Assembly: GCA_947646735.1 (NCBI GenBank)
Contig: CANTFK010000991.1
Coordinates: 124,001-188,000 of the forward strand
Direction of reading: 5' to 3'
Source of the DNA: Peronospora farinosa
Lineage: Eukaryota > Oomycota > Peronosporomycetes > Peronosporales > Peronosporaceae
Length of the DNA: 64,000 nt
Positions 1 through 64,000 of the stretch are shown here, one piece after another. Position numbers and translations under genes: made by a program. Each line of letters opens with the position of its first letter. Positions within the stretch are counted from its first letter, which is position 1. The notes below the pieces were generated by a model. The model was not told the origin of the DNA. It searched no databases and saw only the letters and a list, made by a program, of their open reading frames with translations.

Positions 1-204
1 GTAGTGACTAACGTGGGCAGCAATAAATTGTTGCCCAAGTTCATCGGCCCGTTTCGTGTAGTTCGCCGCCTAGGCAACGCGTACACGTTCGAGTTGCCAC
101 GCAAGATGCGTACGCATCCTAAATTTTACGTGGGACGTCTTCGTCCGTACGTTCAGTACGCGGCTTCTTCGAGCGATGAAGATATTTATCATACCCTTAG
201 ATAA
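1..204 (+). pseudogene. Pol C-terminal fragment of Gyp-D2
   Basis: Sixty-odd codons encode the post-integrase tail typical of Ty3/Gypsy pol: LLPKFIGPFRVV, then THPKFYVGRLRPYV (the small beta-barrel GPY/F-like module that follows the integrase core). It differs from the Gyp-D copy at 20670-20984 at only a few residues and ends about 40 codons earlier. There is no chromodomain. The fragment begins at the window edge, so its upstream state is unknown. Its 3' end is overlapped by minus-strand antisense-ORF sequence, as in Gyp-D. Confidence 0.75.
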
Positions 205-545
205 CAAACTAGGTTCGATGCCTAGTCGTTTAAAAGAAGATCGTTCGATGACACTGGGCGATCTCCTGACGAGCTGCCGCCAGCTCGTCACGCAAAGATC
301 GAAGCATCCTCTCGCTCTCTAACTGTGCAACAGCAGAACTTTATGGGCATTTTCTCGGTAAAACTCAAGCTGCTGAACAGATTTCCGCAATCAGAGACGC
401 ATGTCCCACTCGTGGTCCACGTCCAGACGTATTCCACGAGTTACGTGATTAAACTGACCTATCTCGACAATCAAGTTCGACGTAACAGTCGAAACACTTA
501 TTTCCTCCACCACCGCATCCGCTGATAAATTCTCGCGATGGTTTT

Positions 546-1582
546 TGTGGTGGAGAGGGTTCTTAAAATTTTATGATGAGGCCCCAAACCACTCTCTGTG
601 CCGGACTGCCGACTGTCGGATGGGGTACCCCGATGCCGCGTATGAACCTTCTCTCACCTTGTGTACCCGTCGGCTGGCGAGTTGCACTCTTCGGAGGACT
701 TGGTGAAGATGTAGACGTCTGCCTTGAGGGAGGTAGACCTGGGGGGCCTCGAGTGGATATGCTTCACTCGGTGAGCCGGTAGGTGGCCACTCGATCGACC
801 TTGTCGAGAGTGGACTTAAAGCCAAATTCTTCAGGGAGCTTGTCGTCCCTGGCCTTTTCCTTCTGTTTCAAGAACTTAAACCACCTGACCTTTACTTTGC
901 TCCCGGACTGTGAGGTGAAGGAGATCGCTTCCGGTAGCGGGTCTTGGGGGGGGGGTACACGAACGAGCTTACAGTATCCTGGATCTCTATTCACACTTGA
1001 ACTTCGCTACACGACTGGAGGCCAAAATATATCCCCACCGGAATAGGTGAATAACTTAGAACAGGTCTTTTAGGAACGGCAAAGTGGTGCCACGTAGATC
1101 TTAAATTGAGTAATATTTAGTATAGTTCTATTCTTTAAGCTCAATTTATTCTATCCTTTCCTGAAGCCCTGATTCTTTGTGTCGACTGGTCTGATCCATG
1201 TGTTGACGGGTCAGGAGTGGCTGGACCTCGAGAGAACGAGGTCTGCCGGCGAGGGACCCATGTCCACCAATGGGGACCCACGTCTACCGATGAGGGACCG
1301 AGGTCGTCCGACGAGAGACCAGGTCTACTCAGGTCTACAATGAGGGGAGCGTTTTCGACTCCTTCGCTACCATTAAACCAGTATTCTATTGAAGATCAAC
1401 CGTTTGTTGTTCCTTTACATTCTTAGCCAGTGGTCGCTTTAATCCGAGGTTTCCTTTCTCTTCGGTCCCTTCTCTCTGGTGCGTGTTCCCTTCTCCCTAG
1501 TGCGCGGTCCTTTGTCCCTAGTGCGCGGTCTTTGGTCCCTTCGATCCAACTGACCCCTCGATTCTACACATTTCGTACCACA
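546..1582 (-). mobile_element. TGTGG-type LTR-like repeat, copy 1 (solo, reverse)
   Basis: A block of about 1.04 kb begins TGTGGTGGAG and ends in CCACA, and is inserted within Gyp-D2. It shares extended similarity with the blocks at 2457-3705, 8894-9828 (both forward) and 29307-30425 (reverse). No gene is supported: open frames on both strands here do not match a known domain and are mirrored in the other copies as passive sequence. It contains a degenerate minisatellite at about 1210-1340 (units related to GAGGGACC-AGGTCTACC). Flanks (GTTTT left, CTTTA right) do not give a clean target duplication. A solo LTR of another Gypsy family is the most likely identity. Confidence 0.6.
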
Positions 1583-1591
1583 CTTTACCAA

Positions 1592-2205
1592 ATTCTCGTA
1601 CAACGCTTGTGAACACACCGCTACATAAAAGGACGTCGGAGGAGATGCGGCGTCCGGTGGCGTGGTTGTTCGTCTCCAGCAGATAGCTGAAAACTTCGTG
1701 ATGAGTTAATAGCAGACGTTCGTGGCAGTACGACGAGGTCATTCAATGACGTAAAAAGGGTCATCGAAATTAAGCGCCCAGCGCGCCTGTATAGGGATTG
1801 CAAAGTAGTTTTTACGCATTTTAAAAAAGATGAAACCCTCTAATAAGTCTCAGTAAGGAGGTAAGCCTTCTTTGGCGCCTTAGCCGACTTGCTTCTGCAA
1901 CTCGAAAAAAGGTTGTTCTAAGAGAGGCATGACAACCCAGCCTCCGTTGACGATCACAGCAAACGAAAGCCCGCACCGGTCATGGATACCCTTTAATTTG
2001 TCGCGATTAGCTATAAGGTTTTAAAGCCAGGCCTCGAGTCCACAGTTATTAATCTTAGTAATGAACGCGATATAAGCCAGAAGAAACACATCAGCGTCAC
2101 GCTTATGGAGTGCGCTGTACCATTGATGCTTCGAAAACAAATTTATATGCATTGCGAAAACTATTCGCAATGGCATCAAATTCGTGAAGCTTTGAAATAA
2201 CAAAA
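1592..2205 (-). pseudogene. Antisense-ORF remnant of Gyp-D2
   Basis: Read on the minus strand, two stretches are homologous to the antisense ORF of Gyp-D: about 2203-2021 (containing HQWYSALHKRDAD and AFITKINNCGLEAW, matching HRWYGPYKKREAD and AFITNVLDFGKEAW in Gyp-D) and about 1803-1621 (the proline/serine-rich segment). No long intact frame remains, so this copy is dead. Its value is comparative: inverted repeats inside it differ from Gyp-D by paired substitutions (see findings). Confidence 0.65.
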
Positions 2206-2456
2206 AGCGGAATACTTTTACCGTTCACTGGTCATACCAGACCAGCGAATCCGTAGATGTTCAGGCAGCATTTACACTTTTCGTTCGTAAGCAAGAGGCA
2301 AAACGTTGCGGTCTCTAATTCTCTGTATTATGTCGATACAAGCTTTGACATAACGTGTAACACACCCCAACGACTTATTCGGCTCGAATCGCGAGTCAGG
2401 CCACTTGACTTATAGTAGTTTGAAGTGCCGTGACAGGAAGTCAGGTGACACATATT

Positions 2457-3705
2457 TGTGGAGAAGTGCCAGAGAAATGGGGGCCCTTCGTAGTTATTAT
2501 AATAACTAGCGTAAAAGATCTCGGTCACTCTCTTGAATGAGTGACAGGGAGTGACCAGGGTTCCAAACTAGCCCAAGGTCCCGAGTTCGGAGAAGGTACC
2601 AGGTTTCCCTACACTACAGCCTTAACGTTCAGTGCCTCTAGGAAAGCTAAAGGTTGACCCCAGGTGACCGGTCGACCCCAGACAAGAGGTGGACCCCAGG
2701 TGACAATTGGACCCCGGAGACCAGTAACCCCAGGCGACAGGTGGACCCAGGTGACCGGTGGACCCCAAGAGACAGTAACCCCAGGCGACAGGTGGACCGT
2801 AGGCAACAGGTGGACCCAGGCGACCGGTGGACCCCATGTGACAGGTGGACCCCAGGTTATAGAAAGTACAAGGCTTCCTTATAGTGCAGAGCCGGTACAA
2901 GTTCCATGTCCTAAAAGAGCCAGTTGTTCGTCCACAAGTTGACAAGTGGTGTCATCTAGAGCGAAGGGTTAGGGTTAGGCAAGAAAAGCATACAGAAAAT
3001 AAGATAAATAAACACACTCGAATTTGCTTTACACGTGGCAGCTTTAAGCGCCCCTTCCAAGCTTCTCCGTCACCTCACCTATTTCGGGCGTGATACCCTT
3101 TGGCCCACCGACGTCAGGTGAGGTGACGGCTCAAGCTACGCAAGTTGAACCTCAGGATAGTTGGCCTGAGGTGTCAAGTAAGTGTGAAAACTCAAGTGCG
3201 AACTTGTTTCGATCTACCCACCTGTTCCGGGGAAAGGATTAATTTTGGCCCCCCCCGTTAAAGACAGTCGTGTGGTAAGATTCAAGCTCGAACGAACCCC
3301 AGGAAGTATTTTGGCCTGTGGGTTCGTACCAATTCAAGACCCGCTATAGGAAGCAATTTCTTCGGGGAAAAGGACAAAGAATCCAAGGACCAAGAACAGT
3401 CAGCCACCAAAGGGGTACATAGTACCAGGTGCATTGCTTTCGACTCAGTCCATCGAGCACAAGAATCCCGGTCCCGAGTGAAGCATATCCACTCGGGGAC
3501 CACCAAGTCCAAGTCCTATACAAAGACCAAGTCTATAAGTCTTCTGCGTCTAATGAGGAGCAAGACCAGCCAAGCCGACGGGTACAAAAGGAGAGACTAT
3601 AGGTTAACACGACACGGTATCGGGGTACCCCCTCCGTAAGTCGGCAGTCCGGCGCTGTGTGTGTTTGTTGTTCTCTCACGTCGTTTGAGAATCCACTCCA
3701 CCACA
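2457..3705 (+). mobile_element. TGTGG-type LTR-like repeat, copy 2 (forward)
   Basis: The block starts TGTGGAGAAGTGCC and ends CCACTCCACCACA, so the termini are inverted repeats of each other in the manner of LTR ends. TATT precedes it (2453-2456) and TATT follows it (3706-3709), a possible 4-bp target duplication. It is the longest of the four copies because of an expanded minisatellite (2655-2866). Downstream there is a conserved stretch (about 2967-3035) with GGGTTAGGGTTAGG followed by an AT-rich AAGATAAATAAA segment, shared with copy 3 at about 9234-9300. It abuts the truncated 5' end of Gyp-A. Whether it is Gyp-A's own LTR or an independent insertion is unresolved. Confidence 0.6.
2655..2866 (+). 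repeat. Minisatellite inside TGTGG repeat copy 2
   Basis: About eleven imperfect tandem units of 16-19 bp are present, consensus close to GACAGGTGGACCCCAGG. Frames are open across it on both strands only because the unit lacks stops; I do not regard these as genes. Equivalent but differently expanded arrays sit at about 1210-1340 and 29995-30195 in the reverse copies, and only a trace is left at about 9070-9120 in copy 3. Confidence 0.8.
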
Positions 3706-3873
3706 TATTCCTACCCAGCTCGAGGAGGCTGGTGTAGTGAATGGGGCGATGACAAGCAGTCATGCGTCCAATGGTCCTGCACAGAACCAAGAGCCTGTGG
3801 CAGCTGATGGTGGGCTGACAGGAAGTCAAGCGCCACAAGAACTGGCACAGAGCCATGAGCCTGGTGTAGTGCG

Positions 3874-5490
3874 TTGGCTATAACAGCAACGACACCTTCT
3901 TGCAGGTCAAAGGTCGTGGTGACTCGAAGAACGAGCACCAGACGTATTAAGACGATCAAGGTCACGTCGAAACGAGTGACCCTTGGATCAGTCTCGGTCC
4001 AAGAGGACGGACCTACGGACGAGTTGTTCGAGGCCGTCGAAGACAAAATGCCGGAGGCATCCTCAGTTGAGGTGCTCCAACTTTTCTTGGCATCTGCCGA
4101 GGAGATAGTAAATCTCTCGGAGATGACGTGGGATCTGTTCCTGTCCGAACTAAAGGAAGGAAAGATCTACGAGATAGTCGCACCAGTTCCAGAAGATAAC
4201 GTGGTGGACTGTTGCTCTTCATCCACAATGGATGAGAGCGTCTTGGAGACCGACAAAAAGAAACGGTTCGCTGCTCAAGGCTGGGATGCCTTGAAAGACA
4301 GCCCGCTCTATGACTTTCTGTGGAAAAATCGTAATGTGTTTCCAGCAGAAGTGCCAAGCCGCCTATCGGCCGATAGGGGCACCAGGCACGAAATTGACCT
4401 GGAGCCTGGCACCAAGTATTGTGTGACCAGGCAATGGCCGTTGCCGAAGGAACAAGTCGATTACATCGATGAGTTCTTCGACAAGCGAGCCAAGGCGGGG
4501 CATGTACGTGAGATCAAGTCGCCTCACTGCATCCCGACCTTCTGTGTGCGTAAAGTAACAGGTGGATGGCGCGTGGTTCATGCTTATAATTAGCTGAACA
4601 CGGCCACCATTCCGGCTCAAACGCCGATCCCGCGAAAAGATGTCTTGCTGAATTCCATGGCAAAGTCAACTATCTTTTCCGTGTTGGATCTGAAGGATGG
4701 CTACTTTTAGGTTCTCATGAGAGATACTGATGTAGCCAAAACGGCAGTAGGCACCCCAAGCGGTATGCTGTGGGAGTGGCTTGTGATGCCACAAGGGTTG
4801 AAAAATGCTTCGGCAACATTCAACCGAGTGGTGGCTCACGTGATGCGTCAGCACCGTGCCTACGCGCCCCATTACTTTGACGATGTATTCGTGCATAGTA
4901 GGGCGGAGGACGGTCTGAGCGCAATAGAGTCGCACAAGCGTCATTTAGACGCTGTGTTGCAGACTCTGGGCGACGCCCAATTATACGTAAACTTGCAAAA
5001 GTGCGTAATAGGGGTCCCCGAGATACCTGTACTGGGCTGCATTGCTGGTGCACACGGTGTACGAGCAGACCCAGGAAAGGTAAAGACTGTAAAGGAATGT
5101 TCAGTACCACAACACGTAAGGGATCTGCGCCAATTCCTTGGGCTCGCTAATTACTTGCATAAGTACAGCAAGAATTATGCGGAGCAGACTAAGCCATTGT
5201 CTTACCTTTTGAAAATGGATACAGAATGGACTTGTTCAAAGGAGCAAGAAGATGCGTTCACATCACGAAAGCAATCTCTAGTAGAGGCACTGATATTGGC
5301 TTTTACAGACGAAGAAAAGCCCTTTAGCGTCGTCTGCGATGCAAGCAGTTTTGCAATCGGCAGTGCGCTCATACAAAAGGATGACAACGGCGTTGACCGT
5401 GTCATATCGTATCATTCTTGGCTTTTAAGAGCTGCCGAGCTGAATAACCCTGTGCATGACAAAGAGCTACTTTCAATTATGTATGCCCTT
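3874..5490 (+). pseudogene. Gyp-A reverse transcriptase (broken)
   Basis: RNA-dependent DNA polymerase of a Ty3/Gypsy element. Visible in order: the acidic linker between protease and RT; GTRHEIDLEPGTKYCVTRQW (RT entry); PTFCVRKVTGGWRVVHAYN; TPSGMLWEWLVMPQGLKNA; the catalytic YFDD box followed by VFVHS (about 4873-4895); and the start of RNase H (FSVVCDASSFAIGSALIQ). Two in-frame TAG codons interrupt it at 4591-4593 and 4708-4710; the latter replaces the Gln of GYYQVLM, which Gyp-B keeps. A frameshift near 5490 separates it from the rest of RNase H. There is no ATG at the left end because the upstream gag-PR frame is deleted. Confidence 0.85.
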
Positions 5491-5740
5491 GTTTCGTGTG
5501 CACCTCTTGGGCACCGAACCTTTAGTGGTTTATACGGATCACGCATCACTGCGGACCGCTATAAATTCACCGCACCTCTCGCCGAGAATGGCGAGATGGC
5601 TAACATTCTTCTCTGAATTTAATTTCAAAGTTGAATATAAGCCGGGTAAGTCGAATGTCTTGGCTGACGCGTTATCGCGCAGACCAGACTTCGAGGCGAG
5701 ACACCAGGATAGTGTGTCTCGTGCGAAAGCACAGAGTTGA
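5491..5740 (+). pseudogene. Gyp-A RNase H, C-terminal part
   Basis: After the frameshift near 5490 the frame continues with FRVHLLGTEPLVVYTDHASL, RMARWLTFFSEFNFKVEYKPGK and NVLADALSRRPDF, the standard RNase H C-terminal signature of Ty3/Gypsy pol, and stops at 5738-5740. The corresponding segment in Gyp-B (26935 leftwards) continues without that stop into the integrase N-terminus, so the break is specific to this copy. Confidence 0.8.
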
Positions 5741-5755
5741 GTCGTCAACATTGGC

Positions 5756-6660
5756 AGCCATGAAGGCCTACCATGTGACGAGCTCAATGGCCTCCGATGT
5801 AAAGGAGTGCTACAGTCAGGACGAATATTGTCGCCTGCTGTTGGATCATTTTGGTGGACGAAAGGTTACCCTTCCGTCGCACCTCAAAGCGAAGCTTAAT
5901 CGCTATAGTTACAGTGATGGCCTATTATGGCATCAAGTGTCACCTTGTGATCCCTTGAAAATCTATATCCCTCATGACACAGATCTCAAGCTGATGATAC
6001 TTCACGAGTGCCATGATGCGCTATCTAGTGGGCATATGGGCCGTGAATAGACTTTCTTACGAGTGTAAGAGGAATTTTGGCGGCCCCACCTATACCGGTG
6101 GGTTGCCAACTATATTCGCTCTTGCGAAGAGTGTCAGCGCATAAAGCCTGCACCTTCGAATAGTGCGCCACTGAAGCCACTGCCGATTCCAACTGAATGT
6201 TGGAAGTCGGTCAGTTTGGACTTCATGTGTGGCTTACCGCCTGACCATAAAGGCAGGACGGGGATCGTCGTCTTTGTAGACAGACTGAGCAAGATGGTGC
6301 ATTTAGCACCATGTAGCACCAAAATCTCAGGAAAAGAGGCTGCCCTCTTGTTTCTGGATCACGTGTATCGACTACACGGGATGCCCGAGTCCATAGTATC
6401 GGACCGGGATCCGCGTTTTACGTCGGGGTTTTGGCGACATGTGTTCGAGCTGCTGGGTAGCAAGCTCCACATGTCAACCGCTGATCATCCCCAGACCGAT
6501 GGCCAAACAGAAAGGGCTAATCGAGTCGTGGCGGATGTATTGCGTACAGTAGCGACACTCCCAAAGAATGGAGCAAGCAATTGTCATTCGTGGAGTTCGC
6601 TATTAATAACAGTGTTCACGCCAGTACGGGTGAAACAGTGTTCTACATTAACGGACTGAG
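5756..6660 (+). pseudogene. Gyp-A integrase (broken)
   Basis: Integrase that would join element cDNA to the genome. The HHCC zinc-binding region is present as ECHDALSSGH ... CEECQRIKP, but two in-frame TAG/TAA stops lie between its halves (GRE-stop-TFLRV-stop, about 6048-6065). The catalytic core from 6216 keeps all three DDE positions: LDF in SVSLDFMCG, the Asp of SDRDPRF, and the Glu of DGQTERANR. A frameshift near 6575 leads into the next frame (FAINNSVHASTGE). The core is therefore chemically complete but cannot be translated as one protein. Confidence 0.8.
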
Positions 6661-7880
6661 TCATCCTCGAACGCCAGTCTCGTTTGTACGCAGCCCGAGT
6701 CTTAGTGGGGGAGGGTCCCTCACTTCGCTCGGTGCGAATGCCAAAGAGGGTCAAGGTTGCCCTAGTGACACTGCTAATTTAGCAGTGGTCACGACACCTA
6801 TAGGTGTCACAAAGGAGGCAGGGCCAGAAATGCCCGTGCTCCTTGATGATGACACTATAGTGTTGTCAACACCGTCGACCCATGAACGACCTCTTGGAGG
6901 CGTCATAGGCGAGCTGGATGCTAAAAGCGTGAGTGAAGCTCAGCGCTTTGTGGATGAGCGATTAGCCATCACACGTAAAGTCCGTGACGCGATGGCAAGC
7001 GCACAGGACAAGCAAAAACAATATGCAGACCAGCATGGTCGCAAAAACAATGAACACTTTAGTGTGGGGGACAAAGTGCTATTAAGTACTGCTACCCTAC
7101 CTAAACATGCAATTTCTGTACTACCTGGTGGTACTACTAAGCTATTGCCCCGGTTCATTGGGCCCTTTACAGTGGTTGAAGAAGTTGGAGACCTAAATTA
7201 TAGGCTCACTCTCCCACCGTATATGAAGACGCACCCCGTATTTTACGTGGGTCGTCTGAAACAGTATGTTGATCCAGAAGAGATCACATATCCACATCGG
7301 TCTAACGAAACCGGTGGTGACGTCGACTGTGAGTCGAGCGTCGCGACCAATCAGGCGACGAGGAAGCCGAGAGGCTCCCCGTGTATGAACTAGGCGATAG
7401 AGGACTCGGTGATCGAGGAGGACTCCGCGCTTGACGCGGGTCTCTCATCACCAGTCGCTCTAAAAGATCCAACCAAAGATTCAGGCGGTCATACCCCTGA
7501 CGATCCTCGTTCTCACATCGCGCAGATCCAAAGTCAGTCGCGAGACTTGACTCTCGAGATCTGTCACCTGTCTCTTCAGCGCAGCAGACTCAGCCTGCGA
7601 CTGAACAACAGCAGGGTAGGCAGCCGCGATTAGGTGGGCGTAATCGCCACTCCTATCGGGCGCCACCTATGTTAGTGGACGCGAAAGGAAATACGCGCTT
7701 CCTTGTTAGAAGGCTGTTGGCCCACCGATTTGTGAAGCGAAAGCTCCAAATTTTTGTCCAGTGGAAGGGTTACCCAACGAGATTTGACTGATGGGAGCCT
7801 TTTGACGCTTTGCGCGTCGACGTGCCTGGCCTGGTGGCTGCTTATGTGAAGCAGCACCAGCGGGCGTCATTCTGCTAGGT
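6661..7880 (+). pseudogene. Gyp-A pol tail and chromodomain (broken)
   Basis: The pol tail runs through a linker (6700-6930, unusually rich in inverted repeats), a helical segment, the barrel LLPRFIGPFTVVEEVGDLNY and HPVFYVGRLKQYV, and a stop at 7391-7393. Further on, about 7660-7880, a chromodomain is legible: NTRFLV, VKRKLQIFVQWKGYP, then a TGA where Gyp-B has Ser (before WEP), then VAAYVKQHQ. Chromodomains in chromoviruses bind modified histone tails and steer integration. The chromodomain DNA is opposite the antisense ORF. Confidence 0.75.
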
Positions 7881-8808
7881 CCGGATGGACTAGCAGAAGA
7901 CGAAGCGTAGCGAGAATCATTTGGGGGTCGCTAACTACCCAAGATTTCATCCGCACGCTTCATGGCGAAGCTTATTCGCTACGACCGTTGTTTCGTTGCA
8001 TCAACATGCAAGGTAATACGGCGCCGGAGTTCAGCTTCATATTCTTCCGCTGTTTCGTTATAACGCAGCACGACTGGAATTGGGAAAGCACGGCCAAGTG
8101 CTTTGCCCTGCTTTTTATACAAAGGAAAGACGCTATAAAACTTATGAGCGTCCATAGTAGCACGCTGCAAAAGCGCTGCACTAGATCCCTTCGAGGTCAT
8201 CCACTCAGATTAAGGTGGCATTGGTGGCAAGCCACCACTCACGTAGCCGCCCTTGCGACGGTGGGCTAGTGAGACCGACTTTGAAGTCGAAGGGGCTTTA
8301 GCTCACCCTCGCTTGAGTCTGGCATTTCATTATGGATTGGCAAGACGTCAGACGTAGGGTTGACAGAGGCGGTCGATTTCGAAATCGCCTACCTGCTGTT
8401 GAGCCGCAGGTGTTTCTTTCGAAGCAGCGTGCAGATAGTTGTGGTCGCTGCGCTTGCTGGCGCAGACGACGAGGCATAACACTCGCTGTCAGGAAGCATG
8501 GAAGTTTCCTGAAGGTCGAGTGTATCAAATGATGGGGACGAATGTCCCATCAATGCGCTATGCTCATCACCATTTTGGGGTGATGGCAATGGTGTGCTCT
8601 CATTAGAGTCAACGGTGAGAGACAGATCATCATCCGCACCATAGTGGTATGGACCAGTGTTCTCTACTGCCAAGCTGATATGAAATGTCGGCGTAGTCAC
8701 AGAGGCACCTATCGACGGCTGCGAGTTATCGCGGCGCATGCACTTTGTGCTGGTCTGGATGTGTGCCTTTGCAGGAGATCCATCAGCCTTGCCTCGTTTT
8801 GGTGGCAT
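7481..8808 (-). pseudogene. Gyp-A antisense ORF (broken)
   Basis: Starts on the minus strand at ATG 8808-8806 (MPPKRGKADGSPAKA), about 60 bp from the LTR edge, and runs towards pol. Recognisable blocks: basic N-terminus; acidic Ser/Pro stretch (to about 8390); a middle block with MDAHKFYSVFPLYKKQGKAL and NETAEEYEAELRRR (8150-7980); and a C-terminal segment (about 7630-7481) with heptad-like leucines, ALKRQVTDLESQVSRLTLDL, predicted coiled coil. Stops and shifts break it. The sister copy at 23910 has the same order. Function unknown; it could be a Gag-like or regulatory accessory protein. Confidence 0.65.
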
Positions 8809-8867
8809 TTGTTTGCTTTCGGTGTTTAACACAAAATTGTAAAATTGGTTATTAAGAAGGGGATGAT

Positions 8868-8893
8868 GTAACACGCATAACGTTACACGGTTG
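8868..8893 (+). repeat. Stub of Gyp-A 3' LTR
   Basis: TGTAACACGC-ATAACGTTACACGG follows a purine tract and matches the start of the Gyp-B LTR read on its own strand (TGTAACAGGGC ... GTTACACG). The LTR is interrupted at this point by the TGTGG repeat copy 3. Confidence 0.55.
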
Positions 8894-9828
8894 TGTGGAG
8901 AAGTGCCAAGGTAATTAGGGCACGAAGAGATATATGAACGGGGGGGCAAGAAAATTCCCGGTCACTTCCTCGAGGGAGTGACAACAACACAGCCTCGCAG
9001 ATCCACAACATCACACCAAGCCCCAGACTGATGAAAAATACAAGGACTTAACAGTGCAGAGACAGTACGGGCCCCAAGGTACAAGGACCCCAGGGTCCAA
9101 GGGTACCCGGGTACCAGGGCCCAATGTCCGAAGGCGCAGAATCGGTACACGAAATATCGAAGATTACAGAAAGTACAGGTACCAAGGAGCCAATTCTTCC
9201 TCCAAGAGTCGACACGTGGCACTATCCAGATCAAAGGGTTTGGGTTAGGCAAGAAAAGCATACAAAGTATAAGATGAATAAACAAACTCGAATTTGCTTT
9301 ACACGTGGCAGCTCCGAACGCCTCCTCTTAGCTTTTACGTCGCTGCACCTCTTCCGGGCGGAATATCTTTTGGTCGCCCGACGTCAGCAGGTGCTAGCGG
9401 CTCAAACTACGCAAGTTGAACCTCAGGATAGTTGGCCTGAGGTGTCAAGACACCCAAAATTCGCTATAGACAGCGGTTTCCCTACGGGGAAGAACACAAA
9501 GGGGTCCAAGGACCAAGAAACAGTTAGACATCGAAAGGTGTACATAGTCCAAGGTGCGTTGCTCTCGAAACCGTCGATTGAGCCCAAGAAACTCCGGGCC
9601 CGAGTGAAGTATATCCACTCGTGGGCTCCCAAGTCCCTCCATACAAGGATCAAGTCTATAAGTCTTCTGCGTCTAATGAGGAGCAAGACCAGCCAAGCCG
9701 ACGGGTACACAAGGTGAGACCCAAGGTTGACGCGACACTGTATTGGGGTACCCCCTGAATAAGTCGGCAGTCCGGCGCTGTGTGTGTTTGTGGTTATCTT
9801 ACGTCGTTTGAGAATCCACTTCACCCCA
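8894..9828 (+). mobile_element. TGTGG-type LTR-like repeat, copy 3 (forward)
   Basis: Begins TGTGGAGAAGTGCC and ends ATCCACTTCACCCCA. It is collinear with copy 2 (shared landmarks: GGTTAGGCAAGAAAAGCAT, ACACGTGGCAGCT, CTCAGGATAGTTGGCCTGAG, and GTCGGCAGTCCGGCGCTGTG) but lacks the expanded minisatellite. Frames here are not gene-like and are not conserved as protein among copies. It lies in the same orientation as copy 2 on the other side of Gyp-A. Confidence 0.6.
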
Positions 9829-10411
9829 CTCACGCTGCTCGAAGGTGTGTGATAGTAGCACGTGGCACCTTTTAGAAGTGCCCGTCTACACGATTGGTCT
9901 TGCTTGATATTACTGACGCGCGCAAAACGAATTCCAGACTTATTCCAGAGAGGTACCTCTTTTTGACACACTTGACCAATTTTTCTTGACACTTCCAGCC
10001 ATTGCACGGGCATGTCGGTGGAGGCAACGGCATCAGGAGTGGCGTCACGTTCGTCTCATGTTGGCTGGAGTCTAAAATTGTATAAATATTACAGGTAAAA
10101 AGGTAAGGGGTTATTTATAAAGGAAGTTTTAAAGCATAAAAAAGACAGGATGGACCTTACTTTGAGGTTCTTAAAAATTGAGGGTAGCATTTGTATACTG
10201 GGGCAGCGGGAAACTCTAACGTAAACCACAAAAATTTCAGCTGCACCTATTTGCCGCATCCTCTACTAACTTTGATTCTTTTTTATTATATGGGGCGCCA
10301 TTGCACGAAGTAAATGAACTGATTGTGATGAATGATGATATTGAAGTATATGGCTTTACCATAATCTTTAAGTACCATGTGGCCGCTTAAGAAAATGATC
10401 ACACTACCCAT
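9829..10411. other. Non-repetitive stretch, no supported gene
   Basis: A minus-strand frame is open from about 10013 leftwards into the TGTGG repeat (MPVQWLEVSRKIGQVC near its start), so at most the first 60 codons are outside the repeat. I recognise no domain. The rest (10030-10411) is AT-rich with nothing I can name. Confidence 0.4.
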
Positions 10412-10867
10412 TCAGATCTCCATACGGCGCCCAATGCTAACGGCTTTGTAATGCACGCCCATGTACTTGCCTACAGCCATGAGAAAACGGCACACATTCA
10501 GGCCGTTGCCAGACACTGCACACTTTAGCAGAGGCAAGTTTGACACAAACTTGCCGATACCTTCGTCCATCTCTTTCGACAACGTGCCACCCAGGATCAC
10601 CCGCATGATAAGATGTGCACCCTCACCATTGCGAGCAATATCTTCACTGAGTTCGAGGCAGGCCTTATCAGCGCCTACTTGTTTTCGTCGCGCTGCATTA
10701 TCCTTTTTATGACAAAAGAATCGTGTCCGTCCGTCCGCCCGTAATGCTTCTTTTCCGGCATTAGGATTGGCTAATCTTACATTATTGCCTAATTTTGCAT
10801 TGGCTGATTTTGCATTTTGCATTGATAACAACATTAGCAGATTTGCATAATCGAATATATGGTCCAT
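10412..10867 (-). CDS. Hypothetical protein, 151 aa
   Basis: A single open frame from ATG 10867-10865 to a stop at 10412. The N-terminus has a short hydrophobic patch (ANLLMLLSM, residues about 8-16) preceded by acidic residues, so it is not a convincing signal peptide. Residues 16-60 are Ala/Asn/Lys-rich with repeated NAK/NAG patterns; the C-terminal half (from about residue 75) has mixed hydrophobic spacing that looks protein-like ([26 protein letters not shown]). No RXLR or LFLAK motif is present. It may be a real small lineage-specific gene or a gene relic; I do not recognise the family. Confidence 0.35.
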
Positions 10868-11254
10868 CCAAAGTGTCCATATTCCGTGCTCTTATTATAC
10901 AATGCATCCTCGAAACGATGTGTACACATCAACCTTCATACCCTTGATACATATTTGCTACATCAAACACAGAATTTTCTTAAAAATTAAGATGAGGTAC
11001 ATGCTATAGATTTGTTTCAGAATATGAATTCAGTACTTATATTTAATACACCTCTACATGGCAAGAGCAAGCGTTGTCATCAGGTTGAACTGGATTCAGT
11101 TGCAAAAAGCAAAGTGTCCCCTATGTCATATTATTTTACCAGAGTCAACCAAATATTCTTATATAAATAGATGGGCACGAATATCAAAAAGCAGACTTCA
11201 CTCACCATGTCCGTCGGAATAACAGGTACACACCCTAGCAAATCGCTGCGTTTT

Positions 11255-11632
11255 CTAAAAATTCCTATAGTATATATATATTACTTTTCGCACCGGCGGA
11301 ACGACGGGTGAACACCCTAGTATAACAAAAAAGATCAAATAGGTGATGGGTGCGGCAAATGGGTGCGACAAATGGGTGCGGGGTAAATTTCTTGATGGCA
11401 GCTGTTCATCGTACTTCGCTGTATCGTGTAAAGTATCACAAGCAAGAAGACAAGATTGGTACGACCCAACAGTAATAGTTTGAACCTCGAAAAAACTCAA
11501 ACGCATTCTTCTAAGCTCAAAAGCAACTGAACAGCTTGGATTGGTAGCTGAGGCTTGTGGAGGTACAAGTTCTAGAACTTGTGCTCTCAGCTCATCCAGT
11601 TCTGTAGCAACCCTGCGACAATGTGTCATCAA
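11255..11632 (-). CDS. Hypothetical protein with short N-terminal coiled coil
   Basis: Open frame from ATG 11632 to 11255, 125 codons. The first 30 residues contain a leucine-spaced segment (VATELDELRAQVLELV) that could form a short coiled coil; residues 35-80 look globular, while the last 25 residues read AT-rich, low-confidence sequence (ending VIYIYYRNF), suggesting the real reading ends or splices earlier. It may be an exon fragment of a larger decayed gene. No domain identified. Confidence 0.25.
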   Translation of the reverse strand: MMTHCRRVATELDELRAQVLELVPPQASATNPSCSVAFELRRMRLSFFEVQTITVGSYQSCLLACDTLHDTAKYDEQLPSRNLPRTHLSHPFAAPITYLIFFVILGCSPVVPPVRKVIYIYYRNF

Positions 11633-11684
11633 TCTGCTTTACGTTTTGGCCCGTATATGAGCTACGCTTGACGGCTCTCGATCG

Positions 11685-12030
11685 TGTACACCCTCAGTTT
11701 GTTCTGAGACGGCTTTTCGTTCCGTATAAACCACTCCGCCGAGACAAGGAGGGATGCAGGATAACCTCGTGGAGCACATGTCTACAAAACATCTTGTGTT
11801 GAACCAGGCCATGATCTCTGTAGACGAGCATTCTACGAAGTTGCCTCGTGCTACTTAGCACCTACCTTCAGCACAAACGAGGAAGCGGTTAGACCGTCTT
11901 ACCTTCGCGTGCGAGGGTGGTGAGGAGGTTGGTCGACTGATTAAGCAGTCGTACCACCAGTTGCCTCTCGCTTAAGCGAGAGTGCGGCACTCGTCGAGTC
12001 GTTCATTAATAGGTGATCGATGTTGTTACA
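11685..12030 (-). repeat. Possible solo-LTR relic containing a 167-bp structured module
   Basis: The core (11819-11985) matches 23204-23370, inside the Gyp-B 3' LTR, almost base for base and in the same orientation. Outside the core the similarity is weak, but TGTACACCC on the left and TTGTTACA on the right resemble the LTR ends of this group. No target duplication is visible. I read it as an old solo LTR of a Gyp-B-related family. Confidence 0.45.
11819..11985. repeat. 167-bp structured module, copy 1
   Basis: Near-identical to 23204-23370. Contains small perfect hairpins such as CTCTCGC-TTAA-GCGAGAG and CGACTG ... CAGTCG. The two copies have the same length, and are far better conserved than the sequence around them. 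Confidence 0.75.
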
Positions 12031-12324
12031 CTCTTTTGCTATGGCTGTCGGGCTGGTCCAAGAATTTCTTCTTATTCTAGATTACACAACGTAAGCAAAA
12101 GTTTGAAATGCATGACGCAAGTGGGAACTTTAATGTTAATCAACATAATGCTTTAGTTAATTACCACGACTAGAGCGATTCAAACGGGACAGCCACACCA
12201 AAATGTAGTCTACTGTCGTGCACAGGGGCTCACGTAATTGATCATAAGGAAGCTAAGGTTGCACATCTACCACATCACTGGGGACCTTACCTGGGCGATG
12301 TAATAATGAAGCAGAAAAGTTCAT

Positions 12325-12777
12325 TTATACCTCCTCGGGAATTGTTTCAAGTGATGGTTTATATCGATGCGTTATTTTACTTGGTAGTATAAATTCAGTT
12401 TCTTCCACGTAAGGCTTCGTTCGCAACTGCTTGAATTTACTGACCAACGCTTCATAAATTTGTTTCATATAATTCACAAAAGCATTGGGTACCTTTCTCT
12501 CTTTCGACATCTGCAACGCCGCGTTTTGGACCTTTGGCATCAAACTCTCGAAATTAAACCCCAACTTTCCAAAATTAAATGCATTCCTTTCTTCCACGTC
12601 AGCGATATCATCCTCGACCACCCCTTCTCTTAGATTGCGACGGATTCCATCCGTCCGCTCGCGTTGAGAATTCGCATCCAAAGTCTTGACTTGGATCAAG
12701 TCTTTCGAGCTCGCGACGATGCTGTCGCAAGCGATACAGGAGAGAGTCACGAGCAGGAGAAACAAGCTGAATCGCAT
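12325..12777 (-). CDS. Candidate RXLR-dEER secreted effector, 150 aa
   Basis: Small secreted protein expected to act inside host plant cells after secretion. Start chosen at ATG 12777-12775 rather than the longer upstream frame because a textbook signal peptide begins there (MRFSLFLLLVTLSCIAC, cleavage near residue 18-22). The RXLR motif is R47-N48-L49-R50, and E62-E63-R64 follows an acidic run, giving the classic 12-residue spacing. The C-terminal domain (residues 65-150) is Lys/Phe-rich and probably helical (NAFVNYMKQIYEALVSKFKQL); I cannot assign a WY fold with confidence. No intron. It sits alone in a pocket between Gypsy insertions, a usual setting for oomycete effectors. Molecular target unknown. 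Confidence 0.85.
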   Translation of the reverse strand: MRFSLFLLLVTLSCIACDSIVASSKDLIQVKTLDANSQRERTDGIRRNLREGVVEDDIADVEERNAFNFGKLGFNFESLMPKVQNAALQMSKERKVPNAFVNYMKQIYEALVSKFKQLRTKPYVEETEFILPSKITHRYKPSLETIPEEV

Positions 12778-12859
12778 GGTTTGTCTGGGTTTCGTCTGAT
12801 TCGCAAATGAACAACTTCGAAAAGAACGGGTTTTTGGAGTTTTCAATGGACACACGAAA

Positions 12860-14165
12860 TGTTACAGATGTCCGTCAAATACATAAGGTAAACTAATGGA
12901 TTGCCAGAATAATATATCAACTGTATATCAATTTGTTCTACGACACCACGGTGGCGACTTCTTTTCTTGGTAGTTCTGAATAGTTTTCTTTATGTGCTTA
13001 CCATTCTATGGGTGCCTGGTGCTGTAAATGGCGTGCCAAACGCTTTTCCTCTTTCGATCCATCGTCGGATCGGATTTGATACGATCGACCATACCTCAAA
13101 TATTCTATTAACCAGAGCAAAGAGGCGCTGCATCGATCTCCCACACAAACTGCATGTAATGGATTGGCTTTGCAAGTTACAATTACTCGTAATTCGGGGA
13201 TGGGGTCGTGCCTATCCCATGTGTAAAGATTGTTGCAATCTCGCTTGAACATATCACAAGAAAGATAACTTTAATGCATCACCCTCCAATTTCATCCTTG
13301 CTTGTTTCATCCATACCAATTATACCGGATTGGTTAATACTAAGTGCGTCTTTCGTCGCCTTTCAATATATAAAAAACATTATGTCAGCGATGCCCCCGA
13401 GTTGTACGAACGCATTCTAGGTGCTGACTTCCGTACGGAATTTTGGCGTAGGTTAGCAAGTCACACGCGGTATCTGGTCCAAATTTGTGGAGTATTCGTA
13501 CTAAGAAGTGGTGCGCATTTTTCCATCTCCCGATTTAAACACGGCAAAGTCTTTGACAGATTCACGTTTCGTAGTGCGTTAAAACGATAATTTTGAAGGA
13601 TGTTTGACATTATTTGACTTGGTATCTGACTTGATATTTGTATGAATATTGAACAGGCAAGACACTTTTTTAAGTGAAGCAAATGAATGGCGTCATGAAG
13701 AAGGATTGAAGCTTTTTCGAGATGTAAACAGTCTATCGAATGACATGTTTTATCCCCAAAAGTACAGTTGATTGATTAATGATTATAAGAGAGGATGGAA
13801 ATACCTAATGAGGCAATATATGCCGGGGTATTTATTCATATTAGCAACGTTTTCTATAATGTTTTGTTGTTTTCCTATAAGGTTATAGCATTGCTTGATG
13901 CGTAAACAATATCGTGCCATCTCATGTGTGCAATTACTTCGCACAAAGCGACTCAGCTCCTAGAGTAGCCACATGGATTTATCAGGATTATGGGCTCGTA
14001 GCGTTGAGACATACTCTGTATCAATTGTAGTGCATGTTTTGGTCGACTACCATTTTATAAAACTGCCGCCGGAACTGTCACGTTTATGTTATCTGAATGA
14101 GAAACGTATGTCGCACAACTAACGACATGGTGCCCATGTAGTCCGTAAAATCGCCATATTTGGAC
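12860..14165. other. Region without a confident gene
   Basis: Short frames occur on both strands (for example + 13374-13590, containing APELYERILGADFRTEFW and LASHTRYLVQICGVF, which has protein-like composition). None has an ATG start, a recognisable domain or a flanking splice pattern I can defend. They may be exons of a decayed host gene. The rest is AT-rich. Confidence 0.4.
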
Positions 14166-14169
14166 GATA

Positions 14170-14757
14170 GCCTTGGGCAGTCCGGTCCGACCCACCTTTA
14201 CTCGGCATTCGTGGTTGATACCACCCTATTCCTCGAGACAAATCCCTCACGTTCGTACGAGCATTCAACGCTCTCTTCGGCCTACAAGTTCAACCGGCAA
14301 AAAGTCAGCTGCTTTTTATGTATCAGGCATCGCTGTTGTTCCCACGGACGAAACAACTCGGTACTTGGGCTGTGAGATTGGAACTGGGGAAATTAGGATC
14401 AGATACTTTGCGTATGTGAAACCTATAAAGGAGCCGTAATGCGGAGTATCGCTACTTGTGTGCTTATACAATAATGAGTTTACCTCAAGAACTTGCTGAG
14501 CTGATGAGACATATTGTGGAGTGTCGGAACGGCTCATTACGAGGCTTTCAATCTTTCTCGCCTGTGGTTGTGCGCACGGTGTGGTATGCCAGCGATTTCT
14601 GCAAACGTTACGCTCGCAAACGAGCTTTCGCTACTGGGTCAAGAAAGACCCACTACCTCGACGACAGCCGTAACGCGGTCTTGCATTATGTTCATGACGA
14701 CAGAGGACAGCTACCGCTTTTTCTAGTCTCTACATCTTATAAGTGCATCTTGACCTA
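14170..14757 (+). pseudogene. Non-LTR (LINE) reverse transcriptase relic
   Basis: Across two frames the strand reads like the RT catalytic region of an L1/CR1-type LINE: FVVDTTLFLE (the canonical F/YxDD box with its first Asp replaced by Val), a helical stretch ending GKKSAAFYVSGIAVVP, and DETTRYLGCEIGTGEI, the YLG motif downstream of the active site. A further frame (14456-14757) may continue the thumb. There is no intact ORF, no endonuclease and no poly-A tail, so this is an old internal fragment. Confidence 0.5.
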
Positions 14758-14941
14758 GAGATGTGACAACCAGTAGAGGGTTTCATTATGAAAAGCATTT
14801 TTTCGATGGCAATGAACATGACCACCCTTTAAAGCGCTAACAGTAGTGAAGGTGTTCCTGGCATTAATAGAGTCATATTGAGCAGGATCAATATCACGTT
14901 CTCGTGAGTAAGGCGCGTACAAATTTTATATCGAAGCTGAC

Positions 14942-14949
14942 TGTAATTG
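14942..14949 (-). repeat. Left end of Gyp-B 3' LTR, cut by Gyp-D
   Basis: TGTAATTG lies immediately left of Gyp-D; removing Gyp-D and one AATTG copy joins it to GGGTTTACACG at 23086. The joined end is an approximate inverted copy of the other LTR end (CGTGTAAC ... CCCTGTTACA, to 23805). This is an inference from LTR-end symmetry. Confidence 0.5.
14945..14949. repeat. Target-site duplication of Gyp-D, left copy (AATTG)
   Basis: AATTG directly precedes the 5' LTR and AATTG directly follows the 3' LTR at 23081-23085. A 5-bp duplication is the usual size for Ty3/Gypsy integrases, and it fixes both ends of the element. Confidence 0.9.
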
Positions 14950-15409
14950 TGTAACGGGGTGAGCCCGTTACATAATATTGACACTTATATGAAGTTCCAT
15001 AAAAATATAATTATAGCTAATAATATTTTGACAATATTACCTTTTCTTATAATATTGTCCCTAGATCTCCTTGAAGTTGGAGATGCCCTATCATTGGTTG
15101 ATATGGGCCATCATATCAACCAACGCGCTGACCAATGACCAATGGACGCGCGCAATGAGTGGAGGGCAAGTCGTCAACATACATAGTTGTAGTTTAATAT
15201 AGTTAACATAGGTTATAACAGATCAGTTTTATTAGATAGTTAACTATATTAAATACAGTTTTCTTTTCCTCTACTTCTAAGCGTATCGTTTAGAAGTAAA
15301 GCTTCCTCTGCCTCTTGTGTAAGAGAGGTAATTAAGGCACCTGCTTTCACTGTAATCAGTGAAAGTAGACTATACTGTTATCAGTATAGTCGGAGGGTGC
15401 CCCATTACA
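14950..15409 (+). repeat. Gyp-D 5' LTR
   Basis: 460 bp, starting TGTAACGGGG and ending CCCCATTACA. Nearly all of it is hairpin-forming: TGTAACGGG/CCCGTTACA at 14950-14972, 12-bp arms TTGGTTGATATG/CATATCAACCAA at 15094-15123, 15-bp arms at 15193-15207 and 15239-15253, 9-bp arms at 15344-15365, and 10-bp arms GACTATACTG/CAGTATAGTC at 15368-15391. Confidence 0.95.
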
Positions 15410-15410
15410 C

Positions 15411-15430
15411 CTGGTAGCACTTCGTGGTCC
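15411..15430 (+). promoter_or_regulatory. Putative primer-binding site of Gyp-D
   Basis: TGGTAGCA (15412-15419) lies two bases from the 5' LTR. Eukaryotic initiator Met tRNAs end in TGCTACCA, so eight bases could pair; the match does not extend further, and the following bases form a GTGGTC/GACCAC hairpin. The primer tRNA is therefore tentative. Confidence 0.45.
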
Positions 15431-15456
15431 GTTCAGCGACCACCGCACCATCCGCT

Positions 15457-16640
15457 ATGGAATCAGCGGGTGATGATTTCCGCCATTTGAGTGATCTCGA
15501 ATGGAATGCAGTTCAGCGTTTGGCTGGAACCATCGGCAACCCTGCCGTTGGTGCCATGTTGCTCTTTCTTAGCGGAGACGACTAACATGCAACCATCGCC
15601 AAGTTCATACAACATTAACTTGACGAAGTTGTAAAGAAATTCACCTTGCTAGAGAAGCAAGGTTCTTAACAGGTTGAACTGTTGAGAGAACAAGGCGCTC
15701 AACAAGCTGACTTGTTGATGCAGCAGGGTGCTCAACAGTATGAACTGTTAAGACAATAGCAGGCTAGTGCTGTTGCTGCCGGGTCAATGTGTATACGTCG
15801 ACCCGAGTCCTTGAAGATTGATGTAAGGCAGTCGAAAGCGACTTCTTGTTAAGATGGTTTGTCGGGCTCGACGATGCCATCGTGGCTCGTCGCATTGATG
15901 ACGATGCGATGAAGGTCAAGTTCGCCATGTCGAACTTGGCAGGACGTGCCAAAGCTTGGGCCTTAGGGCTCAAACTGCACGACCCATACGTTTTCCCAAC
16001 GTATGACGTCTTCAAGGCGCGGCTCAAACACACGTTTGAACCGCCTCGCGCCGAATTCGGGGCTCGGGCTGAGCTCCTGAATTTGAAACAAGGTAAACGT
16101 GATATACACGCTTAGGCCCAACACGCACGATACCTCGTTAGCTGTATCGTACTGAACCCAATCGATGAACACACGCAGGTTACTGTGTTCATTGTGGTTC
16201 CGACAGATGGTCCCGTCAAGATCCGTATGTTCCGCTTGGAACTAGAATCGCTCGATTAGGCGATCTCTGCAGCGGAACAGGAGGACTATAGCATACAACA
16301 TGCTCATTTTCACTCGGAATTTTATCGTCCACCGAGACGACAGGAAGGCGGAGGTCCAGAACCAATGGACCTCTCCTATGTAGAGAGCGAGTGACCTCGC
16401 TCTCCAGGATACAAGCGATGGCAAAAGTGCAATCGCTTTCTAACGAGGATTACTACGATTATGAGTACGCCCAGTGTCTCGTAACAATGGGAGTGACGAT
16501 CGACCGTCTGCCAAGAAGGGCCAGACACGTGGGTCCCACGTTGCTGAGAAATCGCAACAACGTGGTGGACCATCAAAAAACGGTCGGGGTCAGTAGGGGC
16601 GGAGCGCCCTACTGATCCAGCAACATCAAGAGAGCTCGCA
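15457..16640 (+). pseudogene. Gyp-D gag (broken)
   Basis: Starts at ATG 15457 (MESAGDDFRHLSDLEW) and is broken by a TAA after 43 codons and by several later stops and shifts. A Gln-rich coiled-coil segment follows, built from 33-bp repeats (15670-15702, 15703-15735 and a third partial unit) encoding variants of QxELLRxQGAQ. The capsid-like domain is legible at 15846-16115 (WFVGLDDAIVARRIDDDAMK, NLAGRAKAWALGL, FKARLKHTFEPP, LLNLKQGKRDI). No intact CCHC zinc knuckle is visible. Confidence 0.7.
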
Positions 16641-16718
16641 GGACTCCTGACGAAGGTTGCTCCCAACACACAGTCACTGTGTGTTGCCGCTCCCAGTGAT
16701 GAGGTATCCCTCATCACC

Positions 16719-17846
16719 TTGAAGATCGAAGTGACAAAGAACATGTCACTTCGTGCCCTAGTTGATTGTGAGGCTTCGAACAACTTTGTTCGACGCCAAT
16801 CGCTAGATGATCGTAGGCTCAAATATGTTAAGCGCGAGACCCCTCCAACGAGGATGACGGTGCGCCTTGCAGCTGGCGCATCCGTAACAGTAAAGAAACG
16901 TGTACTTGGAATTCACTACACGCTTGAAGGCAAAAAGTACGATGATGATTTCATCGTAATCGACCTAAATGACAAATTTGATGTCATCCTAGAATTATTA
17001 TGGCTCAGAAGGTACGAGCCATGGGTCAGCTGGCAGCATCGAACCGTGAAGATGCCTGCCCCTTGTTCATCAGATGGCCATCTGATGAACGTCTTGGAGC
17101 GTTCACAAGCGTGTATATGTACTACGAGTAAGTGCGATGGCCTCACTTGTGGTTCGGTCGTTAGTACGACTGCACAAGAACTCAGCGTGACAGACAGTCA
17201 CGCTGTGGAGCAAGCTGCCGGCGGCTGTGCACAAGCACAGGCAGCGCCGAAGGTCCACCACTTGAATAAGTCGAGTGGGCCGGGACATGAATGCTCGCCT
17301 AGAGGGCAGCATTCACCGAAGAGTAAACCGGTTGCCCAGAAGCGGCAACACTGTAATCCTAGATCAACTGGAGAGTTGATCGTAGAGGATATCGCTGTGG
17401 TTGCGCCACCACAGCTAGAGGAAGTCGATGGAACAAGTTCCATCGAGCCTGCGGGAATAAGTCCCCAAGAAATAATCACTGAGGGAATAAGTCCCCAGGA
17501 AGTAACCGAGACGTTGAACGTCTTGGTTAGTGATGGATCAAACGTAGACGCTTGTACGCTTGATCTGATCGCGCCTCCGAAGTTATCTTCGGAGATAACT
17601 CAGTTGCCTACGCTAAAACCTAAAAGGTTCTTGCGTGATCTGCGTAGTGGCAAAGTCAAGCAGATCTGTGTGCTCGTCGCAGAGGACGAGTACATGACTG
17701 ACATTCGGTCAGCAACAGTTTTTGCTGAGAACAAACGGGTTCTCAGCAGCTCATCAATGGACGAAAGTGTCCTTGATGAGAAGACTCGGATTGAGCGATA
17801 TACATCGCAATCTTGGGAGTCGCTGAAGTCAAATCCTTTTGTATAA
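16719..17846 (+). pseudogene. Gyp-D protease and linker
   Basis: An uninterrupted 375-codon frame. The aspartic protease domain occupies roughly residues 10-125: LRALVDCEASNNFV stands where active copies have LVDSGAS, so the catalytic Asp is kept but the following Ser-Gly is Cys-Glu, probably inactivating. The second half shows FDVILELLWLRRYEPWVSW (usually YDLILGMPWL). A long, low-complexity linker follows, ending in SSSMDESVL and leading to RT in the next frame at about 17839. It lacks an ATG at a sensible position; it would be made as part of a Gag-Pol polyprotein. Confidence 0.75.
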
Positions 17847-18640
17847 GGATTTGGTCGAATTCAAGGATTTATTCCCTGAATCCGTTACGTGCGAGTTGAC
17901 TAAGGATAAAGGTACTCGACACGAGATCGACCTAGTTCCTGGCACAAAATATTGTGTCATGAAGCAGTGGCCACTGCCTCGGGAACAGGTCGATGCGATC
18001 GACAAATTCTTTGCCGATCGCCTAGCAGCGAGCCATGTGATAGAGTCAACTTCACCTCACATCTATCCGACCTTCTATGTGTGCAAGGTCACAGGAGGGT
18101 GGCGGATAGTACACGTATTCAACAAGTTGAACGCTGCAACGATACCGGCGCAAACACCGATACCGAGAAAAAACGTAAGCATAGATGGTATGTCTAAGAG
18201 TACTATCTTTTCGTTCATGGATCTGATGGATGGTTTCTATCAGATCTTAATGCGTGAACGGGACATCCCGTACACAGCAGTGAGCACTCCCAGTGGTATG
18301 CTCTGGGAATGATTGGTGATGCCACAAGGGCTTAGTAATGCACCAGCCACATTCAATAGATGTGTTTCATATCTATTGAGACCGGTGCGCGATTTCGCAT
18401 CGAGTTACATCGATGATGTGTTCGTCCATAGTCGAGCTATGGACGGGAAAAAAGACGTGGAAGTCCATAGACTCCACGTCCGTAAGGTTCTTACACTTAT
18501 GCGCGAGCATAAGTTGTACGCCAGCCTCAAGAAGTGTATATTCGTACCTGCCAGATACTTCATCGTCGGAAAGAACGGCGTACGCCCTGATGTAGAAAAG
18601 ATCAAGGAGATCACCGACTGTGCCAGTGCCAGTCGGTGTC
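17839..18640 (+). pseudogene. Gyp-D reverse transcriptase (one stop)
   Basis: RT palm and fingers are readable from [20 protein letters not shown] through PTFYVCKVTGGWRIVHVFN, STPSGMLWE and MPQGLSNAPATFNR to the active-site box YIDDVFVHS (about 18403-18431). A single TGA at 18310-18312 replaces Trp in WEW, and a frameshift near 18640 ends the frame. Apart from these two lesions the domain is complete. Many inverted repeats lie inside this coding sequence, for example 18423-18445 and 18454-18480. Confidence 0.8.
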
Positions 18641-19300
18641 AAGGGACTAAGAAGGTTCCTTATGCTAGCGGCGTACTTGCACAAGTACTCGCGCAATTAC
18701 GCCGAAATGACAGTACATCTTTCTTGTTTACTCAAGAAAAATATAAAGTGGAACTGGAACGCTGATTGTCAGCGCTTATTTAAATGTATCAAGCAAAGCT
18801 TGATGCAATCGCCAGTATTGGCGATTGCCGATCAGGACAGACCATTTCATGTGGTCTGTGACGTCAGTGATTTTGCAATCGGCTGTGCACTGATGCAATA
18901 TGATACCGACGGTGCAGGCGTGTTGTCTGTTATCAATCGCGTCAGCTGCAACTGGCCGAGCACAATTACCCGGTGCATGACAAGGAACTCCTTGCCATGA
19001 AGTATGCACTGGCTAAGTTTCACTTCTATCTCTTAGGAGATAGACCGTTCACTGTGTAACAGACCATGCGTCATTTCGCACGGCTGAATACAGTTCATAT
19101 TTCTCGCAACGAATGGCGAGATGATTGCCGTTCTTCGCGAAGCACATCTTCTCCGTGGAGTATAAACTGGGGCGACTTAACATCGCCGCCGATGCTCTTT
19201 CACGTCGGCCTGACCTAGACCCGACTGTGCAATTCGACAGTGATGTAAACACCACTGTCGCCACGCTGAGTACCAGCGTCTTGTCGTAGAGCTTACTCGA
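18641..19300 (+). pseudogene. Gyp-D RNase H (frameshifted)
   Basis: Continues pol after the shift with FLMLAAYLHKYSRNYAEM, then FHVVCDVSDFAIGCALMQYD, the first catalytic Asp region of RNase H. A second shift near 18950 and a stop near 19060 break the remainder; HISRNEW and the ALSRRPD-equivalent are still recognisable to about 19220. Non-functional. Confidence 0.7.
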
Positions 19301-19346
19301 CGACATTAGAAGGGCATGCGCACAAGATAATAATCTTGTACGCCTG

Positions 19347-20333
19347 ATGTATTACCTCATGGACCCATCCAAGCAAGCTAAGAAGCGCTTGCCTGCCATG
19401 TATCGATCTTCTCTAGATCGATATACCCAGCGGAACGGCTTACTGTACTACACAGCCGTCAACAACGACACGCCTCGTGTCGTTATACCGCCACAACATG
19501 ACCTAAGGTTACGGATCATGTTTGAATGTCACGATGCACCAATAAGTGGGCATCGCGGCCGTGAGAAGACTTACCTCACGGTCAGTCGCGACTTTTACTG
19601 GCCACGCCAGTATAAGTTTGTGCGCCAGTACGTGCGTGCTTGCGAGGTGTGTCAACGAGTGAAGCCTAGTCTTTCACTCCGTGCACCATTGCAGCCTCAA
19701 CCTGTTCTGGTAGAGTGCTGGGAGTCCGTATCAATGGACTTCGTCTTTGGGTTTCCCAAAGATGCTCACGGGAATAATGGTATTCTCGTGTTTGTAGACA
19801 GGTTCAGCAAGATGGTACATCTTGTTGCTGTACCTGATTCGATCACAGCAGAGGGCTGTGCTCGAGTGTTTATCGATACAATCTGTAGATTGCACGGTTT
19901 ACCCCGTGAACTTGTGTCCGATAGGAAACCCCGGTTCACGGCTGAGTTTTGGCGTTCCGTGCTCCAAACACTTGGAACACGGCCCACTATGTCTACTTCT
20001 GACCATCCAGAAACTGATGGTCAGACTGAACGCGCCAATCGTGTCCTCGAAGAGATACTTCGAGGGTACGTCCACTCGTTTACGAGTTGGAGTGAGCTCT
20101 TGTCGATGGTCGAATTCGCCATCAACAACTCAGTGCATGCTTCCACGACGCATACACCATTCTACGTGAATGGCCTTCGCCATCCACGTGTCCCCACCTT
20201 AGTAGAGGCTGACTCTAATTTAAGGGGGAGGAGAGACTCGCTCGAGCGAGAACCAATCTGGCTCTTGCTCATCACGCTACGACGTTATAGTCGACGCGAA
20301 AGCAACCGAAGTCGTGCCATTCGACTTCGGTGA
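19347..20333 (+). pseudogene. Gyp-D integrase, intact frame
   Basis: The longest healthy stretch of the element, 328 codons. HHCC zinc site: ECHDAPISGH ... CEVCQRVKPS. Catalytic DDE triad all present: Asp in VSMDFVFG, Asp in SDRKPRF (usual SDRDPRF, with Lys replacing the non-catalytic Asp) and Glu in DGQTERANR. After the core come EFAINNSVHAS and FYVNGLRHPRVP. The frame is lost in the linker near 20300. As part of a broken polyprotein it is scored as a pseudogene, though the domain itself looks competent. Confidence 0.8.
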
Positions 20334-20984
20334 AGAGGAAGAAAGTAAGAGCGATGGCGCTCTTACTGATAACGATGCTGAAGATATCAGCATCGCTCGA
20401 GGTATCACAAGTGAGAACAGTAATGTTCTCGCTGAATTAGCAGCCGATATCTCTGTAGTGCATTCACAATGCACTGCAGCCAAAAGCAACGAGTCAGCTG
20501 AGAATTTCCTGCTGACTCGTGAAGCGGTAGTCCGTTTCGTGCTAGACTCCATCGCATAATCGGTGGATAAGCAAAAGCGAAACGCAGACAATAATGGAAG
20601 GGCAAATGCTCAGACATTTATTAAAGTTGATTTAGTTTTACTGTCAACAGTAACCTACCTAAACATGTAGTGACTAACGTAGGCAGCAATAAATTGTTGC
20701 CCAAGTTCATCGGCCCGTTTCGTGTAGTTCGCCGCCTAGGCAACGCATACACGATCGAGTTTCCACGCAGGATGCATACGCATCCTACATTTTACGTGGG
20801 ACGTCTTCGTCCGTACGTTCAGTACGCGGCTTCTTCGAACGACGAAGATAGCCATTACTCTCAAGAATCTTCTTCAGATTTTTGCTGTCACGAACCAGAT
20901 TCGAAACCTGGTCGTGTAACGATGAGATCGTCCCATGATATTGGACGATCTCCTGACGACCTGTCGCCAGCTCGTTACTTATAG
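20334..20984 (+). pseudogene. Gyp-D pol tail (barrel domain)
   Basis: A helical linker (20334-20640, broken by stops; almost every 25 bp forms a perfect hairpin) leads to the terminal module NKLLPKFIGPFRVVRRLGNAYT and HPTFYVGRLRPYV, ending at 20982-20984. No chromodomain follows. The last 200 bp overlap the antisense ORF that ends at 20785 on the other strand. Confidence 0.7.
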
Positions 20985-22520
20985 AATGAAGCCGCCGCTC
21001 ATTATCCAATAGTGCGACAACATTGTTTGCCCGAGACTTCTCATGGTGAAACCTAAGCTGTCGCACAATGCCCTCTAAGCGGCGACTCTTACTTCGTTCG
21101 TGATTAACGTCACAACAGAGCTCACGAGTTACACAGGCAAACCCGTCTAACTCAGTAGCCAAGTCCGATAAAAAAATCGGACAGGGTTTATCCTCCACCA
21201 CCGCATCCGCTGGTGGACTATCATGGTGGAAAGCGCTTCCTCGAGGAACGCTTACTAAAGCATTGCGAGGTGAAGGGACGTCGGACGAGCTATCTTGTCC
21301 GGTGGCGTGGCTATCCGCCTTCGGCGGATAGCTGGGAACCTCGGGCTCAACTGATGGCCGACGTTCCCGACCTTGTCGAATAGTACGACAAGGGACACCC
21401 GATGGTGAAGAGGGACCTTCGGAAAACGAGCGCCCAGCGCTCTTGTAAATGATCTGAAAAGTATCAATCCTTTCACGCATCCCAGAAGAGATGCGAGCTC
21501 TCTACCAGGGCTCATCAGGAGGTAAGCTTCCTTACGCGCTCTTGACGAGGTGCTCAGGCACCCCGGGAATGGGTTGCCCCAAGAGAGGCATAACAGGCCT
21601 GCCTATCTAGATAATTGGTGCAAACGATAGAATGCACCGGACGTACTTCGTTTCTTAAACTTATTGCGGCTAGCAAAAAGTCTGAAACCAAGCCTCTTTC
21701 CCAAAGTCTAAGACGTTGGTAATAAACGCGTTCAAACATTGGAGTAACGCGTCAGCCTCACGCTTCTTGTATGGGCCATACCATCGATGTTCAAGAAACA
21801 CATCGATGTAATATTCGCTCTCAGTGCGAAAGTTCTTCGCACTGGCGTCAAGGCCATGAAGCTTTGACGCATCAAACAACGGTATGAGGAACCTTTCGTT
21901 GGTCTTTCCAGACCAACGATTAAGCAGATGCTTAGGTAGCATCCATGGCTTGCGATCAGGAGCAAGACGCAATACGTTGCGGTCTAAAGGCTCCTTCGTG
22001 GTGTCAACAGAAGTACCGACACCACAGCATTAGTGTCAACAGAAGTACCGACACTACGAGCATTGATGTCAGTAGAAGCACTGACATCACCCTTACCGTC
22101 CCCACCCGAGTCACTATCCTTCGACTCGTTTGGCGAGTCGTCTGATTCATCAGACGACCCGAACATTTCACGGTAGATTGATTCACTCAATGTACCACGA
22201 TCCCTCTTCGTAACATTTGACGACGAGGTATCACCCCGGGGAGAGCCCGGGAGTGAAACAGGTGACTTTGAGCCGAATGCGTCATCCTACTCACCAGAGT
22301 AGTCAACGACTATCTCTGGGTCAACATCTTCACGTGGCGAAGCGCTACGTGAACCTGCAACAGGCGTTGCAGGCTGATGTTGACTTCCAGCAGACACATT
22401 AGTGTCTGTTGGCTAAGGCTGTGAAGCCTCAGTAGCGGCTGCACACAGGCGTGCAGCCGAGCTCTTAGCTGCCTTAGCTGCCTTAGCTGCCTTAGCAGCG
22501 ACGCGCATTGACTTTGTCAT
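20785..22520 (-). pseudogene. Gyp-D antisense ORF (broken, coiled-coil C-terminus)
   Basis: Reads from ATG 22520-22518 (MTKSMRVAAKAAKAAKAAKS, encoded by a fourfold 9-bp repeat), about 100 bp inside the 3' LTR, towards pol. Blocks: acidic Ser/Asp stretch (SSDESDDSPNESKDSDSGGD near 22150); conserved middle domain (21960-21670; KPWMLPKHLLNRW, EHRWYGPYKKREADALLQ, NAFITNVLDFGKEAW); Pro/Ser-rich segment (21480-21250); and a long helical region (about 21120-20870; GIVRQLRFHHEK, LLDNERRLHSISNEL, SSLHDQVSNLVRDSK) likely to be a coiled coil. At least four stops or shifts divide it; the last 231-codon piece is intact. No known family recognised. Confidence 0.65.
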
Positions 22521-22606
22521 AGCGAAAAAAGGTTGGAATAAAAATAAAATTCCACAAGTGCTCCTTTCCCATAGTCACTAAACAGTCACTTATGTGATTG
22601 TTGGTT

Positions 22607-22617
22607 GAAGGGGGGGG
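22607..22617 (+). promoter_or_regulatory. Polypurine tract of Gyp-D
   Basis: GAAGGGGGGGG followed by TGA lies directly before the 3' LTR. An uninterrupted purine run here is the expected primer for plus-strand DNA synthesis. Similar tracts precede the 3' LTRs of Gyp-A, B, C and E. Confidence 0.8.
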
Positions 22618-22620
22618 TGA

Positions 22621-23080
22621 TGTAACGGGGTGAGCCCGTTACATAATATTGACACTTATATGAAGTTCCATAAAAATATAATTATAACTAATAATATTTT
22701 GACAATATTATCTTTTCTTATAATATTGTCCCTAGATCTCCTTGAAGTTGGAGATGCCCAATCATTGGTTGATATGGGCCATCATATCAACCAACGCGCT
22801 GACCAATGACCGATGGACGCGCGCAATGAGTGGAGGGCAAGTCGTCAACATACATAGTTGTAGTTTAATATAGTTAACATAGGTTATAACAGATCAGTTT
22901 TATTAGATAGTTAACTATATTAAATACAGTTTTCTTTTCCTCTACTTCTAAGCGTATCGTTTAGAAGTAAAGCTTCCTCTGCCTCTTGTGTAAGAGAGGT
23001 AATTGAGGCACCTGCTTTCACTGTAATCAGTGAAAGTAGACTATACTGTTATCAGTATAGTCGGAGGGTGCCCCATTACA
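22621..23080 (+). repeat. Gyp-D 3' LTR
   Basis: 460 bp, same ends as the 5' LTR, differing at five positions. All the inverted repeats described in the 5' LTR are unchanged in their arms. Confidence 0.95.
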
Positions 23081-23085
23081 AATTG

Positions 23086-23805
23086 GGTTTACACGACGGT
23101 TGATACGTTATATTCAGAATATGTCATGCTTGTAATTATATGAATATTGCAAATTTGTAATCTTGATACTTTCCTATATATAGGAATTAAGTATGAGCGC
23201 TAGTGTAGACGATCACTTCTACGAAGTTGCCTCGTGCTACTAGCACACACCTTCAGCACTAGCGAGGAAGCGGTTAGACCGTCTTACCTTCGCGTGCGAG
23301 GGTGGTGAGGAGGTTGGCCGACTGATTAAGCAGTCGTACCACCAGTTGCCTCTCGCTTAAGCGAGAGTGCAACGAATTTTTTCAAAACAAGAAGTCACCG
23401 GCATCACGCAGAAGCTTTTTCAGCTTCTCGTGCGTGGTGCTTTCGGTTTAGCAAATTCAAGACTGAGCTATATTTAATGAATTATAACTAAATATAAACT
23501 TAACTACTGATTGGCTATATATGTATATAGATCGGATACGCGACTCTTTAGAAGCGTATCCTGTCGCATGAACTTAAATCTAGATCTAAGCTTGCGAATG
23601 ACGTCCTTCTGAGACGTCGCGATGCCTAGCTTCAACTAGCGTCATCCCTTCTCATGTGAATCCATCAATGGATATCACATTCACGGGGGTGGATCACATT
23701 TGTGTATCGCACCCAAGTGACTGGTCAAAAGTAATCATGGATACTTTTAGACCAAACATTAAGTATATTACTTAATGTTTACGTGTAACTAGAAGCCCTG
23801 TTACA
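23086..23805 (-). repeat. Gyp-B 3' LTR (main part)
   Basis: Read on the minus strand it begins TGTAACAGGGC at 23805, next to a purine tract (AAACGGGGGATGG, 23818-23806), as expected for a 3' LTR of a minus-oriented element. With the 8-bp stub at 14942 the LTR is about 728 bp. It carries many hairpins: 12-bp arms AAACATTAAGTA/TACTTAATGTTT (about 23755-23781), GGATACGC/GCGTATCC (about 23532-23560), and the 167-bp module at 23204-23370. No 5' partner LTR is present in the window. Confidence 0.6.
23204..23370. repeat. 167-bp structured module, copy 2
   Basis: The counterpart of 11819-11985: same length, few substitutions, same orientation. It lies within the Gyp-B 3' LTR. Purine/pyrimidine-balanced and rich in small hairpins. 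Confidence 0.75.
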
Positions 23806-23909
23806 CCATCCCCCGTTTAGAACGATTTTACATTTTGTAAAACATCGCCTAAGAGACAGAGAGACTGCCGAGCCGTTATAAACGCGTCGCTTTAGTCTGC
23901 TCAGTACTC

Positions 23910-25034
23910 ATGCCACCGAAACGTGGTAAGGCTGATGGGTCGCCTGCAAAGGCACCCATGCAGTCCAGCACTAAGCGCACGCGCCGCGATTTATCGCAGC
24001 CGTCGCAAAGTGCGTCAGGCACTGGAGTGGATCTTCCATCTCACGATAATGTGGATGAAGATTTATTTCTCATTGTAGATTACAATGAGAGTACGCCATT
24101 GCCATTACCCCAAAGTGGAGATGAGCAAAGCGCATTGATGAGACATATGTCCCCATCGTTCGAGGCACCCGTCCTTGAGGAAGCTTCTATGCTTCCTGCA
24201 AGCGAAGGTAAAGCCTCGTCGCCTGCGCCTACGAGCGCAGAGACTAAGACTGAGCACGCTACTTCGAAAGGAGCATTCGCGACTCAATCAGATGTGACTC
24301 TTCATACTGATGTCTTGACAATCCATAACGGAGAGCCAGACTCAGGTGAGTGTGAGCTTAAAACTCCACCAAATACACCTTCGGCCTCACTAGCATGACG
24401 TCGCGAGGGCGGCTACGTGAGTGGTGGCTTTCCACCAATGCCACCTTAATCTGAGTGGATGACCTCGAAGGGATCTAGTGCAGCGCTTTTGCAGCGTGCT
24501 ACTATGGACGCTCATAAGTTTTATAGCGTCTCTCCTTTGTATAAAAAGCAGGGCAAAGCACTTGGCCGTGCTTTCCCAATTCCAGTCGTGCTGCGTTCTA
24601 ACGAAACAGCCGACGACTATGAAGCTGAACTTCGGCGCCGTGTTACCTTGCATGCAGATGAAACTAAACAACGGTCGCAGCTAATCAGCGTGCGCATAAA
24701 ATTTCTGGGTGGTAAGCGACCCCCAATTAATTCTCGCCACGCTTCTTCTGCTAGTCCGTCCGGACCTAGCAGAAATACGACAGCTGGTGCTGCTTCACAT
24801 AAGCAGCGACCATCCCAGGCCCGTCGACGCGCAAAGCGTCCACAGGCTCCCATGAGTCAAAGCTCATTGGGTAACCCTTCCACAGGACATAAATTTGGAG
24901 CTTTCGCTTCACAAACCGGTGAGCCAGCAGCCATTCAGCAAGGAAGCGCGTGTTCCCTTCCTCGTCCACCAAGGCCCGATAGGAGTGGCGACGCACACCT
25001 ACTCGCGGCTGCCTATCCTGCTGCTGTTCAGTAG
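23910..25034 (+). pseudogene. Gyp-B antisense ORF (near-complete)
   Basis: ATG at 23910 (MPPKRGKADGSPAKA), with a TATA-like TTATAAAC about 33 bp upstream. First frame runs 163 codons to 24398: basic N-terminus, then acidic Ser/Thr/Pro-rich region. A second frame, 24459-25034, carries the middle domain (SSAALLQRATMDAHKFYSV, KKQGKALGRAFPIPVVLR, ETADDYEAELRRRVTLHADE) and a basic Ser/Gln-rich tail up to AAAYPAAVQ; the coiled-coil end seen in Gyp-A is cut by a TAG at 25032-25034. Opposite 24766-25065 lies the sense chromodomain. Function unknown. A stop and frameshift near 24400 separate the two parts. Confidence 0.65.
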
Positions 25035-25065
25035 CAGGTGGAGGACTGTTTCTCTGACGAGTCAT
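24766..25065 (-). pseudogene. Gyp-B chromodomain
   Basis: An open frame with a clear chromodomain: RHSYRALVDEEGNTRFLAEW, VKRKLQIYVLWKGYP, SFDSWEP and VAAYVKQHQ. The aromatic cage positions (Tyr of the first strand, Trp of LWKGYP, Trp of SWEP) are present. In chromoviruses this domain directs integrase to marked chromatin. It is separated from the barrel domain by a stop and about 140 bp, and is fully overlapped by the antisense ORF on the plus strand. Confidence 0.8.
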
Positions 25066-25209
25066 GTGGATTAGTTAAGTCTCACGACTGACTTTGGAGC
25101 TCCAATATGCAAGGGCGAGGAATCGTCAGGGGTATGACCGCCTGAATCTTTGGTTGGATCTTTTAGAGCGACTGGTGATGAGAGACCAGCGTCAAATGCG
25201 GAGCTCTCC

Positions 25210-26068
25210 TCAATCACCAAGTCCTCTATATCCTCGTTCGTATATGGGGAGCCTCTCGGCTTCCTCGTCGCCTGATCGGCCGCGACGCTCTTCTGACTCA
25301 CAGTCGACGTCACCACCGGTCTCGTTAGACCGATGTGGGTATGTGATCTCTTCTGGATCAACATATCGTTTCAGACGACCCACGTAAAATACGGGGTGCG
25401 TCTTCATATACGGTGGGAGAGTGAGCCTATAATTTAGGTCTCCAACTTCTTCAACCACTGTAAAGGGCCCAATGAACCGGGGCAATAGCTTAGTAGTACC
25501 ACCAGGTAGTACAGAAATTGCATGTTTAGGTAGTAGTACTTCATAGTACTTTGTCCCCACACTATAGTATTCATTGTTTTTTCGACCATGATGGTACGAA
25601 TATGTTTTTATTTGTCCAGTGCGCTTGCCATTGCGTCACAGACATTACGTGTGATGGCTAATCGCTCATCCACGAAGCGCTGAGCTTCGCTCACGTCTTT
25701 AAAATCCAGCTCGCCTATGCCACCCCCAAATGGTCGGTCATGGGTAGGCGCTGTTGATAACACTATAGTGTCATCGTCAAAAGCACAGGCATTTCTTGCC
25801 GTGCCTCCTTTGTGCCCGTGACCACTGCTAAACTAGCAGTTTCACTAGGGCAACCTTGGCCCTCTTTAGCATTCGCACCGAGCGAAGTGAGGGGCCCTAC
25901 TCGGGCTGCGTACAAACGAGACTGGCGTTCGAGTATGACGCAGTCCGTTAATGTAAAACGGCGTTTAACCCCTACTAGCTTGAACACGATTATTAAAGTG
26001 AACTCCAAGAATGGCAATTGCTTGCTCCATTCTTTGGTAGTAGCTACTATACGCAACACACCCGCCAC
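25210..26068 (-). pseudogene. Gyp-B pol tail
   Basis: Two frames: 26068-25763 (after the integrase core; AGVLRIVATTKEWSKQLPF ... FTLIIVFKLVGVKRRFTLTD, shifted) and 25560-25210 with TKLLPRFIGPFTVVEEVGD and HPVFYVGRLKRYVDPEEITY, the barrel domain, ending in an Arg/Glu-rich tail. Several stops lie between them. Confidence 0.7.
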
Positions 26069-26099
26069 GACTTTATTGGCACGTTATGTTTAATCATCG

Positions 26100-26935
26100 G
26101 TCTATGGATGATCATCAGTTGACATGTGGAGTTTGCTACCCAGCAGCTCAAACCCATGTCGACAAAAACCAGACGTAAAACGCGGATCCCGGTCCGATAC
26201 TATGGACTCGGGAATTCCGTGTAGTCGACACACATGTGCCAGAAACAGGAGGGCAGCCTCTTTTCCTGAGATCTTGGTGCTACATGGTGCTAAATGCACC
26301 ATCGTGCTCAGTCTGTCTACAAAGACAACAATTCCCGTCCTGCCTCTATGGTCAGGCGGTAAGCCAAACATAAAGTTCAAACTGACCGACTTCAAACATT
26401 CAGTTGGAATCGGCAGTGGCTTCAGTGGAGCACTATTCGAAGGTGCAGGCTTTATGCGCTGACACTCTTCGCAAGAGCGAATATAGTTGGCAACCCACCG
26501 GTATAGGTGGGGCCGCCAAAATTCCTCTTACACTCGTAAGAAAGTCTATTCACGGCCCATATGCCCACTAGATGGCGCATCATGGCACTCGTGAAGTATC
26601 ATCAGCTTGAGATCTGTGTCATGAGGGATATAGATTTTCAAGGGATCACAAGGTGACACTTGATGCCATAATAGGCCATCACTGTAACTATAGCGATTAA
26701 GCTTCGCTTTGAGGTGCGACGGAAGGGTAACCTTTCGTCCACCAAAATGATCCAACAGCAGGCGACAATATTCGTCCTGACTGTAGCACTCCTTTACATC
26801 GGAGGCCATTGAGCTCGTCACATGGTAGGCCTTCATGGCTGCCAATGTTGACGACTTAACTTGTGCTTTCGCACGAGACACACTATCCTGGTGTCTCGCC
26901 TCGAAGTCTGGTCTGCGCGATAATGCGTCAGCCAA
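26100..26935 (-). pseudogene. Gyp-B RNase H end and integrase (broken)
   Basis: Begins with the end of RNase H (ADALSRRPDFEARHQD), passes without a stop into the integrase zinc region (ECHDAPSSGHMGRE), then hits the same two stops as Gyp-A. The core (26395-26102) reads SVSLNFMFGLPPD: the first catalytic Asp is Asn. SDRDPRF is kept, but the DGQTER box is destroyed by nonsense codons, removing the catalytic Glu. This integrase is dead at two active-site positions. Confidence 0.8.
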
Positions 26936-27038
26936 GACATTCGACTTACCCGGCTTATATTCAACTTTAAATTAAATTCAGAGAAAAATGTTAGTCATCT
27001 CGCCATCCTAGGCGATAGGTACGGTAAATTTATAGCGT

Positions 27039-27917
27039 TTATAGCGGTCCACAGTGATGCGTGATCCGTATAAACCACAAAAGGTATGCCGTTTTGGCTA
27101 CATCAGTATCTCTCATGAGAACTTGATAGTAGCCATCCTTCAGATCCAACGCGAAAAAGATAGTTGACTTTACCATGGAATTCAGCAAGCCATCTTTCCG
27201 CGGGATCGACGTTTGAGCTGGAATGGTGGCCGTGTTCAGCTTATTATAAGCATGAACCACGCGCCATCCACCCGTGGCTTTACGCACACAGAAGGTCGGG
27301 CTGCAGTGAGGCGACTTGATCTCACGTACATGCCCCACCTTGGCTCGCTTGTCGAAGAACTCATCGATGTAATCGACTTGTTCCTTCGGCAACGGCCATT
27401 GCCTGGTCACACAATACTTGGTGCCAGGCTCCAGGTCAATTTCGTGCCTGGTGCCCCTATCGGCCGGTAGGCGGTTCGGCACTTCTGCTGGAAACACATT
27501 ACGGTTTTTCCACAGAAAGTCATAGAGCGGGCTGTCTTTCAAGGCATCCCAGCCTTGAGCAGCGAACCGTTTCTTTTTGTCGGTCTCCAAGACGCTCTCA
27601 TCCATTGTGGATGAAGAGCAACAGTCCACCACGTTATCTTCTGGAACTGGTGCGACTATCTCGTAGATCTTTCCTTCCTTTAGTTCGGACAGGAACAGAT
27701 CCCACGTCATCTCCGAGAGATTTACTATCTCCTCGGCAGATGCCAAGAAAAGTTGGAGCACCTCAACTGAGGATGCCTCCGGCATTTTGTCTTCGACGGC
27801 CTCGAACAACTCGTCCGTAGGTCCGTCCTCTTGGATCGAGACTGATCCAAGGGTCACTCGTTTCGACGTGCCCTTGATCGTCTTAATACGTCTGGTGCTC
27901 GTTGTTCGAGTCTCCAC
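27039..27917 (-). pseudogene. Gyp-B reverse transcriptase, truncated by deletion
   Basis: A 290-codon open frame from the acidic linker through GTRHEIDLEPGTKYCVTRQW, PTFCVRKATGGWRVVHAYN and LDLKDGYYQVLMRDTDVAKTA. Immediately after that it jumps to the RNase H sequence following FVVYTDHASL (out of frame), so the active-site YFDD box and the connection domain are missing. Compared with Gyp-A, neither of the two TAG codons is present here, showing those arose in Gyp-A alone. Confidence 0.8.
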
Positions 27918-28200
27918 GACCTTTGACCTGGAAGAAGGTGTCGTTGCTATCTCAGCTAACGTACTCCTTCCAGCCGCACCAGGCTCTAGCTCTGTGCCGG
28001 TTCTTGTGGCGCTTGACTTCCTGTCAGCCCACCATCAGCTGCCACAGGCTCCAGCTCTGTGCAGGACTATTGGACGCATGACTGCTTGTCATCGCCCCAT
28101 TCACTACACCAGCCTGGTAGGAATATGTGTCAACTGGCTTTCCGCCAGTGCACTTCCAACTACACCACTCCTTTCGAGCTGGGTAGTTCCTGGTATACCG

Positions 28201-28743
28201 TCATAGCACCCTCGACTGTGTTGGACACAGCATCAGCCACATAAGCCTCTCGCAAAAGCACATCTTTTCTGTGTCTTGCGTAGAGCTAGCGACTGTGCGT
28301 GTACGCCAGCCTATCCATGGTTGGTGTTTAGCCAACCAAGGCATGCCTAGGATGAGGTCATACGGACTCTCCATACCTAGCACTGTGAACTTCGCTTTAC
28401 AAGAGAAGTCACTGAAACTGAAGGCGAGTTCAACTTGATCTCCCTCCGATTTGACGAGCGCGCCGTTCGCTAAACGAACGATCGCCTCTTCTCGCTTGCC
28501 ATCCTGGCAAAGCGACTCATAACTTGGCGGACTCGTTTTCAGAGCCGCGAGTTTCACAAAGTTTTGTGATGCACCCGAATCCACAAGAAGGGTCATCACT
28601 TGTTCATAGCCTCGTACTCGAGCGCTATAGATCAAAAGGGTTGAGGTCCGACCTTTTCGAACCTCAAGGACTATGCTACCCATTTGTTCGATAACTCTGA
28701 ACTTAGGGGTAGCTTCAGAGTCCGCGACAGTAGGGCATCCCAC
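28201..28743 (-). pseudogene. Gyp-B aspartic protease
   Basis: An open 180-codon frame. The retroviral-type protease is intact at its motifs: TLLVDSGASQNFV (catalytic Asp in DSG), ATVRLANGALV-like flap region (IVRLANGALVKSEG), and PYDLILGMPWLAKHQPWIGW. It would cleave the Gag-Pol polyprotein. The frame ends before the RT linker, so it is cut off from pol. Confidence 0.8.
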
Positions 28744-28879
28744 CCCTACTGCGCTCCCACATTTCCCGACCCATCTTAGGCAGGTGCTAAACCCGTGCGT
28801 CGTGCACGCTGGTTTTTCGCACCTCCCTTCGGGTTGGTAGATCTTTTGCTGGATGCCTTAGCACCAGAAGCTAGTTTAG

Positions 28880-29302
28880 CATAGCAGCGAGCCATCATAT
28901 GGCCTCGCTTGCCGCACTTGTAGCAGATGTGATCTGCGCATCAGACTTCTCGGACGACGGCCTGTAATAGGCTGTCGCCGAGGCGCTGTTGTAGGATTGC
29001 TCCTCAACTAAGGCAATGTCAATTGCCTCTTCCATCGCCGCTGGCACCTTTCTAAAAAGGGCCTGACGCGAGGGGACGTGCCTAAGTCCATTCATGAACG
29101 TGGCCACCTTAATACGTTCTGGTATCGGTTCTTCATTAATGGACGCCGACAGCGAACGTATCTTCTGCACATCCTCTTGCAGAGATCGTTTCGCGTGTCG
29201 TGCTCCAAAGAAACGCGCCTGAAGCAACACTTTACTGTAAGGAGGCTGATGCATGGCACGAATCTTTGTCTTAAAGTTCGACCAGAAGAAAACGCATTTG
29301 CG
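28880..29302 (-). pseudogene. Gyp-B gag, 5'-truncated, with zinc knuckle
   Basis: The capsid C-terminal part is legible from about 29260 (QPPYSKVLLQARFFG, SLQEDVQKIRSLSASI, IPERIKVATFMNGL, EEAIDIALVEEQSYNS), matching the retrotransposon-gag family pattern. After a -1 shift near 28935 a perfect CCHC zinc knuckle appears: C-YK-C-GKRG-H-MMAR-C (about 28930-28890). The gag N-terminus is missing because the TGTGG repeat begins at 29307. Confidence 0.75.
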
Positions 29303-29306
29303 TTTG

Positions 29307-30425
29307 TGTGGTGAAGTGGATTCAAATAAATTTATAATAAGACTCCAAACCACTCACTTTACCGGACTGCCGAATGTCAGATGGGGTACTTCGACGCCGC
29401 GTATGGAACTTCTCTCACCTTTTGTACCCGTCGGCTGGCGGATTGCACTCTTCGGAGGACTTGGTGATGATGTAGACGTCTGCCTTGAGGGAGGTAGACC
29501 TGGGGGGCCTCGAGTGGATATGCTTCACTCGGTGGGCCGGTAGGTGGCTACTCGATCGACCTTGTCGAGAGTGGGCTTAGAGCCAAATTCTTCAGGGAGC
29601 TTATTCCTGGCCTTTTCCTTCGTGTTTCAGGGGTATCAATCACCTGATCTTTCCTTTGCTCCCGGACCGTGAGGTGAAGGAGACCGCTTCCGATAGCGGG
29701 TCTTTGGGGGGGGTGGTGTTCGAGACGAAACCACAGGCCAAATAGATCCTGGAGCTCTATTCGCACTTGAACTTCGCTACACGACTGTCTTCAACGGGGG
29801 GGGGGGGGGCAAAATATATCCCTTACCCGGAACAGGCGTGTGGTCGACTCGAGTTCCTTAAAGGGCGACGAAGACGTGCCTAGTAGATCGCAAATTGAGT
29901 AGTATTTAATTTGGTATCATGCTTTAAAATTCCTTGCCTACAGCCCTGATTACTTGTTTTTACTGATTCTGAGTCCTTGTGTTGACCGGTTAGGAGTGGC
30001 AGAACCTCGAGGGACCCAGGTCAACCGGTGCGGGATCGGGTCTACCGATAAGGACCCAGGTCTACCAATGAGGGACCAGGTCTACCGATGAATACCAGGT
30101 CTAACGACGAGGAATCCAGGTCTATCAATGAGAGACTTAGTTCTATCAATGAGGGACTCAGGTCGACCGATGAGGGACCGAGTTCTACCAATACTGGACC
30201 GGGCCTTCCAAATGGAAACGTGGTTGACTCCTTTAGCTACCGATTAAACGGTACCCTGGCAATGATTTCACTTTTGTCCGTCCTCCCCAAATTGTTCTCC
30301 ACCAACGGTCGCTTCACCTCGAGATCCCCTGTCTTTCTGGTCTCCTGTCCCTGATACACGGTCTCTCATACCCCGAATTCAACTGTTCTCTGCGGTCTCC
30401 ATATTTCAACAAGCACTTCACCACA
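29307..30425 (-). mobile_element. TGTGG-type LTR-like repeat, copy 4 (reverse)
   Basis: 1119 bp with the clearest termini of the four: TGTGGTGAAGTG at the left and CACTTCACCACA at the right, a perfect 12-bp inverted pair. Collinear with copy 1 (both reverse). It holds a nine-unit minisatellite (29995-30195). It abuts the broken gag of Gyp-B. Flanks GTTTG and TTTTC do not match, so no target duplication is apparent. Confidence 0.65.
29995..30195 (-). repeat. Minisatellite inside TGTGG repeat copy 4
   Basis: About nine imperfect units of 20-22 bp, consensus close to GAGGGACCAGGTCTACCGAT. Related in sequence to the arrays at 1210-1340 and, more distantly, 2655-2866. Confidence 0.8.
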
Positions 30426-30544
30426 TTTTCCATACACGCAGAGTAAGCCCACTCTCGCTTTGCCACGCAAATTTGACATGGCATACGACACCAAGTATCA
30501 CATACTTCACGGACTCGTGTAACTATCGGCCCGTTACACCTGGA

Positions 30545-30700
30545 TAGTTCTTCTCCGCAGCTTTCAGCTCGTGAGATGTAAAGGCGATCACACGCCTACG
30601 TCCTACATTAGCCGTTTGTAACAGAGCACTAAAATCCGACGCTAAAAAGTTGGTTGGGATCAGGCAAAGCTAGATTTGGGGCATGAAGAAGCTTTTCTTT
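30545..30700 (-). pseudogene. Gypsy RNase H fragment
   Basis: A short degenerate stretch aligns with 56262-56430 of Gyp-E (shared AGTTCTTCTCCGCAGCTTTCAG-like block, GTAACAGAGCACT, and the CCGAC...GACGCTAAA segment), i.e. the RNase H part of pol on the minus strand. No frame survives. The following 30700-31112 shows nothing I can identify. Confidence 0.6.
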
Positions 30701-31112
30701 TAGCGCTAAAGAAAGAATTTTTGTGTTCTGCATGCCAACATGGTCCTACTACGGAAGTCTCTGTTGTTTGCATAGATATTCTGAAAAATGAATTACCCCC
30801 TTGAAGATTAAACAACCTAGACTATCGATTTGTTCACCAACACAATCTAGCGATCAGCTTGAAGACGCTGGTAACGAATGCATGAGTAGCATTGCGGCTC
30901 TGGTATTCTCAAGCTACACGTCGTGCAGCACACATACAGCAAATGAACCATCTCAGACAATCCTTTGCTCATCATAACGGCATAACAAGTAGCCGATTTA
31001 CTAGCTGTTGCTTTGCCAGAGCTCGTCTCACCATTTTTATACCCTCGTCGTTGTGTTTGTTGTTTCGCCTTCCTTGCAGAGACGACCAGTCGTCATTGGG
31101 GCTCACCTCAGC

Positions 31113-33479
31113 TTAGGGCTCCGGTAGCGCATGCCGACATGTTGGACACTCCATCTTGACCTGCATCCAGCCCTGAAGACACTCGCGGTGAAAAATATGG
31201 TCACACGGAGCGATCATGTAGTCTCGCGCTTCAATTTCCAGCTCTACCATACAGATCACGCAATCGATAGAACTGTCGCCGCCCTTGAGCAGCACCAACT
31301 GCTGCAGATCAATGCACCGTTCGTAGTTATATTTGACAGGCAGGAAACGCGCAGGTACGAAGAATCTCGGACCATGTCGCTGCTGCAGAGCCAATATACC
31401 CACTTGCAGACCCACCCACGCCGCCAGCAGAAAACAAAAATGCGAATCAATTTTGCTCTCGTACTGTGTAGATGCCCATTCAAACACATCCCATAAATAC
31501 ATTAGTGACAAGATTAACTCTACAGCGCATTTGTTTTGCGACATCCTTACCATTGGAAAGGCTGTTAAGAAACTATCCGGGCAGCCATAAAAGTACAGCG
31601 GCAAGAATAAGCGCAGTGCACTGATACCGTACAAGTATCCCAGGTCAAACGGGTTTCGTACCTCCCTGTAATATATGTGATATTAAAACTGATCACCACT
31701 TGCAGACCTTACATCACGCAAGACATTACAACACATACCTGTGGACATTGTGCACAATTTGGGGGACCCAAAACGAGTAGCAGATAAATACCAGCACGGG
31801 CAAGTGATTCTGCAATGACAAACAAGCAAAGGTTAGAAAAGTAACAACACAACCACCAATCTATCCCTGATCGCCAATGGTACCGAGAAATTGTAAAAAA
31901 TGCAAAGCCCAGCCAGAAGAGACAGGTAGAACCGCGAATAGAGCGTCGTGAGCTCGCGTCGAAGCGTAAGCCAGCCTTCCGAAAACCCCTGTGGTCTTCG
32001 TGCCTTCCAAATAATTAGCAGGTACCGCATTTCAAACACCGAGAAAATAATGAGTTTAACAAACGCGACAGAAGCAAATGCGGCAAATACGTTTTGCGCT
32101 ATAATGCCCACAGTCAAGTGGCCCAAGCACAGGTACGAGTCCACAATAGCCTGCTGTCCAATCGTCAGTAGCGACACCTTCGCCGCTGAAGCCTGAGTGC
32201 TAGAAATCTGCAGCTGTCGCAGCAGAAAGTAGATTTCAGCCATAGCGACAAATGTCATGATCACGGCGTAGCGTGATGCCTTGGCGAAAAACAAGTTAAG
32301 GTTCTCCTCTTGGAACGTCGTGTCCAGCTTCAAATACAGCCCACAGTTCACACTAGCCAGCGTTCCTTCTAGTTTCATATGACGCATTGATTTCTGCAGT
32401 GCTGTCGCCGCGTCGTCGTCCTCTTCTCCATCGCTCGCCGGTTTACTCGAATCATTCACCAATGTCATCTCCACAATACTCACACACTGGTCACTGAACG
32501 AGTCACTACTTCTGAATCGCGACACGTACGAGTATCGCGGAGGCGAAATGTCAATGGCCGCATACTCGTCTCTATTTTCCACTAAAGGCACACCATCTAG
32601 CCCATCCAAATTTATCAAGTCAGCTAGTGGTTGATGTGGCATGATCTCAAAATCACCCTTCCCGCCTCCTTCCTTCTCTACTTCTTCCTCCACACTATCC
32701 GGCGGTATTTCCGTCTCCAATTTCGTCAAATTCTCCTTTTCACTTCTCTTTTTCCGATATAAAATCTGCACACTCGAGTCGGGACTATTGCCAAAAAGTG
32801 TCAATTTGCCTAATTTTCTCAAAAAAACTCCTTGTACCGGTAAAATCGTAGCAGCTAGAGATGCCTGTTCCTCGTAAATAACCAATTGTCCCGTCACATA
32901 TGCCACCTCTTTCATCAACTCTTTCGATGCCGGTGTCTTCATTTTTAGAAATAACCATGTATGTCCTGTCTCCACTGGCTGTGTGTACTGCTGCACTTGA
33001 ATCTCTCGGTCGACCTTGAGGTATGGAATAATATCACTATCCACAGGTTTTTTCGCGTATTCGTTTGCAGCTAAAGAGTCCCATGTCCCAGAATAAATGC
33101 CCGTCACATTTAGTGGGGGTTCTGTATGGCGATAACCTGCTTGAGTCTGTAGTAGCATTTTGAGCTCCTGTACCTTTTGCACACGATCGGTATCATTGAA
33201 TGCATTGGACGGTAATGCATACCGGTTACGTCCTGAAGTACCGGTATTATCTCCTTGCCTTCTGTGACCGTCCCCCGCACGATTATCAAAAAATAGGACG
33301 AGGAAGCAGAGAAAGATGGCCATACTAAGTAACTGCATGCGCTGGCGCTGGAATTGTTGCTGGCGCCAATCTGCCTCCATTGCCGATAAATTCAAACCCA
33401 CGGGTTCAGTGCCATGTGGAGGACTCCCTCGTGGAGAATTAGCCCGTACAATCATGACGACACGCCCGTTCTCGCTCAT
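31113..33479 (-). CDS. Tul1/FLY1-like transmembrane RING E3 ubiquitin ligase, 3 exons
   Basis: Membrane-anchored E3 ligase of the Golgi/endosome quality-control type (Tul1/Dsc1 in fungi, FLY1 in plants). Exon 1 runs from ATG 33479 to about 31854, exon 2 is 31809-31739, exon 3 is 31665-31113; introns of about 44 and 73 bp have GT-AG ends and keep frame. Product about 750 aa: N-terminal anchor (LLSMAIFLCFLVLFF, residues about 48-62), a long lumenal region, a cluster of membrane helices from about residue 395, the family signature FWVPQIVHN, then YFYGCPD, GPRFFVPARFLP, and a C-terminal RING-H2: CVIC ... APCDHIFHRECL ... CPTCR. Divergent from the Smr gene, 202 bp apart. Confident in family, less in the exon 1 donor. 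Confidence 0.88.
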
Positions 33480-33681
33480 AATAATGGAGTGATGACTATT
33501 TAAAGAAAAAATGTTGCCGTTACTTCAGTCAGCAACTTTACTTGCAGCAACCGACAGTGGATGCAACTTCAGCAAGTGGTGTGATACACACGTTTATCGG
33601 ACTTAGTGAGCGGTCGTTTCACTTTATTAGTGGCTTCAAGATCAGCAAGTGTCGCTCTCTTCTTGGCAGCGCCTCTCTACT
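33480..33681. promoter_or_regulatory. Shared intergenic region of two divergent genes
   Basis: Only 202 bp separate the start codons of the RING ligase (-) and the CUE-Smr gene (+), so both promoters and 5' UTRs must lie here. A TTTAAAGAAAAAATG-like AT-rich patch occurs next to the ligase gene. No further element identified. Confidence 0.55.
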
Positions 33682-35636
33682 ATGCTTGGGTCCCAGACGT
33701 CAACGGATACATCATCTTGCTCGTCTTTATCTCCTCTTTCTTCTGATATGCTAAAATCATTGTCTTTGTCATTGTACAACTCACTAGAAGATGAAGACGC
33801 AGTTGATGCAAACCAAGTGGACCTTGTGCTTGAAATGACGGCAACTTTTGATTACGATGGATTTCAATTGCCGTCTAAAGTAACGCGAACTGAAGTGGAA
33901 CGTGCAATTAAATCATGTGGTGGCGATGTGGCAAGAGCGGTGGACGACGTGCTGAGTCTCGTGGCTATTAAGACGCTCAGTCAAGAGGACCAGCAGACAC
34001 TGGAGGAACGCCAAGGAAGTGCTAAATTACAGCTTACAGAGCTCTGTAGCGGTCTAGGATTGAGCCAAGAAACGTCATTCGTTGCAGCCCTAAAACAGCT
34101 GTCAGAGAGTGAGCAGAATGAGCTCCTTGCTACAAATGGGGCATTCGTGCAGCAGCTTTTGCTGAGTCTGGACCAAGATGACGACAGTGAAGAAGAAGAC
34201 GTCCATTCGTTGCAGTATTTGCTGCAAATGTACCCGGACTACAAGGCAGATATAGTGGAGGACGTGCTGGACAGTCATAATTATGATGTCGATAAGGCTG
34301 CAGACGCGCTGCACAATTTACAGGCGCTGAATCATGTGCAGAGTTATGCTACGGTTGTAAATGCCGATGCACGGACTGCATGGCAACAACGAGAATTGGC
34401 TCAGAATGGACCAAAAGTGGAATCGTTGGGACAGTTTCCTGAATTAGGGGCTACCAGCAAGACACTGCGGAAGAAATTGAAGAGGCAGCAGCGCAGAAAA
34501 GAAGAATTGCAACTGACGCCACATCAAAGACCGCCGCCAAAACCTTCGCCTTTGTCTGTAGAGTACCCCATGCTGCCGGCACGTACATACATGGCGACGG
34601 ACAAAAGGATGGCTGTGCACAATGCATGGGATCACCAGAACGCGACTCGTGGCCGTCCGGAGTCGGGCATTACGACTCAACTTAAGCTCGAACGGCTTCA
34701 AAAGCTACTGCCAAGCATTGATAGCAGCGTCATTCGGACTGTATGCTCGATCGTGCTTTTCATTCTTCTTATTTTCGTAGGGTATTCGCCGTTTAACCAT
34801 TTTTTTATCTGTTGTGCATACAGACGTTCATCCTAAACGGGTACAGTTCCGATGCTACAGAGGCAGCCTTACGTGAAGTATACAACATACCGCTGGCTGG
34901 AAACCAACTGCCTGCACCCACCGTGGCTGAGGAAGTGGAAATGGCAGCTGATGCGGAGCAGATGATTGCTGCTACCAGAAGCACTCATCAATCGTACTGT
35001 GGTAGTCGTACGGAGCACTGGACCATCGTTTCTAGCAAGCACAAGGTCAACGCAGCGAGAGAGACCCTCAGCAACCGCTACTGTGACGTCCTTGCATCGT
35101 TCAGGCGTGGTCAACACGTTCTTGCTGTTGACCGTATTCGAGAGTGAGCGGATTACTTTTCCTGTCGAACTTTTGTTTGTGGCAAACTCATCATGTAGTG
35201 TCTGATGTGCATAACAGATTGAGCAAAGCGCGTCGTGAACACCGCGATGCCCAACGTCAGTGGGCTCACGACTACTTCCTGGCGCACGAAGAGCATCTAA
35301 AGTAAGTCTGTGTAGATATATCTATTGGCGCATGTTTCTCATCTCAATCGAATGTGCATTTTGTTTTTGTTGCAAAACAGACACCAGCGGCCAATTGATC
35401 TGCACGGTATGATTGTGATGGAGGCCCTTTGGGTGGCTCGTGAAGCTATCGAGTACTGCCAGACGCATCGAATTCGTCGATGCTTGTTGATCTGCGGTGT
35501 AGGTCACCATTCGATCAACGGCAAACCACGCATCCTAACAGCGCTTCAGCTATCCTTAACCCGACGGCAGATCGCATCTCGCGAGCTTAATGGCGTGGTG
35601 ACGGTGTTTCCACTCCGTTCAACGGATTCGACCTGA
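33682..35636 (+). CDS. CUE-DUF1771-Smr protein (N4BP2-like), 4 exons
   Basis: 572-aa protein with ubiquitin-binding-like and nuclease-like modules. Exons 33682-34740, 34824-35143, 35218-35301 and 35381-35636; three introns (83, 74, 79 bp) have GT-AG ends and phases that fit exactly. Start chosen at ATG 33682. Residues about 165-215 (SLQYLLQMYPDYKADIVEDV ... ADALHNL) and 345-375 (LLPSIDSSVIRT ... ATEAALREVY) are CUE-type helices. DUF1771 follows (VNAARETLSNRYCDVLAS ... ARREHRDAQRQWAHDYFLAH), and the C-terminal Smr domain has IDLHGM and CGVGHHSINGKPRI. Smr domains act as nickases or RNA endonucleases; role here unproven. Confidence 0.85.
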
Positions 35637-36532
35637 TCAATATTGCGTTCGACTGACTATGTTTTCTACACTGACCACGATCTATCTCCAAGCATCGACT
35701 CGTGTAGATTCAGCTTGTTTTCAAACCGATCACAGCTCTTCTGTTGGATATTTGCTAAGATTTTTGGGAAGCACAGATCAGTTTCTGTCATACGCTTACC
35801 CTGAAGTGGCTTGTGCTTGAACCCTCCTGCTTTTCAGAATAGTGGCTCTTTGAATAACTGTTTGCTGTCGCTTTCTCTTCCAATCAAGTAACGCACAGTG
35901 AAGCGAGAAAGCGACAGCAAGCATTTGATCGTGTAGATTACTCGTGAATATAATGCTGAGTTTTATTTGACTCTAGGCAGTCTCGATGATGCCGATACGA
36001 ATCCTCATCACTATAGAAGATGAGGTGACCGATCAAGTACAGTAGCAATGTCTTGATATGACGAAAGAATTCGCAAGTGATTACAGTGAGGCATACCGTA
36101 ACGGGCAGGCGATACTTTGGTAGCAACTTTGTGAATGTAGCAGATCATCTATTTTGTGCGAGCTTGGGTACAGCATCCCACTCTATGCCTACACAATCCT
36201 TCCCTTTCGTTAAATGACATCATGTGGGCAAATCAACCTCCACATGCATCAATCTTCAAAGTCGCAACAGGGCAATGTCGTTTGGAAAATATGGCACCAA
36301 GATGATAGTTAGCCATAAAGATGGGAACGCACAGTGCAATGCCTGGCCGAATATGTCTGGATCGAGGTCAAAAATGGGCGACAATCCATACGCGTGCGTA
36401 CCATAGTACGCGTTTTATATCCGCTACATAGGAGCTGTTAGATCAGGAAGCAAAAGATCTTCCCCATGCATGCAACCATATCATTCCTCAATTTGCTCTT
36501 GATCTTCAATCACCGCTTCGTATATTGTCAAG
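35637..36532. other. Intergenic, nothing identified
   Basis: About 0.9 kb between the Smr gene and the first GST. Only short chance frames. No repeat or RNA gene recognised; it must include the 3' UTR on the left and the GST promoter on the right. Confidence 0.5.
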
Positions 36533-37207
36533 ATGACTATTAAGCTCTACGCCAACCTCGTTAGCCAACCCGCTCGTGCAGTCGAGTGGATCTTGCGTCT
36601 TAAGAAGCAGGACCACGAGTTGGTGGTCATGGATTTCGGCAGCCCCATTTTCAAATCGGCTGAGTTTCTAGCCTTGAACCCCAACGGACTGATCCCGGTC
36701 CTGCAAGATGGAGACTTTTCAGTGTTTGAAGGGAACGCCATCATGCAATACCTGGCTGAGAAATTTGGGTGGACGGATTTGTACCCGACCGATGCGAAGG
36801 CCCACGCCAAGGTGAACCAGTATTTGCACTGGCACCACACGAACGTTCGTCTTCTCACGCTCAAGGTGCTCGTGCCGTTGATGCACTCGAAACAAAACAT
36901 TGCCACCCCCGATGAAGCCGTGCTGATAAAGGACGCTTCGTCCCTCATTACGAAGCAAGCGGAGCTCGTGGAGAAGTTTCTAGTCAAAGACTTTGTGGCC
37001 GAGACGGACCAGCCGACGATCGCTGACTTTGCTGCCTATTGCGAGTTCGTGCAGATCGAATTCATGGGTATCAATGACTTTTCCAAGTACCCCAAGCTTT
37101 CTGCCTGGCTGAAACGCATGAAGGCTTTGCCGCACCACGACGAGGTCCACGAACCGTTGGACCAGGTCTTTACTACCATGGAACTCAAGACTAAGGCGAA
37201 GCAATAA
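36533..37207 (+). CDS. Glutathione S-transferase 1, 224 aa
   Basis: Soluble detoxification enzyme conjugating glutathione to electrophiles. The N-terminal thioredoxin-like domain (residues 1-80) has KLYANLVSQPARAVEWIL, with the Ser-x-Pro-x-Arg pattern of theta-like GSTs (Ser11 likely catalytic), the cis-proline in NPNGLIPVLQDGD, and the glutathione-binding FEGNAIMQYLAEK (usual Glu-Ser is Glu-Gly). The C-terminal helical domain (90-215) includes TIADFAAYCEF, the N-capping box motif. Single exon, ATG at 36533. The adjacent gene at 37384 is a clear tandem duplicate. Confidence 0.92.
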   Translation: MTIKLYANLVSQPARAVEWILRLKKQDHELVVMDFGSPIFKSAEFLALNPNGLIPVLQDGDFSVFEGNAIMQYLAEKFGWTDLYPTDAKAHAKVNQYLHWHHTNVRLLTLKVLVPLMHSKQNIATPDEAVLIKDASSLITKQAELVEKFLVKDFVAETDQPTIADFAAYCEFVQIEFMGINDFSKYPKLSAWLKRMKALPHHDEVHEPLDQVFTTMELKTKAKQ

Positions 37208-37383
37208 GATACTCGTATTCTCGCATGCACTGGAGCTTTTACAATGCTGCTACAGTTAAAGACAAATGCTATGTGATAATCGTACAACTTGAATAAAGCT
37301 TCGTCCCATTTGTCTCTCGTCGCACGTATTGACGCCTAACGGTGTTGTCCTCAAAAGACTCTTTGTTCAGTACCTCCTTTGAC

Positions 37384-38085
37384 ATGACGATGCTCAAGCT
37401 CTACGCAAATTTAATCAGCCAGCCAAGTCGTGCGGTTGAGTGGATTATGCGTGTGAAGAAACTGGATCATGAGCTTGCTTTGACTACGCATGGTAGTCAC
37501 ACGCTCACATCTGCCGAGTTTGTAGCTTTGAACCCTAACGGCCTTATCCCAGTGCTGCAAGATGGAGACTTTACATTGTTCGAGAGCAATGCTATTATGG
37601 TGTACCTGGCTGAGAAGTTTGACTGGCTGGACTTGTATCCGAAGGATATCCAGGCACACGCCAAGGTGAATGAGTATTTGCACTGGCACCACACGAACGC
37701 ACGTCTGATCACGTTGAAAGTGCTGCTTCCGCTCAAGCGTATAAAGCAACACAAACAGTATGAAGATGACGCTGTGCTGGTAAAAGAAGCTCCGACACTG
37801 ATTGGAAATCTGGTCAAGTTGATGGAGAAGTTTTTGGTAAAGGACTATATCGCCAATTCCGATGAGATCACGCTCGCGGACTTTGCTGCGTACTGCGAGT
37901 TTGTGCAGATTGAACTTATGGGCGTCTTCGATTTCACCGAGTATCCAAAATTCTCAGCGTGGATGCAGCGCATGAAGAAGGTACCGCTGCATGATGAGAT
38001 GCATGCCACGCTGGACGAGTTCCTATCTGATCTTAAGCTAAAAACCAAGGCCAAGGCCAAAGAAAAGTCTCTGGCGAGCTCATAA
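37384..38085 (+). CDS. Glutathione S-transferase 2, 233 aa
   Basis: Tandem paralogue of the preceding GST, 176 bp downstream. ATG 37384 is chosen because it aligns with the start of GST1 (MTMLKLYANLISQPSRAVEW against MTIKLYANLV). Catalytic-type Ser and Arg are kept, NPNGLIPVLQDGD carries the cis-proline, and FESNAIMVYLAEKF has the canonical Glu-Ser glutathione-binding pair that GST1 lacks. TLADFAAYCEF is the helical N-cap box. The C-terminus is ten residues longer and Lys/Ala-rich. Substrate preference may differ between the pair. Confidence 0.92.
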   Translation: MTMLKLYANLISQPSRAVEWIMRVKKLDHELALTTHGSHTLTSAEFVALNPNGLIPVLQDGDFTLFESNAIMVYLAEKFDWLDLYPKDIQAHAKVNEYLHWHHTNARLITLKVLLPLKRIKQHKQYEDDAVLVKEAPTLIGNLVKLMEKFLVKDYIANSDEITLADFAAYCEFVQIELMGVFDFTEYPKFSAWMQRMKKVPLHDEMHATLDEFLSDLKLKTKAKAKEKSLASS

Positions 38086-38269
38086 GAGTACGCAGCAGGT
38101 GTAGCTCACGGAGGGAGGAAGAAGGCTGCAGATTAATGCTTTATTAACGAGCCTAACAGATTCAAAGTTCTCTGTTTGTCAATTTAGCTTATTAACGGTG
38201 CCAAGCACGTCACATTTACCTTCTAGCCGCTCCCGACGACGGTAACAACCCATATAGACATAATGACAC

Positions 38270-40873
38270 TTATATTTCCACCTCGGAGTGAAGCTTCTTG
38301 TAAAGTGCTTCGAGCTCTCGAGCTACCTCCTTCTTTTCGTCGAGGTCCGTCTCCGGTTGCGCTTCCAATTCGTGGCGTTTATTGGTCAGCTCTAGGATCC
38401 GTTGATACAGCTTCACGACGGTTGTCTTGGAAGCATCCGATCGATACTTGGCGGCCGAGGCACCAGCGTTGGCTGGATTCACATCACTATCGCCCATGGC
38501 GCTGTAATCCTGGCTACTTGAGTCCACAGACAAACAAATACTTTCCTCCGTAGGACGTAGATCCTCCGGACGCAGCAACGAACCGAAACTGAGAGCCAAC
38601 TCATACATGGAGTCAAGCCCGTCCTCATCGTCCGCAACGCTCACCGTTCGCTGTCCCAAGTTGGTGGTCTGGGCCTTATTCACAAACGGAGGCAAGGATT
38701 CATCAGTCAGAGCGTCGTGGCCTTGCGAGTGTGTGCTGTTGTCCGGGCTACAGAAAAATGATGGCAGCCTTAGACCACGACCATTTGCTGAGTCTTCCAA
38801 GCTACTAGTTCGTCGGCGCCGGGGATTTGACGGCAAAGTCTTTGCCTTTTCCAGCTCAAAGTCAAAAATTGGAGCCTCTGTTGTGACTTGTTCACGAAAT
38901 TTTGCCTCCTGCTCCGCCCATAGCTGCACTTGCAGTTGCTCCAGTTGCGTAAGTGGTCGATCAGTCGAAAGCGATGGAGGCAGCATTCTACGTGAGAATT
39001 CAACCTTCGGTTTTCTGCGTCTAGCCTGCTGTTGTTGTTGTACTGGATACGACGCTGGGTCTCTTTCATATTTATGACTGACTCGACCAGGTTTCTCCAT
39101 CTGCTTCGTGTGTCGTGCTAAGTGGCTCGACGTGAGTAACGAAGGGTACATGCCCGAGGTAGCGCTACCGTAATTTGACTCGCTGTATTCGCCGCTACTA
39201 AATGAGTCCTCTCGTTCCGCGCCGTACTTATTCGGTTCCTGTTGAAGCTGGCAGCGATGCATCAGTGCCTCCTGCTGTTGTTGCTGGCGCTTTAAGAGTC
39301 GCCGTTTGTTCTGCTGCTGCTGCAAAGCACGCTGTTGACGCTGGAGTGCTCGCTTCTGCTCGTCGTCGCGATACTGCGGAGGCGAAACACCATAGGTCTC
39401 GTGGTCGTACATGTCTGGATTCCTCGGGTCGTATCTCCTGTCGTCGCGCCTTCTTTCGCACAACGGAGGTTCGTCATACTCACTAAAGTCGTTCGTGTAG
39501 TCTAGGCCCACATCAGCATAGTCAATACTATTTGTACGCTCGAACTCTGCATCTGAGTCTTGGAAGCTGCTATTTTGGCTGTATATCTCTTCGTAGCTAT
39601 TGCTGTACGGTCCTCGTTCACCAGAATGCTGACGATAGTCACTACGGCTCTCATATTCATCACTGTCAAGACTGTATTTGCTACGATGACGCGGAGACGA
39701 ACCCTTGTCACTTCTTGTATTGTACTGGTAGCCTGGAGCACGCACGCTCACCACAGGCACGCCGTCATCATTGACACTGATGTCTGAGTACTGCTCGCTG
39801 GGCGGCAGGTCCTCAAATACTGATGGGTCCGTGCTTTGAGCACACCTTGTGCAAACGCGAATCTTTCTAGCCCCCTGATTAGGAATCAACACCTCCCACT
39901 CCATACTGCACGCAGAAGCACATACTACTTCACCACACTTGCGGCATCGTGCCTTCCGTGTAATCAGTCCAAACTTGGCCGAGCATAAGTTACAGCGCTT
40001 ACGTTGGCTTTTAAGTACAAGCTCTAGATCTCCAAGGAAACGTTGCGTACCAAGTCGCCTTCGCGTGATTAGATTCTGTAAATCTGCAATGCTTGATAGT
40101 CTCTTCTTCTGGATCGTCATGTACAGTGCACTTGGTACCTTTACGCTGCTCTTCATGTTGACCTGTGCACTGAATATAACGTCCACCAAGCCAGGTCTCT
40201 CACTCTCTACAAACACGTAGCCCGTGTGGTAATAACTGCCGCGAACAAGGCCGTAGTCGCTTAATTCCGGACAACAAGGTAGCTTAATAGAGTGGTAAGA
40301 ACGCACCCAGCCTCGACGGCCACTCACGTCCATAAAAGTACTTTGACACTCCACCGTAAGAAAGTCGCGGTTTTTCATTAGTTTCGATGGCACGTCCATG
40401 GCAAACCACTTGACGGTGACCTGATTAGCGTTAAGCATCTTGCTCGCACCTCTACGATTCTTTCCAGTGTTATTTGTGGGATCGTTCAGCAGAACTGGGT
40501 CCTGCAGCGCGTATAGTAATTGACTGTCCAATATGTCGGCGTCCCAAGTAACACATTCAGCGACCTTCTCGTCCGTCGAGAGATCGAAAAAGTCAGCAAC
40601 CTCATCAAGTGTAGATTGAATCGTGGTCGCCCCACAGCCGTACGTAATGGATTCCCCCACGACACTTTCGGGATATCGAGCTTCACCCTTGTACATTTGC
40701 ACTCCTCGATATGTACCTGCTTCCTCCCATCGCACGGGTCCTTTATTGCTACGTGTAGCATCGACCAGAGCTTGAGCTGACTCTTTGGCTTTCCCGACAA
40801 GATGTTGCTCCTCACGTTGCGTGAGCTCCGGGCACTTGAAAAAGCGCGGCGGTAGAGGCAACGATTTGGTCAT
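38270..40873 (-). CDS. START and FYVE domain protein, 867 aa
   Basis: Large single-exon gene; ATG at 40873-40871 (MTKSLPLPPRFF). Residues about 45-280 form a START-like lipid-binding domain as in many oomycete proteins (WEEAGTYRGVQMYKGE, DEVADFFDLSTDE, RDFLTVECQSTFMDVSGRRG, RSYHSIKLP, SGYYHTGYVF-like region). A FYVE zinc finger follows (about 290-350): CNLCSAKFGLITRKARCRKC ... CASAC ... VCTRC, the eight Cys needed for two zinc ions, with RKARCRKCGEVVC standing where the PI3P-binding R(R/K)HHCR motif normally lies. The middle is disordered and Gln/Arg/Ser-rich; the last 60 residues are a coiled coil (VVKLYQRILELTNKRHELEA). Probably endosomal lipid sensing. Confidence 0.88.
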   Translation of the reverse strand: MTKSLPLPPRFFKCPELTQREEQHLVGKAKESAQALVDATRSNKGPVRWEEAGTYRGVQMYKGEARYPESVVGESITYGCGATTIQSTLDEVADFFDLSTDEKVAECVTWDADILDSQLLYALQDPVLLNDPTNNTGKNRRGASKMLNANQVTVKWFAMDVPSKLMKNRDFLTVECQSTFMDVSGRRGWVRSYHSIKLPCCPELSDYGLVRGSYYHTGYVFVESERPGLVDVIFSAQVNMKSSVKVPSALYMTIQKKRLSSIADLQNLITRRRLGTQRFLGDLELVLKSQRKRCNLCSAKFGLITRKARCRKCGEVVCASACSMEWEVLIPNQGARKIRVCTRCAQSTDPSVFEDLPPSEQYSDISVNDDGVPVVSVRAPGYQYNTRSDKGSSPRHRSKYSLDSDEYESRSDYRQHSGERGPYSNSYEEIYSQNSSFQDSDAEFERTNSIDYADVGLDYTNDFSEYDEPPLCERRRDDRRYDPRNPDMYDHETYGVSPPQYRDDEQKRALQRQQRALQQQQNKRRLLKRQQQQQEALMHRCQLQQEPNKYGAEREDSFSSGEYSESNYGSATSGMYPSLLTSSHLARHTKQMEKPGRVSHKYERDPASYPVQQQQQARRRKPKVEFSRRMLPPSLSTDRPLTQLEQLQVQLWAEQEAKFREQVTTEAPIFDFELEKAKTLPSNPRRRRTSSLEDSANGRGLRLPSFFCSPDNSTHSQGHDALTDESLPPFVNKAQTTNLGQRTVSVADDEDGLDSMYELALSFGSLLRPEDLRPTEESICLSVDSSSQDYSAMGDSDVNPANAGASAAKYRSDASKTTVVKLYQRILELTNKRHELEAQPETDLDEKKEVARELEALYKKLHSEVEI

Positions 40874-43800
40874 GACTTGACAAGAAGTTGAAAGCAATCA
40901 CGATTGGAATATGCACAAGTCCGACAGCAAGAGGGGGGGGGAAGTGCGGGAATTGGGGAGTGGGGAGTGGACTGGGAATGGCAGTAACTGACTTTTACAC
41001 ACTAGTGTGTGTCTTGTTGTCATGCACCAGAGAAAAGACTGAACTTGTAGCTGGTCAAGCGCCTGGCCGCAATGAGAATAAGCGACGCTGATTCTACTTG
41101 GTTTGAGGGCACGCCTCGTCTAATCAGTTGAGTCGCATGCAGCAGATGAATGCTCATCTGTTTCTTGTATCGAGTGTCGTCTGACAAGGCGATGGACACT
41201 AATGCGATGCTAATAGCGTGTCATGTCTGACACGATTCAAGTTGGTCGACTTTTCGAAAACTGCTTCATGCGTGTAGTTAGTAGCTCAAGGCGAGGATCA
41301 CCTTATGCGATTTTACGAGAAGTCACTGGTGAAATGACACTGTAAGTGCCAGTCTCGAGACGATGTGGTCCGACGTCGGGGGCCGTAACCCAATCATTTA
41401 CAAAGTCCTTACTGAAGTGCTAGTTGCATAACGTGCGACTTTATCATGGCGTCGTCTCTCATCTTCTTTGTCATCAAAGTGGGAGGATACTGTACAGATT
41501 GCAAGTAACGCAAGCACATGTACATCAAAGTTTATCGTCTTGATAAAGTGCGCTGACACGAACGCTACCAGGACTCAGTGTGGGAAAGTGTGTGGCAAAC
41601 AGCAGCTTTACAGCAGACGTCAACTAATCTCTGGGCTCATAAGGAACGAGTTCACCGCGTATCATGTTTGGGGGTCGTTTATAGAGTGCCAGTGAGGCAA
41701 CTGACTCTCTTCCATCCAGCAAGATAACAATGGCCGCACGCTCCAATGCTGGCTAAAGCTCATCTGCCACTGGACAAGAGAACGATGACGGCTTGGACGA
41801 CTCCAAAGCTTCCTTGCAAACAGGGCAAGCAGACGCGTGCCAGGACTATCCAAGGTGTTCCAAGGACAGCTCACCATACACCACCGAGACGATGTTGCCG
41901 CATACGTCGCCGTGTGAAAACGCATATGGCACATCTTGTGCAGCGTTTACATCACCAGCTTATGGATACAACGCAACCAAGTAGCTGACGTGCCCATCGC
42001 CGGCAGCCTTCATGACTTTTGGGATACCAGCATGAGGCCTCTTCAAGCCGCCGGCGAACAAATACACACCACAAGGGACCCGTCTGATACTTTGTCATGT
42101 GCCTATAGCCATACAACTCCGAGATTTGTCACCGCAGGTGACAAGCCCTACCGGACTAGAACGAGAAATCGGCGTTGCTAAGTAGGCTTAGGATTCTTTA
42201 GACATCCTGCAACCATAAAGGGTGATATCGGCCTTGTCTGCCCCTCTCTTTCTTATCTTCTTGGTGCTCTGGAAGCTCCTTGATTTTGTGATCATGTCTC
42301 TGCATGACGTTGCAAACATTAAGCCGGCATGAACATGGAATATGTATGCAGAGTTCCAAAAAAGCTGGCAAATCTCCTGGCGCCGGAGGATAAAAGGCGC
42401 CAGCCTCTTTCGGCACCCATTTGACACTTATCGGGATTTGTACTTAAAAGGTTCACTTGCTGGAACAATGCAGTCAATATGTATGTATCAGAAGTTAAGG
42501 AGTCAAAGAATGCTGTCTACAGCTTCATTTAGCCTAAGTAAGCCTTTGCACGACATATCGACATACCCAAGTTACCTAACGTTCATGGCTCACAAAAGTG
42601 CACTGTACATGTAGCAGTCACCATGTCTGCTTGCAATACCGTAAGTTGCGCTGTAATGCTGCTTTGGCCTATCGCCATCGAACACAACGCGTCCATGTCA
42701 GACGTAGCAGTTCGACATGGTTCCGTGTCGCAAAATAGCCGCTAACGACTGCAAACTACCGCCCTTTGCTATGCAGACTTGCGGACGAAAACTCAGCTTT
42801 TGATAGTTGAATACTAGCGACCATATCGAAGAAAGATGAATTTGCTCGGTGATGGTTCATATCTACCCTGTAGTGCTAGAAGGGGGTAAGATGGCCGCTA
42901 AGAAATTTAAGATACCTCCAACTTAAACCACTGGCAACGTCTCGAATCGTTCGCTTTTGGCGCCGTGTTTGACGTTCTCTCCGCTCAATATCAGGTATAC
43001 GACACCTGGCGGTAACGGCGATCGTCAAAGTTGTCATGAAGGCTACAATGGCACTACGGGAACAGGCAAGTCGCACATAACGGAAAACTAAAGAGCCAAC
43101 CAACTCATAGCGGCAAAGGGTAAAGCTAAATCTGTTCAATCATTTGTAAATGAGGTTCATTGCAGACAGAACATGTGTAGTTAGGGCGTGCGCTGTCTTC
43201 AAGATTAATTTTGTGAGCTAGGTAACGTTGTTTCTGAATGTCAAGTTCAGATTCATTGAAGCTCACGAGACTCATTAGGTGACAGTGTAACGGGTTATCT
43301 CTCATCTAAAAGACCCGATCCTTCATTGTAGATCTAACAGAGTATCGCAACCTTCTTTTCACGCTGTTGTAGTGCTTCGTGCTTTGTGATTGCCGTAATC
43401 TGGTCAATGAAATGGATGCTGCGATTGGTCAACAACAAGCTGTTTATTGAAGAAGATCGCCTCTCGTTCAGTCCTGAGCACTATTGAACTGCTATAGTGA
43501 TCACCTAGATGTGCTTCATGCTTTTTGCTGTTCCAATACAACATGTGTTGCTATGACAGAGTCAGATGTTTAGCCACAAGAGCTGAATGGGTTCACCTAC
43601 TGCATATCAGCAAGCACGCCCTTACCAAGCATCTATTGTGCTCCAGGCGAACACATCGGTCTTCAGGGTTTAATACATGCTGGCTCCTTGATGAACAGAC
43701 AGAAGACGCAAAAGCGTTTTGTCTTCTTTATCGTGTCTAACCAAAATAAACTTTATAAAAGGCAGGCTATTCGTATCGTTGCTTAGGAAACCATAGGAAA

Positions 43801-44184
43801 AGGGCATGTCTTCGCTTCTGCACCATCGAGGGCACTAAAGTCTGATCACCAGTTTGGTGATGCCAGAATCAGTAGTGCTCGATCGCCGGTCTTTGGTGGT
43901 GCGTGGCGAGGAAGCAGGTCACTTTGCCACCCTGTAAAACTTTTTAGAAAAAATCCTCCGAGTTCTCTCTATGCATCGGTGTATGTCTGTCCGTAAAGCT
44001 CTTGTCCATCATAAGTGCAACACGAGCGGCCAGCATCTACGACTTTTGCTAAGCTAGACATTAGAAAACTGTAAGGTATAATAGAAAGAGAAAGAGACTA
44101 AAGACCTGCTCATTATACGTCACCTTGTTACGTGTTGTTGTTACCTTGTACTGCAATCGGAAAAGCAAGATCAAAGCTCTCACA
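40874..44184. other. 3.3-kb intergenic region, no confident gene
   Basis: Scattered short frames on both strands; none longer than about 90 codons and none with a domain I recognise. Two patches look slightly protein-like (minus 42416-42198, GAFYPPAPGDLPAFLELC; plus 43525-43740) but lack support. It may hold a decayed gene. No similarity to the Gypsy elements noticed. Confidence 0.5.
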
Positions 44185-46203
44185 TTATATTCTTTTCACC
44201 AGCTTGTATTCCTTCTGACGAGCCTCAGTAAGATTGGTGGTCTTCTCGTGAAGAACAATGTCATGCCGGATCAATCCTGAGCGCTCTCCTTCGTCATCAC
44301 GAAATATAGGCGTAGCTTCTGGGTCTACCACCAAATTCTCGCTGCTGATAGCATCAATGTCATCATCTCCTTTATGACTAATCCAGCGCGAGGCAAAGCC
44401 ACCGGTCACCATTACCGAGGTTGTGACCAATAGCAGTGCTTCAAGGTGAGATGGAGGACCCATGAGAAAACCGTTTACGAATTGCGCTGTAATGGCAGCA
44501 AGTCGGTTTGAGCAGTTGACCATCGAGATACCTGTCGTTCGTAGCTCCTGTGGGAAGTTTTCCGCCGACAAGACTCCGAACTGAAGGATATACGCAGAAA
44601 AAAGTAGCTCAGATTAGAGGTAATTTTCAGTTCACATGTCGCTTATACGGTCGAATACGTACCCCATTCCAGGCTGCCGTAGTGCATGCGTTGAAAAGAC
44701 ACGAGATTACGACAATGATAATCTTAGATCCTTCCACGTTGAAGGCAAACAGCAGCGCACAGAAGCTCGACATGAAGAGCGAGCAGGATAGCAGGCGCTG
44801 GTGGCCGATAACATCAATCAGGTACAAGCTACCACAATTAGAAAGTAAGTCATCAGCACCACGATTAGGTAAAAAGGCACCAGCACTCTCTCTTCAATGC
44901 AACTCACCTGACAATGTTACCCGGTAGATTAGCACCAGCAAACAGGAATGCGTTTTTAAAAGGATTTGCGAGACCAGCACTTTGAAATAGCTTTGTGATC
45001 CACGTCGACAGACCATACGAGCCAAAGCTTAAAGAGAAACCGCACAACATCAATAGCAGGGTAGGCCCTGCGTTTGGTCGCTCAAACAAACGTGCTACGA
45101 CGCGCAAGCTATCCCAGCTGCAAACGACATTGTGCGAGGATGCCGAGTCTTCCGTATGTGGCTTCTGCTGCAATGCTAACGGAGAGCTTCCCTCTATTTT
45201 TTGCACCATCTTTGCACTTATAACGTCTTTGACACTAGAAAAGCTGATTTGAATATGACATTCACTTTGATGCACATCGTGAATATACTGCAACACTGAT
45301 GTTGCACCCTGTGCATCCCCTTTACTTGCCAAAAAGTGCGGACTCTCGGGAACATACCACCACGCCAGCATAAAACACGTAAGTGACGGTAGTCCAACAA
45401 TTCCGGCAAACCAGCGCCACGAAAGGTGCAATATTTGTTCACCATTACTGTACTTGCCTAGCATGATCCACGCCGTGCCTGCCGTCAACACAGCACCCAC
45501 CATCCAAAATGAGCACAAAATTGTAACGTATCGTCCTCTTGACGATACAGGAACATGCTCCAGACACAAAGCAAAGAGTACAGCAACTGCTCCACCCACA
45601 CCCAAACCGGCCAAAGCCCGAAAGAAGATAAGCCACGTGATATTTGGAGAAAAAGCCGATAGAAAAGCCGCAATGGCATTGATGGCTAATGTTGTCAGCA
45701 ATACTGGTTTACGACCATAGATATCTCCAGTTATACCCCCTATTAAACCTCCACCTAACATGCCAACAAATACTGCAGCAGTTAATAGACCTACACACAA
45801 ATATCACAATAACATTATTATGTTTCGTAATAATTTTTGGATCAAATCTAGATTTTTACAACATACTGGATTCCCACGGCGTCATCGCCCCTTCCGATTC
45901 TTCATATACTGTCAAAATGTAGCCAATTGCAAGAATTTCTACGGCATCCGCAACATTTCCAAATCCTAAAATTCTACAAAATATCCACAACTAAAATTTA
46001 GAATTTTAGAATATTGCACAACAAGCGTATTTTTTGAAATAAAAGATCTTGACTTACGTAACAACACGATATTGATGAAAACCACAGCCAATACATTCCA
46101 TCTCATCATGCACAGCCTTTTTTAACGCTTTGACATTATCAACAGTTACGATGTGGTTTGTCAAGGAACCTAATGTCGTAGCAGACGTGACCGGCTGAGC
46201 CAT
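44185..46203 (-). CDS. MFS transporter, SVOP/SLC22-like, 5 exons, 565 aa
   Basis: Twelve-helix membrane transporter, probably for an organic ion or small metabolite. Exons (minus): 46203-46058, 45973-45867, 45790-44908, 44828-44663, 44580-44185; the four introns all have GT-AG ends and compatible phases. Start MAQPVTSATTLGSLTNH. First helix region LGFGNVADAVEILAIGYIL matches the SV2/SVOP pattern; loop 2-3 has GDIYGRKPVLL (MFS signature), helix 4 RALAGLGVGGAVAV, end of helix 6 YVPESPHFLASKGD. Second half: LIDVIGHQRLLSC, then AENFPQELRTTGISMVN (the mirror signature). Hydrophilic acidic C-tail. Divergent from the tetraspanin gene. Confidence 0.88.
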
Positions 46204-46531
46204 GCGTCCGTCTCTTTGTCTTTATTTTAGATGAAAAACATCTAGATATTTCTGAGTCTGAGTCTACAATATCTTTAAACTCAATCAAGTATACACGGTC
46301 TTTTCAGCCAATCATATGCGGTTTTGCATCCTCTCTCCCTTAAAGAAACAAATACCGTATCAGCAGTACGTGGTCGTAATCTTCTGATCAGATTCCGTGT
46401 GTCTGTGCTCTTTTTCATTGCCACTTTACGCGCTTTCATCTATTGCAACACAGTCTCTTGTCTGTCTGTCTGTGCACATATTTGTTTGGTCTCGTATTTT
46501 CGCTTTGTCGTACAAGAAACAGCTAAAAACA
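46204..46531. promoter_or_regulatory. Shared intergenic region of transporter and tetraspanin genes
   Basis: 328 bp separate the two divergent start codons. Pyrimidine-rich patches occur on both sides; no specific box can be called with confidence. Confidence 0.5.
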
Positions 46532-47624
46532 ATGCACGCATGGCGTTCGCTATCTCGTAGCATTTTAGTGTTTACAAATGTGCTTTTCCTGCTACTTGGA
46601 TCAGTGCTTGTATCTATTGGAGGTAGGGCTGTCATTTTCTTTATTATTTTCTGCAACAATTAGCTGAATAGCTTTAAAATTGAGCTCAATACGATCATTT
46701 GTCACTAATTGGACCTCTATGCTATCTTCTTACACTATCATAGGTTACATGGCGTCATTACCGGCACTTACAGAGTTTTCAGACGGTGGCGTCGCCTCTT
46801 CTGTCATCACGTGTGGCTCACTGATCATTGTGATGGCGTTGCTGGGCTGCTGTGGGGCCCAATGGGAGAGCAAAGTTTTTTTGTTCCCTTATGCCATCTT
46901 AGTACTAGTCTCGGTCGTCGCACAACTGTCACTGGCTGGTTTCCTGACCCATGTGCACAGTTCATTGGTGGAAGTGGCCAAACATAACTTTGACCTGTCG
47001 GTGCTAGCACCAGCGGATCAGGAAACGCTGCACTGGATCAACCGAAGATTCAAGTACGTTTACTACGGCTGTGGCGTTGACGTGGACATCGACCTGACGG
47101 GGACACACAGTCGACCGCTCATTGCTTCATGCTCCAATCCGGAATTTACCTGGTTTGCGGCATTTGTCGAGGAAAATTGTCCCATTGGACACAAGCAGCT
47201 ACAGACTGGTAGCAACTTCCTTAAGTGTGCTGGACCGAGTTTTTCGCTAAGCAATGCCATGACAGAACACACATTGCTGTGTGCGTGCGAAACACGTATG
47301 ATCTCGTGGGTGAACGACCAGTCTCTGCTTGTGGCTGTTTTCGTCTTTGTCATTGTGACGCTGGAGATCATGCTCGTGGCTTTGTCGTGCTACATTATGC
47401 ACTCGCGCCGCTACCGTCGCTATGGGTACCAGGAGATCACGATGCCCGTGCGGCAGCAGCCGTATAACCCACACCCGCGGAACTATTTTGGCCAGCAGGC
47501 AGGGCAAAGTCAACCGCTCAACTTTCACCCAACATACTCCTCGTACGGGCCGACAGGGGGAGAAAATCCTTATGCTGCCGCCGCCACGGGTGGCAAGGCC
47601 AAAAAATCTACCCAATACGTGTAG
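46532..47624 (+). CDS. Tetraspanin, 2 exons, 323 aa
   Basis: Four-helix membrane organiser protein. Exon 1 46532-46622 (MHAWRSLSRSILVFTNVLFL, helix 1), intron 46623-46743 (GT-AG), exon 2 46744-47624. Helix 2 (SVITCGSLIIVMALLGCCGA) ends at the CCG of the tetraspanin family, helix 3 is FPYAILVLVSVVAQLSLAGFL. The large extracellular loop (about residues 115-245) has six or more Cys but I do not see a clean CCG within it, which is unusual for animal tetraspanins. Helix 4 is LVAVFVFVIVTLEIMLVAL. The cytoplasmic tail is long and Pro/Gln/Tyr-rich, ending KKSTQYV. Confidence 0.85.
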
Positions 47625-48120
47625 TGTAGACTAGTTGGACTATGTTTGAAATAGGATAAGTGCGCAATTAGCTGCGAGATAGCTATGAGACTCCGTTGGA
47701 AAAGGGTCTAAAGTTTACAAGAATTGAACGCTCTGCACATTGAGTAGATCTTGAGTCGGTGTACTTGAAGTAAAGCGTGTGCAACTTGCAACCAGCTTGC
47801 TAGCAAAGGATTCCTCTTCGTGTTGACTAACTGGCTTGCACAATTGCAGAGGTCCATGTTTGTCTCCATCCACTCCGTTCATATTGTTATGAGACACATG
47901 AGTCAACATCTTCTACGTAACTTTGAAACGCTACATGATAGAGAGTGCTCGATATTTGCTTGATTGATAGCACAACAATAACAACAATTCATTTCATCTT
48001 GTCCACTTTAACTTCCAAGTCTTTCTTTTTACTATCCTGACACAAGGATTTGACTGTCCTGCAACAAATGCTTGTCTTCAATTTATCTTCCTGGATTTCT
48101 TAGATGGTCTTGCCGTATGT
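47625..48120. other. Intergenic, nothing identified
   Basis: About 0.5 kb between the tetraspanin gene and the decayed transporter; AT-rich, with only chance frames. Confidence 0.5.
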
Positions 48121-49319
48121 TCATTGGGACGATCTGGAAGAAAACGAGTAATCGTGGTACATAAACGGCACGGAGGTGTAGTTTTTCAAAGCCGTAGCAT
48201 GGTACAAATACACCAGTCCAACTGTCAGACTGCATAGCCAGCTACATCCCACACAATTGGAGCACCCACAACTCGTGTACGTCATCCGGAAAGATATCAG
48301 CCATAACTCCCCATGCCAACGGTCCGAGACTTGAACTAAACGTTGTAACGTAGAGTGCATGTAAAGACGATAGCAAGCGCAGGCACATGGCCAGATAGTG
48401 CAGCCGTCATGCCGACTGCACTTCAAAACATTACCGCCAATCCGCACAAGATGAGCATGCGATTACCCACACGCGCAGCTAGCAACCCGCAAAACAAGGA
48501 CGGTAGGACATTCACAAAATTGACTAGCAAGACATCGATGCGGCCGTCTGCGAGTCCCGCCTGCTTGAAGATTCCAGACGAGTAAAAGAAGACAGCATTA
48601 ACACCCGTGAGCTGCTGGGTTCCAGCCACGCCAATTGCTACCAGTAGCTGCCGAATGAGTGCAGGTGATAACAGTCGGGTGACGTTGCGCTGCTTGGGTG
48701 TTTCTGGAGACATCGACATCGCCAAGTCTTGCATCGGCATGACATACTCACTACCAATGCCCACTCTAGGAGCCGCTTCGTCCTGGTCCATCCAGGTCTT
48801 TATCAAATGCACGTTCTCCGAACCATAGAGATGAGCCAGCGCTAGCTCGGCAAGCACCGGCTGACCTGCCATCAACAACCACGCGGGGCTTTCCACGAGA
48901 ACAAAAGGTGCCAGTCCCAAGAAAAGCAATGCCAGTACAATAGGGAATCCTGCGATATACCTCCAACCAGTACTAGTGCTGGCGAAGAAGAAGGTGATCG
49001 CAACAAGTAGATGACCCAATGTGATGGAAATCTGGAAACACACACCCAACTTGTTCCGGAGGTGCGGCGGACAGATTTCGCCGATAAATCCAGGGATAAC
49101 ATCGGTCGAACCACCAGCTGCAATGCCTGCAAAGACACGCCCAACGGTGAATATAGTAATGGTGCTGGAAGATGCCTGCACGACTCCACCTGCAAGCATG
49201 AAAAGGCAGTTTGCCATCATGGTAGGCTTTCGTCCAAACTTGTTGGAGGCACGTCCGGTCAAAAGACTGCCGATCATACCACCTACGATCCAGGAGCTGA
49301 CGGCACTAGTCCACTCCAT
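48121..49319 (-). pseudogene. Sugar transporter (SLC2/GLUT-like MFS), decayed
   Basis: A sugar-transporter frame runs 49319-48423: RASNKFGRKPTMM (loop 2-3 signature), GRVFAGIAAGGSTDVIPGF, GEICPPHLRNKLG (PETPR-like element after helix 4), ESPAWLLMAGQP (the PESPRWL equivalent), and GTQQLTGVNAVFFYSSGIFK (helix 7 QQ-GN motif). Helix 1 has no legible exon upstream. After LAVMF a stop occurs; the remainder is readable only by changing frame (SLGPLAWGVMADIFPDD for helix 10 and its loop, TVGLVYLYHATALKNY for the last helices) down to about 48121. Missing start and at least two disruptions indicate a pseudogene. Confidence 0.75.
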
Positions 49320-49670
49320 CCAGTTTTCTATATGAAGAGGTCGACGTTGCTGCTGCTATTGGTATTTCTATTGCTAAGACAATATGTCGATTTTTAATGA
49401 TCTATAACATACATTTGCAACGCGTGGTGACATTGTTACAGTATCTAGGGATACAGCACTATTGTGGTCCCGTGCTGACGAATAAATAAGACTCATTTAG
49501 AAAAATTAAAACCGACGAATCGTCCCAGTAGCTCATATGACTACTGGGACATCACGTCGGCTTTTTCCCGGCATTTTACCGGTAAAAAAATAAAGTTATC
49601 CATTTCAATAATTGCTCCCTCGTCCGAGTGCTGCAACCACCTCATTGAAGTGACTCTATAAATCTGAATA

Positions 49671-51229
49671 ATGCCTCGATACCACCAGCTATTGGACGCA
49701 CAGAAGGGTCGCTGCGCCGTGGCTTCCGTTGCAATCCAGGCCGGATCCTGTATTCTCCGAACATCTGCCATATGTGCTGTGCCTTTCTCTTCCTGTGGAT
49801 GGTGTTTTACTACCCAAGTCCCTCTTTCTCGCTGTACAGGCTGCCGTAAGGTTTGCTATTGCTCTCGAACGTGTCAACAATACGACTGGTCTCAACATCG
49901 TCGCGAATGCTCGGCTTGGCGCTCTATTCCATATACTTCCACTTTACCTACTGTTTTAATAGTGAGTCGACTTGCCGCCAAGCTTTTTCTGGGCTCTGAA
50001 GCGAACGAGGAAGAGAAGAATCAGGTGTTGAAGCTACGTCATCATTTAGACGATCACTCGAAGGCTAAACTTCAACAATTCAAAGAAATGACGCAGTTAG
50101 TACTGCTGCTCTTAGCACAATATAAAGTCGATGGTAAACAGCCAATTACGAGCTTTAACAAGCTTCAGAACGATCTAGAGACGGAGATATTGAAGTTATT
50201 TGGTCTTGTGAATTGCAACGCATTCTCGCTAGCAAACGACGTAACAAACGAGGCACTGGGCATCGGGATATACCCAGACGGTGCGCTGTTTAATCATGAC
50301 TGTGACCCAAACTGTATTGTGAGTTTTAAAGGACGAGAAATGCTGGTGCATGTGGTAAAAGATGTTGGAGTGGGGCAAGAGCTCACGGTCTCATATATTG
50401 AGTTGCTGCAGTCGACGAAGGCAAGACGCAGCGAGTTGAGGGAGTCGTATTTTTTCGACTGTGAATGTCTACGATGTCAAGCTGGTAGGAAGGAGGAGGT
50501 GGAGGATGACTGGTATCTGAATGGACTGGTATGTAGTAGCAAGAAGGGCAATACTTGCGGAGGTGTTGTCGTGGTAGAAAAAGCCAAAGACGGTAGCGTT
50601 AGTAGTGCGACGTGCAAGATGTGTCGTACTGAGCGAGATCGAAAAGAGATTGAAAGGTTGGAAAGGCAGCTAAAGGAGCTTGAAACGCATAAAAACTTTG
50701 CATCTGAACAGGATAAATGGCAGTTGTATCAACAAAAATGGGAAATTGTAACGCTGCAACTACGGCTTCATCCGCAAAATTCACGTGTAGCTGTGATGGC
50801 CCGTACGATTGGTAACTTTCTCTTTGGAGCGAAGTCGCCGGGTTTGCAACGCCTGGCACTACCTTTCTTCTTGGCAGAGCTACGTGCAGTGGAGTGGCTG
50901 CTTCCAAACACAAAACTTCCGTCACGGGGTTTACTGCATTTTCAAATCGGCAAACTTTTGATTGAGGAAACAAAGACACCGCTCCGTTTTCTTTCACCTG
51001 CGAATCGAGCCAAACAGATTGAAAGCGCTGTAAATCATCTTCAGCAGTCCCTCTCAGTGTAAGTTTTAAGTCGAACTGTGCCAACAAAATTGTAGTTTTT
51101 TGACGAGGGCTGCGATATGTCTTTATCTCTTGTAGGTTGACGAGCGCGTACGGAAGTGATAGCGTTGCTGTACAATCTGCGCAATTGGTGCTAGATGAGG
51201 TTCAACGCACAGCTGACCAGCTTCTTTAG
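49671..51229 (+). CDS. SET-MYND (SMYD-like) protein, 2 exons, 493 aa
   Basis: Putative protein lysine methyltransferase. ATG 49671, exon 1 to 51058, intron 51059-51135 (GTAAGT...TTGTAG), exon 2 51136-51229, extending the product by 30 residues. The SET domain is split by a MYND zinc finger as in SMYD proteins: MYND at residues about 42-80 (CGWCF ... CTGCRKVCYCSRTCQQYDW ... HRREC). The catalytic SET part lies at about 180-260: NCNAFSL, ALFNHDCDPNC (NHSC-type motif with Asp replacing Ser) and ELTVSYIEL. Post-SET Cys cluster CECLRCQ. The C-terminal helices resemble a TPR-like domain. A TATAAAT lies about 16 bp upstream of the ATG. Confidence 0.88.
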
Positions 51230-51324
51230 CTTCGTATTTGCTACCCATTGTAGTACGGGTCGATCTCTTTTGCTTTGCATCGATAGCAGCCACGTAGAAT
51301 TCTTCAGCCATGAACTCAGTCAGT

Positions 51325-53259
51325 GTAACGGGGTGAGTCCGTTACATAATATTGACATTTCTATGAAGTGTGAATAAAAATAGGGAGTTAGCTATATTCT
51401 CACCCTTTTTCCTTAAATTCACACCCATTTCATTTTAAAAATATATATATGAATAATCTAGGGGAGATGCTATTATATTCACACCCTTCACATTTTGGGA
51501 ATATCTATATAAATAGCACCCTCTAAAAGTATGGATCTAATAAACAATTGAAGAGTAATTTCCTTACCATTGCGTTGTGTGGCTAATCCAAATGTCATTG
51601 CTCATGAAAGTCAATTTTTGTTAGAGCCCCTTCCTGTTAGTTTCCGTTAGCTTGTGAGCGCAAGGGAGACCCATGGTAGAGGTAATCACCATGGTGCAAC
51701 AAGCTCTCTGCTCTGCTTTTCCCTCAGATTTTTCGAGACAATTTTTGAGCGCACAGGCTAAAATCTTTTCAGATACTGAAGCAAAAATTGATGGCAACTT
51801 GTTTGAATGACGCACCTTCTCTCTGCTGCGCTGCGTTTCTTCACATTTACGCTGCAAAAGTATATTTGCTGAACACTGACAGCAAGTCCCCTGTTGACAC
51901 TTACCAAAAAGTTTAATGTAAGCATAAGCGCCTTCAACCCGAGATGTAGCTTTGTTGCCGAAATAGAGATACTTTAACGTCCAAGCTTGTACAAAGCGCT
52001 CCTTTTATAAACGCCACGTATTTGAGAGGAATTTGAAAAATGTCGGTTTACTTTTTAAACCGTGTGACAGCTCTTCCCGCTTTTTTCATTTTCCACTTCT
52101 GTGTTAACCACAAGGAGCAAACACCCCAGTGTTGGGGGAATTAGTCCCCCACCTGGTGCAGCGGTAACGCACCCACCTGATGACCCAGCGGTCACGGGTT
52201 CGATTCTCACTCGCGCAAGACTTCAGATTCATGGATCCATTCCTCGTTCATCTCAAATTGATTTTTGCATTTGGCCAGGATGTTCTTTTTAATGTGCCAT
52301 ATGCACAGCACGATCTTTCACAATAACAACTGGCATGTCTCAGGTGTCCAAATAGTAGCAAGTTTAGATAATGCCCACACGCATTCATTATGCTTCTCTA
52401 CCTTCAAAAAGCAGAAGCCGAGCGAGAAATAAGTATTGAAGTTTGTCATACCTACGATGTAAAGTAAGGGGAGCTGGTACTGGTTTGCTTCGTATGTACA
52501 GTCCATAAGCGCATCAGGATAATATTGGCGACTAGCTTTAATACTTTCATGGTAAGCAAAGAAAAGAGAGGTAATTGTTCTATGTTAATCACATCGGTGA
52601 ATGTGAATACATTTGGACGATTGTAAGTATAGCGGAGCGACACAGCTCTTTAGCCAGAGGAAGACTTTAGGCTGGGCCTCTTAGTTCTAGAGAACTAAAT
52701 AGAGTTGAGGCTAAAAGCCACTTAGTTCTAAAGAACTAATTAAACGACTTAAAGTCACCCTGTTCTAAGGAACGAGGAGGGACTTTTAGTCTGCAAGCAA
52801 TAAGCTTAAGGTTCAGAGAACCAACGCACAGAGTGCAAGAGCAAGCTAGAAGCTTAAGGTTCAGAGAACCAACGCACGAAGTGCACAAAAAACAAGTCAG
52901 AACGACTTGCGATCTTAAACTCAAAAGGAGAACTGATTATATTTATGCATTAAGATTTTATGAAAAGTCCTACTCTAAGTGCCCTACACTAGATTACTCA
53001 CTATATAGTAATTATAATATGAAGACTTTTGCTATTGGACGATGTATCGTCTAAATATCTGTGTATGATGTACTTAGTATAGCGTTATCGATCATCGAAT
53101 TCTAATCGATAGGATACGGTATTACCGAATATCGTATCTTAACGCTCAAACTCAAAACCTCTCTAAAGAGAAGTATAATAATGCATTATATGCAATAAAA
53201 GGAAAATTCAACCGTAAACTTTCGGAAAGACGCTACAACCGTCGTGTAACCCCGTTACA
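51325..53259 (-). mobile_element. Gyp-E 3' LTR region (1935 bp between matching ends)
   Basis: Starts TGTAACGGGG and ends CCCCGTTACA, an exact 10-bp inverted pair, and its right end touches a purine tract (GTGGGGGAGAG on the minus strand, 53260-53270), as expected for the 3' LTR of minus-oriented Gyp-E. The left 35 bp closely resemble the start of the Gyp-D LTR. A TATAAATA box lies at about 51509 in plus orientation. At 1.9 kb it is long and includes a tRNA-like segment, so it may contain a nested insertion. The right 600 bp are hairpin-rich, e.g. TTAGTTCT/AGAACTAA twice near 52690 and 52728. The boundaries come only from end symmetry. Confidence 0.5.
52135..52225 (+). repeat. tRNA-like (SINE head or tRNA relic)
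   Basis: TGGTGCAGCGGTAACGC (52154-52170) fits a pol III A box and GGGTTCGATTC (52196-52206) fits a B box, with tRNA-like spacing. The anticodon arm does not fold cleanly and the acceptor ends do not pair, so this is not a functional tRNA. Either a SINE 5' region or a tRNA pseudogene. Confidence 0.45.
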
Positions 53260-53369
53260 CTCTCCCCCACCAGACTGACGTTCCCATAGAATGTCATCCG
53301 ACATCTTTCCTCTCTGAGGTAGTGCTTTAGCGAACGTTTAAACCTCACGGTTTGTTCACGGCACATAAC

Positions 53370-54602
53370 ATGACGCCTCTTGGCAATGATTCACAGATTC
53401 TACGGGACCTCATCGAAGGCGACCTTGACGAAGCGGTTGATTACGAATGTGACACCGTCTTTGTGGAACCCGATGGGTCCCCTTTAACCACCCTTACGGG
53501 TGAACATGACAGTAATAATGCACCAAATTTGTTTCCAGGACGTGGTGCTGCAGATGCGCTAACAGCGTTACGGTACCCGCCTGAACTATCGTCAGCAGCG
53601 ACGGTTACTAACCCACTCGACGAGCAGCAACAGCAGACCATCGACCAAGAGGAAGGTGCCAAGCGCCGGACGAAGAACATGGCGAGACTTCAGGACCACC
53701 GACAGTATAGGTTCAAACCACCTACAGTGGAATAACGCCTTAAGAAGGCATCTGGTCATTCCCTCTCTGGCTGGGCCATTGGGCCTGAGGCCATTTCACC
53801 CGAGGATGCTGCTACGCGAACGTCCCTTCGTCAACGCTATCTGGAACCTCATATCACTACGCAAATCCAATACCTGGAACGCCTCAACAGGCAAGTGCGC
53901 GGTGCGCCAGTTCCTCCCATAAAGGGCGTTCCCATCCTTCTGTTCGCGGGGGAAACCGAGGAAGAACAAGACACGGCTTTTAACCGCTGGGCGCATATGC
54001 GCGACGTTTAAGCAGCATGTGGGCTCTACGGGAAAGTGCCGACGTGGCAGATGTTCGTCTCGAACGAAAAATGCGTTACGATTACGCTAAACAGAAGGCC
54101 CGAAATTGTTGAAGTCTCAACGAACGCAATATGCGTCTGCTATCCAGCACTCCAGCGTTTCGGCTACACCTGTAGCCGCGAGTCCACGACAGGCCGAGGC
54201 CGATAACTTGCCTACCACCACCACTACTGGTGAGAAGCGTCACCGCCAACAGGCTGACCCTGCGCACGAAGCTTAATAACGTCCACGGCGTATGGACAAT
54301 CCTGCCGAAGGGGAACCTCAAACTCCCATGAGTTCCACGACTCAGGATATCCCCGCCACTTCACCAGATGCTGGTTTTGACCATGCGGCGACGTTTCTGC
54401 AGAAGACTTTTTACATGGAACTGAAGGTTTCCCTGTCCATCAAGCAAAGCCGGAGGAGGCCGGTGTACCGACTCAAGCTTATGCCGAGCTACTTGAAGAG
54501 GTGCGGTCTCTCCGTGAGACTGTGCAGTCGATGCATACTCGCCTCAAATCGGTAGAGCAGAGTTGGAACCGAGTAGAGAGACAGCTTGACCTCTTGGTTT
54601 AA
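53370..54602 (+). pseudogene. Gyp-E antisense ORF (broken)
   Basis: ATG 53370 (MTPLGNDSQILRDLIEGDLD). Acidic N-terminal part to a TAA at 53733-53735; the same frame continues after that single stop (SLSGWAIGPEAISPEDAATR ... YLERLNRQVRGAPVPP, PILLFAGETEEEQDTAFNRW) to 54011. Shifted frames then carry WALRESADVADVRLERKMRY and a Thr/Gln-rich stretch, and the last segment reads YAELLEEVRSLRETVQSM and LKSVEQSWNRVERQLDLLV, a strong coiled-coil pattern, with TAA at 54600-54602. The pol stop on the other strand is 54606-54604, one base away. Function unknown. Confidence 0.65.
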
Positions 54603-54603
54603 A

Positions 54604-55138
54604 TTATCCGTCCTGCGGCAGTGCCGATGAGCTCGGCGCGAGCGCCTTAGCGTTCACTTGGGACGGATACCGATATGGCTTGAGCATGCCGACGTATAAC
54701 ACGGGGTGCGTACGCAATTTGCGCGGCAGATTAAGCGTATACGCTAAGCCTTTCTTGGACACGACCGTAAAGTGTCCGATAAAGCGCGGACGCAACTTCG
54801 TCTTAAAGACAGCAGATACTACATTGGTAGGTAGGTTTTTTGCATTAAGTAATACTTGGTCTTCAGCCTCATAATCATCAATACAACTTCTTCCTTTAGC
54901 ATTATATATGTTTGGCTTGGCTTTCAGCCATTGCGTCTTGCACATGTCTTAAGACATTTAGTCGCGTTGCGAGAAACGTATTCACCTGTTTCGTAACAGT
55001 ATTAGGGTTGACATCAGCAAGCCGATCGGCAACCTCTCCACCACCAAGCCTTGAACCGCTCGGTGGTAGTGCTAACGGAATGCATGGGTGTGTGAGGCCA
55101 TTCACATAGAACGGAGTGTAGCCGGTAGAGGCGTGCAA
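54604..55138 (-). pseudogene. Gyp-E pol tail
   Basis: Post-integrase region in two frames: 55138-54902 (ASTGYTPFYVNGLTHP, then a helical linker) and 54945-54604, with LRPRFIGHFTVVSKKGLAYT and HPVLYVGMLKPYRYPSQ, the barrel module. It ends in a short Ser/Ala tail without a chromodomain. Convergent with the antisense ORF. Confidence 0.75.
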
Positions 55139-55156
55139 GGAGTTATTTAGTGCAAA

Positions 55157-56185
55157 CTAAACTACAGGGAGCATACAGATCCAACGCTTAGGCGTTTCAG
55201 CACAAACGCTGCGGAGGATATCTTCAACAACGCGATTTACGCGTTCGGTTTGACCATCGGTCTGCGGATGATCCGCTGTGAATATGTCCAAACGGGTACA
55301 TAGCACCTGAAAAACGGTCTTCCAAAATTTACTCGTAAAACGCGGATCACGATCAGAAACAATTGCCACTGGCAAGCCATGTTGGCGAAACACCCGATCG
55401 ATAAACAGCTCCGCTGTACCCATACCATCGATCGAATCTGGCACAGCCGCTAAGTGAGCCATCTTGCTCAAACGGTCAACAAAGACCACAATACCTGTGT
55501 TGCCATGCGAATCTTTCGGTAGGCCAAATACAAAGTCCATACTAATGGATTCCCAGCACCCAGTGGGAATAGGCAAATTATCCAGCGGCGCTGACGAATG
55601 GGGCGAACGATTCACCCGTTTACACATTTCACACGTACGCACATATGTGCTCATCCATTTATATAATTTGGGCCACCAGTAACTTTGGCATACTGCCCCA
55701 TAGGTCTTTTCACGACCCAAATGACCACCGACGGCGGTGTCATGTACCTCATAGAGGATACGATACTACAGGTCCTCTTCGTGAGGAATTACAGTACGCG
55801 GAGGATCCGCCACATCTGTACAATAGTACAACAGCCCCTGGTCAATAGAATATTGATGAAGGCTCGCACATAATCGTGCCGACAATTTAATGTCCGTGTC
55901 TTTAAACTCATCACTGCCAAGAGCATGTAGCAACTCTATACAATGATCATCTTTAGCATACACCGATCGAACGAGATCAATAATAGAAGACGAAAACGTC
56001 GTAACATGAGCAAGCTCATAGTCAGGTCTGCGTGACAACGCATCAGCCAAAGCATTTTGCTTGCTCGGCTTATATTTTACCTCAAAATTATATTCGGCAA
56101 AGAATGACAACCAACCGGCCATTCTCTGCGAGAGATGCGGCGACTGGGTTGCAGTTCGTAAAGATGCATGATCGGTATAGATCAC
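55157..56185 (-). pseudogene. Gyp-E RNase H end and integrase
   Basis: The frame 56185-55766 carries YTDHASLRTATQSPHLSQRM and NALADALSRRPDYE. After a shift, 55720-55157 has the integrase: zinc-site Cys pair CEMCKRV, and the DDE core with SISMDFVFGLPKD, SDRDPRFTS and DGQTERVNR, all three acidic residues present. The core ends at RSVCAETPKRW and a stop. The zinc-site His pair lies in the frameshifted interval (about 55740). Confidence 0.8.
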
Positions 56186-57761
56186 AAAAGGCTTTGAGCC
56201 AGCAGATGAACTCTGAATTTGACTAGATAATACTTCATCGCAAGTAGCTCTTTTTCATGAGCGGGATAGTTCTTTTCTGCAGCTTTCAGCTGGCGAGATT
56301 TAAAAGCGATCACACGCTCACGGACTTCATCATATGTTTGTAACAGAGCACTGCCAATGGCAAAGTCCGATGCGTCACAGACGACGCTAAACGGTCGGTC
56401 AGGGTCTGGCAAAGCCAAAATAGGAGCATGAAGAAGGTTAGCCTTCACCGCTTTAAAAACGTCTTCGTGTTCGGCACGCCAACACCATTCCACATCCTTT
56501 TCAAGGAGATTGGATAATGGCCGAGCCATATCAGCGTAATTTTCGCTATACTTGTGTAAGTAATTGGCAAGGCCAAGCCATTTACGCAAGTCCTTCTGAG
56601 ATTGTGGAACAGGCCAATGACTATGGCTTTGACTTTGGCGGGATCCGCTCGTAGTCCTCGCTTCTCAATGAAGCACCCTAGAAAGGGAACTTCTTCGGCC
56701 CCGAAGATGCACTTAGATAAATTAGCAAATAGCTTATTAGTGCGCATGCACTCGAACACAGCTCGTAAATGAACAATATGGTTCTCAATATCTGACCGTC
56801 CATGTTCAGCACGGCTATGGACAAAAATGTCATCAAAGTACGTATGTGCATAACTTCGATGGTGTCGAAACAATTGCGTCACCAAACGGTTAAACGTAGA
56901 CGGAGAATTCGATAGCCCCTACGCATCACCAACCACTCCCATAGAATACCGCTCGGAGTACTAACAGCAATAAGCGGAATATCGCTAGCTCGCATGAGCA
57001 ATTGGTAATAACCATCGACTAAGTCGAGCGCACTGTACATGGTACAACCAACCATATTGTTCTGAAGAACATCCTTCCTGGGTATTGGCGTCTGTGCAGG
57101 TATAGTGGCTGCATTGAGCTTATTATAAGCATGAACAATACGCCACTTACCCTTCGGCTTCTTGACACAGAAAGTAGGTGTCGAGTGCATAGATCTACTT
57201 CTCGCGCACCATACCTGCCGCATGATTTGCACGAAAGAACTCGTCAATGACGTCACACTGTTCTTTGGGTAAAGTCCACTGCCGTGTTACGCAGCATTTG
57301 GTTCCAGGAACCAAATCAATCTCATGACGTACATCCCTATCAGGCGGTAGAACCGACGGTGGATCGTGACACACCACGTCCTGAAATCCCTCAACTAAAG
57401 GATAGTAGGGATCTGAAGGGTTCTTCAGAATAGATGCTCCACTACGTGCACTAAGTGCTGCCTTTGTATCTTCAAGGACTGCCTCATCGACAAGCGAGGA
57501 TGAGTTCAGCTCGAGATTAGGTCGAATTACCACCATATCGGGTAGAACACCAGCCTTCAAGGCTTGATAAAACTCATCCACATACATTTCTTTTAGCTCT
57601 AAGAGAGCATTTAATGATGGGAAGGCCTCAAGGTCAACCTCACCATCTACATCACCTGTCACTCCGTTTAACAGGGTGTACAACTGGTCACTGACATTAC
57701 TATGTGATAAAGCAGACGCTTTACGTCTCGCAGCCGCCATCTGGCGACGCTGCCGTCTCAT
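56182..57761 (-). pseudogene. Gyp-E linker, reverse transcriptase and RNase H (broken)
   Basis: 57761-57195: linker and RT entry ([20 protein letters not shown]). 57256-56879: PTFCVKKPKGKWRIVHAYN, ALDLVDGYYQLLMRASD, STPSGILWEWLVM, then a shift that spoils MPQG. 56885-56445: active site HTYFDDIFVHS, VPFLGCFI. 56589-56182: FSVVCDASDFAIGSALLQ (RNase H) and NYPAHEKELLAMKYYLVKFRV. Three frameshifts but no large deletion. Confidence 0.8.
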
Positions 57762-57799
57762 TGACGAGACCGTACTTTGTAAAGTACTTGGGTACCATC

Positions 57800-58075
57800 A
57801 TTCCTAAGGTCGTTGGTTTCCTTGACCTTAACCTGCCCTATGCGAGAGCCGATGTCATCACTAACATTCAGTGAGTCATCGTCACATGTTACATCACTAA
57901 CAGGATCTTCGACCTTAGCTTGCTCTATACGAGAGCTGATGTCATTACCGACATCCAGCGAGTCAATATCACAGGTGGCATCACTAACAAGGTCATCGAC
58001 CTTCACTTGCTCTATAAGAGAGCCAATGTCTTTACCGACATCCAGTGTCTCAATATTACTATGAGTATCACTCAA
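57800..58075 (-). repeat. 87-bp tandem repeat in Gyp-E linker
   Basis: On the minus strand the protein between protease and RT contains nearly three copies of a 29-residue unit, consensus S-L-D-V-G-x-D-I-x-S-R-I-E-Q-x-K-V-x-D-P-V-S-D-x-T-C-D. The frame 58249-57758 is open through it. Not seen in the linkers of Gyp-A, B or D. Confidence 0.85.
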
Positions 58076-58188
58076 CGGAGTACGTGCCGTTCCACTAGGT
58101 GTCATTAAGCTTTGCTCGACACTATTATTGTTGACATTTGAGTTTATCAACTCAGACACTCCAATGTCCCGCACACTAACTGAATTAG

Positions 58189-58659
58189 TTAATAGCTCGC
58201 GCCAATAGCACTTTTGTTTCTTAGCGAAGGTGGGTTCATAACTCTCCAAAGCTTGCTAGGAACATTGCGCGTTGCACCTAAGGTTTTGGATCTCCAATCG
58301 ATCCACGGTTCATGGCGTTCCAGCCAGGCCATACCGAGAATGAGATCATATCTCGAGTCCAAATCTAGGACAAGATAGCGTTCAACGCTATTGAAGTCTA
58401 AGAGCTTTACACCTAAGTTCAACGGAACTTTAGGAACGGTGACACGTACACCTGTCGCGAGACGAACGGTTATACTGTCACCCTCTTGCGCTTCCAGTGC
58501 CTCAGCATACAGCTGACTCCCTTCAAGGGAACGACGTCGGACATAATTACCTGACGCCCCTGAGTCAATTAGAATTGACCATGGCTTCTCAAAACCCTTA
58601 ACGGTTGCCGACACAACCAACAAGCCTGGCTTGTAATCTTGTTCCATGGAAGCATTCAC
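58189..58659 (-). pseudogene. Gyp-E aspartic protease
   Basis: Open frame of 156 codons with WSILIDSGASGNYV (catalytic DSG), flap-like ITVRLATGVRVTVPK, and RYDLILGMAWLERHEPWIDW. All family landmarks are kept, so the domain looks competent, but gag upstream is broken. The Trp-rich end is followed by a basic segment and a stop, with the repeat linker in an overlapping frame. Confidence 0.8.
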
Positions 58660-58745
58660 AGAACCACCTGGAGCTAAGCCCTGTTTATCTTTACCTCCTT
58701 AAGGTTCAACAGAACTTAGTTCTTTCCCAGTAGGGCGCCCCGCGC

Positions 58746-59531
58746 CTACTGGGAGTTGACGTTTTTCCCTGGCCTGCTCGCCTTTTGGCTAGGAGCAGGG
58801 TTTCGGCTCTGCCGATTTGAACGTTGCTTTCGCAACGGATAGCTAGGGCGAAGATGCCTAGTGCTTCCGCACATGTAACACCTACGGATGTTACCTTGCT
58901 GCTCAGCAGCTTGAAGCTCAGCTTCTTCAGCCTGGCTGAGGTCCATGGGTTCCGCCCTGCTAGAGGCATTTAATCTGTACCATGGCAGACCATAGCGAGA
59001 AGATTTGAAATTAAATTCAGCGTTAAACGCTATGCTCACTTCCTCTTTGAAAGTCGAAGGCTGGACACGAAAAACTTCTGTCCTGGCGACCCCAGTGCGA
59101 AGTCCTTCCATAAAAACGGTTACTCGGACTTCTTCTGCCAGAGGGTCCTGCTGCATAGCAGCAATGAGAGTTCTCAACTCTTGGACATAGTCCGACAATT
59201 ATTTCTTACCCTGTCGGGTAGCTAAGAAACGTGAGCGCAAACGATAAGCCTAATTAGGTGGTGCAAACACGCAAGTTAATTGCTTTTTGAGCATTTCCCA
59301 TGTGTAAAACGCGGCATTTACAGAGACATCGCCCGTTAGAGCCCACTCTCTAGCTCTTCCACCGAGCTTCGAAATGGACAAGCCAGCTCGTTGCTTATCT
59401 GATACAAGCATGGCGGCATCCATTGCCATTTCAACTTCTCGGATCCAGAGGAGAAGAATTTCTCCCTCCTTTCCCTCAAAGGTCTTTACGTTTAAAACGA
59501 GTGGGCAAGCCTTTGGCTCTGCATCGGGCAC
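58746..59531 (-). pseudogene. Gyp-E gag (two stops)
   Basis: Reading from about 59531: [54 protein letters not shown], then stops at about 59247 and 59200, then LSDYVQELRTLIAAM, VTVFMEGLRTGVARTEVFR and AFNAEFNFKSSRYG: the retrotransposon capsid family. A zinc knuckle C-YM-C-GSTR-H-LRPS lacks the last Cys (Ser). The N-terminal codons and any ATG are cut off near the Gyp-C LTR. Confidence 0.75.
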
Positions 59532-59569
59532 AGGTACCTGAATTTACTGCGTAGGCGCAGCTCACGCTG

Positions 59570-59910
59570 TGTAACGGGGCTAGAACGTACCGTCACTAGC
59601 TTACACGCGCGCTCGAGGAAGACTCAAGCCCGAGTATTAGGTATAAGTAAATGTAACTCTGATTTTCATTTTGGTTTTAATTCGTACTAATTACGAAGAT
59701 TTTAGTCGCAATAAATACGACAGTGTTCCCGCCTTTCGGGAACCACACAATTTCAGGTTGATTTATCATTGGTCGATATTGGGGACTTTAGGCCCAATAA
59801 TAAACCAATAATAAATTACCACGCTGTGCCCGCTATTCGGGCCCAGCACTTGCCTACATATGTAATTGTTTATTTGTGTTAATGCTATATGTGTAATGTA
59901 GCCCATTACA
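59570..59910 (-). repeat. Gyp-C 3' LTR
   Basis: 341 bp. Read on the minus strand it begins TGTAATGGGC right after a purine tract (GAGAAGGGGGTGA, 59923-59911) and ends GCCCCGTTACA. It is unrelated in its body to the Gyp-D and Gyp-E LTRs. It includes the hairpin TTCCCG...CGGGAA (about 59729-59742). Confidence 0.75.
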
Positions 59911-59923
59911 TCACCCCCTTCTC

Positions 59924-61366
59924 ATGACAGCACTCACCAACCGTGAGTGCTCAACTGTCGAAAACCCTTCGCCCACAAACGAACAAGCAATGTCCGGAGA
60001 CCCAGAACCCAATCCAGCAGGACGCCCAAGATACATCAGCGGGAATGCATCAACCAGCATCATGGCGCGGCAGCTCATACCTTGGTCGCTGTACGACTTG
60101 TCCGGAGCTCACGCTCCGGACTCACTGGACATGATGCGGGACTACTTCCGCCGATTTCGAAATTGCGCGGGAAAGGTCTTGATGGAATCGAGCATGAAGC
60201 TCTACAACGTTCTTGGTGCGTCTTCATCCAACGTTGGATTCGGATGCTTGAGGATGGTAGCAGCTTTCAGTTATGGCTCGCCAATCGAGAGGAGCTTCGC
60301 ACCGATCACTCCATCGGCGCGCTACGCGAAAGGGTGTGTGAGGAAGCTTGGAATGAGGACCGTCTCTGCTTCATCCATGTCAATGAAGGATGCCAATCTT
60401 GTGACTCGACTCCACGCCCAACTCATGACGAATGGAGACGACACATCGCTGAGTGTCCACTCAGCGATTGCGAACGAAGTTGGATTGCAAAGTATGAGCG
60501 AGGTCTGAGCGAACGGAGAAGCGCAGTTATTCGTGGTGCGCCTCGTTGGCAGCACCACTCGCGACAGCGGAGTCAATCTCCGCGGGATCATCAGCGCAGG
60601 GCAGCGACACGTTCGCTTGTCCGTCCTGCTTCGCGATTCTCGCCTCGCAATCGTGATATGTATTCACCGCGACATTCTCGATCACGGCATCGATCTCGTT
60701 CACGACATCGTTTGCGTTCGCGTCATCGTTCCCGTTCCCGACGACGTGAATCTCCTTACCGCTCTCGTTTGTCACGAGAGCGTTCGCGTGCTCGCCCGCC
60801 TTGGAATAGTCCGACTTCGTGGCTTCATACGACAGAACCACATCTGGAACGTCACGAAGGAGCGAGGAACTTGGTTCCCATGTATCCTGCTCGGGAGGGA
60901 ATCCAAGCCAACGTACTCGGTACCTACGCACGGATGGATGCACGCTTCTCATGAGCCGACTGCAGTACTGGTTGTGGAGGGTCCTCGTGACCCACAATGC
61001 GGTCTACAATCCAGCGCACCTGTCCCTCCGCATCAACAAGCGGAGGAGGGCCCTCGCGATGGTAGTGCTGGCGTCCTGGTTGCTCAGGACGATGTTGATC
61101 AGGCCGTGAACATAGCTGCCGATGCTCAGCTGGAGGCTGAGGCTGCCAGTGAACGTGCTGCCCGGGCGGAGAAGACTTCGAGTAAGAACAGACAGTCGAA
61201 CCGTGAACTGCTCGAGCGGATAAGGATTCTGGAGCGCCAGATGCTTGGTCAGGTTCAGACGGGATCGAGACCCCGTCCCATGTCATCGGCGCGTCGAGCA
61301 CGAAGGGAAGGCCGTTCGACTTACGAACCCCTGAAGCCGGCGTCGGAGCCAAACCGTGAAGCGTAG
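59924..61366 (+). pseudogene. Gyp-C antisense ORF with RS-repeat and coiled coil
   Basis: ATG 59924 (MTALTNRECSTVENPSPTNE). The frame shifts near 60180 into one running to 60954, and again into one ending at 61364-61366. Legible parts: IPWSLYDLSGAHAPDSL; a Trp/Leu-rich middle (RSWCVFIQRWIRMLEDGSSF, SFQLWLANREEL); a Cys/His cluster (C-QS-C ... H-DEWRRHIAE-C-PLSD-C); an Arg-Ser repeat tract like those of SR splicing proteins (about 60650-60800); and a terminal helix (AQLEAEAASERAARAEKT, NRELLERIRILERQML) likely to be a coiled coil. The RS tract lies opposite sense sequence downstream of the chromodomain. Two frameshifts make this copy dead, if it was ever a gene. Confidence 0.55.
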
Positions 61367-61874
61367 CCGGACGATATTCCTTCAGCCGACCGACATAGAA
61401 TGTCGGGTGGAGTCGCAGTGAAGAGGGGACGTCGAGTGTATAAGCGTCGCCGATTGCCTTCAGAACCTTGAATGGACCGATGAAGCGTGGAGCGAGCTTA
61501 CTCGCGCCCAGGTTAGTGACCGTTGAATCCCTTAAACCTTCCGTAGATAATATTACACGGTCACCTTTCTCAAACTTGCTCATGTTCTTTCTTCCATGTT
61601 TGTCAGCGTTCTCCTTCTGTTGGTCTACCGCAGATTGTAGTGCGTCGCGTACAAACCTGGTGATGGCTTGACGTTGGAGTATAAATTCCGACACGGCCAT
61701 GTCATCAATTGGTCGCGCCGACTCAATCGGCGCGTAGTTGGCAGTAGGGGAACGCTTACCCGAAGACGGGTCAATCAATGTCTGCGCAGTCCATCGAGCT
61801 AATGGGGACGCCACGTCTGATGGCGTCAAAATGGCCGTTTTTGCCTTGGATCGTGTTACTGCATTCGCGCTCAA
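60527..61874 (-). pseudogene. Gyp-C pol tail and chromodomain (one frameshift)
   Basis: From 61874: linker, ITRFVRDALQSAVDQQKENA, KGDRVILSTEG, barrel KLAPRFIGPFKVLKAIGDAYT and HPTFYVGRLKEYRP, then a Pro/Ser-rich spacer to VDAEGQVRWIVDRIVGHE. A frameshift there leads to RRYRVRWLGFPPEQDTWEP and VPDVVLSYEATK, completing a chromodomain with its aromatic residues. An acidic Asn/Asp-rich tail runs to 60527. This whole segment is overlapped by the plus-strand antisense frame. Confidence 0.75.
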
Positions 61875-62725
61875 AATACCGTGAGCTGCACTCGATCCTT
61901 GTTTATCACCTTTATCCCCCCCAGAGTGGAGCCACTAGGTGTTGTGGGTCGCCCCACGGCCAGGACAGTAGGAACACGAGGGTGACGAGCCGAATTCACA
62001 AAGAATGGCGTCAACCCTGTTGACGCGTGTACGGCGTTGTTGAGTGCGAACTCAGCGAGTGGTAAAAATGCACTCCAACTTGTAAATGAAGTAGCGTAAC
62101 TCCGAAGAACATCTTCGAGGACCCGGTTCACGCGCTCGGTCTGCCCATCCATTTCCGGATGGGCCGCAGTCGACATCAGCAGTTTTGTCCCGAAGAGCTC
62201 GAAAAGTGATGTCCAAAATGCGGACGTAAATCGCGGGTCACGGTCCGAAACACTGTTTTCTGGAAGGCCATGATGACGGAACACCGCGTCGATGAAGTGC
62301 GCCGCGGTCTCTGCCGCGGTGACCTTAGCGTGGACAGGCACGAGATGTGTCATCTTGCTGAATCTGTCAACAAAGACCAAAGTGCCTGTTCGAGCTTGGC
62401 TATCGGGAGCAAGCCCGAAGATAAAGTTCATCGAAACTGATCTCCAGGCCTCTGCTGCAATTGGCAACGATCGCAAGGGAGCCTGTGACGATGGAGATGG
62501 CTTCACACGCTGGCATATTTCGCACGTTCGGATCCAGTTGCGTACCCACTTATACATGTGGGTCCAGAAGAAGTCTCGAGACACAGCCGCGAAAGTCTTT
62601 TCGCGGCCTAAATGGCCGCCAGCAGGAGCATCGTGATACTCGTGAATGATTCTTGCACGCAAATCCATGTCATTGACAATTACCGTGCGATATGCATCGA
62701 ATTGGTCGATGCTATACAGAAGCAA
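61871..62725 (-). pseudogene. Gyp-C integrase with Asp-to-Asn active-site change
   Basis: A 284-codon open frame. HHCC: EYHDAPAGGH ... CEICQRVKPS. The core reads SVSMNFIFGLAPD, where the first DDE Asp is Asn; SDRDPRF and DGQTERVNR are intact. The remaining integrase architecture is perfect (FALNNAVHASTGLTPFFVN). The single substitution (GAC to AAC) should abolish strand transfer. It is separated from RNase H by a stop at 62774. Confidence 0.85.
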
Positions 62726-62773
62726 ATCGCCATCTAAACTGTATCGATGAATATGATCGCGCTTGGTACGGGA

Positions 62774-63988
62774 TTATGCTCCCAGTGCAGCATCGCTGGG
62801 AGCACGCAGATAGTCGATAATGTCTGCATAATCTGAGTCACCCTTGTACGCTGCGACGATCTCATCAAATAAACACGGCTCGGGTGTAACCCGAGTTAAG
62901 TTCAGCGATACACACATTGCGCATCGGTCATCATCGTCCTCGTCATCAGTAGCCTGACGACTCAGAGCAGTCCGAGGATCATAGTCGGGACGTCTTGACA
63001 AGGCGTCAGCGAGAATATTAGTTCTGCCTGGCTGGTAATATATGACAAATTTGTACTCTGAAAAGAATGAGAGACATCGTGCCATCCGTTGGGACAGGTG
63101 TGGGCTCTTCATCGCTGTGCGCAGCGATGCATGATCGGTGTACAAAGCAAATGTACGTTCACCAAGGAGATGCACGCGAAACTTGATGAGTGCATAGCGC
63201 ATCGCTAATAACTCCTTGTCGTGAACCGGATAGTTCTTCTCAGCTGGCTTCATCTGTCGCGACTGGTAACTCACGACTCGTTCACGGCCCTCATCATTAA
63301 ATTGCATGAGAGCACAACCGATTGCAAAATCACTGGCGTCGCAAACCACGTGGAACGGCTTGGAGTCGTCTGGTAGGACCAGGACTGGCGCTGACGCCAG
63401 GCTCTTCTTTACTGCTTCGAAGGCTGCTTGGTGCTCGGGACGCCACAACCACGTGGCGTCTTTCTTCAAGAGTGACGACAAAGGCTGGATAGAACCAGCA
63501 TAATCCTTCGTATACTTATGCAAGTAATTAGCCATAACGAGCCACTGGCGCAGCTCCGTAGGGTTCTTGGGCGTGGGCCAAGAACAGATGGACGACACCT
63601 TCTCTGGATCAGCTCGAACTCCCGATTTACTCACATAGCAACCTAACACCAGAATCTCCGGTGCACAAAAGACACACTTCTTGAGATTCGCGTACAACTT
63701 GTTGTCCCGCATAACTTGAATAACTTTCTTCAGGTGTTGAAGGTGAACTTGGACATCGTTGAGGTTGCCCTCGGCGCGACTATGGACGAAGATATCGTCA
63801 AAATAACTTGGGGCAAAGTTCCGAAGGGGTCTCAACACTTGAAACACCATTCGATTGAAAGTGGCCGGAGCGTTCTTCAATCCTTGTGGCATAACCATCC
63901 ACTCCCATAACATGCCACTCGGGGTGCTCACCGCGGTGAGTGGGATATCGCTCGGGTGCATCAAAATCTGGTAAAAGCCATCGGTCAA
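62774..63988 (-). CDS. Gyp-C reverse transcriptase and RNase H, open frame
   Basis: 404 open codons entering from the window edge. RT: TDGFYQILMHPSDIPLTAVS, TPSGMLWEWMVMPQGLKNAP, active-site SYFDDIFVHS, VLGCYVSKSGVRADPEKV. RNase H: FHVVCDASDFAIGCALMQF, NYPVHDKELLAMRYALIKFR, YTDHASLRTAMKSPHLSQRM and NILADALSRRPDYD. It ends at LRAPSDAALGA with a stop at 62774, before the integrase. All catalytic residues are visible, making this the healthiest RT in the window. The frame start lies outside the window. Confidence 0.85.
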   Translation of the reverse strand: MTDGFYQILMHPSDIPLTAVSTPSGMLWEWMVMPQGLKNAPATFNRMVFQVLRPLRNFAPSYFDDIFVHSRAEGNLNDVQVHLQHLKKVIQVMRDNKLYANLKKCVFCAPEILVLGCYVSKSGVRADPEKVSSICSWPTPKNPTELRQWLVMANYLHKYTKDYAGSIQPLSSLLKKDATWLWRPEHQAAFEAVKKSLASAPVLVLPDDSKPFHVVCDASDFAIGCALMQFNDEGRERVVSYQSRQMKPAEKNYPVHDKELLAMRYALIKFRVHLLGERTFALYTDHASLRTAMKSPHLSQRMARCLSFFSEYKFVIYYQPGRTNILADALSRRPDYDPRTALSRQATDDEDDDDRCAMCVSLNLTRVTPEPCLFDEIVAAYKGDSDYADIIDYLRAPSDAALGA

Positions 63989-64000
63989 GTCGATGGCACT

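Follow-up and report, generated by a model that had tools for sequence, protein, structure and literature searches.

Gyp-D, a chromodomain Ty3/gypsy (Metaviridae) LTR retrotransposon in the oomycete Peronospora farinosa, is over its entire length a chain of short perfect hairpins. The best explanation, which we hold with modest confidence, is that purifying selection has shaped the whole element into this chain, whose job would be the local folding of its transcripts. The copy described here (the window copy) occupies positions 14950-23080 of the window, by which we mean the whole stretch of 64,000 nucleotides analyzed; its features are collected in Table 1.

Counting perfect inverted repeats with arms of at least 8 bp and loops of at most 15 bases, we found 69 in the window copy, compared with a mean of 1.87 and a maximum of 6 in 60 dinucleotide shuffles. 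The internal region holds 56 of them (shuffle mean 1.67, maximum 6, 60 shuffles). A first-pass annotation, made from the letters of the stretch, had reported at least 33 such repeats with about two expected by chance; the expectation was right, and the count was understated about twofold. Its 20 internal examples are all perfect with arms of 8 bp or more, although the one placed at 17724-17747, a real hairpin, properly spans 17723-17748 with 10-bp arms. It gave arms of 8-15 bp, and here the excess is real but the longest perfect arm in the window copy is 13 bp, not 15. It was also correct that the hairpins cross the LTRs, gag, pol, and the antisense ORF, and that codon choice is bent toward them: the window copy has 32 hairpins in the six coding stretches analyzed, a number that 200 synonymous-codon shuffles fail to reach (mean 1.69, maximum 5). 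Both kinds of control it had called for, dinucleotide and codon-preserving shuffles, thus fall far below the Gyp-D count. Four host ORFs in the window, counted in the same way as the coding stretches, contain 1 hairpin in total.

Hairpin density falls at the borders of the element: against 69 in its 8.1 kb, the flanking DNA has 14 over 14.9 kb on one side and 39 over 40.9 kb on the other; the flanks also exceed their own shuffles (3.1 and 7.6). Part of the flanking sequence is other Gypsy sequence. Gyp-D contains only a few short tandem repeats. Of 39 other genomic copies listed for the 26-bp palindrome in pol, 20 match their own reverse strand over the full length and a further 10 over 25 bases. 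Chance, base composition, and a tandem-repeat artifact were ruled out by the shuffles, the codon shuffles, the other genomic copies, and the fold z-scores; the probability we leave to them is negligible.

Table 1 Features of the window copy of Gyp-D, in window coordinates
Feature	Position	Strand	Description
Perfect inverted repeats	14950..23074		69, arm at least 8, loop 0-15; across LTRs, gag, pol, ORF3, antisense ORF
5' LTR	14950..15409	+	460 bp, TG...CA; starts with a 9-bp hairpin; eight family-level stems of 7-12 bp
Primer-binding site	15412..15422	+	11 bases complementary to the 3' end of tRNA-Met (CAT anticodon) plus CCA
gag	15424..16596	+	Retrotrans_gag, Ty3 capsid, weak zinc knuckle; coordinates mapped from L012
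Loop inversion (example)	16544..16557		exact 14-base reverse complement of the family-common form, in copy L019 only
pol	16647..20333	+	protease, reverse transcriptase, RNase H, integrase; coordinates mapped from L012
Palindrome (example)	17065..17090		26 bp, perfect, in pol
Third sense ORF (ORF3)	20334..21464	+	SH3_Tf2-1-like and chromo domains; 391 aa in L012; coordinates omit its first 47 bases, which overlap the end of pol
Antisense ORF	20785..22578	-	590 aa in L012; about 680 bp overlap with the chromodomain ORF on the opposite strand
Polypurine tract AAGGGGGGGG	22608..22617	+	a few bases before the 3' LTR; read from sequence
3' LTR	22621..23080	+	identical to the 5' LTR at 455 of 460 positions

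The element is flanked by a target-site duplication read from the sequence as AATTG (14945-14949 and 23081-23085). tRNA genes matching its primer-binding site are present in the same genome, the name tRNA-Met resting on an anticodon read by eye rather than on a tRNA program. Both gag (405 aa) and pol (a single frame of 1239 aa) are open in the copy L012 and broken in the window copy. In L012, pol carries RVP_2, RVT_1, RT_RNaseH, H2C2, and rve in that order, that is, PR-RT-RNaseH-INT, and ORF3 contains a chromo domain (PF00385, 53 bits) downstream of integrase, as in the chromovirus type. The antisense ORF is conserved in the Gyp-D family, and relatives of it are annotated in Peronospora (P. 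effusa, P. matthiolae).

Better-kept copies of the family carry about 100 hairpins each. Leaving out the 3' LTR, we defined 101 family stems, which take up 21-31% of each part of the element at a spacing of about one hairpin per 75 bp; arms are mostly 8-10 bp long, and about half of the loops have 4-6 bases. With loops of 3-9 bases, the stems number 15 at 7 bp, 26 at 8, 26 at 9, 17 at 10, 6 at 11, 6 at 12, and none beyond. With loops of up to 40 bases, the longest perfect arm among eight copies is 15 bp, such arms being few and confined to longer loops. The relatives retain the stems, whose absence from other family members the annotation had named as a refutation: 19 other copies keep 65-98% of their readable stems (51-101 each), a figure that is partly circular in that these copies, together with the window copy, also served to define the stems. 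The window copy itself retains 47 of the 101. Its internal sequence, like that of L009, has lost half of the stems and the ORFs, yet its two LTRs are nearly identical (5 differences in 460 positions); if it moved after this decay, the hairpins are dispensable for one round. Other Gypsy elements examined in the same genome have far fewer hairpins than Gyp-D. In one of them, L029, 1 of 11 hairpins has its centre at the same position as in Gyp-D, and in both L029 and L030, which are much less structured, antisense-oriented ORFs likewise lie downstream of integrase. A viral-contig search found no match.

The predicted folding of the element is correspondingly strong. In L012, all 81 sense windows have z < -2, and the mean z is -5.76 for the sense and -5.68 for the antisense strand, compared with -0.43 and -0.38 in a control region at 28-58 kb. 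The excess folding energy (MFED; ViennaRNA, 350-nt windows, 10 shuffles) is 49.8% sense and 50.4% antisense, and the lowest value among 23 windows is 35.5%. Two other Gypsy elements of the same genome reach 10-11%.

The evidence for constraint comes from how variants are distributed. Among variants that copies share, arms hold fewer (22/1916) than loops (30/595) and the rest of the element (147/5096; Fisher p 1e-7 and 1e-5), whereas private variants show no difference (247/1916, 84/595, and 692/5096). Two other comparisons of this kind point the same way. For this comparison, stems were defined on other copies (the window copy, L031, and L032). Third codon positions give 10/537, 15/163, and 67/1423 shared variants in arms, loops, and elsewhere, respectively; in noncoding stretches alone, the depletion is not significant (5/190, 3/58, and 16/317). 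Differences between the 5' and 3' LTRs of 12 copies likewise fall in arms (22/1675) as in loops (12/505) and elsewhere (42/3306), which indicates that there is no constraint after insertion. Because shared variants are depleted in arms and private and LTR-LTR differences are not, the constraint acts in the replicating lineage rather than in the chromosome. In more divergent, older copies, arms differ only a little less than other sites, which is what one would expect had most of these differences arisen after insertion.

Several features of the data bear on these counts. Sites variable in the family are somewhat less likely to fall inside perfect arms of stems taken from the window copy, L031, and L032, a residual bias that in our judgement, rather than by computation, is too small for the 2.5- to 4.4-fold depletion. 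An early arm statistic (1.6% in arms versus 6.5% outside) was dropped as biased, its stems having been both defined on and compared with the window copy. Single-copy rows were assembled from separate matches within one locus, and a few loci mix two neighboring copies; in truncated copies, LTR columns may derive from the other LTR. Columns of the 3' LTR were excluded from the stem-end, fixed-interruption, and shared/private analyses. Selection on this scale is demanding: a loss of 60-77% of shared variants over about 100 stems needs selection on many small changes.

Template switching occurs at Gyp-D hairpins. Seven exact loop inversions were found among 123 loops in an alignment of 25 copies, whereas 20 control sets yielded 1; one of the seven requires just two base differences, and the inversions are private to single copies. 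In L031, an adjacent TT to AA change is matched on the opposite arm (15275-15276 and 15294-15295), and two copies changed on one arm only. Template switching is known in yeast to homogenize the arms of inverted repeats and invert their spacers, as described in PMC8604942, and it can create and maintain RNA hairpins, according to PMC8794818. A reverse transcriptase, or host replication, copying one arm from the other could therefore have made the element palindromic with no function needed, and such a process would explain the strict Watson-Crick pairing, the sharp stem ends, and the strand symmetry along with the inversions and the two-arm change in L031. We nonetheless consider it an unlikely account of the hairpins as a whole. 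None of 954 pairs has a shared two-sided change, against our expectation that about half of arm mutations would spread to both arms, and this argues against template switching as the keeper of the hairpins. The annotation's proposal that template switching repairs imperfect palindromes is thus right about the switching and is not matched by coupled arm changes among shared variants. Hairpins gained in some copies are mostly one base from the commonest sequence, the exceptions being L014 and L026 (two bases, one arm), an LTR form in several copies (five bases), and two in L033; the LTR form is probably an indel against the window copy. The far lower hairpin numbers in other Gypsy elements also speak against it. 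Repair by host replication was rejected on the LTR comparison and the private variants, neither of which is in deficit in arms. Two-sided changes do occur in five more divergent copies, where 27 of the 40 pairs altered in both arms have returned to Watson-Crick pairing (LTR sites counted twice), a result on the side of selection for structure.

If selection keeps the hairpins, the next question is on which molecule it acts. Structured RNAs are expected to favor G-U over A-C mismatches, and loops of 4-5 bases suit RNA hairpins. Selection on the sense genomic RNA only, for packaging, compaction, or stability on the model of viruses with genome-scale ordered RNA structure, would fit the presence of such loops, the spanning of every part of the genomic RNA by hairpins, the sense MFED, and a lean toward G-U over A-C among shared one-sided arm variants (9 to 4 in one count, 17 to 11 in another). 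However, antisense folding is equal (z -5.7), and A-C is at least as frequent as G-U in fixed stem interruptions (17 to 6 in one count, 17 to 14 in another) and at stem ends (22 to 16 outer, 14 to 8 inner). The sense strand thus shows no clear mark of G-U preference, and selection on sense RNA alone is not supported; we rate it as improbable. The earlier suggestion of selected RNA structure gains from the finding that arms are poor in shared variants but not in private ones, and a tolerance of G-U over A-C is not clear.

Strand symmetry would equally suit selection on DNA, with hairpins in single-stranded cDNA or cruciforms in double-stranded DNA serving chromatin, integration, or reverse-transcription intermediates; fixed pairs lean toward minus-strand wobble in the 17 to 6 count, and the loop inversions suggest that arms pair in DNA or during DNA synthesis. 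Yet chromosomal copies show no arm protection, and for cruciform extrusion the Gyp-D arms, at 8-12 bp, are on the short side; we regard this account as very unlikely.

Under purifying selection on structure, the selected object would be Gyp-D's own nucleic acid during its life cycle, with both strands mattering, either as sense plus antisense transcripts or as genomic RNA plus single-stranded cDNA. The most likely job would be to keep transcripts locally folded, which would make them poor targets for small-RNA-guided silencing and slow to anneal with antisense RNA, with stems held below the length that Dicer cuts. Some of the hairpins may owe their origin to template switching, which is probably not what keeps them perfect now. 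Dicer substrates have stems of about 20 bp or more, and no stem of that length was met among the perfect stems surveyed in Gyp-D, so that siRNA production, which the first-pass annotation had also offered, is a poor fit: perfect stems with loops of 3-9 bases end at 12 bp, and few arms reach 15. A more specific version, speculative and on balance doubtful, is that selection favored about 100 perfect hairpins below Dicer length because they let the transcripts of both strands self-fold faster than they anneal or are targeted. If true, the element could express sense and antisense mRNAs that overlap and yet supply RNA interference with no substrate, an escape from silencing that is structural and independent of sequence. 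The conserved antisense ORF counts for the main explanation; that it takes up only the last 1.8 kb, with the hairpins everywhere, counts against it, as does the much weaker structure of L029 and L030 despite their antisense-oriented ORFs.

In Gyp-D, the same bases serve structure, coding, and LTR function at once. Given that other Gypsy elements of this genome are much less structured, the family offers a natural experiment on whole-genome nucleic-acid structure in a mobile element, be it silencing escape, packaging, or a mutational outcome, and setting shared against private variants helps to tell selection apart from mutation bias from sequence data alone.

Our literature searches found no described Gypsy group with such hairpins, in agreement with the annotation. 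Gyp-D shares with typical chromodomain Ty3/gypsy elements its LTRs, tRNA-Met primer site, polypurine tract, gag, PR, RT, RNase H, integrase, and chromo domain, and differs in its element-wide perfect hairpins and the conserved antisense ORF overlapping the chromodomain ORF. Its exact loop inversions in single copies resemble template-switch mutation at inverted repeats as described in PMC8604942 and PMC8794818, but unlike the ongoing arm homogenization of those accounts, its shared variants lack the expected coupled arm changes. Maize Sirevirus LTRs, as portrayed in PMC10760457, likewise contain clustered palindromes with strong predicted structure; there, a motif is repeated and small RNAs are in excess on structured regions, whereas Gyp-D has about 100 different hairpins in LTRs and coding sequence. 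The closest likeness in scale is the genome-scale ordered RNA structure (GORS) of persistent RNA viruses, in which whole genomes, coding regions included, fold far above shuffles. The virus panel given in PMC3950689 spans MFED values of -3.6% to 16.0% with a threshold of 3% (UNAFold, 300-base fragments, 50 shuffles). All L012 windows lie above that threshold, and the Gyp-D value of about 50% is, by a somewhat different method, roughly threefold the value of the panel's most structured virus; unlike in these viruses, the structure of Gyp-D consists of discrete, perfect, short hairpins and is equal on the two strands.

The hairpin pattern of Gyp-D, a chromodomain Ty3/gypsy element family, is almost certainly real and extreme. 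The window copy contains 69 perfect inverted repeats (arms of at least 8 bp, loops up to 15) versus 1.87 expected and a maximum of 6 in 60 dinucleotide shuffles, and its internal region holds 56 versus 1.67 expected at the same thresholds. The first-pass annotation had described a near-continuous chain of such hairpins, and all 20 of its internal examples are present. In six coding stretches, 32 were observed versus a mean of 1.69 and a maximum of 5 in synonymous-codon shuffles (n = 200); the same count in four host ORFs of the window gave 1 in total. Twenty other Gyp-D loci in this genome (8.6-9.8 kb each, some copies being partial) carry 54-123 hairpins per locus.

Aligning the window copy with 19 other copies yielded 107 stems over 20 rows. 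Arms make up 24% of Gyp-D, and 21-31% within each of the LTR, gag, pol, ORF3, the overlap, and the antisense ORF. For loops of 3-9, stem lengths number 35 at 6 bp, 15 at 7, 26 at 8, 26 at 9, 17 at 10, 6 at 11, 6 at 12, and none above 12, and therefore peak at 8-9 bp with no geometric fall-off. The commonest loop size is 4 (28 of 107), followed by 5 (15) and 6 (12); with loops up to 40 allowed, a few arms of up to 15 bp appear in eight copies. Decay is furthest advanced in the window copy, with 47 of 101 stems perfect; the other rows keep 65-98% of their readable stems perfect.

The Gyp-D LTRs are 460 bp long, the target-site duplication is AATTG, and the primer site matches tRNA-Met genes of the same genome, which also occur as an array. 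The window copy includes the polypurine tract, gag, protease, reverse transcriptase, integrase, and chromodomain, with broken reading frames; frames like those of L012, a related copy, also occur in L016 and L013. The integrase has at least 121 genomic matches, most at 80% identity or more among the matches listed, with 117 of 3251 candidates scored. For the antisense protein, 92 relatives were identified; where an organism is named, it is Peronospora effusa, P. matthiolae, or Hyaloperonospora arabidopsidis, so the host is probably a Peronospora-like downy mildew. Relatives of its ORF are numerous in P. matthiolae, and one cluster has 524 members. Two from H. arabidopsidis are labeled "RxLR effector candidate" at the source, apparently an annotation given to a transposon ORF.

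Features of Gyp-D and related loci (window positions unless a contig is named)
Feature	Location	Details
Complete Ty3/gypsy-type element Gyp-D	14950-23080	LTR pair, target-site duplication, primer site, polypurine tract, domains
gag	open in L012	405 aa
pol	open in L012	1239 aa, RNase H included
Third sense ORF with chromodomain	open in L012	391 aa
Antisense ORF	open in L012	590 aa; ~680 bp overlap with third sense ORF
Antisense ORF, window copy	20785-22578	minus strand
Internal stretch shared with L009	16550-20550	98-100% identity over ~4 kb
L009 element	C271:118085-126700	~20 kb upstream of window copy
L009 LTR	C271:118404-118984	lone variant
L009 tail	1-335, 1628-2314	extends into window start
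Fragment like Gyp-D LTR start	51324-51382	59 bases, 90% alike; terminal hairpin arms 8 bp
L029, another Gypsy family	59644-64000 and onward	minus strand; open frames
Array of identical tRNA-Met genes, matching Gyp-D primer site	G000 contig C200, 8-11689	15 by pattern, many ~575 bases apart

The LTRs of the window copy and its neighbor L009 are about 80% alike, and their internal identity probably reflects recent exchange between neighbors, the internal part being old and decayed. Among the places scored, 39 other long matches to the L009 LTR are 79-81% identical. This LTR retains several Gyp-D LTR hairpins, alongside some compensatory changes, and in the L009 leader hairpin the loop reads as the reverse complement of the L012 one. 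Part of the L009 3' region at the window start is merely 65% like Gyp-D. The 59-base fragment is probably an LTR remnant.

Folding energies are similar on both strands. Mean z in 150-nt windows (sense, antisense) is -5.76 and -5.68 for L012, -4.12 and -4.19 for the window copy, -1.28 and -1.44 for L029, -1.58 and -1.92 for L030, another Gypsy element, and -0.43 and -0.38 for the control region at 28-58 kb; a 991-nt piece of L012, with 20 shuffles per strand, reaches -17.5 on one strand and -17.1 on the other. Relative to shuffles, the excess folding energy in 350-nt windows is 49.8% (sense) and 50.4% (antisense) for L012, 37.4% for the window copy, 42.8% and 32.7% for the Gyp-D copies L031 and L032, 10.5% for L029, 11.2% for L030, and 4.0% for the control. 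In the available portion of a study of genome-scale ordered RNA structure (GORS) in viruses, which used a somewhat different method, the top value is 16.0% and the threshold 3% (PMC3950689).

Three copies (the window copy, L031, and L032) served to define the stems, and 19 others to score variation. Private variants (one copy), which presumably arose mostly after insertion, fall at 247/1916 arm, 84/595 loop, and 692/5096 other sites, and shared variants (two or more copies), presumably mostly from the replicating lineage, at 22/1916, 30/595, and 147/5096. At third codon positions the shared counts are 10/537, 15/163, and 67/1423. The same split of noncoding stretches alone gave no significant difference in shared variants (5/190, 3/58, 16/317); random half-splits of noncoding sequence with 3' LTR columns included gave 0.4%, 8.6%, and 3.6%. 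The 5' and 3' LTRs of 12 copies differ at 22/1675 arm, 12/505 loop, and 42/3306 other sites. Together, the variant and LTR counts indicate that inserted arms mutate like other sites and are constrained during family replication. Selection acting in the replicating lineage most likely maintains the hairpins.

Template switching has left exact reverse complements at seven of 123 loops, each inversion confined to one of the 25 aligned copies, with 1 exact inversion over 20 repeats in control spans, and the same outcome of switching is reported in the accessible part of a yeast study (PMC8604942). The inversion in the Gyp-D copy L024 was detected at one of its two LTRs only and therefore probably arose after integration. 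Were switching to maintain the arms as well, about half of arm mutations would be expected on both arms; 0 of 954 pairs had a shared two-sided change. Five copies of greater divergence have 40 two-sided changes, of which 27 regenerate Watson-Crick pairs (at 16 distinct sites once 3' LTR duplicates are removed); slid controls have about 26 two-sided changes, all types counted. Compensation therefore exists over a longer time scale, as expected under selection on structure.

Fixed interruptions within stems comprise 6 G-T, 17 A-C, and 13 other pairs (14, 17, and 23 in the redundant stem set), and G-T versus A-C pairs flanking stems number 16 versus 22 just outside and 8 versus 14 just inside. 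Shared one-sided arm variants lean the opposite way, with 9 G-U versus 4 A-C and, in a second count, 17 versus 11, the background ratio being 57 to 55 outside arms and, for loops, 16 to 23. Taken together, interruptions, stem edges, and shared one-sided variants reveal no clear sense-strand preference. Both strands likely matter. The hairpins may act as a shield against small-RNA silencing or sense-antisense annealing, a role that would fit stems this short and the presence of an antisense ORF.

Outside Gyp-D, the whole-element comparison covered two elements, L029 and L030. L029 has antisense-oriented ORFs of its own, a hairpin excess milder than that of Gyp-D, and a reverse transcriptase with at least 103 genomic matches among those listed. 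L029 (start near 59.6 kb) carries 20 hairpins in 9.9 kb (loops 3-12) and L030 (integrase 57% identical) 9 in 8.1 kb (loops 0-15); among the 11 L029 pol hairpins compared, only 1 has a center in common with a Gyp-D hairpin. From these low counts and the single common center, the trait looks like a density raised in one lineage rather than a fixed set of old signals. The literature searched yielded no Gypsy element with comparable element-wide hairpins; the nearest described systems, going by the available portions of the sources, are Sirevirus LTR palindromes (PMC10760457), GORS (PMC3950689), and template-switch hairpins (PMC8794818).
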